Part shown: piece by piece, positions 1 through 64,000 of the stretch
Numbering within the stretch: the stretch's first letter is position 1
How the letters are laid out: the number at the start of each line of letters is the position of its first letter
Origin: Hyphomicrobiales bacterium
GTDB taxonomy: Bacteria; Pseudomonadota; Alphaproteobacteria; Rhizobiales; Rhizobiaceae
Assembly: GCA_900469345.1 (NCBI GenBank)
Contig: UBWZ01000003.1
Location: 142,577-206,576, forward strand
Length of the DNA: 64,000 nucleotides
Reading direction: 5' to 3'
Notes under the pieces: model-generated
Seen by the model: the letters and a program-made list of their open reading frames with translations, nothing else
Database searches by the model: none
Told to the model about the DNA's origin: nothing
Translations under genes and position numbers: made by a program

Positions 1-897
1 CTGCAGATAGGTCACCTTGTTCTGGTAGTTCGGGTTCAAGGTGACGAAGGTCTCGAAGGCGTCGATGCGCTGGGTGATCCCCTTCGAATAGTCGAGCCGA
101 TCGACGCCGATGATGAGGTCACGTCCCTCGACGCTCTGGCGTGCCTTCTTGACCATGCTGTTGCTGGCCGCCTTGGAGGCAAATTCCGCAAAGGTCTTGG
201 TCTCGATCGAAATCGAGTAGGCGCCGCCCTTGAAGGTCCGCCCGTAGGTGGAGAACCTGGCGTCGCCGAGCCGTTCGCCGATACCTTCGCGCACCAAGCC
301 ACCGGCGAAATTGTCGAGATCGTAGTCCGTCTGGAAGCCGATCAAATCGTATTGCGACAGGCCGCGCATGATCTGCTCGTGCACTGGCATGGCGAACAAC
401 ACGTCGGCCGGCGGCCAGGGAATGTGCAGGAAGAAGCCGATCTTGTTCTTGAAGCCCATCTGGCGCAGCTCGGAGGCAAGCGGGATCAGGTGGTAGTCAT
501 GCACCCAGATGACGTCGTCTTCCTTGAGCATGGGCGCGAGCCGCGTCGCAAAGAAGCGATTGACCCTGAAATAGCCGGCCATTTCCTTGCGGCCATACTC
601 CGCAAGATCGAGCCGGTAGTGACAGATGGGCCAGAGCACCCGGTTTGCGAAGCCGTGGTAATATTCCTCGACGTCGGTCTTGGTGAGGTCGGTCAGCGCA
701 TAGGTGATATTGCCATGGGTGCGCATATCGAGCGCCCCCGGAGCCTTGGACCCGCTCGATTTGCCGGACCAGCCCATCCAGATGCCGCCACGCTCCTCGA
801 GCGCAGCCTGGAGGGCGACGGCAAGCCCTCCCGCAGGTGCCGCTCCACTTTTCTCGGGAACGGTGACACGGTTCGAAACGACGACAAGACGGCTCAC
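1..897 (-). CDS. otsA: Trehalose-6-phosphate synthase (partial, 3' end outside window)
   Basis: Family GT20 enzyme that joins glucose from a nucleotide sugar to glucose-6-phosphate, giving trehalose-6-phosphate in the cytoplasm. The reading frame is open from a GTG start to the window edge (299 codons). It begins MSRLVVVSNRV, then shows HDYHLIPL, HIPWPPADVLF and GVDRLDYSKGI, all typical of OtsA donor and acceptor sites. The C-terminal third or more is missing only because the window ends. The GTG start shares four bases (GTGA) with the otsB stop, so the phosphatase gene comes first and the two should be co-translated. Confidence 0.95.
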   Translation of the reverse strand, partial: MSRLVVVSNRVTVPEKSGAAPAGGLAVALQAALEERGGIWMGWSGKSSGSKAPGALDMRTHGNITYALTDLTKTDVEEYYHGFANRVLWPICHYRLDLAEYGRKEMAGYFRVNRFFATRLAPMLKEDDVIWVHDYHLIPLASELRQMGFKNKIGFFLHIPWPPADVLFAMPVHEQIMRGLSQYDLIGFQTDYDLDNFAGGLVREGIGERLGDARFSTYGRTFKGGAYSISIETKTFAEFASKAASNSMVKKARQSVEGRDLIIGVDRLDYSKGITQRIDAFETFVTLNPNYQNKVTYLQ

Positions 898-1718
898 GGC
901 GCGTCCTTTCCAGCTTGGGTCTGCTGTTGTGCAAGCGCGCCGAGTATGGCGCGGAGTTCGGCGGCGGAGGAAAGGGTGCTGGTGGCGACGGATGGCGCTG
1001 CCGTTTCGTCGATGCGGATCGAGTGGCCGCCCAGTTCGTTGGCAACCTTGAACATCGCTTCGTCCGTCACGTCGTCGCCGATGGTGATCGGACGGCGGCC
1101 GCGGAACGGCGCTTCGGACAGGAAGGCCCTGACCGCTTCACCCTTGCTGGCGCGGGCGGGGCGGATCTCCAGCACCATCTTGCCCCGCTGCAGCGTGTAA
1201 TCGGGTCCGGCGAGTTCCGCGAAGCGGATCATGATGGCTTCGACCTCCTGCTGCAGTTCGGGAGCCTGCCGGTAATGCGCCGCGATTGCCAGTCCCTTGT
1301 CCTCGACCAGAATGCCCGGCCATTGCCGCACGCCCTCTTCGATGCGCAGCTTCAGCGCCGCGAATTCGGGACGACTTTCGACGCGATCCACCGTGCCCGA
1401 GGGCGAACGGCGTTCCGCGCCATGCAGGCCGGCGATCGGAAAGGTCCGGCCTCCAAACAGGGCGTCGGCGTAGACCAGCGCACGCCCGGTGACCAGCGCA
1501 AGCGCGCCGTCCAGCAGCTGCGAGACACGCGCCAGGTTTTCGGCCAGGTCAGGGGGAACGATGATGTTGTCCGGCTTGTCAGCGATATCGACCAGGGTTC
1601 CGTCGATGTCGAGGAACAGCGCCCATCGACCGGGGTTCTGGCCGATATCGTGGAACAGGGCGCTGCCGGATTGGGCGGCATCAGATGCGGCTTGGTTCGG
1701 CTTGGGTTCATAAGACAT
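894..1718 (-). CDS. otsB: Trehalose-6-phosphate phosphatase
   Basis: HAD-superfamily phosphatase that removes phosphate from trehalose-6-phosphate. Visible HAD motifs: FLDIDGTLVDI (nucleophile and acid Asp), the LVTGR segment, a Lys in RPARASKGEAV, and TIGDDVTDEAMF with the metal-binding acidic residues. The frame is open 17 codons further upstream (to 1769), but MSYEPKPNQ at 1718 gives a normal-length protein of 274 residues and is preferred. It overlaps otsA by four bases and is divergent from the amidotransferase gene beginning at 1904; the 185-bp gap between them must hold both promoters. Confidence 0.93.
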   Translation of the reverse strand: MSYEPKPNQAASDAAQSGSALFHDIGQNPGRWALFLDIDGTLVDIADKPDNIIVPPDLAENLARVSQLLDGALALVTGRALVYADALFGGRTFPIAGLHGAERRSPSGTVDRVESRPEFAALKLRIEEGVRQWPGILVEDKGLAIAAHYRQAPELQQEVEAIMIRFAELAGPDYTLQRGKMVLEIRPARASKGEAVRAFLSEAPFRGRRPITIGDDVTDEAMFKVANELGGHSIRIDETAAPSVATSTLSSAAELRAILGALAQQQTQAGKDAP

Positions 1719-1903
1719 AAGTCCGAATGTAGGCGGCACTCCCGCCGCGGCAACCGCACGGCACGACATCCCTTTGTAAAAAGTCGTCCGGGCTTTGCCA
1801 AAAAACCGTCATGAAACTCCGGGATTTAGCTTTCATTAACCATTTGCCGAGACCCTTGGATAATGATGACGCCGCATGCGCGGTGATTTGGAGCGAAAGA
1901 TCG

Positions 1904-2707
1904 ATGTGCCGTTGGGCTGCCTATCGGGGCGAACCGCTTTACCTGGAAGAACTCGTATCCTCGCCCGCCCACTCGCTGATCGAGCAGTCGCATTGCGCCA
2001 CCCGCGCCAAGACGGCGACCAATGGCGACGGCTTCGGCATCGCCTGGTATGGCGACCGGCCGGAACCGGGCCGCTACCGTGATATCCTGCCGGCCTGGTC
2101 CGACTGCAATCTGCGCAGCCTCGCGCGTCAGATCCGGTCTCCGCTGTTTCTGGCCCATGTCAGGGCAGCGACCACGGGCGCCACCCGGCGCGACAATTGC
2201 CATCCTTTCGTCCATGGCCACTGGTCGTTTATGCACAACGGCCAGATCGCCGGCTTCGACCGCATCCGCCGCAAGATGGAGGCCCTGCTCTCCGACGAAC
2301 TCTTTCATGCCCGCACGGGTACGACCGATTCCGAGCTGCTGTTCCTGCTCGCCCTGCAACTGGGGCTCGATGCGGATCCGATGGGGGCGATGGAGCAGGC
2401 GATTGCCGAGGTCGAGCGGCTGTCCGCCGCGGCGGGCGGCGACGTTCTGGTGCGGTTCACCGCGGCCTTTTCCGACGGCACCGATCTCTATGCCGTGCGC
2501 TATGCCACGGACCACAGGCCGCCCACGCTCTACGCCTCGCCGATGGGCGCTGACAGCCGCCGCACCGGCTACTGCCTCGTATCGGAGCCGTTGAACGACG
2601 AGATCGATACCTGGGTCGAAATCCCGGACGGCAGCGCCGTCAAGGTGACGGCCGAAGGCATGCAGGCGCTTTTGTTCCAGCCGCAAGGCCTGTCGAAAGC
2701 GGCCTGA
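1904..2707 (+). CDS. Class II glutamine amidotransferase (YafJ/EgtC-like)
   Basis: Ntn-type glutamine amidotransferase domain of 267 residues with no attached synthase domain. The start at 1904 is chosen because it yields MCRWAAYRG, placing the nucleophilic Cys at residue 2; an open extension up to 1811 would bury it. Other family motifs are NGDGFGIAWYG, an Arg-containing RAATTGATRRDNCHPF and FMHNGQIAGF (oxyanion Asn-Gly). Such stand-alone proteins hydrolyse glutamine or gamma-glutamyl amides. EgtC (ergothioneine pathway) is one relative, but no egtB or egtD is nearby, so the substrate is unknown. Confidence 0.85.
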   Translation: MCRWAAYRGEPLYLEELVSSPAHSLIEQSHCATRAKTATNGDGFGIAWYGDRPEPGRYRDILPAWSDCNLRSLARQIRSPLFLAHVRAATTGATRRDNCHPFVHGHWSFMHNGQIAGFDRIRRKMEALLSDELFHARTGTTDSELLFLLALQLGLDADPMGAMEQAIAEVERLSAAAGGDVLVRFTAAFSDGTDLYAVRYATDHRPPTLYASPMGADSRRTGYCLVSEPLNDEIDTWVEIPDGSAVKVTAEGMQALLFQPQGLSKAA

Positions 2708-2719
2708 GCCGGTCCGGTC

Positions 2720-3937
2720 TCAGCCGCCGAGCCGTTCGGCAATCAGCGCCGCCAGCCTCTCGGCCACCTCGTCCTTGGAGAGATCCGGCCAGGCGTCGAT
2801 GCCGCCCGCGGAGATAATGTTCACCTGGTTGCGGCTGCCGCCCATGACGCCGGTCTCCGGCGACACGTCGTTGGCGACGATCAGGTCGGCACCCTTCCGC
2901 TCCAGTTTGGCGCGGCCATTGGTCTCCACATGCTCGGTCTCGGCGGCAAAGCCCACCACCAGCGTGGGGCGATGCGGATGGTGCCCGACGGTCTTCAGGA
3001 TATCGGGGTTTTCCGCCAGTTGCAGGGGGGCGGGGGCCTCGCCCGGCTGCTTCTTGATCTTCTGGCCGGAAGCGGTCGCAACGCGCCAGTCGGCGACGGC
3101 GGCCACCATCACGGCAATGTCCGACGGCAGCCGGGCAAGCACCGCGTCCAGCATCTCCTGCGCCGTTTCGACGTGTACCGTCTCGATGCCGGCCGGATCG
3201 GGCAGGGTGACCGGCCCCGACACCAGCGTCACCCGCGCACCGAGCGTCGCGAGCGCGGCGGCAATCGCGTGGCCCTGCCGGCCGGACGACCGATTGGCGA
3301 TGTAGCGGACGGGATCGATCGGCTCATGCGTCGGTCCGGAGGTCACGATTGCCGTCTTGCCGGTGAGCGGTCTGGCCCCGCCGTCGAGCAGCGCAATGGC
3401 GGCGGCGACGATCTCCAGCGGTTCGGCCATCCGGCCGGTTCCCGCCTCGTTGCTTTCCGCCATCTCGCCGCGGGCAGGGCCGATGACATGGATCCCGTCG
3501 TTCCGGAGCGTCTGGGCATTGCGCAGCGTCGCCGGCGCCGCCCACATTTTCGGGTTCATCGCCGGTGCGATCAGCACCGGCCTGTCGGTTGCCAACAGCA
3601 CCGCAGTGGCGAGATCGCTGGCCATGCCATGCGCCATCTTGGCCATCAGGTCGGCGCTCGCCGGGGCGACGATCACGAGATCCGCCTCGCGCGCCAGGCG
3701 GATATGACCGACATCCTGCTCGTCTTCGCGGGAAAACAGGTCGACATAGACGTGGCTTGCCGATAGCGCGCCGACCGCAAGCGGCGTGATGAACTCCTGC
3801 GCCGCCTTTGTCATGACAGGCCGGACGCTGGCGCCCCGTTCCCGCAGGCGGCGGATCAGGTCGAGGCTTTTATAGGCCGCGATGCCGCCGGAAATGATGA
3901 GGAGAATGCGCTTGCCTGAAAGGTCCATGTGTTCCAT
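2720..3937 (-). CDS. coaBC: Bifunctional phosphopantothenoylcysteine decarboxylase / phosphopantothenate-cysteine ligase
   Basis: Two consecutive steps of coenzyme A synthesis in one protein of 405 residues. The N-terminal flavodoxin-like CoaC half shows the FMN-binding SGGIAAYKSLDLIRRL, the catalytic His in GHIRLA and the PAMNPKMW motif. The C-terminal CoaB half shows SGPTHEPIDPVRYIANRSSG and KIKKQ for CTP and substrate binding. Where E. coli Dfp has an ACG clamp with a catalytic Cys, this protein reads GEMAESNEAGTGRM, with no Cys. A second start lies three codons downstream (3928). It is convergent with the amidotransferase gene (12-bp gap). Confidence 0.95.
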   Translation of the reverse strand: MEHMDLSGKRILLIISGGIAAYKSLDLIRRLRERGASVRPVMTKAAQEFITPLAVGALSASHVYVDLFSREDEQDVGHIRLAREADLVIVAPASADLMAKMAHGMASDLATAVLLATDRPVLIAPAMNPKMWAAPATLRNAQTLRNDGIHVIGPARGEMAESNEAGTGRMAEPLEIVAAAIALLDGGARPLTGKTAIVTSGPTHEPIDPVRYIANRSSGRQGHAIAAALATLGARVTLVSGPVTLPDPAGIETVHVETAQEMLDAVLARLPSDIAVMVAAVADWRVATASGQKIKKQPGEAPAPLQLAENPDILKTVGHHPHRPTLVVGFAAETEHVETNGRAKLERKGADLIVANDVSPETGVMGGSRNQVNIISAGGIDAWPDLSKDEVAERLAALIAERLGG

Positions 3938-4057
3938 GCGGGTCCCGAAATATCGAACGGCGTGACGCTAAGCCTTCGGCTGTCGAGTTGCAACGCAGCG
4001 CCCGGTTGCCAAACGCCTATGTGGCCCCTAGCTGTTGGGGATCCAAGGAAAACCCTC

Positions 4058-5323
4058 ATGCCTCGCAATGCCCGCCTCGAAAATACGCTCCCACAATCCG
4101 GCGAAACAGGACCAGACGCCGCCCGCGCCGCAGGGGAGCCACGGTTTCTGGTGCGTGGTACTCCAGCCTATCGGCGCGCAAGCCTTGCCTTCTTCCTCTC
4201 CGGCTTTTCCACCTTCGCGCTTCTTTACTGCGTCCAGCCGCTGATGCCGATCTTCGCCGAGCATTTCGGTGTCAGCCCGGCGGCAAGCTCGCTCTCCTTG
4301 TCGCTATCCACCGGCTTTCTTGCGCTCGCCATCTTCCTGGCTGCCGCCGTATCAGAGCGGTTCGGCCGCAAGAGCCTGATGTTCGTTTCGCTTCTCGGCG
4401 CATCGGTCTGCACCATCGCCTGCGCCGCGGCGCCCGATTGGCATCTCCTGCTCGCCATCCGGGCGCTCGAAGGCTTCCTGCTTGGTGGCGTGCCGGCGGT
4501 CGCCATGGCCTATCTGTCGGAAGAGATCGATCCCAAGGGTCTCGGCGCCTCGATGGGGCTCTACATTGCCGGCAATGCTTTCGGCGGAATGGCCGGCCGC
4601 GTTGTAACGGGCATCCTTGCCGAATATCTCTCCTGGCGACCGGCCCTTGCCGGCATCGGCTTGATGGGGATTGCCGCGGCCGTCGGCTTCCTGCTTCTTC
4701 TGCCGCCCTCCCGCAACTTCCGGCCGCGCCGCTCGAAGGCGCGCGACCACGTGCGGGCCTGGGCGGGCCACCTCCGCTCGCCGGCCCTGGCGCTCCTGTT
4801 TGCGATCGGCTTTCTCTTGATGGGGGCTTTCGTCACGATCTACAATTACGCCGGGTTCCGGCTCGTCGCACCGCCCTATCAGTTGAACCAGACAGAACTC
4901 GGCCTGATCTTCACCGTCTATCTGTTCGGCATTGCCGCATCCTGGGCGGCAGGATTGCTGGGCGACCGCTTCGGCCATTTCCGGGTCATGCCGATCGGCA
5001 TTGCGGCGGCCCTCGCCGGTGTCGGCATGACGCTGTCGGCCTCGCTCGTGCCGATCATTCTGGGGATCGTGCTTCTGACCTCGGGTTTCTTCATGGCCCA
5101 TTCGGTGGCAAGCGTGCTGGTCGGCAAGCTCGCGCGGGGCACCAAGGGCCATGCCGCATCGCTCTACCTCCTGGCCTATTATCTCGGGTCGAGCGTGGCC
5201 GGCTCCGTCGGAGGGCATTTCTGGAGCGCCGGCGGTTGGCCGGCGGTCGCGGCCTTCACCGGAACCCTGCTTTTCCTCGCCCTGTTCGCGGCCCTCGGCG
5301 CCCGCCGGCTGGCCACTCGCTAG
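4058..5323 (+). CDS. MFS transporter (YnfM/sugar-efflux type)
   Basis: Inner-membrane secondary transporter of 421 residues with about 12 predicted helices. The loop between helices 2 and 3 reads SERFGRKSLM, the conserved MFS signature, and a second copy GDRFGHFRV follows in the C-terminal half. The frame is open to 3929, but that extension overlaps the coaBC start and has no hydrophobic content; MPRNARLEN at 4058 is preferred. Similarity is to the YnfM group of predicted drug or sugar-efflux permeases; the substrate cannot be read from the sequence. Its stop abuts the stop of the convergent ClpP-like gene. Confidence 0.85.
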   Translation: MPRNARLENTLPQSGETGPDAARAAGEPRFLVRGTPAYRRASLAFFLSGFSTFALLYCVQPLMPIFAEHFGVSPAASSLSLSLSTGFLALAIFLAAAVSERFGRKSLMFVSLLGASVCTIACAAAPDWHLLLAIRALEGFLLGGVPAVAMAYLSEEIDPKGLGASMGLYIAGNAFGGMAGRVVTGILAEYLSWRPALAGIGLMGIAAAVGFLLLLPPSRNFRPRRSKARDHVRAWAGHLRSPALALLFAIGFLLMGAFVTIYNYAGFRLVAPPYQLNQTELGLIFTVYLFGIAASWAAGLLGDRFGHFRVMPIGIAAALAGVGMTLSASLVPIILGIVLLTSGFFMAHSVASVLVGKLARGTKGHAASLYLLAYYLGSSVAGSVGGHFWSAGGWPAVAAFTGTLLFLALFAALGARRLATR

Positions 5324-6100
5324 CTAGCTCTTCTTGCGCGCCACGGGCTGCGGATCGGTGGTCAGCTTGAACTCGGCCATTTCCTTTGGCGTGAGGTAGT
5401 AGAGCCGGTCCGGCGGCGTTTCCAGCGCGTGAAACCAGAGCCCGGCTCCGATGCCCATGTCCTGCAGGTGACGGGCCACCCGCGCCGTCGTCGCCTGCGC
5501 GCTCGACATCGCCTGGTCGGCGCTCGGCCGGTCCCGGCCGCCGTTGAACACCTGGTGGACGCCGATGACGGCATCCTTTTCCGCGGTGCGGCTGACACCG
5601 CCGGCAAACACGATCGGGCAGGAGGACGCGCACAGCGCCTTCGACGCGACCCGCGTCGCAAGCTTCTTGTCGCGGATCAGCTTCGACATGGCGATCGCAT
5701 CCTCCACGGAGCCGCCGGGGGAATTCAGCGATATCACCTTCACATATTCGCCGCGGGACTCGATTTCCTGCGCGAACCGGGTCGACGCGCCGGGGTCGAT
5801 GGCACCCTCGGCAAGCAGCACGCCGCCTGGCTGCAGCTCGAACCGGATCGCCTTGCGCAGCACCTCGGCGGGGCTGGCGGGCTCCACCGGCGGGGCAGCC
5901 GGTTTTCCGTCCGTCAACGCCGGCGGCAGGACGGGCTGGTCGAGGTGCAAGGGATCAAGGCCTGGCGCCGCGGCATTCGACTGGAACACGTCGCGGATGT
6001 CGATGACAAGGAAGACGGCCGCCGCCGACAGCAGCGCATAGAAGGCGACGCGCATCAGCGCCCCGTCGTCGATCCTGCGAAGGGCCTCACCGATCCTCAT
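5324..6100 (-). CDS. Membrane-anchored ClpP-like (crotonase-fold) protein of unknown role
   Basis: 258 residues. One membrane helix (about residues 17-35) is followed by a Pro-rich linker (about 41-75) and a ClpP/SppA-like domain. Seen in the domain: SLNSPGGSVEDAI (124-136), the strand-turn that positions the oxyanion hole in ClpP-type proteins; ASKALCASSCPIVFAGG (152-168) with candidate nucleophile Ser160 flanked by Cys157 and Cys161; and GVHQ with candidate His182. This resembles the COG3904-type predicted periplasmic proteins. The catalytic assignment is inference. Its start overlaps the end of the upstream four-helix protein gene by 14 bp, so the two are probably translated together. Confidence 0.75.
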   Translation of the reverse strand: MRIGEALRRIDDGALMRVAFYALLSAAAVFLVIDIRDVFQSNAAAPGLDPLHLDQPVLPPALTDGKPAAPPVEPASPAEVLRKAIRFELQPGGVLLAEGAIDPGASTRFAQEIESRGEYVKVISLNSPGGSVEDAIAMSKLIRDKKLATRVASKALCASSCPIVFAGGVSRTAEKDAVIGVHQVFNGGRDRPSADQAMSSAQATTARVARHLQDMGIGAGLWFHALETPPDRLYYLTPKEMAEFKLTTDPQPVARKKS

Positions 6101-7415
6101 GCGTCCTGTCCCGGCGCGATTTCAGATCAATGGCCGTGATGTTGTTGTGTTCATCCAAAGTCTCGGCGGGTTCCGCTTCCACCGGGCCAAGCGGCTCCGG
6201 TGGCGTGTCCGGCGAAACCGGCCGGATGGCCGTCACGGCCCGTTGCAGCTCGAGCGCCTGCAGCAGTTCGGCCGCGGTGATCCGCTCGGCAAACGGCATG
6301 TCCTCGTCCTGGCGGCGGATGGCGCCGTGCACGACCGCTAGGATGAACACCATGACGCCGGGCAGAAGGTCGATGGAGATGGCGCCGGCCCAGGCTGGGA
6401 CGAAGTCCTGTGCATAGTGGAGAACCGCGGCCGCCGAAGACAGCGGCACGAACCGGCGCTCCAGGACGGGCGGTCGCGACAGGATCTCGTCCGCCGCCTT
6501 GGCGAGTGCCTTCGACTGTGAGGTGACCGAGGCCTTGACCGTCTCCATCACCTGGTTCTGGCGGTTGATCAGGTCAGGCGCTGCGCCGTCCGGCACGGGT
6601 GCAATGAAGCCGAGCGTCAGATCGTCGGCGGCGCGGCGGATCGACGGCGCGACCGAGGTCTGCGCGAGCGAGGTGATGATGCCGGTGAGCGCCACGGCCT
6701 CGGTGGAAAACTGGTCGGCCCGCGGTTCGATGGCGCCCGGCGCCGAAACGAGGCCACGCATCGCTTCCAGCCGCTTCTGCCCCTGTGCGAACAGATCGGC
6801 CACCTGCTCCCTCGAGGCGTTGATCCCGTTTTCGAGCCCCTTCATCTGGGCCGACATCTGCGACAGCAGCTGCACGACGCTTCCCGACCCGGTCGTGCCG
6901 GTCAGCGAGCCCGTCTGCCGCTCGACCCCCGATAGCTGTGCGAAGCGCTCGCCCGCACGCTGAATGTCCGGCAGCAGGCCCTGCACCGCAATCGCATTCT
7001 GGTGCGCCCGGTCGAGGTCAGCGGTGTAGTCTTCGACCGTCTCGGACAGATGCTGTTCGACGGCTGCGGAGCCGGCCAGAGCCGAAGCATTCAGCCAGCT
7101 CGACATGGCCATGATCATCACGGCACCGATCGCCATGACGAACAGCATGCCGGCGCGCCCGGTCCTGCTCGTCACGTGCGGGTAGAAGCGCGCCATGTAG
7201 GACCAGAAGGCGTAGATCCCGACCGAGACGGAGGCCGCATAGATGACCGCGGCAAAGAACACGGCCGTCGGCGAGCCGTCCAGGATGCTGCGGGCGCCGA
7301 GATAGGTGTAGACGCCGGAGGCGAGTGCCAGCACGGCCAGCGCAAACCGGGTCATCGTCTCCACGGCCGCGACGCCGTCGTGCAAGCGTTGGGTAGCGCC
7401 AAGCGCCATGGTCAT
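6087..7415 (-). CDS. Hypothetical four-helix membrane protein with long coiled region
   Basis: Not recognised as a named family. 442 residues: three membrane helices near 22-40, 51-73 and 88-108, a mostly helical polar region of about 220 residues (110-330) rich in Ala, Gln, Glu and Ser, a fourth membrane helix near 346-366, and a charged Pro/Glu-rich tail. This topology places the large middle domain on one side of the membrane, held at both ends. The 3' end overlaps the ClpP-like gene by 14 bp, implying a two-gene operon. A second start (MALG) lies two codons downstream. The lyase homologue upstream is read in the same direction 113 bp away. Confidence 0.7.
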   Translation of the reverse strand: MTMALGATQRLHDGVAAVETMTRFALAVLALASGVYTYLGARSILDGSPTAVFFAAVIYAASVSVGIYAFWSYMARFYPHVTSRTGRAGMLFVMAIGAVMIMAMSSWLNASALAGSAAVEQHLSETVEDYTADLDRAHQNAIAVQGLLPDIQRAGERFAQLSGVERQTGSLTGTTGSGSVVQLLSQMSAQMKGLENGINASREQVADLFAQGQKRLEAMRGLVSAPGAIEPRADQFSTEAVALTGIITSLAQTSVAPSIRRAADDLTLGFIAPVPDGAAPDLINRQNQVMETVKASVTSQSKALAKAADEILSRPPVLERRFVPLSSAAAVLHYAQDFVPAWAGAISIDLLPGVMVFILAVVHGAIRRQDEDMPFAERITAAELLQALELQRAVTAIRPVSPDTPPEPLGPVEAEPAETLDEHNNITAIDLKSRRDRTHEDR

Positions 7416-7528
7416 CTCCGGGAAGGCGAAGAAAAGGAATGTATTCCTTAAGACATATCGAAGAAACGGGCGGAATGAAGGCGCCCCCCGCGGCGGCGAT
7501 CTCCTTCGATCCTCCGCGACCGCCTGTC

Positions 7529-9109
7529 TCAGGCGATCTGCAACCGCCCCATCGGCATTTCGCCGCGCCCGAAGCCGCCAAGCGCGAAGAAGCCATCGAT
7601 GGCGTGGATCGGCGACAGGGCGATGAGATCGGTCAGGAACGCCTCTGACGACAGGTCCTGCTCGATCGCCTCCACTTCCGATGAAAGCGGCCGGTCGACC
7701 GTGTAGAAGGCTGCGTGCCGGCGCACCACGTCGTAGACCAGCTTGACGGCGCCCCCCGGTTCGTCGCCCTGGATGTCCATCGCTTGGGCTGCGAGCAGCG
7801 CCTCGAGCGCTGCAAGGCGCTTCAGGGCCTGGGTCTGGCGCTCGAAGCGCTCGATCACCAGGGGCAGGAAGGCGGCCTCGTCCTCCATGCCGCCGGCGAC
7901 GACCAGCGACTGCGCCGACACCGGATTGATCATCGACAGCACGCGCGAGAAGATCTCGCCGGCAAGCTTGATGATCGGTCCGAAACCGGTGGCGATCGCA
8001 CCCTCCGGCACGAGGTTGACCGGCAGTCCGCGCCGCTGTCCATTGCCGAGCAGGACGCAGCGGTTAAAGGAATTGCGGGCGGCATGCGCCATGCACAGGA
8101 CGGCGGATTCGAGCAGCACCGTCACGTCGAGAGGCAGCGATCCCCCCGACGTCAGCACCCGTCCCTCGACGATCACCGGATTGTCGTCGGAGCGCCCGGT
8201 CGCAGCGAGTACCTTGTGGCCGGCGCTGAGAATGCTTTCATAGACCGCGCCGAACACCTGCGGGATCATGCGCAGACTGAGCGGATCCTGGATGTGGGTC
8301 GCATGCGGCCAGTTCCAGCCCTCCGAGGCATTGAAGAGCCATTTGCCGATCATCGCTTCCCGGGCGGTGCCCACGTGCGTCACCGCAAACCATGGGTCGC
8401 GCGAGGCGCCCATCGCCCCGGAGGCCGCAAGCCCGGTCGCCAGCAGGGCCCGCACGGCACCGGCTGCCCCGCGGGTCGCCTCGGCCGCCGCCGCAAAGCT
8501 CACGGAATTGACGCTGAGCGAGGCAAGGCTGTCACGCGGCGCCATCCGCACCCTGTGAAGGCCCGCACGCCGGAACGCCTCCTCGGCGGGCAGTCGTTCG
8601 CCCTGGTACATCGCCTCGCCGACACCGGTCAGCACGGCGCCGATCTGCCCCATCAGCCCGATATCGGCACAGCCGATCGAGCCCGTTCGCCGGACCACCG
8701 GAATGACGTCGGCAGAGAGCAGATCGAGGTAGGATTGCACCAGTTCGGTCGAGCAGCCGACATACCCGGTCAGCGCGGTGTTGACCCGCAATGCCATGGC
8801 ATTGCGCACCACAGACATGGGAAATGGCTTGCCCGTGCCAAAATGATGGGCCCGCACCAGTCCGAGATTGAAGGCGTCGTACTCTTCGGCGGACCAGGCG
8901 ACGTCCTTCATGGCGCCAACGCCGGTGGTGGCGCCATAGACGGGCTGGCCGTCCGCAATCGCCTTCTCCAGCACCTGCCGCGCCGCCCGCACCCGTGCCA
9001 GGCCGCCGGGCTCCACGCCGACGGTGGCGCGTCCCTGGCCGATCGCCAGAAGCTCCGGAAAGCCGAGCGGCTGGCCGGTCAGTTCGATATGTCGTTTGGT
9101 ATGGGACAT
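7529..9109 (-). CDS. Aromatic amino acid / histidine ammonia-lyase family protein lacking the MIO triad
   Basis: 526 residues, full length for the HAL/PAL/TAL family and collinear with it: VYGATTGVG (57-65, substrate loop), GSIGCADIGLMG (143-154), SVNSVSF (about 199-205), QDPLSLRMIPQVFGA (274-288) and a DDNPVIVEGR segment. In active lyases the second motif reads G-S-x-G-A-S-G-D-L and Ala-Ser-Gly cyclises to the MIO electrophile. Here that tripeptide is absent (Cys-Ala-Asp instead), and the catalytic Tyr of Q-D-x-Y-S-x-R is Leu277. So it is a genuine family member that should not work by the MIO mechanism. No hut or phenylpropanoid genes are adjacent. Function unknown. Confidence 0.8.
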   Translation of the reverse strand: MSHTKRHIELTGQPLGFPELLAIGQGRATVGVEPGGLARVRAARQVLEKAIADGQPVYGATTGVGAMKDVAWSAEEYDAFNLGLVRAHHFGTGKPFPMSVVRNAMALRVNTALTGYVGCSTELVQSYLDLLSADVIPVVRRTGSIGCADIGLMGQIGAVLTGVGEAMYQGERLPAEEAFRRAGLHRVRMAPRDSLASLSVNSVSFAAAAEATRGAAGAVRALLATGLAASGAMGASRDPWFAVTHVGTAREAMIGKWLFNASEGWNWPHATHIQDPLSLRMIPQVFGAVYESILSAGHKVLAATGRSDDNPVIVEGRVLTSGGSLPLDVTVLLESAVLCMAHAARNSFNRCVLLGNGQRRGLPVNLVPEGAIATGFGPIIKLAGEIFSRVLSMINPVSAQSLVVAGGMEDEAAFLPLVIERFERQTQALKRLAALEALLAAQAMDIQGDEPGGAVKLVYDVVRRHAAFYTVDRPLSSEVEAIEQDLSSEAFLTDLIALSPIHAIDGFFALGGFGRGEMPMGRLQIA

Positions 9110-9196
9110 TCAATCACCTTTCCCCCAAGCTACCGCAGCGTTGGGCTCGGGGAATATCCCAAAACGGAGACATGCAGCGCGATTGCGACGGAATGG

Positions 9197-10756
9197 CTAA
9201 AGGGTGAAGGCGATGTAGAGAAGCGACAGGGCGATGACCCACAGAGCCAGTCGCCCGGAGCGGCTGTGGCGGGCTTCCGCCTTGCCGATCGCCTCGGCTG
9301 TTTCCGGATCGAAGCGCAAGCCGCTCTCGGCCATCCGCACCAGTTCCTTGTGCAGGGTCTCGGTCTTGGCGGCAATTTCCGGCACGGCCTCGGCGAGCTT
9401 CACGGCTGCCTTCACCCCGTCGCGCAGGTCCGAGACGATGCGCTTGGGGCCGAGATTGTCGCGGATCCATTGCCCGACGACAGGCTCCGAGGCCTTCCAC
9501 ATGTTGAACCGCGGATCGAGCATGCGCGCCACGCCCTCGACCACGACCATGGTCTTTTGCAGCAGGATGAGTTCCGGCCGGGTCTGCATTTCGAAAAGGT
9601 CGGTGACCTCGAAAAGCAGCGCGAGCAGCCGGGCCATCGAGATCGTTTCCGCCGGCTGGCCATGGATCGGCTCGCCGATCGCCCGGATCGCCTGGGCAAA
9701 GGCGGCCACGTCGTGGTGCGCGGGCACGTATCCCGCCTCGAAATGCACCTCGGCAACCCGCAGATAGTCGCGGGTGATGAAGCCGAACAGGATCTCGGCG
9801 AGGAAGCGTCGCTCCTTGCGCCCGAGCCGCCCGACAATGCCCATGTCGACCGCAACGACGGTCCCGTTCGGATCGACGAACAGATTGCCGGGATGCATGT
9901 CGGCGTGGAAGAAGCCGTCCCGCAACGTGTGGCGCAGGAAGGACTGGATCAGCGTTTCGGCGAGTTTCTCCAGATCGTGGCCGGCGACACGCAGCGCCTG
10001 GATGTCGTTCATCTTGACGCCATCGATCCATTCCATGGTGATGACGTCGCGGCCGGTTCTCTCCCAGTCCACCTTGGGGACCCGGAAGCCGGGATCTTCG
10101 GACGTATTTTCGGCAAGCTCGGAAAGCGCCGCGGCTTCGAGCCGCAGGTCCATCTCCATCTTGGTCGTCTGCTCGAGCGTGCGCGTCACCTCGACCGGTC
10201 GCAGACGCCGGCTCGACGGCACGAAGCGCTCCTGCAGACGCGACAGCAGGTACATGCCTTCGATGTCATGCGCAAAACGCTGGCGCACGCCCGGCCGCAC
10301 CACCTTCACGGCCACCTTGCGGTCGCCGATCATGCACGGATGGACCTGCGCGATGGAGGCGGCGGCGATCGGCTCGCCGAAGGATGTGTAGAGATCGCCG
10401 ACCGGCCGGCCGAGCGAGGCTTCGACGGCTGCCCTGGCAAGCGGCGTCGGGAAGAACGCCATCCGGTCCTGCAGCATGGACAGGTCGATCGCCCAGTCGA
10501 CGCCGACCACATCCGGCCGCGTCGCCAGGAACTGGCCGATTTTCACATAGGAGGGCCCGAGGCGATCGACGGCGCGCGTCAGCCTTTCGCTGCGGGCCTG
10601 CTTTTTGGCGCGGAAACGCGCGAGCGGATCTGCGAGCGTCTTGATGAGGCCGACCACGGGCGGCATGTCCTGCGTCGGAAGCGCTGCGACCACGCCTTCG
10701 CGCACCAGGACCCAGCCCACCCGGGCAAGCCGGAAATAAGCGCCGAGCGTGCTCAT
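9197..10756 (-). CDS. ubiB: Ubiquinone biosynthesis ATPase/kinase-like protein UbiB
   Basis: ABC1/ADCK/UbiB family protein of 519 residues, required for coenzyme Q synthesis. Family features: the KxGQ motif in YVKIGQFLATRPD (about 70-82), an Ala-rich loop AAASIAQVH replacing a kinase P-loop, VKVVRPG, catalytic-loop DGFFHADMHPGNLF and metal-binding VDMGIVGRL. A hydrophobic C-terminal helix (last 20 residues) would anchor it to the inner membrane. It begins three bases after the ubiE stop, so ubiE-ubiB form an operon, as in many alphaproteobacteria. Confidence 0.95.
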   Translation of the reverse strand: MSTLGAYFRLARVGWVLVREGVVAALPTQDMPPVVGLIKTLADPLARFRAKKQARSERLTRAVDRLGPSYVKIGQFLATRPDVVGVDWAIDLSMLQDRMAFFPTPLARAAVEASLGRPVGDLYTSFGEPIAAASIAQVHPCMIGDRKVAVKVVRPGVRQRFAHDIEGMYLLSRLQERFVPSSRRLRPVEVTRTLEQTTKMEMDLRLEAAALSELAENTSEDPGFRVPKVDWERTGRDVITMEWIDGVKMNDIQALRVAGHDLEKLAETLIQSFLRHTLRDGFFHADMHPGNLFVDPNGTVVAVDMGIVGRLGRKERRFLAEILFGFITRDYLRVAEVHFEAGYVPAHHDVAAFAQAIRAIGEPIHGQPAETISMARLLALLFEVTDLFEMQTRPELILLQKTMVVVEGVARMLDPRFNMWKASEPVVGQWIRDNLGPKRIVSDLRDGVKAAVKLAEAVPEIAAKTETLHKELVRMAESGLRFDPETAEAIGKAEARHSRSGRLALWVIALSLLYIAFTL

Positions 10757-10759
10757 GCC

Positions 10760-11536
10760 CTAAAGTTTCCAGCCGGAATGCAGTGCCGCGATCCCGCCGG
10801 TATAATTGGTGTAGGTGACGCGGGAGAAGCCTGCGGTCCGGATCATCGCCGCGAAATTCTCCTGGTTCGGAAACTTGCGGATCGATTCCACCAGATACTG
10901 GTAGGGTTCCGCATCGCCGGTGATCATCTTGCCGAAACGCGGGATCGCCCGGAACGACCATTCCTCGTAGACGCGCTCCAGAAGCGGCATTTCAACCTCG
11001 GAAAACTCCAGCACCAGGATGCGGCCGCCCCGCTTCAGCACCCGGTAGGCTTCCTTCAGCGCCACATCGATATGCGGCACGTTGCGGATCCCGAAGGCGA
11101 CCGTATAGGCGTCGAAAGACGCGTCGTCGAAAGGCAGCGATTCCGCATTGGCTTCCACGAAGGTCAGGTTGTCGGAAAGGCGCTGCTTGACGGCCCGCTC
11201 CGCGCCGACGCCGAGCATCGAGCCGTTGATGTCGAGCACCGTGGTGTGCGCCATCCGGTTGGAGGCCTCGACGATGCGAAAGGCAATGTCGCCCGTGCCG
11301 CCGGCGACGTCGAGCGTTCTGTAGGACGGGTCCTTGCGCGGATTGAGGGCGGCAACCATGGCGTCCTTCCAGACCCGGTGCATGCCCGCCGACATGACGT
11401 CGTTCATCACGTCGTAGCGCTTGGCGACCTTGTGGAAGACGTCGTTGACCAGGGTCTGCTTTTCGCCGTCCGCGACCTGACGGAACCCGTAGGAGGTTTC
11501 CATCCCGCCATCGGCGCTGGTGCGAGCTTCGGTCAT
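10760..11536 (-). CDS. ubiE: Ubiquinone/menaquinone C-methyltransferase UbiE
   Basis: SAM-dependent C-methyltransferase of the quinone pathway (COQ5 homologue), 258 residues. Visible motifs: [22 protein letters not shown] near the N-terminus, [14 protein letters not shown] (SAM site), [19 protein letters not shown], and the family hallmark [10 protein letters not shown]. The frame is open a further 23 codons upstream; [11 protein letters not shown] at 11536 gives the usual length and is preferred. It is divergent from fpg with 145 bp between starts. Confidence 0.96.
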
Positions 11537-11681
11537 TGGCGAACTCCTTGACGCAATTCCGGGACGACCGTAGCGAAAGCGCCGCGGCTTCTCTATCTGT
11601 GGCACGGCCTATCCATACAGCGGAACCGCCCGGGTCTATAGACCAGGAACGGCGGTCGCGAAACAGGAAGTTAGGAACACC

Positions 11682-12560
11682 ATGCCCGAATTGCCAGAGG
11701 TGGAAACCGTCAGGCGCGGCCTGGCGCCGGCAATGGAAGGCGCCAGGATCGAGAGACTGGAGCTCAATCGTCCGGACCTCCGCTTTCCGCTGCCGGCCGA
11801 CCTGTCGCAAGCTGCGACGGGACGCCGCATCCTCTCGCTGGGAAGGCGGGCCAAATACCTGCTGATCGATCTTGAGGACGACCTGACGATCGTGGCGCAT
11901 CTCGGCATGTCGGGGTCGTTCCGCATCGAGGACGGCGTCGTCGGCGATTTCCACCATGCGCGCTCCAAGGACGCCAAGCACGATCACGTCGTCTTCCATC
12001 TCCAGCGGGAAACGGGACCGGTCAGGGTCATCTACAATGATCCGCGGCGCTTCGGCTTCATGCACCTGTGGAAACGCAGCGAGCTCGACCTCTATCCCGC
12101 CTTTGCTGAACTGGGGCCCGAGCCGACCGGCAACGCGCTGGACGAAACCTATCTCGCCGCACGCCTCGGCAAGAAGAGCCAGCCGCTGAAGGGCGCCCTT
12201 CTCGACCAGACCGTGGTGGCGGGTCTCGGCAACATCTATGTGTGCGAGGCCCTGTGGCGATCCCATCTTTCGCCGAAGCGGGCGGCAGGCACGCTTGTCA
12301 CCAAGACCGGCCGGCCAAAAAAGGAGCTGCTGCTGCTGACCACCGCAATCCGCGAGGTGATCGCCGACGCGATCGCCGCCGGCGGCTCGTCGCTGCGCGA
12401 CCATATCCAGACCGACGGCTCGCTGGGCTATTTCCAGCATTCCTTCTCGGTCTACGATCAGGAGGGCAAGCCTTGTCGCACGCCCGGCTGCGGCGGTATG
12501 GTGACCCGCATCACGCAGGCCGGCCGGTCGACCTTCTACTGCCCCCGTTGTCAGCGGTAA
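11682..12560 (+). CDS. fpg: Formamidopyrimidine-DNA glycosylase (MutM)
   Basis: Base-excision repair glycosylase and AP lyase that removes 8-oxoguanine and formamidopyrimidines. 292 residues. The mature N-terminus [13 protein letters not shown] supplies the catalytic Pro and Glu; [11 protein letters not shown] holds the conserved Lys; [17 protein letters not shown] and [14 protein letters not shown] are family motifs. A four-Cys zinc finger closes the protein (CRTPGCGG then YCPRCQR). Start MPELPEVE is fixed by the need for Pro2. The next gene follows after 41 bp. Confidence 0.97.
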
Positions 12561-12601
12561 GGTCGCGCTGCGGCGTTGAGCCACCAGGGAGAGGAGACCC
12601 G

Positions 12602-13375
12602 ATGAGCTACGAGACACTGTTGACGGAAACAAGGGATGCGGTGGCGATCGTCACGCTCAATCGCCCCAAGGCGCTGAACGCGCTCAACGCGACGCTGATG
12701 ACAGAACTGACGGATGCTCTGGCCGGCATAGCAAAGGACGACGCGATCGGCGCCGTCGTGTTGACGGGGTCGGAAAAAGCATTCGCAGCCGGTGCCGACA
12801 TCAAGGAAATGCAGGCCATCGATTTCGTCGACGCCTATCTCGCCGACTTCATCTCCGGCTGGGAGGCGGTGGCGTCCTTCCGCAAGCCGATGATCGCGGC
12901 CGTCTCCGGGTTCGCGCTGGGGGGAGGCTGCGAGCTTGCGATGATGTGCGACATGATCATCGCTTCCGAAACCGCGAGGTTCGGCCAGCCGGAAATCACC
13001 CTGGGCGTCATTCCCGGCATGGGCGGCTCGCAGCGCCTGACCCGGGCCGTCGGCAAGGCGAAAGCCATGGACCTCGTGCTCACGGGGCGCATGATGGACG
13101 CCGTCGAAGCGGAGCGGGCCGGGCTCGTGGCGCGGATCGTGGCGCCTGAACAACTGCTTCCCGAAGCCCTTGGCGCCGCCGCCAAGATCGCGTCTTACCC
13201 GCGCGCCGCCGTTCTGATGGCGAAGGAGGCGGTCAACCGGTCCTTCGAGGCCACCTTGGGCGAGGGGCTGCGCTTTGAACGGCGCCTGTTTCATTCCCTC
13301 TTTGCCACCTCGGACCAGAAGGAGGGCATGGCGGCCTTCGCGGAAAAGCGGCAGCCGCTGTTCACCAACAGATAG
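12602..13375 (+). CDS. Enoyl-CoA hydratase/isomerase family protein
   Basis: 257-residue crotonase-fold enzyme that probably hydrates 2-enoyl-CoA in fatty-acid or branched-chain catabolism. Visible: [11 protein letters not shown], the CoA/oxyanion loop [25 protein letters not shown] with catalytic Glu, and [19 protein letters not shown] with the second catalytic Glu. Both Glu residues of true hydratases are present. The start at 12602 has a strong ribosome site (GGGAGAGGAG, about 6 bp upstream); an open extension into fpg is ignored. Rhizobial homologues are often called FadB1; the physiological substrate is not deducible. Confidence 0.92.
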
Positions 13376-13396
13376 CGGCTCTGCCGCAGAATCCGC

Positions 13397-13425
13397 GTTG
13401 ACTGGGGCGGCTAATCCAGCTATAT
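13397..13425 (+). promoter_or_regulatory. Putative sigma-70 promoter of rpsT
   Basis: GTTGAC (13397-13402), exactly 17 bp, then CTATAT (13420-13425). This matches the rhizobial housekeeping consensus CTTGAC-N17-CTATAT at all but one position. It sits just after the enoyl-CoA hydratase stop and about 120 bp before rpsT, so the ribosomal protein mRNA would carry a leader of roughly 115 nt. Confidence 0.7.
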
Positions 13426-13546
13426 GCCCGCCCACAGTTGGGAAAGCCTATGGCTTCCTCTATTGCTCCCGTATTGCTGAATTGATGGTCGCAGGACCGG
13501 CGCGGCAGTGGCGGAGTTTTGATTTGAATTCGTAGAGAGGCATGAA

Positions 13547-13813
13547 ATGGCCAATACAACTTCGGCGAAAAAGGCGACCCGCAAGATCGCGCGCCGTACC
13601 GAGATCAACAAGTCGCGCCGCTCGCGCATGCGTGGTTATATCCGCAAGGTAGAAGAAGCCATCGCTACGGGCGATCTGGCCATCGCTGCCGAGGCTCTGA
13701 AGGCAGCCCAGCCTGAGATCCAGCGCGCTGCCACCAAGGGCGTACTTCACCGCAACACGGCATCCCGCAAGGTCTCGCGCCTCGCTGCTCGTGTGAAGGC
13801 TCTGTCAGCCTAA
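13547..13813 (+). CDS. rpsT: 30S ribosomal protein S20
   Basis: 88-residue, very basic protein of the small ribosomal subunit that binds 16S rRNA. The N-terminus [17 protein letters not shown] and the pattern [16 protein letters not shown] identify S20; the C-terminal [22 protein letters not shown] is equally typical. Ribosome site AGAGAGG precedes the ATG. It is a single-gene unit bounded by a good promoter upstream and a strong terminator downstream, and lies upstream of dnaA as in other Rhizobiales. Confidence 0.98.
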
Positions 13814-13836
13814 GCTAACGCTTCAAGCGTCTGATT

Positions 13837-13870
13837 AAAAAGCCTGGTCGTCAGACCGGGCTTTTTGTGT
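13837..13870 (+). terminator. Rho-independent terminator of rpsT
   Basis: A 13-bp stem (13837-13849 with 13854-13866, one G-T wobble), loop GTCA, ending in a run of five T within the arm. It lies 23 bp after the rpsT stop. Confidence 0.9.
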
Positions 13871-14393
13871 TTGTGCTTTTTTGCGCCTGCGTGACGGCAT
13901 TGTTGACGATTTGATGTCGAAGGCGTGACAGAAAAAAATGTTAAAATTCAGTGACTTGTCGAAGGTCATTCGTTCCGGGGGCGAGTTTTCGAGGCGGGAA
14001 GATGACCACTATGACGTCAAGCGTTTTTTTATTTTCGGGCCAGTTTGGGACGTCGATCAATCGGCGTTTTTGAATCTCATTGATTCAACTGCGATTCTCC
14101 GTGACGTCTTCTGTGACATTCAAATCACGCCTGAAGAGTCAACAGCCGGCTCTTAATTTTGCGTAAAATTCATCGTTGATCTTGGGGTTTGATCCTGCCT
14201 AAATGCCTTCCAGCAGAGAGCACGGGGATTACTTCAAGGAAGCTGGCGATGATCGTCCTGATGGGGCGAGGTAAGCAGCTTTTGCCTCCCTGCGACGGGC
14301 AATATGCTCGTTTCCTAAATAACTAGCGGTTGTAGGCCGGAGGTTCACGCTTCCGCCAGCGGCCGGTCTTTGCAGATACGCATGTTGTATAGG

Positions 14394-14432
14394 GCGAGGA
14401 ACGGGGAAGACGGAACTGAGTGGGGGCCGCGG
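14394..14432. repeat. Direct repeat copy A of the dnaA-upstream mosaic
   Basis: Starts GCGAGG (14394-14399) and ends TGAGTGGGGGCCGCGG (14417-14432). The same start and end, TGAATGGGGGCCGCGG, recur at 14522-14556. Copy A is followed by an imperfect inverted repeat, CGTCTT-N6-AGGACG (14433-14450). Confidence 0.6.
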
Positions 14433-14521
14433 CGTCTTGTGACGAGGACGAGACCGGTGGCGCAGGGACGTAGGCATCGTGCCGGTACGAGGCGGCAGGG
14501 TGTTGTAAGCTTTCGACCGAA

Positions 14522-14556
14522 GCGAGGCGGAAGAGGGCAGTGAATGGGGGCCGCGG
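14522..14556. repeat. Direct repeat copy B of the dnaA-upstream mosaic
   Basis: Starts GCGAGG (14522-14527) and ends TGAATGGGGGCCGCGG (14541-14556); 15 of the last 16 bases match copy A, about 124 bp apart. It runs directly into the perfect palindrome at 14556-14579. Confidence 0.6.
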
Positions 14557-14579
14557 TCCTGTTCCGATCGGAACAGGAC
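14556..14579. repeat. Perfect 24-bp palindrome upstream of dnaA
   Basis: The left arm GTCCTGTTCCGA is followed immediately by its exact reverse complement TCGGAACAGGAC. It lies 72 bp before the dnaA start. No T-tract follows, so it does not look like a terminator. It could be an operator or part of an intergenic repeat element. Confidence 0.75.
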
Positions 14580-14651
14580 GCCGCGCCTTGAGGCAAGTTT
14601 GTTCTGGCGGCGATAAATGATCGCCAGGCTGGAAATGGAAGGCGGCAAATA

Positions 14652-16220
14652 ATGCATATGAATACCGCATCGCTTCGTGCTGTTGGGAATGGGGACCCGG
14701 CACGACAGGCATTCGATTCAGTTTGCTCCCAGGCGGCAGGGGATACATCGGAAATGAAGCATGATGCTCTTTTTGAGCGGTTTAGCGCACGTCTGAAGGC
14801 ACAGGTTGGACAGGATGTATATGCAAGTTGGTTCGCGCGGCTGAAGCTTCATTCCGTTTCGAAGAGCGTTGTCCGGCTGACGGTCCCCACGACTTTTCTG
14901 AAGTCCTGGATCAATAATCGTTACCTCGACCAGATCACGACAATCTTCCAGGCTGAGGATGCCGAGATCCTCAAGGTGGAAATCCTGGTGCGCAGCGCAA
15001 GCCGGCATGCCAAGGCCCCTGGCGCGGATGAGGATCGCCCCGCCGCAGCCGAGCCGGCTCCGGCGCAGCCCTTCCCCCGTCGCGATGCACCGCGCGAAAT
15101 CGGCAAGATCGCCGTCTTTACGCCGCCCGTTTCGCAGCAGCCGCGTCCGGCAACCTCAGGATCCACGCTGTTCGGCTCTCCGCTCGACAGCCGGTTCACT
15201 TTCGACACCTTCGTGGAAGGCTCCTCCAATCGTGTCGCGCTTGCCGCAGCGAAGACGATTGCCGAAGCAGGCGCGAGCGCCGTACGCTTCAACCCGCTGT
15301 TTCTCCATTCCGGCGTGGGCCTCGGCAAGACGCACCTTCTGCAGGCCATCGCCAATGCCGCCATCGGCAGCCAGCGCATGCCGCGTGTGGTCTATCTGAC
15401 GGCCGAATACTTCATGTGGCGCTTTGCCACCGCCATCCGCGACAACGACGCCCTGACCCTCAAGGATTCGCTGCGCAACATCGACCTCCTGATCATCGAC
15501 GACATGCAGTTCCTGCAGGGCAAGATGATCCAGAACGAGTTCTGCCACCTGCTCAACATGCTGCTCGACAGCGCCAAGCAGGTTGTCGTCGCCGCCGACC
15601 GTGCGCCCTGGGAGCTGGAATCTCTTGACCCGCGGGTCCGGTCGCGCCTGCAGGGTGGCGTTGCCATCGAGCTCGAAGCGCCCGACTACGACATGCGCCT
15701 GCAGATGCTCACCGGCCGGCTCGACGTGGCGCGCCACGAGGATCCGTCCCTCGATATCCCGGCCGAGATCCTCAGCCACGTTGCCCGCAACGTGACCGCG
15801 AGCGGCAGGGAGCTGGAAGGTGCCTTTAACCAGCTCCTGTTCCGCCGGTCCTTCGAGCCGAACCTCTCCCTGGAGCGGGTCGACGAACTTCTTGCGCATC
15901 TGGTCGGTGCGGGCGAAGCCAAGCGCGTCCGCATCGAGGACATCCAGCGGATCGTTGCGCGCCATTACAACGTGTCGCGCCAGGAACTGGTCTCCAACCG
16001 GCGCACCCGCGTCATCGTCAAGCCGCGCCAGATCGCCATGTATCTCGCAAAGGCGCTGACGCCGCGCTCCTTCCCGGAGATCGGCCGGCGTTTTGGCGGC
16101 CGCGATCACACGACGGTGCTGCATGCCGTGCGCAAGATCGAGGAACTGATCACCGCCGACACCAAACTCGGCCATGAGGTCGAGCTGCTGAAGCGATTGA
16201 TCAACGAAAACAACGCCTGA
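14652..16220 (+). CDS. dnaA: Chromosomal replication initiator protein DnaA
   Basis: AAA+ initiator that binds DnaA boxes and opens the origin. 522 residues from the first ATG. Domain [22 protein letters not shown]. Domain III: Walker [19 protein letters not shown], Walker [14 protein letters not shown], sensor [11 protein letters not shown]. Domain IV: the DnaA signature [22 protein letters not shown] with the DNA-recognition helix. The annotated start adds about 34 residues before [10 protein letters not shown] (14754), where many homologues begin; the first ATG has a plausible GGAAGG ribosome site, so either start is possible. Confidence 0.97.
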
Positions 16221-16235
16221 TCGGAAGAGGAGGCA

Positions 16236-16856
16236 ATGGCAGCCTTCCTTCTGTCGGTTGCGGCGATCTGGGCCGTGGCGTGCGTAACGCCCGGTCCGAA
16301 CACGCTTCTCATCATGCGCTACTGCCTGACGGCACCGCGCCGGGTGGCGATCGTTGCGGCCGCCGGCACGGTTACCGGCACGCTCTGCTGGGGCTTGGCC
16401 GGCTGGCTCGGGATCAACATCCTCTTCCAGGCGGCGCCCTTCGCCTATGTCGCCCTCAAGATTGTCGGCGGCCTCTATCTCGTCTGGCTCGGCGCCAGGA
16501 TCGTGCTTCAGCTGAAGGCATCGAAACAGGCGGCCGATCTCGATGCGCCAAGGGCCCACGTGCCCGCCGCAACAGCCTACCGCATGGGCCTTGCGACCAA
16601 TCTCGCCAATCCGAAATCCGCGCTGTTCGTCGCAAGCCTGTTTGCCGCCACCATGCCGGCGGGGACGCCGTTTCTTTACGGCATTGCGGCGATCAGCCTG
16701 ATGCTGTGCATTTCGACGCTCTACTACACCGTCCTGATCGCGCTGATCACCCATCCTGCCATTGCTGCGGCCTATCTGCGCGCCAGGAAGAAGATCGATC
16801 TGGCTGTCGGCATGGTGTTCGTCGGCTTCGGCACCAAGCTCCTCCTGTCGCGGTAG
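16236..16856 (+). CDS. LysE/RhtB family exporter
   Basis: 206-residue inner-membrane protein with about six helices of the LysE amino-acid exporter superfamily. The N-terminus contains WAVACVTPGPNTLLIMRYCL, the family signature with its Pro-Gly-Pro; GLATNLANPKSALFVASLF is the second conserved block. Substrate is not predictable; relatives export threonine, homoserine, lysine or arginine. A strong ribosome site (AGAGGAGG) precedes the ATG 15 bp after dnaA. Confidence 0.9.
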   Translation: MAAFLLSVAAIWAVACVTPGPNTLLIMRYCLTAPRRVAIVAAAGTVTGTLCWGLAGWLGINILFQAAPFAYVALKIVGGLYLVWLGARIVLQLKASKQAADLDAPRAHVPAATAYRMGLATNLANPKSALFVASLFAATMPAGTPFLYGIAAISLMLCISTLYYTVLIALITHPAIAAAYLRARKKIDLAVGMVFVGFGTKLLLSR

Positions 16857-16865
16857 GGCGTCCGC

Positions 16866-17468
16866 ATGGGGGAGGGCGAGGATCAGACCACAGGCTTTTA
16901 CGCAGCCAATGCTTCCCGATATGCCGAACACTGCGGGCAACCGAGTACGGAGCGCCTCGAGCAGTTCCTGGCAAGGATCCGGCCATCTCCCGAGATCCTG
17001 GAACTCGGTTGCGGCAATGGTCGTGACAGCGCCTGGATGTTGAAGCGGGGGGTGCGCGTGACCCCGACCGACGGCACCCCGGAAATGGCCGCGGAGGCGA
17101 CCAGGCGCTTGGGGCTGGAGGTCGCCGTGCTGCGCTTCGAGGATCTGGATGCCGCCGACGCGTTTGACGGGGTATGGGCCAATGCCTGCCTTCTGCATGT
17201 GCCGAGGACTGCGCTCCGAGGGATCCTTGCTCGAATATTCAAGGCATTGCGGCAGGGCGGGGTCTCCTATGCCAGCTTCAAGGCCGGTGAGGCGGAGGGC
17301 CTGGACGGTCTTGGCCGATATTACAATTACCCGTCGCGCGACTGGCTTCTTCAGGCGTACGGCACAAGCGGCTGGGCGTCGGTCGACATCGAAGAGATCG
17401 CCGGCAGCGCCTATGATCTGCGTCCGACGCAATGGCTGCATGTGACGGCGACCAAGGCTTGGACTTAG
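16866..17468 (+). CDS. Class I SAM-dependent methyltransferase
   Basis: 200 residues with a Rossmann-type methyltransferase core: motif I ILELGCGNGRDSAWML, then VTPTDGTPEMAAEA, LRFEDLDAADAFDGVWANACLLHV (motifs II-IV) and LRQGGVSYASFKAGE. It resembles small-molecule or TehB-like methyltransferases, but the substrate is unknown. It starts nine bases after the LysE gene, so the two may be one operon. Its stop overlaps by four bases the stop of a different methyltransferase gene on the other strand. Confidence 0.82.
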   Translation: MGEGEDQTTGFYAANASRYAEHCGQPSTERLEQFLARIRPSPEILELGCGNGRDSAWMLKRGVRVTPTDGTPEMAAEATRRLGLEVAVLRFEDLDAADAFDGVWANACLLHVPRTALRGILARIFKALRQGGVSYASFKAGEAEGLDGLGRYYNYPSRDWLLQAYGTSGWASVDIEEIAGSAYDLRPTQWLHVTATKAWT

Positions 17469-18202
17469 ACGCCGGCCAGGACGATGATTTCTGCGCTGTC
17501 CTTCGCCAGAGGCGAGCTGTCCCAGCCGCCCATCCAGGCCAGCCGCGAAAAACCGGCCCGCTCCAGCAGCGAGCGGATCTGGTCGGCGCTTGGAAAACGC
17601 AGCCGGCTGAGGCTCCTCGTCTGCCGGCCCGTGTCGATGAAGTCGAAGACGCTTTCGAACGTCACATGCTCCGCCTGCACATCGAGGACCTGGTAATGCA
17701 CCTCGACCGCGCCGATGCCCGGAACCTCGTGACGCGCCTGGGTTTTCTCCCGGGTCCAGCCCTCCCAGTCCCGGCAAAGAGGATTGCGGCTCTCGAATAC
17801 GAGGCGTCCGCCGGTCTCCAGATGCCGACGGATATTGCACAGCGTGCCGAGCGCTTCGGCGTCGTCCGCGAACACTTGGAAGACATGGCCGGTCATGATG
17901 GCGAGGTCGAAGCAGCCGGGGATCGAGAAGTCCTGGCCGTTAGCCTCCACCCAGTGGACACGGCCGCCCGTATCCTTGCTGCGGGCGATGGCGAGCATGC
18001 CCGGTGCCGGATCGACCCCCGTCACGGCATGGCCGTCTGCCGCGATCGCCAGCGCCAGCTGGCCCGTGCCGCAGCCCACATCCAGGATCCGCGATGTCTG
18101 CTGGGGCAGATTGCGGTAGAATGCCTCGTCCTCGCCTGAGAGGTTCAGACTGTCATAAACGGCCGCGAGCTCTGCATCGGTATAGGCGCGGTCGGCGGAC
18201 AT
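17465..18202 (-). CDS. Class I SAM-dependent methyltransferase
   Basis: 245 residues. Motif I is ILDVGCGTGQLALAIA, with GVDPAPGMLAIAR, FDLAIMTGHVFQVFADD and a beta-rich C-terminal half as in small-molecule methyltransferases. Substrate unknown. It begins seven bases after hemW and is the last gene of the leftward rph - VOC - rdgB - hemW cluster. It shows little similarity to the convergent methyltransferase at 16866 beyond the SAM-binding core, so this is not a simple duplication. Confidence 0.82.
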   Translation of the reverse strand: MSADRAYTDAELAAVYDSLNLSGEDEAFYRNLPQQTSRILDVGCGTGQLALAIAADGHAVTGVDPAPGMLAIARSKDTGGRVHWVEANGQDFSIPGCFDLAIMTGHVFQVFADDAEALGTLCNIRRHLETGGRLVFESRNPLCRDWEGWTREKTQARHEVPGIGAVEVHYQVLDVQAEHVTFESVFDFIDTGRQTRSLSRLRFPSADQIRSLLERAGFSRLAWMGGWDSSPLAKDSAEIIVLAGV

Positions 18203-18209
18203 GGCACCC

Positions 18210-19412
18210 CTAGCAGGCCAGATCCGCGACCACCGCGTCGAGGATCAGCATGCCCGACGGCGTGCAGCGCAGGCGGGAGTTGCCCAGCCTTTCGACGAAG
18301 CCGTGTTCGAGCAGCCGCTCCTCGCGGATCGGGTCGAGATCCCGGCCGGAAAGGCCGTGCCAGCGGGCGAGATCGACGCCTTCGCGCAGCCGCAGGCCCA
18401 TCAGCAGCAGTTCGTCGGCCTGCTCGTCCAGCCCCAGCATCTCCTGGTCGACCATGCCATGTCCCTGGTCTTCCACCTGGGACAGCCAGGCTTCCGGCTT
18501 GCGCTCGGTCGCCGTCGCGATCTTGTCGCGGCCGCGCGTCAGGCGCCCGTGGGCACCCGGACCGATGCCGGCATAATCGCCGTAGCGCCAGTAGGTCAGG
18601 TTGTGGCGGCTTTCGGCGCCCGGGCGGGCATGGTTGGAAACCTCGTAGGCCGGCATCCCATGACGCGCAGTGATCTCCTGCGTCGCCTCGTAGAGATCGG
18701 CAGACTGATCGCCATCCGGGACGATCAGCTTGCCGGCCTTGTGCAGGCCGTAGAAGGGCGTGCCTTCCTCGATCGTCAGCTGATAGAGGGACAGGTGGTC
18801 GACCGCATAGGAGATGGCCTGCTCGAGTTCTGCCTCCCAGGCCTGCACCGTCTGGTTTGGCCGGGCGTAGATAAGGTCGAAATTCATCCGCGGAAAGATG
18901 TCGCGGGCAAGCCGGATCGCCTTCAGCGCGTCCTCGACGTCGTGCAGCCGTCCGAGGAACCGCAGATCCGTGTCGTTGAGTGCCTGGACGCCGAGCGAAA
19001 CCCGGTTGACGCCGGCCGCACGGTAGCCGCGGAACCGCTCCGCCTCGACGCTGGACGGGTTGGCCTCCATGGTGATCTCGATGCCCTGAGGCACGTGCCA
19101 GTAACGCGAGATGCCGTCGAGAATGGCGGCAACCGTTGCCGGATCCATCAGCGACGGCGTGCCACCGCCGAGGAAGATGCTCGTCACGGTCTTCGGTCCG
19201 CTGATGCGGCGCATCACTTCCATCTCCCTCAGGAAGGCGGCAGTGAAGCGCGGCTGGTTTACGGGCTGGTGGCGGACATGGCTGTTGAAGTCGCAATACG
19301 GGCATTTGGCCGCACAGAAGGGCCAGTGCACGTAGACGCCGAAACCGGGATCGCCGGTATCGGGCAAAACGGCATCCGACAGGGCGGGCGCAAGGGGGAA
19401 CAAGACGTTCAC
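18210..19412 (-). CDS. hemW: Radical SAM heme chaperone HemW
   Basis: 400-residue radical SAM protein of the HemN/HemW group. The cluster motif is [19 protein letters not shown] (CxxxCxxC plus the typical trailing residues), followed by [11 protein letters not shown] and ISLGVQ-like [12 protein letters not shown]. It lacks a recognisable HemN N-terminal extension, fitting HemW (heme trafficking) rather than coproporphyrinogen oxidase; older annotations call it HemN. The GTG start overlaps the rdgB stop by four bases. Confidence 0.92.
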
Positions 19413-20053
19413 GCCTCCAGGCAGGTTTCGACGAAGAGCTTGAAGGCCCGAGCGCGGTGCGACAGGGCCTGCGGCTGTCCGATCGTCCAGCCATGCTTTT
19501 CGTCCGAACTCATCTCGCCGAATGTCCGCTCGTGACCCTGCGGCTGGAACAGCGGATCGTATCCGAAGCCCTTGGTTCCGCGCGGCGGCCAGGCAATCGT
19601 GCCCTCGACTTCGCCGCGAAAGAATTCCGTGTGGCCATCCGGCCAGGCAAGGCAGAGAACGCTGACGAACCGGCTCGTGCGCTGGTCGGGCGCCGTGGCG
19701 CCTCGTTCGGCCAGAGCCGCCTCCACCTTCTCCATCGCCATCTGGAAATCGCGGCTGCCATCCTCGCGCTCTGCCCAGTTGGCCGTGTAGACGCCGGGGT
19801 CACCATTCAGCGCGTCGACCACCAGGCCGGAATCATCCGACAGTGCGGGCAGTCCGGACGCCCTGGCCGAGGCGAGCGCCTTGATGGCGGCATTCTCCTC
19901 GAAGGTCGTGCCGGTTTCATCCGGTTCCTCGAACTTCAGTTCGGCGGCGGACTTTGCCGAAAATCCGAGCGGTCCGATGAGTTCGGCGATTTCGCGGATC
20001 TTGCCGGCATTGTGGCTGGCGACGACGATCGTCTTGGTCTCTAGCTTGCGCAT
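19409..20053 (-). CDS. rdgB: Non-canonical purine NTP pyrophosphatase (RdgB/HAM1)
   Basis: House-cleaning enzyme that hydrolyses dITP, ITP and XTP to monophosphates. 214 residues. Motifs: [14 protein letters not shown] (substrate loop), [39 protein letters not shown] (metal and base recognition) and [35 protein letters not shown]. The frame is open 30 codons upstream, but [11 protein letters not shown] at 20053 fits the family. It overlaps hemW by four bases. Confidence 0.95.
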
Positions 20054-20060
20054 GATCTTC

Positions 20061-20468
20061 CTATTCCAAACCCCAAAGCTTCGGTTCGGCGCACTCGATG
20101 CTGTTGCCGGCGGGATCGCGGAAATAGAGGGAGCGCGCGCCATTCGGCCAGCGAAAATCGCTTTCGATGATGATGGCTGTCTTGTTCAGCTTTTCCGCGA
20201 TCAAGTCAATCGCCTCTCCGCTCAGCCGGAAGCAGACATGCCCGGGACCAAGCGCCCCGTGCGGCGGCACCGGCAACGCATCGGTCGCCGGCGGCTTCAA
20301 CGTTTCGGCCGGGTTGAAGATCAGCAAGATGCTGGCCCCGCAGCGGAAGAACACGTGGCGGTCGCCGGCCCTGAGGATTTTCTGAAGGCCGAGAATGCCG
20401 CCGTAGAAGGCCTCGGCGGCATCCAGATCCTCTGCATAGAGGGACGTTTCGAGAATGCCGTCGATCAA
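20061..20468 (-). CDS. VOC-family (glyoxalase/dioxygenase-like) protein
   Basis: About 135 residues with one vicinal-oxygen-chelate module pair: [23 protein letters not shown] at the N-terminus and HVCFRLSG ... [20 protein letters not shown] at the C-terminus, where the final Glu would bind metal. No ATG fits; a TTG at 20468 (LIDGIL) after an AGAGG site gives the natural length, whereas the ATG at 20549 would overlap rph by 62 bp. Substrate unknown. It is inserted between rph and rdgB, which are adjacent in many alphaproteobacteria. Confidence 0.75.
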
Positions 20469-20487
20469 GGGCTTCGCCTCTTGAGGC

Positions 20488-21204
20488 TCAGGCGATCGCC
20501 TGCTTCTGCATCGCCACCAGTTCTTTCGTGCCGTCGCTTGCCAGCGCAAGAAGTTGCAGCAGTTCGTCCTGGCTGAAGGGCGCGCCTTCGGCGGTGCCCT
20601 GGACCTCGACGATGCCGCCCATGCCGGTCATGACGAAATTCGCATCCGTCTCGGCGGCCGAATCCTCGAGATAATCGAGGTCGATCACCGGCTGGCCCGC
20701 AAAGATGCCGCACGAGATCGCCGCCACATGGTCCTTCAGAACCTTCTCGACCTTGGTCATCGAGCGGGCTTCCATCCACTTCAGGCAGTCGTAGAGGGCG
20801 ATCCAGCCACCCGTGATGGCGGCAGTACGGGTGCCGCCATCGGCCTGGATGACGTCGCAATCGACGGTGATCTGCTTTTCGCCGAGCGCGCCGAGATCGA
20901 CGACGGCCCTCAGCGAGCGTCCGATCAGCCGCTGGATCTCCTGGGTGCGGCCACCCTGCTTGCCGGCAGCGGCCTCGCGCTTCATCCGGTCGCCCGTGGC
21001 GCGCGGCAGCATTCCGTATTCGGCCGTGACCCAGCCCTTGCCCGAATTGCGCAGCCATGGCGGCGTCTTTTCTTCGAGGCTTGCCGTGCACAGCACATGC
21101 GTGTCGCCGAACTTGACGAGGCAGGAACCCTCCGCATGCTTGGAAAAGTTGCGTTCGAACGAGACCTTGCGCATCTGGTTCGTCTGTCTGCCTGAAGGCC
21201 GCAT
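20488..21204 (-). CDS. rph: Ribonuclease PH
   Basis: Phosphorolytic 3'-5' exoribonuclease that trims tRNA 3' ends. 238 residues. N-terminus [20 protein letters not shown] is diagnostic, as are [67 protein letters not shown] and the C-terminal [17 protein letters not shown]. Arg and Asp residues for phosphate and metal binding are present. It heads the leftward cluster and is divergent from hrcA. Confidence 0.97.
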
Positions 21205-21312
21205 TCGTCACTCCCTGAACGTGTTTCCGCCTTCTACGGCCCCGGGCCTTCATTTGCAAAGAAAAAGCCGCACCGGCCGGCGGGCCGGCTTTCTGTATGG
21301 CGCTATTTTCTC

Positions 21313-21341
21313 TTTGGCGATGCGGCGATGAATGACTATAT
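21313..21341 (+). promoter_or_regulatory. Putative sigma-70 promoter of hrcA
   Basis: TTTGGC (21313-21318), 17 bp spacer, CTATAT (21336-21341), located 36 bp before the hrcA start. The -10 is identical to the rhizobial consensus and the -35 matches four of six positions. Confidence 0.45.
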
Positions 21342-21376
21342 TTTGCAGGGTAAACATCATGTGCGGTGAAGATTAG

Positions 21377-22456
21377 ATGGGTTTTTCGGTGACGACGGGA
21401 CGAGACAGCAATTCGACGCTGGACGACCGCTCGCGCGAAATTTTCCGCCGCATCGTCGAGAGCTATCTGGAAAACGGAGAAGCTCTTGGTTCGCGCAACC
21501 TCTCGCGGCTTCTCCCCATGTCGCTGTCGCCCGCTTCCGTGCGCAACGTCATGAGCGATCTGGAAGAGCTCGGCCTCATCTACTCGCCGCATATCAGCGC
21601 CGGACGGTTGCCGACCGAGGCGGGCCTGCGGTTCTTCGTGGATGCCTTCATGCAGGTCGGCAGCCTGTCGGAAGAGGACCGTGCGACGATCGATCGCCAG
21701 ATCAGGCCTCCAAATCGCGATCACTCGCTGGAAGGCCTGATGGCCGACGCAAGCCTGATGCTGTCCGGCGTCTCGCGCGGTGCGGGTATCGTCATCGCCG
21801 CCAAGAGCGACCCCGTCCTCAAGCACGTGGAATTCATCCGCCTCGAGCCCACCAAGGCGCTGGCCGTCCTGGTTGGCGAGCATAACCAGGTGGAGAACCG
21901 CGTCATCGAGCTGCCGGCCGGGGTTACCTCCTCGCAATTGACCGAGGCGGCCAATTTTCTCAACGCGCATCTGACGGGCCAGACCCTCCCGGAGCTGCGG
22001 GGCGAACTGACGCGCCTGAAGGATCAGGTGCAGACCGAGCTTTACGCTCTCTCGCAGGATCTCGTCGAACGCGGGCTCGCCGTCTGGTCCGGGGATGCGG
22101 AAGAGGGCAAGCCCAGCCAGTTGATCGTCCGCGGCCGCGCAAATCTCCTGCACGGTCTCGACGAGACCGCCGACCTCGATCGGCTGCGGCTTTTGTTCGA
22201 CGATCTGGAAAAGAAGGACAGCCTGATCGAGATCCTTGATCTTGCCGAAAATGGGCCGGGCGTGCGCATCTTCATAGGCTCCGAGAACAAGCTTTTCTCC
22301 CTGTCTGGGTCTTCGCTGATCGTGGCGCCCTATCGCGACGGGGAGGATAAAATCGTAGGAGCCGTCGGCGTGATCGGCCCGACGCGGCTGAACTACTCCC
22401 GCATCGTGCCTATGGTGGACTATACGGCACAGCTGCTGGCGCGCCTGTCGCGCTAG
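21377..22456 (+). CDS. hrcA: Heat-inducible transcription repressor HrcA
   Basis: Repressor that binds the CIRCE operator of chaperone operons such as groESL. 359 residues. N-terminal winged helix: [25 protein letters not shown]-type block followed by [18 protein letters not shown] and [20 protein letters not shown]. The C-terminal part shows [20 protein letters not shown] and [22 protein letters not shown]. grpE follows 106 bp downstream, the usual alphaproteobacterial pairing. No CIRCE element was seen in this window; its targets should lie elsewhere. Confidence 0.96.
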
Positions 22457-22562
22457 CGGCCGCCGGCACCAACTTCACCCCCAAGCCTTGATTTTTCCGT
22501 TCGGAACCTCGATATCGGGGCCAAAATCACAGCAAAACAAGCCAAACTGATCGGAGACCGTC

Positions 22563-23201
22563 ATGACCGACGAAACCACGAAGAACGGACCTGACGCTAC
22601 GGCCGCTGAAAACACGGCGGAAGCTGTTGCGTCTGCTCTTGAGGACGTAGCCAATGCCGCCGACGGCCAGCAGGCCGAACCCGATCCGCTCGAGACATTG
22701 AAGACGGAGAACGGCGAACTGCGCGACCGTTTTCTGCGTCTGGCTGCCGAGATGGACAATCTGCGCCGCCGCACGGACCGCGACGTCAAGGACGCCAAGT
22801 CCTATTCGGTCGCCGGCTTCGCGCGCGACATGCTCGCCGTCTCGGACAATCTGCGTCGCGCCCTTGAAGCCGTTCCGGCCGAAATGCGTGCCGGCGCCGA
22901 TGCGGCGCTGACCACGCTTCTGGAAGGCGTCGAGCTTACAGAACGCTCGATGCTTTCCGCTCTCGAGCGCCACGGCGTAAGGAAGATCGAGGCGGAGGGT
23001 CAGAAGTTCGATCCGAATTTCCACCAGGCGATGTTCGAGGTCCCCAACCCGGCCGTGCCCAACAACACCGTGCTGCAGGTCGTTCAGGCCGGCTATACGA
23101 TCGGTGAGCGCGTCCTGCGCCCGGCGATGGTCGGCGTGGCCAAGGGCGGACCCAAGGACACGGTGGGATCGACAGAAGGCGCAGAACAGAAAAACGGCTG
23201 A
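22563..23201 (+). CDS. grpE: Nucleotide exchange factor GrpE
   Basis: Co-chaperone that releases ADP from DnaK. 212 residues. An acidic disordered N-terminus is followed by a long coiled coil ([27 protein letters not shown] region) and the C-terminal beta domain with [30 protein letters not shown] and [17 protein letters not shown] clear terminator follows the gene. dnaK and dnaJ are not in this window. Confidence 0.97.
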
Positions 23202-23233
23202 TCGCCCTCGATCTGCAGACGTCGAATGACCAG

Positions 23234-23262
23234 AGAGCCGGCTTTGCCGGCTCTTCTTCGTT
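23234..23262 (+). terminator. Rho-independent terminator of grpE
   Basis: A perfect 9-bp stem AGAGCCGGC / GCCGGCTCT with a TTT loop (23234-23254), followed by a T-rich stretch (TCTTCGTTTG). It lies 32 bp past the grpE stop and before the convergent ptsN. Confidence 0.8.
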
Positions 23263-23298
23263 TGTGTCTGGGGAAGGCGGGGGCGCCGGTGCCTTGGG

Positions 23299-23763
23299 TC
23301 AGGCGGCGTGGTTGGCCTGTTCCTCGTTGAGGAACGCGTAGATCGCGGATGCCGAGTCGGTTTTCCGCAGCTTGGCCACGAGGTCTTGATCGCGCAACAC
23401 GCGGGCGACCCGCGAAAGCGCCTTCAGGTGGTCGGCTCCGGCGCCTTCGGGGGCAAGCAGCAGGAACACGAGATCGACCGGCTCGTCATCGAGAGCCTCG
23501 AAATCCACCGGTGTATCGAGGCGAACGAAGACGCCCCGGATCGATGAGATGCTGTTCAGCTTGCCATGCGGGATGGCGATGCCATGGCCGACACCGGTCG
23601 AGCCCAGCCGCTCTCGCTGCAGGATGACGTCGAAGATCTCGCGCTCGGGTACGCCCGTCAGCTTGGAGGCCTTGGCGGCGATGTCCTGGAGGAGCTGTTT
23701 CTTGGAATTTACTTTTAGGGCAGGAATAATCGCATCTTGCTGCAGCAAATCTGCCAAAGCCAT
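23299..23763 (-). CDS. ptsN: Nitrogen phosphotransferase system EIIA component (PtsN)
   Basis: EIIA-Ntr, the terminal phosphoacceptor of the nitrogen PTS, which adjusts potassium transport, phosphate and nitrogen responses by protein contact. 154 residues. The phosphorylated His is His66 in GIAIPHGKL; the surrounding VILQRERLGSTGVGHG and LVFLLLAPEGAGADHLKALSRVARVLRD are family blocks. It is the last gene of the rpoN - hpf - ptsN series, the standard linkage to sigma-54. Confidence 0.96.
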   Translation of the reverse strand: MALADLLQQDAIIPALKVNSKKQLLQDIAAKASKLTGVPEREIFDVILQRERLGSTGVGHGIAIPHGKLNSISSIRGVFVRLDTPVDFEALDDEPVDLVFLLLAPEGAGADHLKALSRVARVLRDQDLVAKLRKTDSASAIYAFLNEEQANHAA

Positions 23764-23791
23764 TCTCTTCTTCCTTTGTGCCGCTAGGGCG

Positions 23792-23820
23792 GGGAAAGCG
23801 TCGGAGACCGACGCTCTCCC
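23792..23820 (-). other. Strong hairpin between hpf and ptsN
   Basis: A 13-bp stem with one mismatch and an AGA/TCT triloop (GGGAAAGCGTCGG paired with CCGACGCTCTCCC). On the transcribed strand it is not followed by a T-tract, so it is more likely an mRNA-stabilising or processing hairpin than a terminator. Confidence 0.6.
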
Positions 23821-23827
23821 TTATTGC

Positions 23828-24400
23828 TCAGTTCTTGATATTGGTGGCGTCGATCCAGCCAATATTGCCGTCGGTGCGGCGGTAAACGATATTCAGTTCC
23901 TTGCCGGGGCTACGGAACAGGAGGACTGGCTCGTCAGTCATGTCGAGAGCCATCACCGCTGTCGCGACAGACATGGTCTTGAGCTGTTTGGTGCTCTCGG
24001 CCACGATGGTGGGTGCGAAATCCTCCGGTACTTCCTCTCCTTCGTCCGGTACGCTGTCCATGACCGTATAGGCGACTTCGGCATTTCCGTTCAGGTGGTT
24101 ACCCGCGTGATGGTCCTTGAGCCGCCGCTTGTAGCGGCGCAGGCGCTTTTCGATCCGCTCCGCGGCGGCATCGAACGAAACCTGAGGGTCGTTGGCCTCG
24201 CCGGCAGCATGCAGGACAACCCCGGTATCGAGATGGACCTTGCAATCTGACGAGAAACGCGACCCCGACTTCACAACCGTAACCTGGCTAGAATATCCTC
24301 CGTCGAAGTATTTGGCGACAGCGTCGCCGATGTGGCTTTCGATCCGCTCGCGGAACGATTCACCGATTTCCATGTGCTTACCGGACACACGCACACTCAT
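23828..24400 (-). CDS. hpf: Ribosome hibernation promoting factor (long form)
   Basis: 190-residue long-form HPF/RaiA, which dimerises 70S ribosomes into inactive 100S particles in stationary phase. The N-terminal domain reads MSVRVSGKHMEIGESFRERIESHI with VHLDTGVVLHAAGEANDPQVSFDAAAERIEKRLRRYK. The C-terminal dimerisation domain contains KQLKTMSVATAVMALDMTDEP and VVYRR-type IVYRRTDGNIGWID. A 220-bp gap separates it from rpoN, enough for its own promoter. Confidence 0.95.
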   Translation of the reverse strand: MSVRVSGKHMEIGESFRERIESHIGDAVAKYFDGGYSSQVTVVKSGSRFSSDCKVHLDTGVVLHAAGEANDPQVSFDAAAERIEKRLRRYKRRLKDHHAGNHLNGNAEVAYTVMDSVPDEGEEVPEDFAPTIVAESTKQLKTMSVATAVMALDMTDEPVLLFRSPGKELNIVYRRTDGNIGWIDATNIKN

Positions 24401-24620
24401 GGAGTTCTCTCCTTCTTGTCGTGACTTGCGTGTTCCAGTCTACGCCAAGCCGCTCCTTCATCCAAGCCGTCGATGTGCGACTTGATGAATTAGCACCATC
24501 GTATCGTCGAGAATGATTAAGTGCGTCCCGCCTAATTCGGGCGGGCTTCTAGCTGTGCTTTAACCAATTGTCAACTGGTGTGCATCCGTGGGCTGTGCCG
24601 CCGGCACGCCTGCGCCGGCG

Positions 24621-26180
24621 TCAGACCGCCGCTAGCCGGGCCACGGCGCGCTTCTCGCGCCGGCGCTGCACGGAGGAGGGGATGTTCATGGCTTCCCGGT
24701 ATTTCGCAACGGTCCGACGGGCAAGCTCGACGCCGCCGCGCTTCAGGGTCAGCACGATGTCGTCGTCCGACAGGACCGCGTCGGGCGCTTCCTGGGCGAT
24801 CAGCATGCGGATCCGGTGCCGCACCGCCTCGGCGGAGTGGCTGTCGCCGCCTTCCTGTGCCGAGCCGATCGAGACCGTGAAGAAGTATTTCAGCTCGAAC
24901 AGGCCGCGCGGCGTCAGCATGTATTTGTTCGACGTCACGCGGCTGACCGTCGACTCGTGCATCTTGATGGCTTCCGCGACTGTCTTCAGGTTAAGCGGCC
25001 GCAAGTGGTCGACGCCGTGCAGGAGGAAGGCATCCTGCTGGCGCACGATCTCTGCTGCCACCTTCATGATCGTCTTGGCGCGCTGGTCGAGGCTGCGCGT
25101 CAGCCAGCTGGCATTCTGCATGCACTCCGACAGAAATTCCTGGTCGCTGCCGTTCTTCGGGCACTTCTTGGAGACCGTCTGGAAATAGGCCTGGTTCACG
25201 AGTACGCGCGGCAGCGTGTCCGGATTGAGTTCCACGAGCCAGCCGCCATCCGGCGAGGGCCTGACCACCACGTCGGGCGCGACGGTTTCGGACACCACGG
25301 CGTCGAAAGCGGCGCCAGGCTTCGGGTTGAGCTTGCGGATCTCGCCCAGCATGTCGAGAAGATCTTCGTCATCGACACCGCAGATCTTGCGCAGGCTGAC
25401 GAAGTCCCGCTTGGCGAGAAGATCGAGGTGCTCGAGAAGCGCTGCCATGGCGGGATCGAGCCGGTTCTGTTGCCGCAGCTGAATGGCAAGGCATTCGCTC
25501 AACGAGCGGGCAAAGACACCGGGCGGATCGAGCATCTGGAGCGCCTGCAGCACCCGCTCCAGCCGCGCGTCCGACACTCCGAGCCGCTTTGCGAGATCGG
25601 CCGTATCGGCCTGGAGATAGCCTGCATCGTCGACCTGGTCGACCAGGTTCTGCGCCGCCAGGCGGTCAGCCGGATCAAGGATGACGAACGGCACCTGCTG
25701 GATGAGGTGGTCGCGCAGGCTCACATGCCCGGCCACGAAATCGTCGAGATCGTAGTCGTCTCCGGCCTCGCTCCCGGGCATCGACTTCCATTGCGAAAGC
25801 AGTTCCGGTGCGTCAGGGCGCCGGGTTGGTCCGTCGTCCGGGAAGACATTCTCGAAGCCCGCGTCGAGATCCTCGCCGAGCTGCTGCGGAGCAGCGTCCG
25901 GCAACCTGTCGAGCCATTCGGTATCGCCGCCGTCTTGGGTGCGGGCTTCCGGCTCGTTTCGGCCATGCTCCGGCAGGCCAAGGTCGGCCAAGTCCAAATC
26001 CGCGCCACTTTCGCCGTCGGATGGCGCCAATTCGAGCAGCGGATTCTTTTCGACTTCCTGGGCGATGAACTGGTTGAGCTCGAAATGGGTCATCTGCAGC
26101 AGCTGGATGGACTGCATCAGCTGCGGCGTCATGACGAGCGATTGGGTCTGTCGCAGGAACAGGCTGGCGGATAAACCCAT
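24621..26180 (-). CDS. rpoN: RNA polymerase sigma-54 factor
   Basis: Sigma factor for nitrogen-regulated and other enhancer-dependent promoters. About 519 residues. Region I is Gln/Leu-rich (LFLRQTQSLVMTPQLMQSIQLLQM), region II acidic, region III ends with the core-binding and HTH segments, and the RpoN box appears as ARRTVAKYREAMNIPSS near the C-terminus. Homologues begin MALSASLFLRQ, so I place the start at 26180 (MGLSASLFLRQ); an ATG ten codons upstream at 26210 is the alternative. It follows lptB in the leftward cluster. Confidence 0.96.
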   Translation of the reverse strand: MGLSASLFLRQTQSLVMTPQLMQSIQLLQMTHFELNQFIAQEVEKNPLLELAPSDGESGADLDLADLGLPEHGRNEPEARTQDGGDTEWLDRLPDAAPQQLGEDLDAGFENVFPDDGPTRRPDAPELLSQWKSMPGSEAGDDYDLDDFVAGHVSLRDHLIQQVPFVILDPADRLAAQNLVDQVDDAGYLQADTADLAKRLGVSDARLERVLQALQMLDPPGVFARSLSECLAIQLRQQNRLDPAMAALLEHLDLLAKRDFVSLRKICGVDDEDLLDMLGEIRKLNPKPGAAFDAVVSETVAPDVVVRPSPDGGWLVELNPDTLPRVLVNQAYFQTVSKKCPKNGSDQEFLSECMQNASWLTRSLDQRAKTIMKVAAEIVRQQDAFLLHGVDHLRPLNLKTVAEAIKMHESTVSRVTSNKYMLTPRGLFELKYFFTVSIGSAQEGGDSHSAEAVRHRIRMLIAQEAPDAVLSDDDIVLTLKRGGVELARRTVAKYREAMNIPSSVQRRREKRAVARLAAV

Positions 26181-26346
26181 GGCGGACGCGAAACTCCCGT
26201 AGATCCCCATCAGCCGCGCATCATCGCGGCTGCTGCGTTTCCGGCCCTACCCCCGCACTGCCAGAATTGCATCTGGCACAAGAATTGCTTTTTTAATGGA
26301 TTTGGTCAAGCCACGGAGAGGAAGGGAAGGGACTTTCTTTGTCGCC

Positions 26347-27153
26347 TCAAAGACTAAACTTGTCCCCGAGGTAAAGACGCCGGACATCCGGATTGTTCAC
26401 GATATCATCGGCGCGGCCATGTGTCAGAACTTCGCCGGCATGGATAATATAGGCCCGGTCGATCAGGCCCAGCGTTTCGCGAACATTGTGGTCCGTTATC
26501 AGTACCCCGATACCGCGGGCGGTCAAGTGGCGAACCAGATTCTGGATGTCCGACACCGAGATCGGGTCGACACCGGCAAAGGGTTCGTCGAGCAGCATGA
26601 ATGCCGGGTCGGTCGCCAGAGCACGCGCGATTTCGAGGCGTCGCCGTTCACCTCCCGACAGGGCGACGGCTGCGGCCTTGCGCAGCTGGCTGATGTGGAA
26701 CTCCTCGAGCAGCTCGTCGAGCTTGCTTTCCCGCTTGTCGCGGTTAGGCTCGTGCACCTCAAGGACGGCGCGGATATTGTCTTCGACGCTCAGTCCCCGG
26801 AAAATCGAGGCCTCCTGCGGCAGATAGCCGACGCCGAGCCGCGCCCGCCGGTACATCGGCATGCGCGTCACTTCATTGCCGTTGATGGCGATCATGCCTT
26901 CGTCGACCGGGACAAGCCCGGTGATCATGTAGAAGCAGGTCGTCTTGCCCGCGCCGTTGGGGCCGAGCAGCCCGACCGCCTCGCCACGCCGCACCACCAG
27001 CGAGACGCCGTTGACCACGCGCCGCGTATCATAGCTTTTCGACAGGCCATGCGCGACCAGCGTCCCCTCGTAGCGCGCCTTGTCGCGCGCGATGAAGGGA
27101 TCGGGGGCAGACGGCTTGCCTGCCGACATTTTGGAAAGGAACGGTATTTTCAC
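26347..27153 (-). CDS. lptB: LPS export ABC transporter ATP-binding protein LptB
   Basis: ATPase that powers LPS transfer from the inner membrane to the Lpt bridge. About 268 residues. Walker A GPNGAGKTTCFYMI, Q-loop region GYLPQEASIFRGLSVEDNI, signature ALSGGERRRLEIARAL, Walker B FMLLDEPFAGVDPIS and the switch His in ITDHNVRE. The frame is open to 27207, but that would overlap lptA; a GTG at 27153 (VKIPFLSKM) ten bases after lptA fits rhizobial homologues, and an ATG at 27129 is also possible. Confidence 0.95.
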   Translation of the reverse strand: MKIPFLSKMSAGKPSAPDPFIARDKARYEGTLVAHGLSKSYDTRRVVNGVSLVVRRGEAVGLLGPNGAGKTTCFYMITGLVPVDEGMIAINGNEVTRMPMYRRARLGVGYLPQEASIFRGLSVEDNIRAVLEVHEPNRDKRESKLDELLEEFHISQLRKAAAVALSGGERRRLEIARALATDPAFMLLDEPFAGVDPISVSDIQNLVRHLTARGIGVLITDHNVRETLGLIDRAYIIHAGEVLTHGRADDIVNNPDVRRLYLGDKFSL

Positions 27154-27163
27154 GTGCGGTCGT

Positions 27164-27718
27164 CTATTGCTTCGGCGGCCGCGACTTCGGATCGAGCATG
27201 ATCTCAACCCGTCCGCCGCAGGCGTCCAGCTTTGCCTGTCCGGTCTGCATCAGCACGGTCAGCCGGCAGCCCTTGAACACATTCGTGCCCTGCGAAAGAA
27301 CCACCTGCTTGCCCTCCAGAACGAAGGTTTGGGAGGCCATGTCGAACTGACCCTTTTCCGCGGTCGCCTGCTGCGTCCCGGAGGTCAGGAAGACGGTGTC
27401 TTCGAGGAAGATCTTGTCGATGTCCGCCGCACCGGAGGTCACGGAAGCGCCCTGGCCGGTGTAGAGCACGGTCATCTTGCCGGCCTTCATCGTCGTCGTG
27501 CCCTGCACCACCTGCACATTGCCGGTGAAATAGGCCTTCTTTTCCTGGTCCTTGATCTCGAGCTGGTCGCTCTGGATCTGGATCGGCTCGTCCTTGGACA
27601 GCTTCAGGCCGTCCATGCTCGAGGTCGTCGACTGGGCTTGGGCGGTGAAGGCCAGGCAGGAGATCAGTCCTGCCGCAATCACGGCGGCTGCGGTAGTGTG
27701 GGTGCGGCGATGGATCAT
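27164..27718 (-). CDS. lptA: Periplasmic LPS transport protein LptA (OstA-like)
   Basis: 184-residue secreted protein that forms the periplasmic LPS bridge. A signal peptide is evident (basic start MIHRRTHT, hydrophobic AAAVIAAGLISCLAF, cleavage near AQAQ). The jellyroll shows IQIQSDQLEIKDQEKKAYFTGNVQVVQGTTTMKAGKMTVLY, typical of OstA domains, and ends with VEIMLDPK. It lies between lptC and lptB in the same direction with gaps of 12 and 10 bp. Confidence 0.93.
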   Translation of the reverse strand: MIHRRTHTTAAAVIAAGLISCLAFTAQAQSTTSSMDGLKLSKDEPIQIQSDQLEIKDQEKKAYFTGNVQVVQGTTTMKAGKMTVLYTGQGASVTSGAADIDKIFLEDTVFLTSGTQQATAEKGQFDMASQTFVLEGKQVVLSQGTNVFKGCRLTVLMQTGQAKLDACGGRVEIMLDPKSRPPKQ

Positions 27719-27730
27719 GGCGGCCTGGCT

Positions 27731-28399
27731 CTACTTGCCCTTGTTGCGGATGGCGGCAGGATCGACGTTGACGCGAACCTGACCGATGAGAGTGATGGTA
27801 TGTCCTTTATCAGTTATCTTTAAGGAGTCTGCAACAATCGCGCCACCGGTCATGGTGATGTTGACGGGATCGCTGCTGTCCATCACGCCACCCGGGATAT
27901 TGAGGTGCGCAGACTTGAACTTGGCGGTGATGCCGTTGCTCAGGTTGACGTCGAACGGCGAGGTCAGATCCAGCATGTCGCTGCCGCGGTCGAAGTCGGC
28001 GCCCGTGGCGACGACCCTTGCAATCACCTCGTCGTTGATCGGCACCGCGGCCTTGACGTCCTGAAGCGTGATCTTGTTGGGGTTCTCGATATCCTGCAGG
28101 GCACGGTCGGCGACCATCGAGTAGTTGATGCCGTCGCCGTTGCGACCGGAAATCGCCGGCCGCTCCATGACGATCTTGCCGTTCTCGATGCGGGCGCTTT
28201 CGATCGACAGGTTCTCCGGCACGTAGGCGCGGATGACCGCGACGCCGATAAAGGCAAAGGACACGATCGCCGCGCCGATCGGCAGCAGCACCTTTAGTCT
28301 GCGCACGCGCGCGGAATGCGTTACAGCAGCCTCGTAGGCGCCGGCTGCCATGGGCAGCGCATCGGCCAGGCCTGCTGTCTTTGTCGATTGGTGCAGCAT
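27731..28399 (-). CDS. lptC: LPS export protein LptC
   Basis: 222-residue bitopic inner-membrane protein that accepts LPS from LptFG and passes it to LptA. A single membrane helix (about residues 38-58: LPIGAAIVSFAFIGVAVIRAY) is followed by a periplasmic OstA-like beta domain with FKSAHLNIPGGVMDSSDPVNITMTGGAIVADSLKI. Position directly before lptA supports the call. The N-terminus is longer than E. coli LptC, as usual in Rhizobiales. It is divergent from sppA with 205 bp between. Confidence 0.9.
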   Translation of the reverse strand: MLHQSTKTAGLADALPMAAGAYEAAVTHSARVRRLKVLLPIGAAIVSFAFIGVAVIRAYVPENLSIESARIENGKIVMERPAISGRNGDGINYSMVADRALQDIENPNKITLQDVKAAVPINDEVIARVVATGADFDRGSDMLDLTSPFDVNLSNGITAKFKSAHLNIPGGVMDSSDPVNITMTGGAIVADSLKITDKGHTITLIGQVRVNVDPAAIRNKGK

Positions 28400-28604
28400 C
28401 GATGCTGGCCTTGGTCCTTGTTTGTAGCGGAAGCCGTCATCCGCACCGTTTCGCGGCGCCCCCGCTGTCAGCGCCCAATATGGTTTTTATTCATCCACAA
28501 ACAATAATGACAACAGAAAAACGTGATATCACCGCTCCGATCGACCGGCGCCACAGTCTCTGGCTGCCGCATAATATGGCCGCACAATATGAAGGAAATG
28601 GCTT

Positions 28605-29561
28605 ATGGATCAACTGGCAATCGCCGAGCGTCGGAGCCTCCGGCGCAAGCTGAGCTTCTGGCGCGTGATCGCCCTCGTGTTTCTGGTCGCAGTCGGGTTC
28701 GCGCTGTACCGGGTCACCTTGGGTTCGACCGGCGGTCTGACGGTTCCCCACGTCGCCCAGATCCGCATTTCCGGCATGATCACCGATGACCGGGAGCTTC
28801 TGGAGCGGTTGGATCGCATTGCCAAGAACGATCAGGTCAAGGGCCTGATCGTCTCCATCTCTTCGCCAGGCGGCACCACCTATGGCGGCGAGCGCATCTT
28901 CAAGGCGATCCGCCATGTCGCCGAAACCAAGCCGGTCGTGTCCGACGTGCGCACGCTCGCGGCCTCCGCAGGCTACATGATCGCGACCGCGGCAGACTAC
29001 ATCGTCGCCGGCGAAAGCTCGATCACGGGTTCGATCGGTGTCATCTTCCAGTACCCGCAGGTGGACGAGGTCATGAAGAAGATCGGCGTGTCGCTGGAGG
29101 AGATCAAGTCGGCACCGCTGAAGGCTGAACCGTCGCCATTCCATCCTGCCAGCGAAGACGCCAAGACGATGATCCGCAACATGGTCATGGACAGCTACGC
29201 GTGGTTCGTGGATCTCGTTGCCGATCGTCGCAAGCTGCCGCGCGACGAGGTGTTGAAGCTTGCCGACGGCACGATCTTCACCGGCCGCCAGGCTTTGCAG
29301 GTCAAGCTGGTCGACAAGCTCGGGGGCGATGAGGACATCCGCACCTACCTCAAGGGGCGGGGCGTGTCCGAGGATCTTCCGGTGATCGAATGGAAGGACG
29401 ACAGCAGTTCGTCATCCTTCTTTTTTTCGCGCGCCATGGTGACCGTTATGCGCCTGACGGGATTGGATCAGGCTCTCAGCCCTGCAGCCCTGCAGTTTCT
29501 GGGCGCCGACAAGTTGTTCCTTGACGGTCTGGTCTCGGTTTGGCAGGTTGGGCAGCAATAA
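28605..29561 (+). CDS. sppA: Signal peptide peptidase SppA (short form)
   Basis: 318-residue inner-membrane serine protease that degrades released signal peptides. One N-terminal membrane helix (about 19-40) precedes a ClpP-like domain: VSISSPGGTTYGGERIFKAI, LAASAGYMIATAADYIVAGESSITGSIGVI with the nucleophilic Ser in AASAGYM, and a catalytic Lys candidate in EEIKSAPLKAEPSPF. This is the single-domain type. ihfB follows after 25 bp, the usual rhizobial pairing. Confidence 0.93.
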   Translation: MDQLAIAERRSLRRKLSFWRVIALVFLVAVGFALYRVTLGSTGGLTVPHVAQIRISGMITDDRELLERLDRIAKNDQVKGLIVSISSPGGTTYGGERIFKAIRHVAETKPVVSDVRTLAASAGYMIATAADYIVAGESSITGSIGVIFQYPQVDEVMKKIGVSLEEIKSAPLKAEPSPFHPASEDAKTMIRNMVMDSYAWFVDLVADRRKLPRDEVLKLADGTIFTGRQALQVKLVDKLGGDEDIRTYLKGRGVSEDLPVIEWKDDSSSSSFFFSRAMVTVMRLTGLDQALSPAALQFLGADKLFLDGLVSVWQVGQQ

Positions 29562-29586
29562 AAGCTAAGTTTTTCAGGGGGCAATC

Positions 29587-29886
29587 GTGATCAAGTCTGA
29601 ATTGGTGCAGATTGTGGCGGCGCGCAATCCGCACCTATACCATCGCGACGTCGAGAACATCGTCAATGCCGTCCTGGACGAAATCACGGACGCATTGGCG
29701 GCGGGCAACCGGGTGGAATTGCGCGGCTTCGGCGCCTTTTCGGTCAAGAACCGGCCGTCGCGGTCGGGCCGCAATCCGCGCACCGGCGAAAGCGTCTTCG
29801 TGGAAGAAAAATGGGTGCCGTTTTTCAAGACCGGCAAGGAGTTGCGGGAGCGTCTGAACCCGGATCTTGCCGACGAGGACGACTGA
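29587..29886 (+). CDS. ihfB: Integration host factor beta subunit
   Basis: 99-residue DNA-bending protein of the HU/IHF family that works with IhfA, including at sigma-54 promoters. GTG start with a CAGGGGG ribosome site. Sequence features: [32 protein letters not shown] dimer helices, [17 protein letters not shown] and [30 protein letters not shown]. The Pro of the DNA-intercalating arm is in RNPRTGE. Confidence 0.95.
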
Positions 29887-30009
29887 GACGACGGGGATAT
29901 CACCGACTGCCCTTGAAAGGTCACGACCCTCTCCTATTCTGCCTTGGACGGAACGGGGCACCGGAGCGTGTCCTGGATCCTGCATGTTGTCTGCTCCCGG
30001 GAGTTTTTG

Positions 30010-30393
30010 ATGGACAAGCTGAAACGGATCCTCACGCTGGTGATCTTCGTGCCTCTCGGCATCGTGCTTGTGGTGCTGGCCGTCGCCAACCGACAGATGG
30101 TCACGCTGGCGCTCAATCCCTTCCGCCCGGACGACAGCGTACTCTCCCTCAGCGCGCCCTTCTTCCTTTTCCTGCTGCTCGCCATCCTTCTCGGCATGGC
30201 CATCGGTTCGTTGGCCACCTGGTGGAGCCAGGGCCGCTATCGCCGCCAGGCGCGTCTCGAAGCGCGTGAAGCCGTGAAGTGGCACAAGGAGCATGCCGCC
30301 GTGGCAGCCCCCGCCGCGGTGCCGCCGCAGCAGGCGCCGGCAGGCGCGGTCGTCACCACGACCGCCCCGCAGATCGCATCGTCGGCCAGGTAA
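30010..30393 (+). CDS. LapA-domain (DUF1049) membrane protein
   Basis: 127 residues with two membrane helices (about 8-28 and 49-70: LKRILTLVIFVPLGIVLVVLAV and FFLFLLLAILLGMAIGSLATWW), then a basic RYRRQARLEAREAVKWHKEH coiled segment and an Ala/Pro-rich tail. The pattern V-N-hydrophobic followed by G-x-x-x-G-x-x-x-x-W is that of LapA/YciS proteins, which in E. coli assist LPS assembly with LapB. Start at 30010 has a CGGGAG ribosome site; an in-frame extension to 29944 is ignored. Confidence 0.8.
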   Translation: MDKLKRILTLVIFVPLGIVLVVLAVANRQMVTLALNPFRPDDSVLSLSAPFFLFLLLAILLGMAIGSLATWWSQGRYRRQARLEAREAVKWHKEHAAVAAPAAVPPQQAPAGAVVTTTAPQIASSAR

Positions 30394-30412
30394 CCGGTCG
30401 CCGAAAGCGGCC

Positions 30413-30877
30413 TTAAGACTGCGCCGTCTGCTCCATGCGCGCCACGACGGCCTTGTTGAAATCCGAGAAAAACTGCGCAGCGAGTTTCTGCGAGCTCGAG
30501 CCGATCAGCCGGGAGCCAAGCTGCGCAAGCTTGCCGCCGACCTGCGCCTGTGCCGTGTAGCGGAGCAGCGTTTCCGGGCCTTCGTCGACCAGCGTCACTT
30601 GGGCCCCGCCCTTGGCAAATCCGGCAATTCCGCCCTTGCCCTCGCCGGTGATGGTGTAGCTTTCCGGTGCCTGCACGTCCGACAGGGTCACCGCGCCGGC
30701 AAAACTCGCCGAAACCGGGCCGATCTTGAGCTTGACGGTTGCCGCCAGTTCCGTCGGCGATGTCCATTCCAGAGTCTGACAGCCCGGAATGCACTGACGC
30801 AGAATATCGCCGTCGTTGAGCGCCTGCCAAACCACGTCCCGCGGCGCTGCGATCCGCTCCTCGCCTTCCATGTCCAT
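30413..30877 (-). CDS. CoxG-like SRPBCC family protein
   Basis: 154 residues of the carbon monoxide dehydrogenase subunit G (CoxG/DUF1857-like) type: DMEGEERIAAPRDVVWQALNDGDILRQCIPGC at the start, GPVSASFAGAVTLSDVQAPESYTITGEGKGG in the middle and QLGSRLIGSSSQKLAAQFFSDF at the end. Stand-alone members are thought to be membrane-associating or lipid-binding accessory proteins; no coxSML genes are nearby. A GGGAGGAGAG ribosome site precedes the ATG at 30877; the frame stays open far upstream but without support. Convergent with the LapA-domain gene. Confidence 0.85.
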   Translation of the reverse strand: MDMEGEERIAAPRDVVWQALNDGDILRQCIPGCQTLEWTSPTELAATVKLKIGPVSASFAGAVTLSDVQAPESYTITGEGKGGIAGFAKGGAQVTLVDEGPETLLRYTAQAQVGGKLAQLGSRLIGSSSQKLAAQFFSDFNKAVVARMEQTAQS

Positions 30878-31043
30878 TCGTCTCTCCTCCCGAGCCTGTT
30901 TCAACCCAGTTATGACAAGAGCGGGACGTGAAGCCAAGGCATCTGTTGCCTGCCCGGTCGTCCCGCTTCCGCTTGCCCTTTGAAACAGCAGCGTGCAAAT
31001 GCTATCTGCTGCCGCATCTGATTGATCGAACCGGAAGAATGCG

Positions 31044-32141
31044 TTGAAGAACAAGGACAGGCGACCAGTGCGCCAGGGCCAGACGGCTGGCCGGCAGGAA
31101 ACGCCGCGGCGGTCGCCAGCGACGGTCCAGGCGGCTGCCCGCACGCCGGAAAAGCCGCAGAAACCCGCAGCACCGCCTGCCGTCGAGACCCGCCCGCTTA
31201 GCCGCCGCACCGGCGAGCGACCGCCGGAGCGCGTGCCCGTCATCCTCGAATCGTCGGGCGCCGGCGACTTCCACCTGATCGACAGCGGCAATGCGCTGAA
31301 GCTCGAGCAGTACGGCGCCTACCGCATCGTGCGACCGGAGGCCCAGGCGCTGTGGCAGCCCGAATTGCCGTCCCACGTCTGGGAAAAGGCCGATTCCGTC
31401 TTTACCGGCGATACCGATGAAGACGGTATGGGGCGCTGGCGCTTCCCCAAGGAAGCGCTTGGCGAAACCTGGCCGCTCTCCCTGCTCGGCGTCGATTTTC
31501 TCGGACGGTTCACCTCCTTTCGGCATGTCGGCGTGTTCCCCGAGCAGATCGTCCACTGGGAATGGATGAAGACCCAGGTGGAGGCCGCGAAACGAACCAA
31601 GGATCGCCCGATCAAGGTACTGAACCTGTTCGGCTATACGGGTGTTGCCTCGCTGGTCGCCGCAGCCGCCGGCGCCGAAGTGACGCACGTGGATGCTTCC
31701 AAGAAGGCGATCGGCTGGGCGCGTGAAAACCAGACCTTGTCCCGGCTGGAAAAGGCGCCGATCCGTTGGATCTGCGAGGATGCCATGAAGTTCATCCTGC
31801 GGGAGGAGCGTCGCGGCAATCACTATGACATCATTCTCACCGATCCGCCGAAGTTCGGGCGCGGGCCGAACGGCGAGGTCTGGCACCTGTTCGACCACCT
31901 GCCGCTGATGCTCGATGTGTGCCGGGAGCTGTTGTCGCCGGACGCGCTGGGACTGGTGCTGACCGCCTATTCCATCCGGGCGAGCTTCTATTCCATTCAC
32001 GAACTGATGCGCGAGACCATGCGCGGCGCCGGCGGCGTGGTGGAATCGGGCGAACTCGTTATCCGCGAAGCGGGCCTCGACGGTCAAACGCCGGGACGCG
32101 CGCTTTCCACTTCCCTTTTCAGCCGTTGGGTGCCGGTATGA
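31044..32141 (+). CDS. Class I SAM-dependent RNA methyltransferase (RlmI-like)
   Basis: 365 residues. A basic, disordered N-terminus (about 60 residues) is followed by a methyltransferase of the COG1092 group: VLNLFGYTGVASLVAAAAGAEV (motif I), HVDASKKAIGWARENQ and catalytic ILTDPPKFGRGPNGEVW. RlmI methylates 23S rRNA at C5 of cytidine; the exact target here is inferred. There is no ATG; TTG at 31044 with a GGAAG site is the only sensible start. Its stop overlaps the next start (ATGA), beginning a three-gene overlapping series. Confidence 0.82.
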   Translation: MKNKDRRPVRQGQTAGRQETPRRSPATVQAAARTPEKPQKPAAPPAVETRPLSRRTGERPPERVPVILESSGAGDFHLIDSGNALKLEQYGAYRIVRPEAQALWQPELPSHVWEKADSVFTGDTDEDGMGRWRFPKEALGETWPLSLLGVDFLGRFTSFRHVGVFPEQIVHWEWMKTQVEAAKRTKDRPIKVLNLFGYTGVASLVAAAAGAEVTHVDASKKAIGWARENQTLSRLEKAPIRWICEDAMKFILREERRGNHYDIILTDPPKFGRGPNGEVWHLFDHLPLMLDVCRELLSPDALGLVLTAYSIRASFYSIHELMRETMRGAGGVVESGELVIREAGLDGQTPGRALSTSLFSRWVPV

Positions 32142-32998
32142 CCGATTATGTGCAGCGAAGCGGACCCGGACGCGTCGGCCAGGTAAAGGAGATAACCTCC
32201 CTCGCCAACCCGATCATCAAGGACATCAAGGCGCTGACCAACAAGAAGGACCGCGAGGAGAGCGGCACCTTCATGGCGGAAGGCCTGAAACTGGTGATCG
32301 ATGCGCTGGAACTGGGTTGGACCATCCGCACCCTGATCTATGCCAAGGCGGCCAAGGGTAAGCCGCTGGTAGAGCAGGTTGCGGCAAGGACGGTCGCCCA
32401 TGGCGGCCTGGTGCTCGAAGTCAGCGAAAAAGTCCTGTCGTCGGTGACACGGCGCGACAATCCGCAAATGGTCGTCGGCGTCTTCGAACAGCGCTGGAAG
32501 AGCCTCGCGGAGATCGTGCCGGGCGCCGGCGAAACGCTGGTCGCCCTTGATCGGGTGCGCGATCCCGGCAACCTGGGAACGATCATCCGCACGGCCGATG
32601 CCGCCGGCGCCAGCGCCGTTCTGCTGATCGGCGATTGCACCGATCCGTTTTCGCTGGAAACCGTCCGCGCCACCATGGGCTCTGTGTTTGCCGTGCCGGT
32701 GGTCAGGGCGTCGGCGGAAGATTTTCTCGCCTGGCAGAAGCGGTCCGGCGCACAGGTGGTCGCCACCCATCTGGCGGGCGCCGTCGACTACCGGACTGTC
32801 GATTATCGCAAGAAGCCGACCGTTCTGCTGATGGGCAACGAACAATCGGGACTGCCCGAAAGTCTCGCCGGAGCGGCCGATCGGACGGTCCGCATTCCTC
32901 AGCAGGGCAGGGCGGATTCGCTCAACCTTGCGATCGCCACTGCCGTCATGCTGTTCGAAGCCCGGCGCCATCTCCTTGCACTGGACGGAACAGAATGA
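32138..32998 (+). CDS. TrmH/SpoU family RNA 2'-O-methyltransferase
   Basis: 286 residues. An N-terminal substrate-binding domain ([24 protein letters not shown]-type) precedes a SPOUT knot domain with all three SpoU motifs: [27 protein letters not shown] and [20 protein letters not shown]. It methylates a ribose in rRNA or tRNA; the target is unknown. Four-base ATGA overlaps on both sides couple it to the RlmI-like gene and lspA. Confidence 0.9.
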
Positions 32999-33486
32999 TT
33001 GCGCGCGCTGCCCCCTTGTCCCGGCCGGTCACGGCTGCGATCGTCATCCTTATCGCCGTTGTGCTCGACCAGGCGGTGAAGCTTCTGGTCGAAGCGAGCC
33101 TGCCGCTCGAACAGGCGGTGCCGATCCTCCCGTTTCTGGCGCTTTACCGCACCTATAACCTCGGCGTCGCCTTCTCGCTTCTATCCGGCATGGAGCGCGA
33201 GGTGATCGTCGGCATGCGGATTCTAATCGTTGCCTTCGTGCTGTGGCTGTGGCGGCGCACGGCCAAGGACAGGCCCTTCGCCCATATCGGCTTTGCGCTG
33301 ATCATCGCCGGCGCGATCGGCAATCTGATCGATGGTTTTCTCTACGGACACGTCGTCGACTACGTCCTGTTCCACACCGCCAGCTGGTCCTTCGCCGTGT
33401 TCAACCTCGCCGACAGCTTCATCAGCATCGGGGCGGCACTCGTCATCATCGACGAGCTTGTCGGACCCAAAAAAACGGCTGCGTAA
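32995..33486 (+). CDS. lspA: Lipoprotein signal peptidase
   Basis: 163-residue inner-membrane aspartyl protease that removes signal peptides from diacylated prolipoproteins. Four membrane helices. The two catalytic Asp lie in [15 protein letters not shown] and [21 protein letters not shown] is another family motif. Start overlaps the TrmH-like gene stop (ATGA). Lipoprotein maturation is completed by Lnt, also in this window (60274). Confidence 0.96.
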
Positions 33487-33540
33487 AATTTTATCGAAAC
33501 GGTCTATGAAATAGGAAAGAAATCCCGGTAGTCTTTCCTC

Positions 33541-35304
33541 ATGCGCCAGATCGCCGAAATACACGAACGTATCTCGAAGGCGTTCGCCGACCCCGCGATC
33601 GGAGACGCGGATAACGTTGCGGCCGCGCTACCCGTGCCGCCGCAACCGCTGCCGCCGTCAGCGACGCCGGGCCCGATCCTCCGGCTGCTGCGGCGCATCT
33701 TCGCCATCCGCTGGCCAGGCCGTCCCGCCGACTTGCAACTGGAACTGCAGCAGGCACGGGCCTCGAGCTCCGCCAAATCCAGGCAGATCGCGACGGTGGT
33801 GCATGAAATCCGCACGCCGTTGAACGGCATGCTCGGCATGACCCACCTGCTCGGCCAGACCAAATTGACGGCAGAGCAGCAGAACTATTTGAGCGGCATT
33901 CGCCAGTCGAGCTACGCGCTTGCCCAGCTCGTGGAAGACCTGCTCGACCACTCGACGCTGGAAGCAGGCCGCTTCCGGCTCAACAACCGGTCTGAAAATC
34001 TGCGTCAGCTGATCGAGAGCGTCGTTGAGATGCTGGCGCCGCGCGCCCACGAGAAGCGCATCGAGGTGGCCGCCACCGTATCGGCCGACATCCCCGAGCT
34101 TCTGGATTTCGATCCGGGTCGCCTGAGGCAGGTTCTCTTCAACGTCATCGGCAATGCCGTCAAATTCACGGCTGAAGGCGGCGTGCTCGTTCGCGCGGGG
34201 CTGGAAGGCGGCGAAGTGTTCATCGCCGTGACCGACAGCGGCCCCGGCATGACGCTGGATGAGCAGGCCAGCGTGTTCGGGGAATTCGAGCAGGCCGGAT
34301 CCGCGTCCGAGCGCAGCGGCGGAACCGGGCTCGGGCTCGGGATCGCATCGCGCATCCTTACGGAATTCGGTGGATCGCTGTCGGTCACCAGCCGCAAGGG
34401 GCAGGGCAGCACCTTCGTCATTCGCTTTCCGATGTCTCTGGCAGAGGATGCGCCGGCAGGCGCTGGCGAGCGCCGCTCCAGGCTGTCGCGGTCGCGCGTC
34501 CTGCTGCTGGCGCCGGACGGACCGGCAGCCAAGGCGACGGTCGCCAGCATCGAGACGCTTGGCGGGCGGTGCCGGCATGTCTCCGACCCATCGCAGGTCC
34601 AGATGCTGATCGATCGGGCGCAGCCGGGGCCACAGCCCTACACCGATCTCATCGTCGACCACCGGCTGGCCTCGGACTATGCCTGTGAACCGTCGCACGC
34701 GCCGCTGCATCGCATTCTTCTGGTGAACCCGGAGGAGCGGGCCTCGCAGCCCGAGGATTTCTTCGATGCCTGGCTGATCAGGCCGCTGCGCGAGAAGTCG
34801 CTGATCGACGTGCTGAGCGGCCGCCTGCGCGGATTCCGGTCGCGCGACAGCGGCGCCGACCGGGTGTCGCTCTCCGTGTCGCCGACCGTCGTGCCGCAGG
34901 CCCCGTCCGGTCTCGACATCCTGCTGGGGGAGGACGATCCGGTCAACGCCCTGCTGGTCAAGGCTATTCTGAAAAAGGCGGGTCATCGGATCCGGCTGAT
35001 GCCGGAGTTCGGGCAACTGACGGCAGCGGCGACGGACGTCGACACGCTTCCCGACCTGATCCTGTGTGACATGCACATGCCGGGCGGCAGCCTGCTGCAT
35101 TTCCTGTCCGTTCTGCGCACGCAGCCCTCCGCGCCGCGCATACCGGTGATTGTCCTGACGGGCGAAGCGGGCCCGGATCTGCACCAGCAGCTGCTGCGCT
35201 GCGGGGCCGATCGCGTGCTGCAAAAACCCGTCGATCCGGGCCAGCTGGTCGAGGAGGTAAACCACCTGCGGGCAGCGACGCTTAATCGGAGCTTGGCGCG
35301 TTGA
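33541..35304 (+). CDS. Soluble hybrid histidine kinase with one degenerate and one intact receiver
   Basis: 587 residues with no membrane helix or signal peptide. After about 75 residues and a short coiled region, the H-box is VVHEIRTPLNGML (His88), followed by the ATPase: NVIGNAVKFT (Asn205), DSGPGM and GTGLGLGI. A first receiver-like domain (about 318-432) keeps an Asp at the phosphorylation position (LIVDHRL, Asp373) but lacks the acidic pair and has Arg for the conserved Lys (LIRPL). The second (about 457-575) is complete: GEDD, CDMHMPG (Asp510), VLTGEA and QKPVD. Signal and partner unknown; BarA-like in arrangement but cytoplasmic. Confidence 0.88.
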   Translation: MRQIAEIHERISKAFADPAIGDADNVAAALPVPPQPLPPSATPGPILRLLRRIFAIRWPGRPADLQLELQQARASSSAKSRQIATVVHEIRTPLNGMLGMTHLLGQTKLTAEQQNYLSGIRQSSYALAQLVEDLLDHSTLEAGRFRLNNRSENLRQLIESVVEMLAPRAHEKRIEVAATVSADIPELLDFDPGRLRQVLFNVIGNAVKFTAEGGVLVRAGLEGGEVFIAVTDSGPGMTLDEQASVFGEFEQAGSASERSGGTGLGLGIASRILTEFGGSLSVTSRKGQGSTFVIRFPMSLAEDAPAGAGERRSRLSRSRVLLLAPDGPAAKATVASIETLGGRCRHVSDPSQVQMLIDRAQPGPQPYTDLIVDHRLASDYACEPSHAPLHRILLVNPEERASQPEDFFDAWLIRPLREKSLIDVLSGRLRGFRSRDSGADRVSLSVSPTVVPQAPSGLDILLGEDDPVNALLVKAILKKAGHRIRLMPEFGQLTAAATDVDTLPDLILCDMHMPGGSLLHFLSVLRTQPSAPRIPVIVLTGEAGPDLHQQLLRCGADRVLQKPVDPGQLVEEVNHLRAATLNRSLAR

Positions 35305-35325
35305 CGCGCCGTTCGTGACTGCCTA

Positions 35326-35354
35326 TTGTGACAGCTCTGTCACGTTGCTGTTGC
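35326..35354 (+). promoter_or_regulatory. Pho-box-like operator upstream of olsB
   Basis: Three heptamers at 11-bp spacing: TTGTGAC (35326-35332), CTGTCAC (35337-35343) and CTGTTGC (35348-35354). PhoB recognises CTGTCAT-type heptamers spaced by 11 bp. The site lies 49-77 bp before the olsB start. In Sinorhizobium ornithine lipids rise under phosphate limitation in a PhoB-dependent way, which fits. Confidence 0.65.
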
Positions 35355-35402
35355 AGAGAGATGATTTATGGCGGTGATCCAACCGGTACGGGGCGAATCA
35401 CC

Positions 35403-36275
35403 ATGGCACTTGAACTCCTGAACCGCGATTTGAATCCTGAAACAAACCAGGCGCCGGCCCCAATTCCGGTAAGCGGCGATGTCTTCGGCCGCATCGGAAC
35501 GCTCGAAACGCGCCTGGCTCGCAACGCGCGCGAGATCGATGCGGCGCAGGCCGTGCGTTACCGTGTCTTCGTCGATGAGATGAACGCCACCCTGAGCCCG
35601 GACGCCATGCGCATCCGTCGCGATGTCGACTCCTACGATGCCATCTGTGACCATCTTCTCGTCGTCGACAACGCGATCGACGGCGATATCGAGGATCAGA
35701 TCGTCGGCACCTATCGGTTGCTGCGACAGGAAGTGGCGATGGCCAATGGCGGATTCTATTCCTCGTCGGAATTCGAGATCGAGCCGCTTCTCGCCCGGCA
35801 TCCGGAAAAGCAGTTCATGGAACTCGGTCGCTCCTGCGTCCTGCCAGACTATCGTACCAAGCGGACCGTGGAACTTCTCTGGCAGGGCAACTGGGCCTAC
35901 GCGCTGAAGCACGGCATGAACGCCATGTTCGGCTGCGCATCCTTCCCGGGCGTATCGCCCGAAGAGCATGCGCTGGCCCTGTCCTTTCTGCACCACACGG
36001 TTTCCGCAAAGGACGAATGGGCGGTTTCGGCCCGCTCCGAACTCTACCGTCAGATGGATCTGATGCCGCTCGAGGGCATCAATGCGCGCAAGGCCGTCTC
36101 CGCGATGCCGCCCCTGATCAAAGGCTATCTGCGGCTTGGCGCGATGATCGGCGACGGTGCTGTCGTGGATCAGGCCTTCAACACGACCGATGTTCTCGTC
36201 GTGCTGCCGATCGCGGCCATCTCAAACCGCTACATCAACTACTACGGCGCCGACGCCGGGCGGTTCGCCAGCTGA
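35403..36275 (+). CDS. olsB: L-ornithine N-alpha-acyltransferase OlsB
   Basis: First enzyme of ornithine-lipid synthesis: transfers a 3-hydroxyacyl group from acyl carrier protein to the alpha-amino group of ornithine. 290 residues of the GNAT-fold OlsB family: LARNAREIDAAQAVRYRVFVDEM near the N-terminus, then VGTYRLLRQ, EIEPLLARHPEKQFMELGRSCVLPDYR and LIKGYLRLGAMIGDGAVVDQAFNTTDV at the end. Start MALELLNRD at 35403 is preferred over an open extension to 35328 that would run over the Pho-box repeat. The partner olsA is 18 kb downstream at 54376. Confidence 0.92.
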   Translation: MALELLNRDLNPETNQAPAPIPVSGDVFGRIGTLETRLARNAREIDAAQAVRYRVFVDEMNATLSPDAMRIRRDVDSYDAICDHLLVVDNAIDGDIEDQIVGTYRLLRQEVAMANGGFYSSSEFEIEPLLARHPEKQFMELGRSCVLPDYRTKRTVELLWQGNWAYALKHGMNAMFGCASFPGVSPEEHALALSFLHHTVSAKDEWAVSARSELYRQMDLMPLEGINARKAVSAMPPLIKGYLRLGAMIGDGAVVDQAFNTTDVLVVLPIAAISNRYINYYGADAGRFAS

Positions 36276-36331
36276 TTGGCTGCCAAGCGGCGCAATGGCG
36301 TCGCGGCTGAAGTCTCCGCGATCACCACACC

Positions 36332-36368
36332 CGGGAGAGGCTTGGTCCACCAGGCCTAGCCTCTCCCG
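36332..36368. terminator. Probable shared terminator hairpin between olsB and the malic enzyme gene
   Basis: An 11-bp stem CGGGAGAGGCT (36332-36342) / AGCCTCTCCCG (36358-36368) in the 114-bp gap between two convergent genes. No long T-tract on either side, so efficiency is uncertain; a bidirectional role is inferred from position. Confidence 0.5.
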
Positions 36369-36389
36369 AATGCATTTCTTCAAGCAGGT

Positions 36390-38690
36390 TCAGTTGCCGG
36401 CATTGTAGGCCGCGATCGCAGCCATGTTGACGATATCGCTGTCCTTGGCGCCCATCGAGGTAATCTGCACCGACTTGTCGAGGCCGACCAGCAACGGCCC
36501 GATCACGGTCGATGCGCCGAGCTCCTGCAGCATCCGCGTCGAGATGGATGCCGAATGAATGGCCGGCATGACCAGGACATTGGCGGTTCCGGACAGTCGG
36601 CAGAACGGATACTGCTCCATCCGGTGCGCGTTGAGGGCGATGTCTGCGCCCATCTCGCCGTCATATTCGAAATCCACCCGGCGGCCGTCGAGGATCTTGA
36701 CCGCTTCGCGCACGCGCTCCGACCGTTCGCCGATCGGCTGGCCGAAGGTGGAATAGGCCAGCAGCGCCACCCGGGGTTCATACCCCATGCGTTTGGCAAC
36801 CCGCGCCGCTTCCACGGCGATATCGGCGATCTGTTCGGCATTCGGCATGTCGTGGACGGCGGTGTCGGCGACGAAGATCGTCCGGCCGCGCGAGATCACC
36901 AGCGAAACCCCGATCACCTTGTGGCCAGGCTTTGCGTCGATGCAACGGCGCACGTCCTGGAGCGCGGTCGCGTAGTTGCGGGTGGTTCCGGTCACCATCG
37001 CGTCCGCATCGCCGATTGCCACCATGGTCGCGGCAAAATGGTTGCGGTCGTTGTGGATCAGCCGCTGCACGTCGCGATGCAGGAAGCCCTCGCGCTGCAG
37101 GCGAGCGTACAGATGGTCGATATAGGCATCGACGCGGTTCGAAAGCCGTGCGTTGACGATCTCGATGCCGGGCCGGTCGAGGTCGATCCCGGCCTTTTCG
37201 GCCGTTGACCGGATCACGTCGTCGCGGCCGAGCAGGATGGCCGTGCCGAGCTTCTGCTGCGTGAACGAAATCGCCGCCCGCATCACCTGCTCTTCTTCCG
37301 CTTCGGCAAACACGACCCGCTTGGGGAAGCGTCGTACCCGCTCGTAGATCCCTTGCGTCGTGGCGGCGATCGGATCGCGGCGGGCAGAGAGTTCGGAGGC
37401 ATAGGCGCCAAGATCGGGAATGTCGCGGCGGGCCGCGCCGCTGTCCATCGCAGCCTTGGCGACGGCAACCGGAATGGCCGAGATCAGGCGCGGATCGAAC
37501 GGCACCGGAATGATGTATTGCGGCCCGAACCGGGGACGGTTGCCCTGATAGGCGGCGGCTACGTCGTCCGGCACGTCCTCGCGGGCGAGATCCGCAAGCG
37601 CCCGGGCGGCGGCGATCTTCATCGCATCGTTGATCTGCCGGGCCCGCACATCAAGCGCGCCGCGGAAGATGTAGGGGAAGCCCAGCACGTTGTTGACCTG
37701 GTTCGGATAGTCCGACCGGCCGGTCGCCATGATCGCGTCGTCGCGGATGCGCGCGACTTCTTCCGGCGTAATTTCCGGATCGGGATTGGCCATGGCGAAG
37801 ATGATCGGGCGCTCGGCCATGGAGCGGATCATCTCTTCCGTGAAGGCGCCCTTCTGCGACAGGCCGAAAACCACGTCGGCACCGTCCATCGCTTCCGCCA
37901 GCGTCCGCTTGTCGCTCTTGACCGCGTGCGCCGACTTCCACTGGTTCATGCCTTCGGTGCGGCCCTGGTAGATGACGCCCTTGGTGTCGCACAGGATGAC
38001 GTTTTCGGCGTTGAAGCCCATCGCTTTGATGAGCTCGACGCAGGCGATCGCCGCGGCGCCCGCGCCGTTGCAGACAAGCTTCGTCGTCTTGAGATCGCGT
38101 CCCGTCAGCTCCAGCGCGTTGATGAGGCCGGCCGCGGCAATGATCGCCGTTCCGTGCTGGTCGTCATGGAAGACCGGGATGTCCATCAGTTCGCGCAGGC
38201 GGCTTTCGATGATGAAGCATTCCGGTGCCTTGATGTCTTCGAGGTTGATGCCGCCGAAGGACGGGCCGAGATAGCGCACGCAGTTGATGAACTCGTCGAC
38301 GTTTTCCGTATCCACCTCGAGATCGATGGAATCGACGTCCGCGAACCGCTTGAACAGGACGGCCTTGCCTTCCATCACCGGCTTGGAGGCGAGTGCGCCC
38401 AGATTGCCGAGCCCCAGGATGGCCGTTCCGTTGGAGATGACGGCCACCATGTTGCCGCGTGTGGTGTAGTCGTAGGCGGTTTCCGGATCCGCCGCGATCG
38501 CCTTGACCGGCACCGCAACGCCGGGAGAGTAGGCAAGCGACAGGTCGCGCTGCGTCGCCATCGGCTTGGTCGGGCTGATTTCCAGCTTGCCGGGGCGGCC
38601 TTCCGAATGGAAATCAAGCGCTTCCTGTTCCGTCACCGAGGCACGCGTGCGGGTGCTCTTGTCCTGACCGGGCTTCTCTGGGACGGGCAT
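36390..38690 (-). CDS. tme: NADP-dependent malic enzyme with C-terminal phosphotransacetylase-like domain
   Basis: Oxidative decarboxylation of malate to pyruvate. 766 residues, the large two-domain form of rhizobia. N-terminal malic-enzyme part: [65 protein letters not shown] and [16 protein letters not shown]. The C-terminal 320 residues resemble phosphate acetyltransferase ([33 protein letters not shown]) and are thought to be regulatory. The NADP assignment (Tme rather than the NAD enzyme Dme) rests on gene order next to olsB and mutS as in Sinorhizobium, not on a specificity residue. Confidence 0.88.
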
Positions 38691-38804
38691 GCTTCCTCCA
38701 GGTTTTTTGTGGGCAGCCGTTCAGAGGGCCGCCGCGGCTGTTGTCTTTCAGGGGCTAACACCGATAGTGTTGCGAGTTCTTCCACGCAACAAAAAATCGG
38801 TTCA

Positions 38805-41549
38805 GTGACCCAATTTGAAAGATTCTCCATCGATGCGCTGAGCGCGACCGAACTGGCGACCGACGCCAGCCGGGCGTCGGCGACTCCGATGATGGAGCAG
38901 TACATCGAGATCAAGGCTAACAACCCGGATTCGCTGCTTTTCTACCGGATGGGCGACTTCTACGAGCTCTTCTTCGAGGATGCGGTCGCCGCTGCGCGCG
39001 CGCTCGGGATTACGCTCACCCGGCGCGGCCAGCACATGGGGCAGGATATCCCGATGTGCGGCGTACCGATCCATGCCGCCGATGACTATCTCCAGAAGCT
39101 GATAAGCCTCGGCTTCCGGGTCGCCGTCTGCGAACAGGTGGAGGATCCGGCCGAGGCACGCAAGCGCGGCTCGAAGTCGGTCGTCAAGCGCGACGTGGTA
39201 CGGCTGGTCACGCCCGGCACGATCACCGAAGAAAAGCTGCTGGTCGCCTCGGAGTCGAACTATTTGATGGCGCTGGCGCGCGTGCGCGGTGCCTCGGAAG
39301 CTCAGATGGCGCTTGCCTGGATCGATATATCCACCGGGGTGTTCCGCCTTGCCGAAACGGACCCGGCGCGCCTTCTCGCCGATATCCTGCGGATCGACCC
39401 GCGCGAACTGATCTTGCCGGACACTATCTTCCACGATGCAGAGCTGAAGCCCGTCTTCGACGTGCTCGGCCGCGTGGCCGTCCCGCAGCCGGGCATTCTT
39501 TTCGACAGCGCCACGGCGGAAGGCAGGATCGCCCGCTATTTCGGCGTCGGCACGCTGGACGGGTTCGGCACCTTCTCCCGGGCGGAGCTCGCGGCAGCCT
39601 CGGCTGCCACCGCCTATGTGGAAAAGACCCAGATTGCCGAGCGCCCACCGCTTGGCCGCCCGGAACGCGAGAGCGGCGCTTCGACGCTCTTCATCGATCC
39701 GGCGACGCGCGGCAATCTAGAACTGACGAGGACATTGTCGGGGGAGCGCGACGGAACGCTTCTGAAGGCGGTCGACCGCACCGTCACCGGCGGTGGCGCA
39801 AGGTTGCTGGCGGAGCGGCTGATGTCGCCGCTGACCGATCCGGATCGCATCAACCGACGGCTCGATTCCATCTCCTTCCTTCTCGATGAGCCCGGTCTTT
39901 GCAGTGAGCTGCGCAGCGCGCTCAAGCACGTGCCGGACATGCCCCGCGCCCTGTCGCGGCTGGCGCTCGACCGCGGCGGCCCGCGCGACCTTGGTGCCAT
40001 CCTGCAGGGGCTCGAGGCGGGCCGCGGCGTGGCGACCTTCCTGGAACGCTCGCTGCTCCCCGAGGAACTCGGCGAAGCTCTGTCCGATCTGAAGAACCTG
40101 CCGCTCGAGCTGGAGTCCATGCTCGGCAACATGCTGGGCGCGGAACTGCCGCTCCTCAAGCGTGACGGGGGCTTCCTTGCCGAAGGGGCTCACACTGAAC
40201 TAGACGAAGTGCGGGCGCTGCGTGACCAGTCGCGCAAGGTGATCGCCGGGCTGCAGCTGCAATATGCCGAAGAAACGGGCATCAAGTCGCTGAAGATCAA
40301 GCACAACAACGTGCTTGGCTATTTCATCGAGGTGACCGCCGGAAACTCCGGCCCGATGACGGACACGCCGGGAGGCAAGTCCCGCTTCATCCACCGGCAG
40401 ACCATGGCCAATGCCATGCGCTTCACCACCACGGAGCTCGCCGATATCGAGACCCGCATCGCCAATGCGGCCGATCGGGCGCTCACCATCGAACTGGAAG
40501 CCTTCGAGCGCATGGTTGCGGGTGTCACGGCGCAAGCCGAAGCGATCAAGGCCGGCGCCCGCGCGATCTCGGTCATAGACGTGGCGGCGGGGCTGGCCAT
40601 GCTTGCCGAGGAGTGGAACTACCGCCGCCCGATCGTCGACGGCAGCCGCATGTTCGCTATCGAGGGCGGCCGCCATCCGGTGGTCGAACAGGCGCTGCGG
40701 CGCCAGTCCGTCGGGCCCTTCATTGCCAACGAATGCGATCTCTCGCCGCAGGGCGAGGCCGAGTTCGGCGCGCTGTGGCTGCTCACCGGCCCCAACATGG
40801 GCGGTAAATCCACCTTCCTGCGGCAGAATGCGTTGATTGCGATCCTTGCCCAGATGGGATCCTTCGTGCCGGCCGCCGCCGCCCACATCGGCATCGTCGA
40901 CCGGCTCTTTTCGCGTGTCGGCGCGTCGGACGACCTTGCCCGCGGACGCTCGACCTTCATGGTCGAAATGGTTGAGACGGCTGCCATCCTCAACCAGGCG
41001 ACGGACCGGTCGCTGGTGATCCTCGACGAGATCGGCCGTGGCACGGCAACCTTTGACGGCCTCTCCATCGCCTGGGCCGCAGTCGAGCACCTTCACGAAG
41101 CCAATCGCTGCCGCGGTCTCTTCGCGACCCATTTCCACGAACTGACCGTCCTGTCGGAAAAGCTCAACCGGCTGTCCAATGCGACGATGAAGGTGCGTGA
41201 ATGGGACGGGGAGGTTATTTTCCTCCACGAGGTCGGGCCGGGCGCGGCCGACCGGTCCTACGGCATCCAGGTTGCCCGCTTGGCCGGCCTTCCCGACAGC
41301 GTGGTTGCCCGCGCCCGCGACGTGCTGGCCAAGCTGGAGGATTCCGACCGTAAGAACCCGGCGAGCCAGCTGATCGACGACCTGCCGCTCTTTCAGGTCG
41401 CTGTGCGCCGGGAAGAAGCTAAACGCGTCGGGTCCTCCAAGGTCGAGGAGGCCTTGAAGGCGCTCAACCCCGACGACATGACGCCGCGCGATGCACTGGA
41501 CGCGCTCTATGCCCTGAAGCGGCAACTGGTGGACAAACAGCGCGCTTGA
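38805..41549 (+). CDS. mutS: DNA mismatch repair protein MutS
   Basis: Mismatch-recognition ATPase, 914 residues from the GTG at 38805. Domain I shows [17 protein letters not shown] with the mismatch-wedging Phe-x-Glu in GDFYELF. The ATPase shows [19 protein letters not shown] (Walker A), [35 protein letters not shown] (Walker B) and FATHFHELT. The frame runs open far upstream across the divergent malic enzyme gene, which is an artefact. MMEQYIEIK at 38889 is a fallback start, but rhizobial homologues have about 28 residues before it. Starts are 114 bp from tme. Confidence 0.96.
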
Positions 41550-41659
41550 TCTGCGCTGACTTTGACGGTTGTCCGTGCAACGCTCGCGACAGATCTTCGT
41601 TAACAGCGCAGCCCGGCGTTGAAACAAGCGCCACGCAGAGAAAACGATAGGATTTGACC

Positions 41660-42142
41660 GTGAGCGTTGCCTTTACCAAGGAAGAAAGCGCCGAAACCGC
41701 TTCTGAAACCCTTCTGCCAGACCGCCCGATTTCGCAGCATCCCAACCTCGTCACGGAAACCGGGTTGGCGCTTCTGGAAACCCAGCTCGCGGAGGCCCGC
41801 CAGGCTTTTGCCGAGGCCAACACGATCGAGGAGGTCAATGAGCGCCGGCGCCAGACGGCCGGGCCGCTGCGCGATGCGCGCTACCTGACGGAGCGGCTGC
41901 GCACGGCCGATGTGATACAGGCCCCCGCATCGAACGATGTCGTTGCCTTCGGCAGCACGGTGCGCTTCAGCCGGGACGACGGCCGCGTCCAGACCTACCG
42001 CATCGTGGGAGAAGACGAAGCCGACCCGAAGACCGGATCGGTATCCTACGTGTCTCCCGTTGCCGTCGCCCTGACCGGCAAGGCCGTTGGCGACGTTGCC
42101 ATGCTCGGTGACCAGGAACTGGAGATCATCGCGATAGACTGA
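41660..42142 (+). CDS. Gre-factor-like protein with shortened coiled coil
   Basis: 160 residues. The C-terminal half is a GreA/GreB FKBP-like domain: VVAFGSTVRFSRDDGRVQTY, RIVGEDEADPKTGSVSYVSPVA and LTGKAVGDVAML. The N-terminal helical hairpin (about 31-86) is some 14 residues shorter than in GreA, and the acidic tip G-D-L-x-E-N that reaches into the RNA polymerase catalytic centre is absent; the region reads ERRRQTAGPLRDARYL. It may therefore bind the secondary channel without stimulating cleavage, as Rnk does. GTG at 41660 has an AGGA site at good spacing; a TTG lies six bases earlier. Confidence 0.8.
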   Translation: MSVAFTKEESAETASETLLPDRPISQHPNLVTETGLALLETQLAEARQAFAEANTIEEVNERRRQTAGPLRDARYLTERLRTADVIQAPASNDVVAFGSTVRFSRDDGRVQTYRIVGEDEADPKTGSVSYVSPVAVALTGKAVGDVAMLGDQELEIIAID

Positions 42143-42239
42143 AAGCGGTTGCCAGCATGGCGATGCGCGGCGGAGGATTGAGTTTGTTGCGGGCTGTGTT
42201 TATCTGGCGGGATTGGACAGATAAAAGGCGCGAAGTGGC

Positions 42240-43166
42240 ATGAATCCTGAATACCTCGTCACCCATTCCGGGGGCTTTCATGCCGATGAACTGCTTTCCA
42301 GCGTCATTCTCACCCGGCTGTTCCCCGATGCCAGGATTGTCCGAAGCCGGGCGCCCGAGTGGATTGTGCCCGCTCCGGACCGCATCATCTACGACGTCGG
42401 TGGCGCCTATGACCCACAGGTCCAGATCTTTGACCACCATCAGCGCGGCGCCCCGAAACGCCCGGATGGCGCACCGTTCAGCTCGTTCGGGCTGATTTGG
42501 AAGCACCACGGCACTGATTACCTGCGCGCTATCGGGACGCCGGAGAGCCACATCGCGGTCACCCACGAGGCGTTCGACAGGGATTTCGTGCTGCCGATCG
42601 ATCTTCTCGACAATGGTGCGCTGGATCCTTCCGTCGCAGGGCCGCTTGCCGGTCTGACGCTGCCGAGCCTTCTCGAAACCCTCAAGCCGGTGTTCGATGA
42701 GCGCGATCCGGGCGCCAGCGACCGGGCATTTCAGGCCGCGCTTTCCGTCAGCCGCACCTTCGTCGAGGCAGAACTTGCCCAGCGGGCCGCCAAGCTGCGG
42801 GCTGAAGCGCTGGTGCTGCGGGCGATCGAAGAGGCCGGCGCCGACCGTGTCCTCGAGCTCCCCATCGGGATGCCGTTCCGTGCCGCCGTCGTCAAGGCCG
42901 GCGCCGACCACCTTCTGTTCGTTGTCCATCCCCGCGACAATGACTGGTGCGTGACCGGGATCCGCCGCGCCGAGGACAGTTTCGAACTGCGCTCTGACCT
43001 TCCGGCCGCCTGGGCAGGGCTTACCAATGCTGACCTCGAAGCTGTATCGGGGGTCAAAGGGGCAACCTTCTGCCACAACGGCCGGTTCATCGCGGCGGCC
43101 AGAACGCGGGAAGCTGCCCTCGCCATGGCCAAGATCGCGGTCAGCGAGGCGGCGCTCGCCGCCTGA
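42240..43166 (+). CDS. MYG1 family protein (UPF0160, DHH-like phosphoesterase)
   Basis: 308 residues, full length for the MYG1/GAMM1 family. N-terminal DHH-type motifs: VTHSGGFHADELLSSVIL, RIIYDVGGAYDP and QIFDHHQRGAPKRPDG, which supply metal-binding Asp and His. The central part has SSFGLIWKHHGTDYL and the end WAGLTNADLEAVSGVKGATFCHNGRFI. Eukaryotic MYG1 is a 3'-5' RNA exonuclease; bacterial function is not established. It appears to be a single-gene unit. Confidence 0.88.
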   Translation: MNPEYLVTHSGGFHADELLSSVILTRLFPDARIVRSRAPEWIVPAPDRIIYDVGGAYDPQVQIFDHHQRGAPKRPDGAPFSSFGLIWKHHGTDYLRAIGTPESHIAVTHEAFDRDFVLPIDLLDNGALDPSVAGPLAGLTLPSLLETLKPVFDERDPGASDRAFQAALSVSRTFVEAELAQRAAKLRAEALVLRAIEEAGADRVLELPIGMPFRAAVVKAGADHLLFVVHPRDNDWCVTGIRRAEDSFELRSDLPAAWAGLTNADLEAVSGVKGATFCHNGRFIAAARTREAALAMAKIAVSEAALAA

Positions 43167-43324
43167 GCCTGACCGAACGGGCATTGCCTGAGGAAAATGG
43201 CGGACGTGCGCCGTTCGAACGGGCGATCGTATCGTCCGGCTGATTTTCGGGCGCGAGAATGATAGACCAGAGGCCGAACACGACCCGAGTGTGGGCCAAG
43301 GCCGCTGAAGCAGGACTGCGATAG

Positions 43325-44386
43325 GTGCTGAACGTTCCCCTTCCTTTTCTGGTCGGCCTTCTGGTCGTGCTTGTCCTTGGCCGCAGCCTGAAGGGCGTGG
43401 ATGCCCCGAGAAGTCGGGCCTGTTTCATTCTCTTCCTGTCTCTTTACGCCGTGCAGGGCCTGATCGTCGGTCTGCACTTCGGTTATGGCATCACGTCGCT
43501 CGGCAAGCTGCAGCCGGTCACCGCATCCCTGATGCCTCCGATGGCCTATCTCGCCTTCCGCTCGCTGACGGCGGCGCCGCCGTCGCTGCCGTGGCAGCAT
43601 CTGGCCGGTCCCGTCGCGGTCCTGGCGACCATGCTGGTCGTGCCGCTGCTGATCGATCCGCTGCTGCTTGTTCTTTTCCTGGTCTATGGATGGCTGCTCT
43701 GGCGTCTCACCGGCGATGGACAGGAGGTCATGACCGAACCAAGCCTCCAGCGGATGCGACCGGCGCAGCACGCGGCAAGGCTGACCGCGGCGCTGATGCT
43801 GTTTTCTGCCGTCAGCGACGCGGCCCTCGCGATCTGGGTCGCCGTGGCAGGCAGTGCCGTCGTTCCCCTGGCCGTCACGCTCATGAGCCTGGCGATCATG
43901 GTTGCCGTGCTGGCGTTTGCTCTTCTGCCACGTTTCAACGGCGGCGTGGCAGCCGAAATGGAGCGGTCATCCACACCGGAAGAAGACGCAATTGTCGCAC
44001 AGGTCACAGCCCTGCTGGCGCAAGAGGGTCTCTACCGAGACGAGAACCTGAGCCTCGCCCGGCTTGCCCGCAAGCTCGGCCTTCCGGCGCGCAGCCTGTC
44101 TGCGTCGGTCAACCGCGCGACGGGGCTCAACATCTCGCAGTTCGTCAACAACTTCCGCGTCTCCGAAGCCTGTCGGCTGCTCGCTGAGACCGGACGATCG
44201 ACCACGGCGATCATGCTCGAAGCCGGGTTTTCGACGAAATCGAATTTCAACCGTGAGTTTCGCCGCGTGACCGGCCAGAGCCCGCGGCAATGGCGAGCCG
44301 CTGCCGCCGCACGGACAGGTAAGGGCAACAACGGACTTGACCTTCGCGCCGCAACGCAACAACTTGGCAAGGTCCAGAGGCGATAA
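43325..44386 (+). CDS. Membrane-embedded AraC-family transcriptional regulator
   Basis: 353 residues. The N-terminal 205 residues form about six hydrophobic helices (starting VPLPFLVGLLVVLVLG), with no resemblance to a sugar-binding cupin. The C-terminal 110 residues are a standard AraC double helix-turn-helix: LSLARLARKLGLPARSLSASVNRATGLNISQFVNNFRV and EAGFSTKSNFNREFRRVTGQSPRQWR. This arrangement ties DNA binding to the inner membrane, suggesting signal sensing there. GTG start with an AGGA site. Target genes cannot be inferred. Confidence 0.85.
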   Translation: MLNVPLPFLVGLLVVLVLGRSLKGVDAPRSRACFILFLSLYAVQGLIVGLHFGYGITSLGKLQPVTASLMPPMAYLAFRSLTAAPPSLPWQHLAGPVAVLATMLVVPLLIDPLLLVLFLVYGWLLWRLTGDGQEVMTEPSLQRMRPAQHAARLTAALMLFSAVSDAALAIWVAVAGSAVVPLAVTLMSLAIMVAVLAFALLPRFNGGVAAEMERSSTPEEDAIVAQVTALLAQEGLYRDENLSLARLARKLGLPARSLSASVNRATGLNISQFVNNFRVSEACRLLAETGRSTTAIMLEAGFSTKSNFNREFRRVTGQSPRQWRAAAAARTGKGNNGLDLRAATQQLGKVQRR

Positions 44387-44452
44387 TGACTGGGCAGGTG
44401 CCAAGCAGAAGAAAGCCCAGCCTCCCCGGCAGGCCGGCACCGGTAGGATGAC

Positions 44453-47287
44453 ATGGCCAGACACGATATTGATTTTTCCGACCTCATCGACCTTGCACGC
44501 CTGAAGACCGAGTGTGAGGAAGCGGTCAGCAGCCCCGAACGTCCACTGCTTGAAAAGCGGGCCGCGCTTTTGCCCATTCTCAGGCGCGCCAGCACGCAAG
44601 GCCGTGCGCTTGCGCATGCGCTTCTCAACAAGGACGGCAGCGGCCTCAACTGCGCCCGACGCATTTCCTGGATCCAGGATCAGCTGATCTGCGTGCTGCA
44701 CGAGGCAACCGAACGGCATGTCTATCGCGAGGCCGAAACGGTGGCGGTCGCCGCCGTCGGTGGCTACGGCCGCGGCACGCTCGCACCCGGCTCGGACATC
44801 GATCTTCTCTTCCTGCTGCCGGAAAAGAACACTGACAACATGCGCAAGGCGGTCGAGTTCCTGCTCTACGTCCTGTGGGATCTTGGCTTCAAGGTGGGCC
44901 ATGCCACGCGAACGGTGGAGGAATGCATCCGCCTTGCCAAGAGCGACATGACCATTCGCACCGCGATCCTCGAATGCCGGGAGATCTGCGGCCGCCATGC
45001 CCTGGTAAGCGAGCTCGAAAGCCGCTTCGACAAGGAAGTCGTCGCCGATACCGGGCCTGAATTCATCGCCGCCAAACTTGCCGAGCGCGACCTGCGCCAC
45101 AAGAAGGCGGGCGATACGCGTTACCTCGTCGAACCCAACGTGAAAGAAGGCAAGGGCGGTCTGCGCGATCTGCATACCCTGTTCTGGATCGCCAAATATT
45201 ACTACCGCGTCCGCGAAACGACGGAACTGGTGAAGCTCGGCGTGCTGTCGCGCGAGGAGGCCCGGACTTTCGAAAAGGCAGACGATTTCCTGTGGGCCGT
45301 GCGCTGCCAGATGCACTTCCTGACCGGCAAGGCCGAGGAGCGGCTGTCCTTCGATATCCAGCGGGATATTGCCGAAAGCCTCGGCTACCAGTCGCGCCCG
45401 GGTCTGTCGGCCGTCGAGCGCTTCATGAAGCACTATTTCCTGATCGCCAAGAATGTCGGCGATCTCACCCGCATCCTCTGCTCGGCGCTGGAGGAGAAGC
45501 AGGCCATGGCGGCGCCCGGTCTTACCCGCAGGGTGATCTCGCGCTTCACCAAGCGGCTCCACAAGATCCCGGGCACGCTGGAATTCGTCGAGGATCGCGG
45601 CCGCATCACAATGGCCGATCCCGAGGTCTTCAAGCGGGATCCGGTCAGCATCATCCGCTTTTTCCACGTGGCGGACCTGACCGGGCTCGAGCTTCATCCG
45701 GATGCGCTGAAGCGGATGACCCGCTCGCTTGCCCTGATCGACAACGACGTGCGCGAAAACGAGGAAGCCAACCGGCTCTTCCTGTCCATGCTGACCTCGC
45801 GTCGCGACCCCGCACTCATCCTGCGCCGCATGAACGAGGCAGGCGTGCTCGGCCGCTTCATTCCCGAGTTCGGCAAGGTCGTGGCGATGATGCAGTTCAA
45901 CATGTATCACCACTATACGGTCGACGAGCACCTCATACGCGCCGTCGACGCGCTGGCCGAAATCGACCAGGGGCGTGCATCGGAAATTCACCCGCTCGCA
46001 AGCAATGTGATGCCGCACATCGAAGAGCGCGAGGTTCTCTATGTCGCCGTGCTTCTTCACGACGTCGCCAAGGGGCGCGAGGAGGATCACTCCGTCGCCG
46101 GCGCCAGGATTGCGCGTCGCCTCTGCCCGCGTCTTGGACTGAGCGCCAAGCAGACCGAGCTGGTGGTCTGGCTGATCGAGGTGCACCTGCTGATGTCGAT
46201 GACGGCGCAGACCCGCGACCTTCACGACCGAAAGACGATCACCGACTTTGCCGAGAAGGTCCAGTCCATGGACCGGCTGAAGCTGCTGCTGATCCTGACG
46301 ATCTGCGATATCCGTGCCGTTGGGCCGGGCGTCTGGAACGGCTGGAAGGGACAGCTCCTGCGCACTCTTTACTACGAGACCGAGCTGCTGCTGTCCGGCG
46401 GGTTCTCCGAGGTGTCGCGCAAGGAGCGCGCCAAGGTGGCGGAAGAGGCGCTCGCCGGCGCATTGGGCGACTGGAGCGACAGCGACCGCCAGACCTACGC
46501 CAACCTGCACTACCAGCCCTACCTGCTCTCCGTCTCTCTGGAAGATCAGGTGCGGCACGCGAAATTCATCCGTGAGACGGACAAGGCGGGTCACGCCTTG
46601 GCGACGATGGTGCGCACCAATACCTTCAACGCCATTACCGAAATCACCGTGCTTGCGCCGGACCATCCGCGCCTTCTGTCGATCATCGCTGGCGCCTGCG
46701 CGGCGGCGGGCGCCAATATCGCCGATGCGCAGATCTTCACGACCTCCGACGGACGCGCGCTCGACACGATCCTGATCAACCGCGAATTCGCCATCGACCA
46801 GGACGAACTGCGCCGTGGCGGCACGATCAGCCGCATGATCGAAGATGTGCTGTCTGGCAAGAAGCGCCTGCCGGAGGTGATCGCGACGCGCGCCAAGGGT
46901 CGCAAGCGCAACAAGACCTTCAACATTCCCCCGTCGGTGATCATCTCCAACGGCCTGTCGAACAAGTTCACGGTGATCGAGGTGGAGTGCCTTGACCGGA
47001 CGGGCCTGCTCGCCGAAATCACGGCGGTGCTGGCCGATCTGTCTCTCGATATCCACTCGGCCCGTATCACGACCTTCGGCGAGAAGGTCATCGATACCTT
47101 CTACGTGACCGATCTGGTCGGCCATAAGGTGACCAACGAAAACCGTCAGGGCAGCATCTCTGCGCGGCTGAAGGCCGTCATGGCCGAGCAGGAGGATGAG
47201 CTGCGCGCCGGCATGCCCTCGGGCATCATCGCACCGTCGCCGCTGCCGGCGCCCACCACCACGCGCCGCGCGAAAGCCGGCGCGTGA
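44453..47287 (+). CDS. glnD: Bifunctional uridylyltransferase/uridylyl-removing enzyme GlnD
   Basis: Glutamine sensor that uridylylates PII (GlnB/GlnK) under nitrogen limitation and removes UMP when glutamine is high. 944 residues. Nucleotidyltransferase motif [23 protein letters not shown] hydrolase motif [20 protein letters not shown], and two C-terminal ACT domains ([21 protein letters not shown] and [20 protein letters not shown]). Located between the AraC-type gene and murJ; with rpoN and ptsN it makes three nitrogen-control genes in this window. Confidence 0.97.
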
Positions 47288-47318
47288 GGTCCCGTCACCC
47301 GAGCGGGAGTACCTTCTC

Positions 47319-48887
47319 ATGAGTCTCGTCAGAAAATTCGCCACCGTCGGCGGCGCTACGCTCGGCAGCCGCATCTTTGGCTTTGCCCGCGAAACCTTCA
47401 TGGCCGCAGCACTCGGGACAGGACCGATGGCCGACGTCTTCTACGCGGCTTTTCGCTTCCCCAATCTGTTTCGCCGGCTGTTTGCCGAGGGCGCCTTCAA
47501 TGCGGCGTTCGTGCCGCTGTTTTCCAAGGAGATCGAGACCCATGGCGTCGAGGGCGCCAAGCGGTTCTCCGAGGAGGTTTTCGGGGTTCTCTTCTCGGCG
47601 CTGCTGCTGATCACCATCGCCATGGAACTGATGATGCCCTGGCTGGTGGAGTGGGTCATCGCCCCGGGCTTTGCCGACGATGCCGAAAAGACCTCGATGA
47701 CCGTCCGCATGGCCGCGGTCATGTTTCCCTACCTGATGTGCATGTCGCTGACCGCCATGCTGTCCGGCATGCTGAACTCGCTGCACCATTTCTTCGCCGC
47801 AGCCGTGGCGCCGGTCTTCCTCAACGTCGTGATGATCGCGGCCCTCTTCTACGGCCTGTGGATCCATGCCGATCCGGCCACGATCGCCTGGTACCTGTCC
47901 TGGAGCGTGCTGCTTGCAGGCATCCTGCAGATGGCCGTCGTCTATGCCGGGGTGCGCCATGCCGGCATCAACATCGGCTTCCGCCGTCCGCGCATGACGC
48001 CCAACGTCAAGCGGCTGCTCGTCCTTGCCGTGCCTGCGGCAGTGACCGGCGGCATTACCCAGATCAACCAGATCATCGGCCAGGCGATCGCTTCGGGCAA
48101 GGAAGGCGCCATCGCCGCCCTTCAGTATGCGGATCGTATCTACCAGTTGCCGCTCGGCGTGGTCGGCGTCGCGGTGGGCGTGGTGCTTTTGCCGGAACTT
48201 GCCCGGGCCCTCAAGGGCGGCCAGGCCAAGGAAGCGGCCAACATTCAGAACCGGTCCATCGAATTCGTGCTCTTCCTGACCCTGCCGGCGGCCGCGGGTC
48301 TGTGGATCCTGTCCGATCCCATCATCCGCGTGCTCTACGAGCGCGGCCAGTTCACCGCCCAGAACACCTCGGTCGTCGCCTCGATCCTTGCCATCTACGG
48401 TCTCGGCCTGCCAGGCTTCGTGATGATCAAGGCGCTGCAGCCCGGCTTCTATGCGCGGGAGGACACAAAGACCCCGATGCGCTTCACCATGCTCTCGGTC
48501 GTCATCAATTCGGGTCTGGCCATCTCGCTCTTCCCGCTGATCGCCGAGCGTGGCATTGCGACGGCGGAAGCCACGGCCGGCTGGACCAACACGGTCCTCT
48601 TGTTTTCGACGCTGGTCTGGCGAGGGCACCTGGCCTGGGACTGGAGTCTGGTGAAGCGGGCCGTGCTGCTTCTGGTCTCGGCGGCCATCATGTCGGGTGC
48701 GCTCATCTACGCGCTGCCCTATGCGGCTCCCTGGCTGTCGTCCGGTTCGCCGCTGGTCCACAAGATTGCAGCCCTTGCCGTGCTGCTCGGCCTATCGATG
48801 GTCGTCTACTTTGCCAGCGCCTTCCTGATCGGCGGCGCCGATCTCGGCATGATCCGGCGCAACATGAAGCGGCGCGCCAGGACCTGA
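47319..48887 (+). CDS. murJ: Lipid II flippase MurJ (MviN)
   Basis: 522-residue MOP-superfamily flippase that moves lipid II across the inner membrane for peptidoglycan synthesis. About 14 helices. N-terminal signature LGSRIFGFARETFMAAALGTGPMADVFYAAFRFPNLFRRLFAEG; the conserved Arg residues of the central cavity lie in this block. ATG at 47319 gives MSLVRKFATVGGATL; an upstream open extension lies inside glnD. The gap to glnD is 31 bp. Confidence 0.95.
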   Translation: MSLVRKFATVGGATLGSRIFGFARETFMAAALGTGPMADVFYAAFRFPNLFRRLFAEGAFNAAFVPLFSKEIETHGVEGAKRFSEEVFGVLFSALLLITIAMELMMPWLVEWVIAPGFADDAEKTSMTVRMAAVMFPYLMCMSLTAMLSGMLNSLHHFFAAAVAPVFLNVVMIAALFYGLWIHADPATIAWYLSWSVLLAGILQMAVVYAGVRHAGINIGFRRPRMTPNVKRLLVLAVPAAVTGGITQINQIIGQAIASGKEGAIAALQYADRIYQLPLGVVGVAVGVVLLPELARALKGGQAKEAANIQNRSIEFVLFLTLPAAAGLWILSDPIIRVLYERGQFTAQNTSVVASILAIYGLGLPGFVMIKALQPGFYAREDTKTPMRFTMLSVVINSGLAISLFPLIAERGIATAEATAGWTNTVLLFSTLVWRGHLAWDWSLVKRAVLLLVSAAIMSGALIYALPYAAPWLSSGSPLVHKIAALAVLLGLSMVVYFASAFLIGGADLGMIRRNMKRRART

Positions 48888-48897
48888 AGCACTCGGC

Positions 48898-49338
48898 CTA
48901 GTGACGCTTGCGCTTGCCGCAATAGTTCCAGGTGCGCTTCGGGCCGACATCCACGTGGATGATGCCGTTGCAATACTGCCCGATACCGCCGATGCCCGGA
49001 GCTTCGGCCGCTGCCGCGAGGATCTTCCGGTCGGAAACGCCTGGCACCCGGATATCGGCTGCATAGCAGTGGCTGTGCTGCGAGCCGCCGGAGTGGGGAC
49101 GATGGCCCGAGGTGACGATCGGCTTGCGTCCGACATCCTGGGAAATGTGGGCAAGAATGGCCTCTAGCTTCTCTGGGAAGCAACTTGTCCGGACGCTGAT
49201 CCGTTGGACTGTATAGTAGGCTGAATAATCGTGCTTGAAGCTGGTTCCGCGGCGCTTCGGGCCATCAGCCGCGAAAGCGGGAAGGCTGAGGCCAAGGGCG
49301 AGAAGGCTGGCGAGCGCGACACGAAACAAGATGCGCAT
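48898..49338 (-). CDS. Secreted M15-like peptidase (DUF882/YcbK-type)
   Basis: 146 residues. A signal peptide is visible (MRILFRVALASLLALGLSLPAFAA). The mature part holds a peptidase M15A-like zinc site: SGHRPHSGGSQHSHCYAADIR (His and Asp ligands) and IIHVDVGPKRTWNYC (third His). Three or four Cys suggest disulfides. Relatives cut peptidoglycan cross-links or D-Ala-D-Ala; activity here is inferred. MRILFRV at 49338 has an upstream AGGAGA ribosome site (reading leftward). Convergent with murJ, ten bases apart. Confidence 0.85.
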   Translation of the reverse strand: MRILFRVALASLLALGLSLPAFAADGPKRRGTSFKHDYSAYYTVQRISVRTSCFPEKLEAILAHISQDVGRKPIVTSGHRPHSGGSQHSHCYAADIRVPGVSDRKILAAAAEAPGIGGIGQYCNGIIHVDVGPKRTWNYCGKRKRH

Positions 49339-49702
49339 GTATATCTCCTGAGAAATGGACCTGCCCTCATGGCTGGCCACTTGCTTCAGGCGAGCATTTC
49401 ATTCCAAAAAGTGACGCCAATAAGGAGCAATTTGCTTCAATTTTGAAAATGTCTGCCGCAGGAGTTAATCCAGGTTAACTATTCTCGAGCCGGAGCGGAA
49501 GAATTTTGCGTTTGACTCTAAAGATTCCAATCTCTTACCCGGCTTAAGGAAAGGCGTCGCTTAACTGATGAACGCATTGGCATATAATCCCTATTTGCTG
49601 TGCGAAAACGTGCCAAATGCCATTGATCTAGGCGATGAATGCCGCTTGCCGAGGGTCGGCGGTGGGGTCTATGCCTCTTTCGGCATCAGGAAGGGGGCCA
49701 TC
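49339..49702. other. Divergent intergenic region with an inverted repeat
   Basis: 364 bp between the leftward M15-like gene and the rightward VOC gene. It is AT-richer than its neighbours and holds GTTAA-TCCAGG-TTAAC (49464-49479), a perfect 5-bp inverted repeat around six bases, possibly an operator. An open frame extends the VOC gene upstream to 49568 but has no ribosome site. No RNA gene was recognised. Confidence 0.5.
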
Positions 49703-50110
49703 ATGTCCAGCCGATCTCTGTTTCTCGTCACCCTGATCGTCGACGATTACGATCGCGGCAAGGACTTCTATTGCGGCGTGCTCGGCTTTGACTGCGTGTC
49801 CGATGCGCCGTTGCCGCAGCAGCGCCGCTGGCTGGTGGTAAGGCCACCGGGCGGCGAGGGGGCAGCCTTGCTTCTCGCGCGCGCCGAGGACGAGGCGGAG
49901 CGGAAGGCCGTCGGCAACCAGGCAGCCGGACGGGTGAGCTTTTTCCTCAAGACGGACGATTTTGCGCGTGATCATGCCGCCATGATCGCCAAGGGCATTC
50001 GCTTCATCGAGGACCCGCGCCACGAAGCCTACGGCACCGTCGCCGTGTTTTCCGACATCTACGGGAATTTGTGGGATCTGATCGAGCACGCCGGGGATGC
50101 TGCCACTTGA
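49703..50110 (+). CDS. VOC-family (glyoxalase-like) protein
   Basis: 135-residue vicinal-oxygen-chelate protein: SLFLVTLIVDDYDRGKDFYCGVLGFDCVSD at the start and YGTVAVFSDIYGNLWDLIEHA at the end, with a central RVSFFLKTDDFARDHAAM. The usual early His ligand is not evident, so metal binding is uncertain. MSSRSLFL at 49703 follows an AGGAAGGGGG ribosome site and is preferred over the ATG at 49568. Substrate unknown. Confidence 0.82.
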   Translation: MSSRSLFLVTLIVDDYDRGKDFYCGVLGFDCVSDAPLPQQRRWLVVRPPGGEGAALLLARAEDEAERKAVGNQAAGRVSFFLKTDDFARDHAAMIAKGIRFIEDPRHEAYGTVAVFSDIYGNLWDLIEHAGDAAT

Positions 50111-50246
50111 TCACCGGCTGCGCGCCGTGCATAAGCGCGCGCGTTAGCAACATGGCCCGCGGGGCGTGACTGCCGGAGGACCTCCAACCTTCCGGCGCCA
50201 CGCAATCCAGGGCCTGGGGCCTTCCACCAGCCTGATCGAGGACATG

Positions 50247-51311
50247 ATGAACAGTTTCAAGCCGCTTGTATTTTCGGGCGTGCAGCCCACCGGCAACCTG
50301 CATCTCGGCAATTATCTCGGCGCCATCCGCAAGTTCGTGGCGCTGCAGGAAAACAACGATTGCATCTACTGCGTCGTCGACCTGCACGCGATCACTGCCC
50401 AGCTGGTCCATGACGACCTGCGCGGCCAGATCCGCTCCATCGCGGCAGCCTTCATCGCCTCCGGTATCGACGCGAAAAAGCACATCGTCTTCAACCAGTC
50501 CGCCGTTCCGCAGCACGCGGAACTCGCCTGGATCTTCAATTGCGTCGCCCGCATCGGCTGGATGAACCGCATGACGCAGTTCAAGGACAAGGCCGGCAAG
50601 GACCGCGAAAATGCCTCGCTCGGCCTGCTCGCCTATCCGAGCCTGATGGCGGCCGACATTCTCGTCTACCGCGCCACCCACGTGCCGGTCGGCGACGACC
50701 AGAAGCAGCATCTGGAGCTTGCCCGCGACATCGCCCAGAAGTTCAACATCGACTTCCAGGACAAGATCCGCACCACCGGGACCGGCGTCGACATGGTCGT
50801 CGGCGAAGAGCCGATCCATGGATATTTTCCGCTGGTGGAGCCGTTGATCGACGGCCCGGCGCCGCGCGTCATGTCGCTGCGCGACGGCACCAAGAAGATG
50901 TCGAAATCCGATCCCTCCGACCTGTCGCGCATCAACCTGATGGACGACCAGGACGAGATCCTGAAAAAGATCCGCAAGGCCAAGACCGATCCGGAGGGCC
51001 TGCCGACCGAAGTCGCGGGCCTGTCGGGCCGTCCGGAGGCGGACAACCTGGTCGGCATCTACGCCGCACTCGCCGACAAGACCAAGGCCGAGGTTCTCGC
51101 CGAATTCGGCGGGCAGCAGTTCTCGGTGTTCAAGCCGGCGCTGGCCGATCTGGCCGTCCATGTCCTTGCCCCGATCACCGGCGAGATGCGCCGCCTGATG
51201 GACGACACGACACACATCGACGCCATTCTGAAAGACGGCGGTGAGCGGGCGCGGGCCCGGGCGCAGAAGGTGATGGACGAGGTCTTCGACATCGTCGGCT
51301 TCCTGCGCTGA
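50247..51311 (+). CDS. trpS: Tryptophan-tRNA ligase
   Basis: Class Ic aminoacyl-tRNA synthetase, 354 residues. N-terminal [21 protein letters not shown] contains the HIGH-like [48 protein letters not shown] and the KMSKS motif ([14 protein letters not shown]) follow. Of two adjacent ATG codons, the second (50247) has better spacing to the GAGG ribosome site. A good terminator follows. Confidence 0.97.
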
Positions 51312-51336
51312 ACGCTACGAGCCTCACTGTGTGGAG

Positions 51337-51367
51337 CCCGCCGCCCATCGCGGCGGGTTTTCATTTT
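51337..51367 (+). terminator. Rho-independent terminator of trpS
   Basis: Perfect 8-bp GC stem CCCGCCGC / GCGGCGGG (51337-51344 and 51350-51357) with loop CCATC, followed by TTTTCATTTT. Confidence 0.9.
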
Positions 51368-51432
51368 CTGCTGTTGGTATAAGGTCCGCGGCACGACCTT
51401 TGGGTCTTGCTGATCTGGGCGAGGGGGCAAGC

Positions 51433-51924
51433 ATGGTTTCCAAACGGCTGTCGCGGCTGGAAGGCCACAGGCGCAAATTCATGGCTGTCATGGACGGCAC
51501 ACCGGAATGCGAAAAGGCCGTGCGCTATGCGGGACGGCGCGCCAAGAACACCAATGGCGGCATGGTTCTTCTTTACGTCATCCCCGACGGCGACTTCCAG
51601 CAATGGCTCGGCGTCGAGCAGATCATGCGGGCCGAAGCGCGAGAAGAGGCCGAAGCGATGATGGCCAAGGCCGCCCAGAGCGTGCGCGACACGGTCGGGC
51701 TCGATCCCGAAATCGTCATCCGTGAGGGCAATGCCACCGAGCAGATCAACCAGCTGGTGGAAGAAGACCAGGATATCGCCATCCTCGTTCTGGCGTCTGC
51801 TTCCGCCAAGGAAGGCCCGGGCCCGCTCGTGTCGGCCGTTGCCGGTCGCGGTGCGGCGTTCCCCATTCCGGTAACGGTTCTGCCCGATACGCTGACGGAC
51901 GAGGAAATCGACGCGCTGGCTTGA
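51433..51924 (+). CDS. Universal stress protein family protein
   Basis: 163 residues with a Usp-like alpha/beta fold: KFMAVMDGTPECEKAVRYAGRRAKNTNGGMVLLYVIP at the start and an IAILVLASASAKEGPGPLVSAVAG segment near the end. The ATP-binding pattern G-x2-G-x9-G-S/T of UspFG-type proteins is not matched, so nucleotide binding is doubtful. GAGGGGG ribosome site before the ATG at 51433. Cytoplasmic; role unknown. Confidence 0.8.
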   Translation: MVSKRLSRLEGHRRKFMAVMDGTPECEKAVRYAGRRAKNTNGGMVLLYVIPDGDFQQWLGVEQIMRAEAREEAEAMMAKAAQSVRDTVGLDPEIVIREGNATEQINQLVEEDQDIAILVLASASAKEGPGPLVSAVAGRGAAFPIPVTVLPDTLTDEEIDALA

Positions 51925-52056
51925 TCAAGTCGTCTGCGTCGGCGATGCCGCCCTTGGCCGGAAACGGGCAAAGGCGCACTTGAACGAAAAGCTGATCGGG
52001 CTTATCTTCTTTTGAAGAATTCTAAATTGACGGCCTTTGCGGCAGGAGACCATGCC

Positions 52057-52623
52057 ATGTTCATTCAAACGGAATCGACACCCAATCCGGCAACCCTGAA
52101 GTTTCTGCCGGGCAAGGTCGTGATGGAAAAGGGCACGGCTGATTTCCGCAACGCTGCGGAGGCGGAAGCCTCGCCGCTCGCCGGCCGGCTGTTCGACATC
52201 GACGGCGTGACCGGCGTCTATTTCGGCTACGACTTCATCACCGTCACCAAGGACCGCGCCGAGTGGCAACACCTGAAGCCGGCGATCCTGGGTTCGATCA
52301 TGGAACACTTCATGTCCGGCCAGCCGGTCATGGGCGGCACTTCCAGCCTTGCGGAAGACCTTGACGAGGACGGCGAGTTCTTCGACGCGAACGACGAGAC
52401 CATCGTCGCGACCATCAAGGAACTGCTGGAGACGCGCGTGCGTCCGGCCGTCGCCCAGGATGGCGGCGACATCACCTTCAAGGGTTTCCGCGAAGGCACG
52501 GTCTATCTCAACATGAAGGGCGCGTGCTCCGGCTGCCCGTCGTCGACCGCGACGTTGAAGCACGGTGTCCAGAACCTGCTCAAGCACTTCGTGCCGGAAG
52601 TCCACGCCGTCGAAGCTCTGTAA
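52057..52623 (+). CDS. NifU/Nfu-type iron-sulfur scaffold protein
   Basis: 188 residues with two domains. The N-terminal Nfu_N domain reads MFIQTESTPNPATLKFLPGK (about 1-90). The C-terminal NifU-like domain ends with VRPAVAQDGGDITFKGF and the CxxC cluster-binding motif in MKGACSGCPSSTATLKHGVQ. It carries 4Fe-4S clusters to target enzymes. This is the general Nfu (NfuA/mitochondrial NFU1-like) protein, not the nitrogenase-specific NifU. The ATG at 52057 has a GGCAGGAGA site. tsaB follows after 18 bp. Confidence 0.93.
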   Translation: MFIQTESTPNPATLKFLPGKVVMEKGTADFRNAAEAEASPLAGRLFDIDGVTGVYFGYDFITVTKDRAEWQHLKPAILGSIMEHFMSGQPVMGGTSSLAEDLDEDGEFFDANDETIVATIKELLETRVRPAVAQDGGDITFKGFREGTVYLNMKGACSGCPSSTATLKHGVQNLLKHFVPEVHAVEAL

Positions 52624-52641
52624 GGAGCAGCCGCTCGCATC

Positions 52642-53337
52642 ATGATTGTTCTCGCGCTCGATACCGCCGGGGTCGATTGCTCTGTCGCGCTGCATGACAG
52701 CGCTGCAGGCAAGACCTTGGCCGTGGTGACCGAAGCCATCGGCAAGGGTCACGCGGAACGTCTCATGGACGTCATCGATCTCGCGCTGGCGCGGGCTGGC
52801 TTGCCGCTGGCCGCGATCGGCCGCATCGCCGTCGTAGTGGGACCAGGCTCTTTTACCGGTATCCGGGTAGGCGTCGCCGCGGCGCGCGGCCTTGCCCTGG
52901 CGCTACATGTCCCGGCCGTCGGCGTGACGACGCTCGAAGTGCTCGGCAATGCCCATCAGTCGAAACATCCGGGTCTGCCCGTCGTCGTCGCCATGGATGC
53001 CAAACGCGGCGAGGTCTATGCCCAGGCCTTTTCCGCCGACGGCAGCCCCATGACGGAGCCTGCAGCACTTGCGCCCGACGATGTCTCGGCACTTGCCGCT
53101 TCTCTGTCGGCGACGATTGCCGGATCCTGGGTCAATGCGGGAGAAGCCCCCCAGATGGACACCGATCAGCCCGAGTTCGCGGGTCGCGACCGCTTCGACA
53201 TTGCCACCGTCGCCCGTATCGCCGCGGCGCGGACCGATACAGCGGAGCGTCCAAAACCCCTTTATCTCCGCGGGCCGGATGCAAAGCCCCAAACCGGATT
53301 TTCGCTGGCGCGCAAGGCTGCGTTCACGCAGGATTAA
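52642..53337 (+). CDS. tsaB: tRNA threonylcarbamoyladenosine synthesis protein TsaB
   Basis: 231-residue partner of TsaD in forming t6A37 of ANN-decoding tRNAs. ASKHA-fold motifs: VLALDTAGVDCSVAL, EAIGKGHAERLMDVIDLALARAGL and VVVGPGSFTGIRVGVAAARGLALAL. It lacks a metal-binding HxxxH, as expected for TsaB versus TsaD. A TAAGGAG site overlaps the end of the Nfu gene. rimI follows, the usual pairing. Confidence 0.95.
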   Translation: MIVLALDTAGVDCSVALHDSAAGKTLAVVTEAIGKGHAERLMDVIDLALARAGLPLAAIGRIAVVVGPGSFTGIRVGVAAARGLALALHVPAVGVTTLEVLGNAHQSKHPGLPVVVAMDAKRGEVYAQAFSADGSPMTEPAALAPDDVSALAASLSATIAGSWVNAGEAPQMDTDQPEFAGRDRFDIATVARIAAARTDTAERPKPLYLRGPDAKPQTGFSLARKAAFTQD

Positions 53338-53408
53338 CGAGCCCGTAGGATCCTGTCCGGATCCCGGCATTGGCCGGCAAGGGACGCGGCAGACTTTGCG
53401 AATGAGCG

Positions 53409-53903
53409 ATGTTTGAAGATTATCTCAGCTGGAAGCCTTTTTTCGACATCGTTCCGATGACGCTCGACGACTGCGTGGAAATGTCCGAGCTTCACGGGCA
53501 GCGTTTTCCCCGCCAATGGGGAGACGGCGAATTCCAGAGCCTTCTCCTGCAGGGCGGCGTTTTCGGATTTGTGGCGCGCCAGACCAACGCTTTTTTCTCC
53601 AAGCCCTTCGGCGGCTTCGCTCTGTCGCGGGAGGCAGCCGGAGAGGCGGAAATCCTGACGATTGCCGTCAGCGAGAAGTTCGGCCGGCAGGGTCTGGGCT
53701 GGCGTCTCATGCAGGCCGCCTTGCGCGAGGCGCATGTGCGCGGTGCCGAAACCATGTTCCTGGAAGTCGAGGCCGCCAATGCGGCAGCCGTCGGACTGTA
53801 TGAGAAGCTCGGCTTCCGCAAGGTTGGTGAGAGGCCGGCCTATTACACCGGCCCTGACGGCCGGCGATCCTCGGCGCTTGTCATGAGCCGTGTTCTTCGC
53901 TAG
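53409..53903 (+). CDS. rimI: Ribosomal protein alanine N-acetyltransferase RimI-like
   Basis: 164-residue GNAT acetyltransferase thought to acetylate the N-terminus of S18. Features: MTLDDCVEMSELHGQRFPRQWGDGEF, ILTIAVSEKFGRQGLGWRLMQAALREA (acetyl-CoA loop FGRQGLG) and FLEVEAANAAAVGLYEKLGF with RRPAYYTGPDG-type C-terminus. Neighbour tsaB supports the name; the acetylated protein is inferred. Confidence 0.9.
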   Translation: MFEDYLSWKPFFDIVPMTLDDCVEMSELHGQRFPRQWGDGEFQSLLLQGGVFGFVARQTNAFFSKPFGGFALSREAAGEAEILTIAVSEKFGRQGLGWRLMQAALREAHVRGAETMFLEVEAANAAAVGLYEKLGFRKVGERPAYYTGPDGRRSSALVMSRVLR

Positions 53904-53950
53904 TCCCTAACCCTTACCGAACCACCGCGATATTCCAAAGGCCAAGCGTC

Positions 53951-54379
53951 ATGACAGAGCTTTCCAAGACCCTGGAGGAGCTGTGTGCCGAAAAAGGCAT
54001 GCGCATGACCGATCAGCGGCGCGTGATCGCTCGGATCCTGCAGGACTCCGACGATCATCCGGATGTCGAGGAACTGTATCGCCGGTCCTCCAAGGTTGAT
54101 CCCCGCATTTCCATCTCGACGGTCTATCGGACGGTGAAGCTGTTCGAGGACGAGGGAATCATCGAACGTCACGATTTTCGCGACGGCCGCTCCCGCTACG
54201 AGGCGGTGCCGGAAGAGCACCATGATCACATGATCGATCTCAACACCGGCACTGTCATCGAATTCCGCTCGGCGGAAATCGAGGCGCTGCAGGAGCGGAT
54301 CGCGCGCGAGCACGGTTTCCGGTTGGTCGGGCACAGGCTCGAACTTTACGGCATCCCGCTGGACAAGGACGAGACGTGA
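53951..54379 (+). CDS. Fur-family metalloregulator (probably Mur, manganese-responsive)
   Basis: 142 residues. N-terminal winged helix (EELCAEKGMRMTDQRRVIARILQDSDDHPDVEELYRR, STVYRTVKLFEDEGII) and metal site EEHHDHMIDLNTGTVIEF. The CxxC structural zinc motifs of E. coli Fur are absent, as in rhizobial Mur and Irr. In Rhizobiales this Fur homologue usually represses manganese uptake (sitABCD, mntH) rather than iron genes; that assignment is inferred from lineage. Its stop overlaps the olsA start (GTGA). Confidence 0.88.
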   Translation: MTELSKTLEELCAEKGMRMTDQRRVIARILQDSDDHPDVEELYRRSSKVDPRISISTVYRTVKLFEDEGIIERHDFRDGRSRYEAVPEEHHDHMIDLNTGTVIEFRSAEIEALQERIAREHGFRLVGHRLELYGIPLDKDET

Positions 54380-55188
54380 TCACCAATCTGCGGATCGGGC
54401 TCATCATCCTCGCGCTCGTTCTGGTGACCCTGTTTCTCCTGCCGTTCCAGTTGGTCGGGCTTGCCTTCGACCTCAGGATCCGCCGCTATGTGCCGCGCTA
54501 CTGGCACCGGGCCGCTTGCTTCCTGCTGGGCATCCGCATCCGCACCCATGGCCGGCTGGAGACGCTCCGCCCGCTGATGCTCGCCTCCAATCACGTGTCC
54601 TGGAAGGACATCCTGGTGCTCGGCGCTGTCGCCGACGTGGTCTTCATTGCCAAGGCCGAAGTTGCGGGCTGGCCGATCTTCGGCACGCTCGCCAAGCTGC
54701 AGAAGTGCATCTTCGTGGTGCGTGAGGACAAGCGCGGAACCGGCAAGCAGGTGAACGAGATCGCGGCGCGGATGAACGCCGGCGAGATCGTCGTCCTGTT
54801 CCCGGAAGGAACGACCTCGGATGGTAATCGCCTGATGGAGGTGAAATCCTCGCTCTTCGGTGCGGCCGCCGCGGCTGCGCCCGAGACGCCGCAGGGCGTG
54901 GTGCATGTTCAGCCGGTCGCCATCGCCTACACGCGGGTGCATGGCATGGCGATGGGACGGTATCATCGCCCTATCGCCGCCTGGCCGGGCGACATCGAGC
55001 TCGCACCCCATCTTCTCGGGGTTCTCAAGGAGGGCGCGCTCGACGTCGATGTGGCTTTCGGGGAGACCATCGCCTTCCGCACCGGCGACAATCGCAAGCA
55101 TTTGAGCCAGGCGGTAACGAGCCGGCTGCGGCGGATGCTGATCAAGCATTTGCGTGGCCGTGACTACGAGGACTTCACGCCCGGCTGA
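54376..55188 (+). CDS. olsA: 1-acyl-glycerol-3-phosphate / lyso-ornithine-lipid acyltransferase (OlsA-like)
   Basis: 270-residue PlsC-family acyltransferase with an N-terminal membrane helix (LIILALVLVTLFLLPFQLVGL). Motif I is SNHVSWKDI (family NHxxxxD), motif III FPEGTTSDG. In Sinorhizobium the gene following the Fur-like regulator and near miaB and lnt is olsA, which acylates lyso-ornithine lipid made by OlsB; that identification rests on recalled gene order and may be wrong, since a general PlsC would look similar. The GTG start overlaps the Fur-family gene by four bases. Confidence 0.78.
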   Translation: MITNLRIGLIILALVLVTLFLLPFQLVGLAFDLRIRRYVPRYWHRAACFLLGIRIRTHGRLETLRPLMLASNHVSWKDILVLGAVADVVFIAKAEVAGWPIFGTLAKLQKCIFVVREDKRGTGKQVNEIAARMNAGEIVVLFPEGTTSDGNRLMEVKSSLFGAAAAAAPETPQGVVHVQPVAIAYTRVHGMAMGRYHRPIAAWPGDIELAPHLLGVLKEGALDVDVAFGETIAFRTGDNRKHLSQAVTSRLRRMLIKHLRGRDYEDFTPG

Positions 55189-55296
55189 ACCGCACGGCTC
55201 CGAGGGTCGTTACCGGTCTTAGGAAATTCGCATTTTCGCTGCAAAGCGTCCGACGCCATTCGCCCACCCCTATGTATCGACAGCCTCAAGGACACC

Positions 55297-55920
55297 ATGG
55301 ATCCGCTTGGACAACTCATTGCCTGGTCGGCAGAATATGGCCTGCTCGGGGTGTTCCTCGTGGCATTCTCCGAACGGGTCGTGCCGATCTTTCCGTCCTA
55401 TGCGATTCTGGTCGCGGTCGGCATAGCGTCCCATTCCGGTGCCTGGTCGGCCCCGGCGGGACTGGTTGCAGCCGTGGCCGGCAGCTATGTCGGCGGCTCG
55501 ATCTACTATCTGATGGCGGTCAGCGTTCCGGCCGAGCGCGCGACGCGCTTCCTGGTCCGCTTTGCGCTCCTGTTCGGCACCTCCTCGGCGCGCGTGGAGA
55601 GCCTGATCCATTATTTCCGCGCCAATCAGTCGGCGCTGTCGTTCACGTCGCAGCTTGTGCCAACCATCCGCCTCGTGGCGCCGGCCATTGCCGGGCTTTT
55701 GAAGGTGCGGCCAGGCCCGTTCGCGCTGGCGAGCGGCGTCGGCGTGGCGATCTGGAACGGCCTCTTCTTCCTCATCGGCTATGTCTGCGCCGCCTATTCC
55801 TTTGCCGGCAACATCACCACGCTGGCGCTCGAGGTCATGATCATTCTCATGGTCAGCGAAACCATTGCGTTCTTCATCTGGCGCAGATGGCGTCGAACCC
55901 GGCTGGCGGAACACCGCTGA
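55297..55920 (+). CDS. DedA/SNARE-associated family membrane protein
   Basis: 207 residues with about five hydrophobic segments. DedA hallmarks: an early acidic residue in VFLVAFSERVVPIFPSYAIL, AAVAGSYVGGSIYYLM, and FTSQLVPTIRLVAPAIAG with the conserved Arg. Some DedA proteins act in proton-coupled transport or undecaprenyl-phosphate recycling; which applies here is unknown. It lies between olsA and miaB, with 79 bp to miaB. Confidence 0.85.
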   Translation: MDPLGQLIAWSAEYGLLGVFLVAFSERVVPIFPSYAILVAVGIASHSGAWSAPAGLVAAVAGSYVGGSIYYLMAVSVPAERATRFLVRFALLFGTSSARVESLIHYFRANQSALSFTSQLVPTIRLVAPAIAGLLKVRPGPFALASGVGVAIWNGLFFLIGYVCAAYSFAGNITTLALEVMIILMVSETIAFFIWRRWRRTRLAEHR

Positions 55921-55999
55921 CGCCGGCCCTTGACGGCAAGCATCGGGCCCGCGATCGGAAAGACTTCATTTCCGGACCGTCTTGCGGTATGAGCGGCGC

Positions 56000-57418
<1,419 letters not shown>

Positions 57419-57439
57419 ACCAACGAGGAGCTTGCCTGC

Positions 57440-58495
57440 TTGAACGGACATGAATTGGTTTCTTCATCCGCGCGCCCAGCCCGTACCGCCGTGACCGACG
57501 CCAATCACTTTGTCCTGACGTTCGAGAGCAACCGGTTTGCGAGCGAGCTCTTCGGTCAATTTGACCAGAACCTGAAACTCCTGGAACAGCGGCTGCACGT
57601 GGATGCCCGCCCGCGCGGCAATTCCGTTGCCATTTCGGGAGATGTCACCGCGACCAACCAGGCGCGGCGCGCCCTGGATTTTCTTTACGAGCGTTTGCAG
57701 AAGGGTGGCACGGTAGAGGTGTCGGACGTGGAGGGTGCAATACGGATGGCCCAGGCGGCGGACGACCAGCTTCAGCTGCCGACGATGGAGAAGAAGGCCA
57801 AGCTTTCGATGAGCCAGATCTCCACCAAGAAAAAGACGATCATCGCCCGCACGCCGACCCAGGACGCCTATATGCGTGCGCTGGAGCGTTCCGAGATGGT
57901 CTTTGGCGTCGGGCCGGCCGGAACGGGCAAGACCTACCTCGCGGTCGCCCATGCAGCCATGCTTCTGGAGCGTGGCGCGGTCGATCGCATCATTCTGTCT
58001 CGTCCCGCCGTCGAAGCGGGCGAGCGCCTCGGCTTTCTCCCGGGCGACATGAAGGAAAAGGTCGATCCCTATCTGCGCCCGCTCTACGATGCGCTCTACG
58101 ACATGATGGCCGGCGACAAGGTCGAACGCGCCATCACCGCCGGCGTCATCGAGATTGCGCCGTTGGCCTTCATGCGCGGGCGCACGCTTGCGAACGCGGC
58201 CGTCATTCTCGACGAGGCCCAGAACACCACATCCATGCAGATGAAGATGTTTCTGACGCGCCTTGGCGAAAATGCCCGGATGATCATCACTGGCGATCCG
58301 AGCCAGGTCGACCTGCCGCGCGGCGTCAAGTCGGGACTGGTGGAGGCGCTGCAGATCCTGCAGGGTGTCGAGGGTATTTCGGTCGTGCGGTTCAAGGACG
58401 TCGACGTGGTGCGCCATCCGCTGGTTGGTCGCATCGTCCGCGCCTACGACGCTCAATATGCCGTCCACGAGGAAAGCGAGGGTCCCGGCGCTTGA
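57440..58495 (+). CDS. phoH: PhoH-like ATPase (PhoL/YbeZ type)
   Basis: 351-residue P-loop ATPase of the PhoH/YbeZ family, which acts with YbeY in rRNA processing and ribosome quality control. Motifs: FGVGPAGTGKTYLAVAHA (Walker A), LSRPAVEAGERLGFLPGD, AVILDEAQNTTSMQMKMFLTR (Walker B) and ITGDPSQVDLP. The only well-placed start is TTG at 57440 behind GAGGAG. The ybeY start overlaps its stop. Confidence 0.94.
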   Translation: MNGHELVSSSARPARTAVTDANHFVLTFESNRFASELFGQFDQNLKLLEQRLHVDARPRGNSVAISGDVTATNQARRALDFLYERLQKGGTVEVSDVEGAIRMAQAADDQLQLPTMEKKAKLSMSQISTKKKTIIARTPTQDAYMRALERSEMVFGVGPAGTGKTYLAVAHAAMLLERGAVDRIILSRPAVEAGERLGFLPGDMKEKVDPYLRPLYDALYDMMAGDKVERAITAGVIEIAPLAFMRGRTLANAAVILDEAQNTTSMQMKMFLTRLGENARMIITGDPSQVDLPRGVKSGLVEALQILQGVEGISVVRFKDVDVVRHPLVGRIVRAYDAQYAVHEESEGPGA

Positions 58496-59022
58496 TGCCG
58501 GATGCACTTGCCATGCCCCAACTCGAGATCCAGATCAGCAGGGAAGACGAAGCCTGGCCGGACGAGCCCACGCTTCTGGCCCTGAGCGAGCGCACGCTGG
58601 GTGCCGCCGCAGAATTTCTGGCCGAAAACGAGGCGCAGCCCTTTCCGCAGACGCCGCCGGAAGTGTCGCTGGTGTTCACGGACGACGCGTCGATCCGGGA
58701 GATCAATGCCGAGTGGCGCGACCAGGACAAGCCGACCAACGTCCTGTCGTTTCCCGCTTTTCCGCTGCAGCCGGGCAAGATGCCGGGCCCCATGCTGGGT
58801 GATATCATCATTGCCCGCGAAACGGTGGAACGCGAGGCGGTTGATCTTGAGAAGAGTTTCAGCGATCATCTGACACACCTTCTGGTGCACGGCTTTCTCC
58901 ATCTGTTCGGTTACGACCACATGGAAAAGCACGAGGCGGAGGAGATGGAAGATTTGGAAACTCGCATTTTGGCCGTACTTGGCCTATCTGATCCCTACGC
59001 GGGACAAGACCCGATAGTTTAG
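58495..59022 (+). CDS. ybeY: Endoribonuclease YbeY
   Basis: 175-residue metal-dependent RNase for 16S rRNA 3' maturation and ribosome quality control. The zinc motif H-x3-H-x5-H is present in HLLVHGFLHLFGYDHMEKHEAEEME. VSLVFTDDASIREINAEWRDQDKPTNVLSFP is the other conserved block. ATG at 58495 overlaps the phoH stop (TGATG); ATG at 58513 is an alternative. Sinorhizobium YbeY has also been tied to small RNA regulation. Confidence 0.95.
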   Translation: MPDALAMPQLEIQISREDEAWPDEPTLLALSERTLGAAAEFLAENEAQPFPQTPPEVSLVFTDDASIREINAEWRDQDKPTNVLSFPAFPLQPGKMPGPMLGDIIIARETVEREAVDLEKSFSDHLTHLLVHGFLHLFGYDHMEKHEAEEMEDLETRILAVLGLSDPYAGQDPIV

Positions 59023-59030
59023 TCTGAGAG

Positions 59031-60197
59031 ATGATGAACGACTTTTCGACAAGCCACGCCCGCGAGGGCAGCGACGCCGAATCCTCCTCTTCGGAGGACG
59101 GCAGTAGTCCGTCTAGACCGGACGCGCACCAGAGGAACCACAGCACGTTCTGGTCGCGCGCCGTACGCCTTCTGCGCCCCTCGCAGGGCGAGCAGCTCCG
59201 GGAAGATCTCGCCGACGCGCTGATGACCGATACCAGCGTCAGCAGCGCCTTCTCGCCCGAAGAACGGGCCATGCTTCACAATATCCTTCGCTTCCGGGAA
59301 GTCCGCGTTGAGGACATCATGGTCCCGCGCGCCGATATCGAGGCGGTGGACATGAACATCACCATCGGTGAGTTGATGATCCATTTCGAGGAGACGGGCC
59401 GCTCGCGCATGCCGGTCTATGGCGACAATCTCGATGATGCGCGTGGCTTCGTCCATATCCGCGATCTCCTGTCCTATCTCGCCAAGCAGGCGCGCAACAA
59501 GCGGCGCACGGGTCGCCAGTCGGCTGCTGCCGTGGCGCCCGCACCGGTCGAAAAAACGGAAAGGCCCTCAAGGGCTAGCAAGCCAGTCTTCGACCTTGGC
59601 CGCGTCGATCTCGAACAGACGGTTGCGGAGGCGGGACTGATCCGCAAGATCCTCTTCGTGCCGCCCTCCATGCTCGCGTCCGATCTTCTGCAGAGCATGC
59701 AGGCGGCGCGTACCCAGCTTGCGCTCGTCATCGACGAGTATGGCGGCACCGACGGCCTGGTCTCGCACGAGGATATCGTCGAGATGGTGATCGGTGACGT
59801 CGAGGACGAGCATGACGACGAGGAAGTCCGTTTCTCGCGCGTCAGCGAAGACGTCTTTGTCGCCGATGCGCGTGTCGAACTCGAGGAGATCGCCAAGGCG
59901 GTCGGCTCCGATTTCGACATTCGCGACCGGCTGGAGGACGTCGATACGCTCGGCGGTCTGATCTTCTCGGCCCTTGGCCGCATTCCGGTTCGTGGCGAAA
60001 TGGTCCAGGCCGTTCCAGGCTTCGAGTTCCAGATCCTTGACGCCGACCCGCGACGCATCAAGCGCGTCCGGATCCTGCGCAAGCGCACGCTGGTGCGCCG
60101 CCGTCAGAAGGGTGAGGGAGACGCTCTCCTGACCGACCAGACCCCGACAGTTCTTCTGCCCCCGCCTCGCCTTGATGGCGAACGTCCCAACGGCTGA
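59031..60197 (+). CDS. CBS-domain protein of the CorC/TlyC type
   Basis: 388 residues without membrane helices. Two CBS modules (FREVRVEDIMVPRADIEAVDMN, MPVYGDNLDDARGFVHIRDLL; then LALVIDEYGGTDGLVSHEDIVEMVIGDVEDEHD) and a C-terminal CorC_HlyC domain (VADARVELEEIAKAVG, DTLGGLIFSALGRIPVRGEMVQ). E. coli CorC is linked to magnesium and cobalt efflux; some rhizobial annotations call it TlyC hemolysin, which is probably misleading. Start ATGATG at 59031/59034. lnt follows. Confidence 0.9.
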   Translation: MMNDFSTSHAREGSDAESSSSEDGSSPSRPDAHQRNHSTFWSRAVRLLRPSQGEQLREDLADALMTDTSVSSAFSPEERAMLHNILRFREVRVEDIMVPRADIEAVDMNITIGELMIHFEETGRSRMPVYGDNLDDARGFVHIRDLLSYLAKQARNKRRTGRQSAAAVAPAPVEKTERPSRASKPVFDLGRVDLEQTVAEAGLIRKILFVPPSMLASDLLQSMQAARTQLALVIDEYGGTDGLVSHEDIVEMVIGDVEDEHDDEEVRFSRVSEDVFVADARVELEEIAKAVGSDFDIRDRLEDVDTLGGLIFSALGRIPVRGEMVQAVPGFEFQILDADPRRIKRVRILRKRTLVRRRQKGEGDALLTDQTPTVLLPPPRLDGERPNG

Positions 60198-60273
60198 TTT
60201 CGAACAGCTGCCGGCACGACAAGCCGCGGTTTTTTTGGAACACTGCGGCACTGATTCGGGGAAGGGACAAGCG

Positions 60274-61875
60274 ATGGAGCGGCTGGCGGGCAGGATCATG
60301 CTTCTCTGGGGCTTGCCGCGTATCGCTCTGGCTGTCCTTGCCGGCGCGATCGGCGCGCTGGCGCTGCCGCCGTTCGATGTCTTCGGAGCGATGTTCGTAT
60401 CGTTCACGCTGCTCGTGTGGCTGATGGACGGCTCGACGGGCAGCGCCGATGGCGGGCTGTTTGCGAAATTTCGAGCGTCTTTCATGCTCGGCTGGTTTTT
60501 CGGCTTCGGCTATTTCGTGGGCGGGCTCTGGTGGGTCGGCAACGCGCTTCTGGTCGAAGCTGACGAATTTGCGTGGGCCTTGCCTCTGGCGGTCCTTGGC
60601 CTGCCTGCCTGCCTCGCCGTCTTCTACGGCTTCGCCACGCTGGTCGCCGGCCTTTTGTGGTCCGACGGATGGGGGCGGCTCGCAGCACTTGCCGCCGCCT
60701 TTGGACTTGCGGAATGGCTGCGCAGCTTCCTCTTGACCGGCTTCCCCTGGAACACCATCGGCTACGGGGCGATGCCCATTCCGCTGATGATGCAGTCCTC
60801 CGCTGTATTGGGCATCTTCGGCGTCACGGTCCTTTCGGTCTTTGTCTTTTCCGCGCCGGCCCTGATCGGCACGCGCAGGGGCATGGTCCCAGGCCTCGCG
60901 CTGGCGACCCTTCTTTTCGCTCTGCATTTCGGATACGGCGCCTGGCGCCTGTCTGGCGCCGACGCCGCAGCCGCGGCGACCGGCGGCGAGGCGACGACGG
61001 TGCGGATCGTGCAGCCGCTCATCGACCAGAGCCGCAAGCTTGACGATGCCGAGCGGACCGCCATCTTCGAGGAACATCTGGCGCTCTCCGCACTGCCGCC
61101 GCAGGCCGACACCAAACGCCCGGACGTCATCGTCTGGCCCGAAACCTCCGTTCCCTTCATCCTCACGGACAACCCCGATGCCTTGTCGCGCATCGCCGAT
61201 GTGCTGCAGGACGGCCAGATCCTGGTTACCGGTGCCGTGCGATCGGAAGAGGCGGGGCCCGGCTCGCCGCCGCGCTACTATAACTCCGTCTACGTGATCG
61301 ACAGCCAGGGGCAGATCATTTCCGCCTCCGATAAGGTTCATCTGGTGCCCTACGGGGAATACGTCCCTTACGAGGATGCTCTGCGCTATCTGGGCGTTAC
61401 GGATGCGATCGCCATGCCGGGCGGCTTCACGGCTGGCGCCACGCGGTCGCTTCTGACCCTTCCGGGAGGGCTCAATCTCTACCCGCTGATCTGCTACGAG
61501 GCCATCTTTCCGGAAGAGTTCAGCGATTCCCTCGAAAGAGCGACAGCGCTCCTGAATGTGACGAATGACGGATGGTTCGGATCGACACCTGGCCCCTACC
61601 AGCATTTCCAGCAGGCAAGGCTGCGGGCGGTTGAAAACGGCCGTCCGCTGATTCGTGCGGCAAATACCGGCATTTCGGCCTTCGTTGATGCCTATGGGCA
61701 AATTAGCAAAGGCCTAAATTATGATCAAAAAGGTGTGATTGATTCAACCCTTGGCCGCAACAGTATCCCACATTGGGACAACTCTGCCCGCGATAGACAC
61801 TTCTGGTTGGTCATTTTCGCCATGCTGGCAATTGCAACCATCTCGCGCGCAGGTTTCAAATTCGGAACGAATTGA
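60274..61875 (+). CDS. lnt: Apolipoprotein N-acyltransferase
   Basis: Last step of lipoprotein maturation: N-acylates the diacylated N-terminal Cys at the periplasmic face of the inner membrane. 533 residues: about eight membrane helices, then a nitrilase-like domain with catalytic Glu in IVWPETSVPF, Lys in SDKVHLVPYGEYVPYE and Cys in LYPLICYEAIFPEEF. MERLAGRI at 60274 follows a GGGGAAGGGA ribosome site; an in-frame extension to 60172 overlaps corC. Completes the lspA pathway found at 32995. Confidence 0.96.
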   Translation: MERLAGRIMLLWGLPRIALAVLAGAIGALALPPFDVFGAMFVSFTLLVWLMDGSTGSADGGLFAKFRASFMLGWFFGFGYFVGGLWWVGNALLVEADEFAWALPLAVLGLPACLAVFYGFATLVAGLLWSDGWGRLAALAAAFGLAEWLRSFLLTGFPWNTIGYGAMPIPLMMQSSAVLGIFGVTVLSVFVFSAPALIGTRRGMVPGLALATLLFALHFGYGAWRLSGADAAAAATGGEATTVRIVQPLIDQSRKLDDAERTAIFEEHLALSALPPQADTKRPDVIVWPETSVPFILTDNPDALSRIADVLQDGQILVTGAVRSEEAGPGSPPRYYNSVYVIDSQGQIISASDKVHLVPYGEYVPYEDALRYLGVTDAIAMPGGFTAGATRSLLTLPGGLNLYPLICYEAIFPEEFSDSLERATALLNVTNDGWFGSTPGPYQHFQQARLRAVENGRPLIRAANTGISAFVDAYGQISKGLNYDQKGVIDSTLGRNSIPHWDNSARDRHFWLVIFAMLAIATISRAGFKFGTN

Positions 61876-62024
61876 CCAAAAACCCCTAAAATTGCATAGT
61901 GCATCCAGCCTTTCGTCCCGCCATATGCTTCTCATGTTGGACTCCTTGTGCCTAACCTCACGAAGTGTATTTCCACACGCGGACCAGGTCGTGGATTGAA
62001 ACAGCAAATTGTCAGGACAGAGTT

Positions 62025-62444
62025 ATGATCGAAAACAAGAAGAAACCGAATCCGATAGATATTCATGTCGGAAGTCGGATTCGGCTCCGCCGCACCATGC
62101 TTGGTATGAGCCAGGAAAAGCTGGGGGAAAGCCTTGGTATTACTTTCCAGCAGATCCAGAAGTACGAAAAGGGAACCAACCGCGTCGGCGCAAGCCGGTT
62201 GCAGAACATTTCCAGCATCCTCAACGTTCCCGTGTCCTTCTTTTTCGAGGACGCTCCCGGGGAACACAATGGTGCTGGAGGCGGCATGGCGGAAGCCTCG
62301 AGCTCCAACTATGTCGTCGACTTCCTGTCGTCGTCCGAAGGACTGCAGCTCAACCGCGCCTTCGTGAAGATCTCGGATCCCAAGGTCCGTCGCAGGTTGG
62401 TCGACCTGGTCAAGGCGCTCGCGGCTGAGGCAGACGCGGAGTAA
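62025..62444 (+). CDS. XRE-family helix-turn-helix regulator
   Basis: 139 residues. Cro/CI-type HTH: HVGSRIRLRRTMLGMSQEKLGESLGITFQQIQKYEKGTNRVGASRLQNISSILNVPVSFFFE. The C-terminal tail (SSNYVVDFLSSSEGLQLNRAFVKISDPKVRRRLVDLVKAL) is shared by a family common in Rhizobiales next to lnt and metK. Target genes unknown; this location suggests envelope or methionine-linked control, but that is speculation. A clear terminator follows, so it is transcribed apart from metK. The 149-bp gap after lnt should hold its promoter. Confidence 0.9.
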   Translation: MIENKKKPNPIDIHVGSRIRLRRTMLGMSQEKLGESLGITFQQIQKYEKGTNRVGASRLQNISSILNVPVSFFFEDAPGEHNGAGGGMAEASSSNYVVDFLSSSEGLQLNRAFVKISDPKVRRRLVDLVKALAAEADAE

Positions 62445-62460
62445 TCCGCTACAACACTGA

Positions 62461-62490
62461 AAAAAGCGGCCTTCTGGCCGCTTTTTTTTT
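62461..62490 (+). terminator. Rho-independent terminator of the XRE-family gene
   Basis: 11-bp stem AAAAAGCGGCC / GGCCGCTTTTT (62461-62471 and 62476-62486), loop TTCT, within a run of nine T. Lies 16 bp past the stop. Confidence 0.93.
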
Positions 62491-62616
62491 CGTCAACGGA
62501 CCACTCAGGCAATGCAAAATTTACACATAAAGATATATTTATGTGGTTCTACGCTTGTCATTAACAGGGTGACTCATTACACAGATTGGGTCTATTCTTT
62601 GAGGGGAATCCCGCAC
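62491..62616 (+). promoter_or_regulatory. metK upstream region and possible mRNA leader
   Basis: 126 AT-rich bp before metK. It has a hairpin CACATAAA-GATATA-TTTATGTG (about 62524-62545) and an AGGGGAA ribosome site eight bases before the ATG. Other alphaproteobacteria carry SAM-sensing leaders on met genes, but I could not match a specific riboswitch class. Confidence 0.4.
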
Positions 62617-63876
<1,260 letters not shown>

Positions 63877-63909
63877 TAGGCTCTTTACGGGCCCTTGCTG
63901 AAACAGGTA

Positions 63910-63946
63910 AAGCGGATGCCTCCAACCGGGGCATCCGCTTTTTTTT
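63910..63946 (+). terminator. Rho-independent terminator of metK
   Basis: 11-bp stem AAGCGGATGCC / GGCATCCGCTT (63910-63920 and 63930-63940) with a nine-base loop and a run of T. It lies only 14 bp before the trmB start, so trmB needs readthrough or a promoter overlapping the hairpin. Confidence 0.92.
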
Positions 63947-63959
63947 GATGAGAGACCTT

Positions 63960-64000
63960 ATGACCGATCAGCACCCGACCCGCGCGACGGAAGCCTTCTT
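63960..64000 (+). CDS. trmB: tRNA (guanine-N7)-methyltransferase (partial, 3' end outside window)
   Basis: Only 13 complete codons are visible: MTDQHPTRATEAF, with the next codon beginning TT. The RATEAFF segment is the N-terminus of rhizobial TrmB, which usually follows metK. Call rests on this short match and gene order. Confidence 0.6.
   Translation, partial: MTDQHPTRATEAF

Follow-up and report, generated by a model that had tools for sequence, protein, structure and literature searches.

In HAL the MIO cofactor activates the amino group for departure, and ammonia-lyases need MIO to release an amino group that is otherwise unactivated. Ergothionase, the trimethylamine-lyase of ergothioneine, does without MIO though it is structurally similar to HAL, PAL and TAL, as stated in PMC13405746 (2026). 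The enzyme from Treponema denticola (6s7j, 6s7q) combines a HAL fold with a one-residue deletion at the MIO site, a Leu in QDPLS, a Lys-Asp pair following YGxxxGVG and a Lys at the position numbered 381 here. We have analyzed a stretch of 64,000 nucleotides from a Hyphomicrobiales bacterium (the window) containing a gene of the HAL family whose product has the same features and in all likelihood is an ergothionase, one that would remove trimethylamine from ergothioneine to give thiourocanate. This reading, made from sequence comparison, draws on the best PDB match, shared residues, a tree, the gene context in relatives, co-occurrence across genomes, an OpuAC neighbor and low dN/dS. An earlier note on this DNA had called the protein undescribed, which fails for the general idea, since ergothionase is already a known MIO-free lyase of HAL fold; what is new is a divergent Hyphomicrobiales lineage that looks like a form of ergothionase, together with the separation of the pathway genes into two sites and, possibly, a rule connecting loss of MIO with quaternary-amine substrates. 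Among the matches listed in the open-access literature no title concerned this lineage, referred to below as clade A.

The ORF lies at positions 7529-9109 on the minus strand, starts with ATG and encodes 526 amino acids with no internal stops; residues 19-463 match Lyase_aromatic (PF00221, Pfam) with an E-value of 1.3e-88. With HutH, both the genome's own copy (L003) and that of P. putida (1b8f/1eb4), the protein shares the fold, PF00221, the YG motif, Arg280, DNP and Glu409, and it differs in having neither the Ala-Ser-Gly nor the catalytic Tyr that MIO-dependent HAL, PAL and TAL require. The former MIO site, codons 143-154 (GSIGCADIGLMG, 8648-8683, minus strand), is one residue shorter than in HAL, with GSVGASGDL of HAL aligning to GSIGC-ADI in both the phmmer alignment and the column tables, and because one residue is missing Asp149 is the ordinary Asp of the HAL family. 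At the QDxYSxR position the sequence is QDPLSLR, with Leu277 (8279-8281, minus strand) in place of the catalytic Tyr. The earlier note had recognized both losses in a full-length HAL-family protein, and the ORF, the Pfam match and the alignment agree with it, but the replacement of Ala-Ser-Gly by Cys-Ala-Asp that it described was a misalignment, GSxG-ASG-D pairing with GSIG-C-A-D one residue short. Of the flanking motifs that it considered kept, DNP and Arg280 are retained, whereas the family Asn is not: the Asn of the HAL NGT motif aligns with Ser199, and Asn201 is found two columns later, as in ergothionase. All eight of the NCBIfam models for HAL, PAL, TAL and aminomutases that the protein matches score under their curated cut-offs (218 versus 539 bits for the hutH equivalog), and a plain HAL with a variant cofactor is ruled out by motif, score and tree. 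No ergothionase model was matched in NCBIfam 20.0 by the window protein or by the ergothionase-type protein L169.

The best sequence match in the PDB is the Treponema denticola ergothionase 6s7j, with an E-value of 1.1e-53 as compared to 1.3e-39 for the best HAL. An AlphaFold model (22 sequences, mean pLDDT 78.6, pTM 0.83) falls below a confidence of 50 at residues 60-63 and 271-273, beside two active-site motifs, and chains of 6s7j occupy Foldseek ranks 1-3 (TM 0.82-0.83, 26% identity) with HALs close behind; the modeled fold alone would not decide between ergothionase and HAL. Fifteen alignment columns show one and the same residue across 19 clade A and 3 ergothionase-type rows and differ from 4 HALs, a comparison made without the Polaromonas row L036, though it belongs to the same tree group. 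Among these columns are K68, D69, N201, L277, D308 and K381, all of which the window protein carries on its MIO-free HAL fold. The Lys68-Asp69 codons (8903-8908, minus strand) are common to the ergothionase-type proteins and the Lys381 codon (7967-7969, minus strand) to these and to a further group, clade B, and neither is found in the 4 HALs compared. The window protein differs from the Treponema enzyme in having C-A-D rather than E-G-D at the MIO site and Thr62 where the latter has Arg57, and the two belong to separate clades. In a tree of 35 rows chosen from the loci obtained, leaving out second copies of the same gene, the clade A copy of G011 and 7 more rows of clade A, and 2 of clade B, clade A forms a single group with support of 100/100. 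A branch with support of 99/97 separates clade A plus the ergothionase-type rows from HAL, clade B and L004, a further HAL-family gene of the window's genome; a topology joining clade A to HAL is rejected (p-AU 1e-4) and one joining it to clade B is rejected less strongly (p-AU 0.034). With branches this long the grouping should be read cautiously. Counting against the ergothionase reading are the long stem of clade A (3.18), an identity of only 26% to the one solved ergothionase, and the low model confidence beside the two active-site motifs.

The gene context was followed in the best 80 of 260 confirmed relatives in named genomes, from 291 candidate stretches scanned. In 61 of these 80 loci the lyase heads a run of genes with all four of an amidohydrolase, an M20-type Zn hydrolase, a DUF917 protein and a urocanate-hydratase homologue in the stretch, so that the genomic link to thiourocanate breakdown expected of an ergothionase is present; the amidohydrolase alone is missing in 2, one (L107) is truncated where its contig stops, and in 16 all four are missing. 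Where present in these 80 loci, the amidohydrolase match starts 32-185 bases (median 58) beyond the point where that of the lyase ends. The four genes of Rhizobium sp. SL42 satisfy the NCBIfam models for ErtD (765 versus a cut-off of 600), ErtE (587/520), thiohydantoin desulfurase (586/440) and thiourocanate hydratase (1037/930); such scoring was applied to SL42 and to the window's own genome, and the other named loci were matched against SL42 with tblastn alone. The SL42 record annotates its lyase as 'aromatic amino acid ammonia-lyase', and such a label hides ergothioneine degradation in rhizobia. Work of 2022 on Agrobacterium radiobacter may concern a close relative of the lyase operon.

Elsewhere in the order, 12 loci from other families were fetched of 21 matching genomes, and partner genes lie within the stretch in 8 of them, some cut by the stretch end; in the remaining four (L211, L212, L217, L220) the stretch contains no partner gene at all, which counts against the ergothionase reading. 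An OpuAC binding protein of the glycine-betaine type adjoins the lyase in all 5 selected loci (E-values from 1.5e-54 to 3.4e-52), with the 3 such neighbors scored in NCBIfam passing the OsmF model, and this fits betaine uptake. The gap between lyase and ErtD leaves no room for an OpuAC gene in the 80 Rhizobium-type loci (best 80 of 260). Upstream of the window gene is ubiB (9197-10756, minus strand, TIGR01982), a housekeeping neighbor that falls within the stretch at 79 of the best 80 of 260 loci and marks the conserved site without being part of the pathway; a functional link to ubiE or ubiB is not supported, there being no UbiE or UbiB match in the 12 other-family loci. Downstream of the lyase, window positions 5324-7415 encode two proteins, one of 442 aa that matches no family and one of 258 aa for which there are weak matches of the ClpP-like kind. 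Most of the near relatives that lack local ert genes have both of these genes close to the lyase; L040 and L064-type loci do not.

Across 199 genomes of the family (G000-G198) the clade A lyase occurs in 20 (E at most 1e-100) and a thiourocanate hydratase over its cut-off in 26, the hydratase being present in 20 of 20 genomes with the lyase versus 6 of 179 others (Fisher p 1.6e-22, kinship ignored). Genera g1, g81 and g88 are listed with genomes that have the lyase and genomes that lack it, and the hydratase follows this pattern; in genus g74 it varies without any lyase (G156 versus G074). That 6 family genomes have the hydratase in the absence of a clade A lyase counts against the ergothionase reading. 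In G096 and G170 an ergothionase-type protein, 36% identical to 6s7j and 29% to the window protein, lies beside the four genes in the corresponding place. Searches of G156, G049, G152 and G068 found no ergothionase-type lyase, a query of the G096/G170 type returning weak HAL-family matches that are 26-32% identical. Four genomes (L168, L171, L172, L173) hold the four ert genes, and no lyase of clade A or of the ergothionase type turned up in them; there the supply could come from another first enzyme or from uptake of thiourocanate itself.

In the window's own genome the four partner genes are absent from the lyase site and are found together on contig C18 (L120 6486-12024), with ErtD, ErtE, thiohydantoin desulfurase and thiourocanate hydratase scoring 769, 574, 597 and 1040 bits, respectively, all over the NCBIfam cut-offs. 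The 19.9-kb C18 stretch holding them contains no HAL-family match. The lyase of relatives adjoins this ergothioneine-utilization set whereas here the two are split, and this lack of adjacency counts against the ergothionase reading, as does the transporter beside the C18 cluster, whose binding protein is SBP_bac_11 and not OpuAC. The genome yields 4 HAL-family matches in total. Besides the window gene these are a member of clade B, L004 and an ordinary HutH (L003, at C38:56212-57615) with a urocanate hydratase next to it, so that clade A and the ergothionase type are represented by the window gene alone. Less likely, though it too counts against the ergothionase reading, is that the clade B paralogue is the enzyme feeding the C18 genes.

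Ergothioneine being the trimethylbetaine of 2-thiohistidine, departure of trimethylamine would yield thiourocanate. Its leaving group is already a quaternary trimethylammonium, so that acid-base catalysis together with binding of the thioimidazole should suffice without MIO, and with such a leaving group both the tripeptide that forms MIO and the catalytic Tyr of HAL could have been lost. The acting residues are probably Tyr58, Lys68, Lys381 and Glu409, common to 6s7j and the clade A rows compared, with a single Arg at 68 elsewhere; we presume this catalytic set from the alignment. We infer that thiourocanate would then be converted to glutamate by the C18 products in the order thiourocanate hydratase, thiohydantoin desulfurase, ErtD and ErtE, the latter two acting as hydantoin-5-propionate amidohydrolase and N-carbamyl-glutamate amidohydrolase, respectively. 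It is unlikely, if still the best of the alternatives, that a trimethylamine-lyase of the same chemistry acts mainly on another betaine, be it ergothioneine sulfonate, S-methyl-ergothioneine or hercynine. The deep separation of clade A from the Treponema enzyme in the tree would accommodate this, and an ergothioneine-sulfonate pathway is cited for Agrobacterium radiobacter in PMC13405746. However, the genome's own partners score above the model cut-offs for thiourocanate hydratase (1040 > 930 bits) and thiohydantoin desulfurase (597 > 440), and with the S-methyl models their scores fall short (752 < 880 and 275 < 450); with hercynine as substrate a desulfurase would not be expected.

The ergothionase reading also has to accommodate the absence of local partners. 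A gene that has lost its pathway role in the window lineage, to serve another function or persist as a leftover, would explain why the 16 loci of the best 80 of 260 whose stretches lack all four genes include the window's nearest relatives, and yet we regard it as very improbable. Contig C18 of the window's genome carries intact copies of the four, and 13 of the 16 named genomes without local partners have, outside the stretch, a thiourocanate hydratase at least 90% identical to the window genome's own copy. Of these 13 elsewhere stretches 5 were fetched, 4 of them with all four genes and one (L178) with three, its amidohydrolase unmatched. Selection is likewise similar for the two kinds of locus, with a median pairwise dN/dS of 0.130 for copies without local partner genes (136 pairs) versus 0.135 for the remaining copies (1986 pairs), counting pairs with dS of 0.2-1.2 only. 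Against the ergothionase reading, L040, a named genome without local partners, has a fragment of a thiourocanate-type hydratase, and L045 (a MAG) and L052 have the lyase with only an ordinary urocanate hydratase.

For the window gene versus 8 relatives dN/dS is 0.05-0.14, in keeping with purifying selection and with the intact, conserved frame that the earlier note had seen. C147-A148-D149, Leu277, Lys68 and Lys381 occur in 81 of 81 sequences (the best 80 of 260 relatives plus the window), the named relatives having been selected by the patterns DIGLMGQ[IV] or [IV][QH]DPLS[LV]RM, which pre-select some of the conserved letters; 21 clade A rows (20 genes) from a pattern-free search have C-A-D as well, one of them as C-G-D. 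Sequencing error, which that note had named as a possible refutation, and decay are thereby ruled out, given a motif common to 80 relatives and the low dN/dS. Across the order, 28 of 397 genomes carry a clade A lyase, and the 12 members from other families all have the deletion, Leu277 and Lys381, with K68 in 11 and Arg in one. Position 147 is Cys in 8 of them, Ala in 2 and Thr in 2, and with Ala or Thr in 4 of 12 the Cys of C-A-D is unlikely to be a catalytic residue. One clade A gene (L133 2014-3717, in G011) has an internal insertion within a single open frame, its two matched pieces lying 114 bases apart and query residues 340-360 being matched twice. Least credible of all is a HAL fold that has lost catalysis and serves in binding or regulation, for which the missing MIO and catalytic Tyr might be cited, since both are missing too in ergothionase, an active enzyme with charged residues in common with the window protein, since in G096 and G170 the equivalent position is taken by proteins of the ergothionase type, and since gene context and co-occurrence with ergothioneine-degradation genes make the binding role once suggested unlikely, leaving that note's other suggestion, an enzyme with different chemistry, as the likely one.

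The clade B gene (L121 7054-8511, minus strand, contig C27 of the same genome, G000) is a second MIO-free member of the HAL family. Its product reads GSIGAGDL at the MIO site, with the deletion, and has Leu at the Tyr site and Lys381 but no Lys68. An OpuAC-type ABC transporter is near this gene on C27, and of 11 clade-B-like loci 5 have an OpuAC binding protein, with none found in the other 6; clade B is possibly a lyase for another betaine. Taken with the ergothionase reading of the window protein, the absence of MIO in a HAL fold suggests a rule, in that it would point to a quaternary-amine substrate, and loss of MIO may go with such substrates. We would suggest, tentatively and as somewhat less probable than otherwise, that the MIO-free HAL branch is a broad group of betaine-lyases with a quaternary amine as leaving group, comprising two ergothionase lineages together with clade B, the latter acting on an undescribed betaine. 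The fourth HAL-family gene of the genome (L123 6468-7955, contig C18 of G000) aligns as GSAGYLTH at the MIO site, with three residues missing, and its product may also lack MIO.
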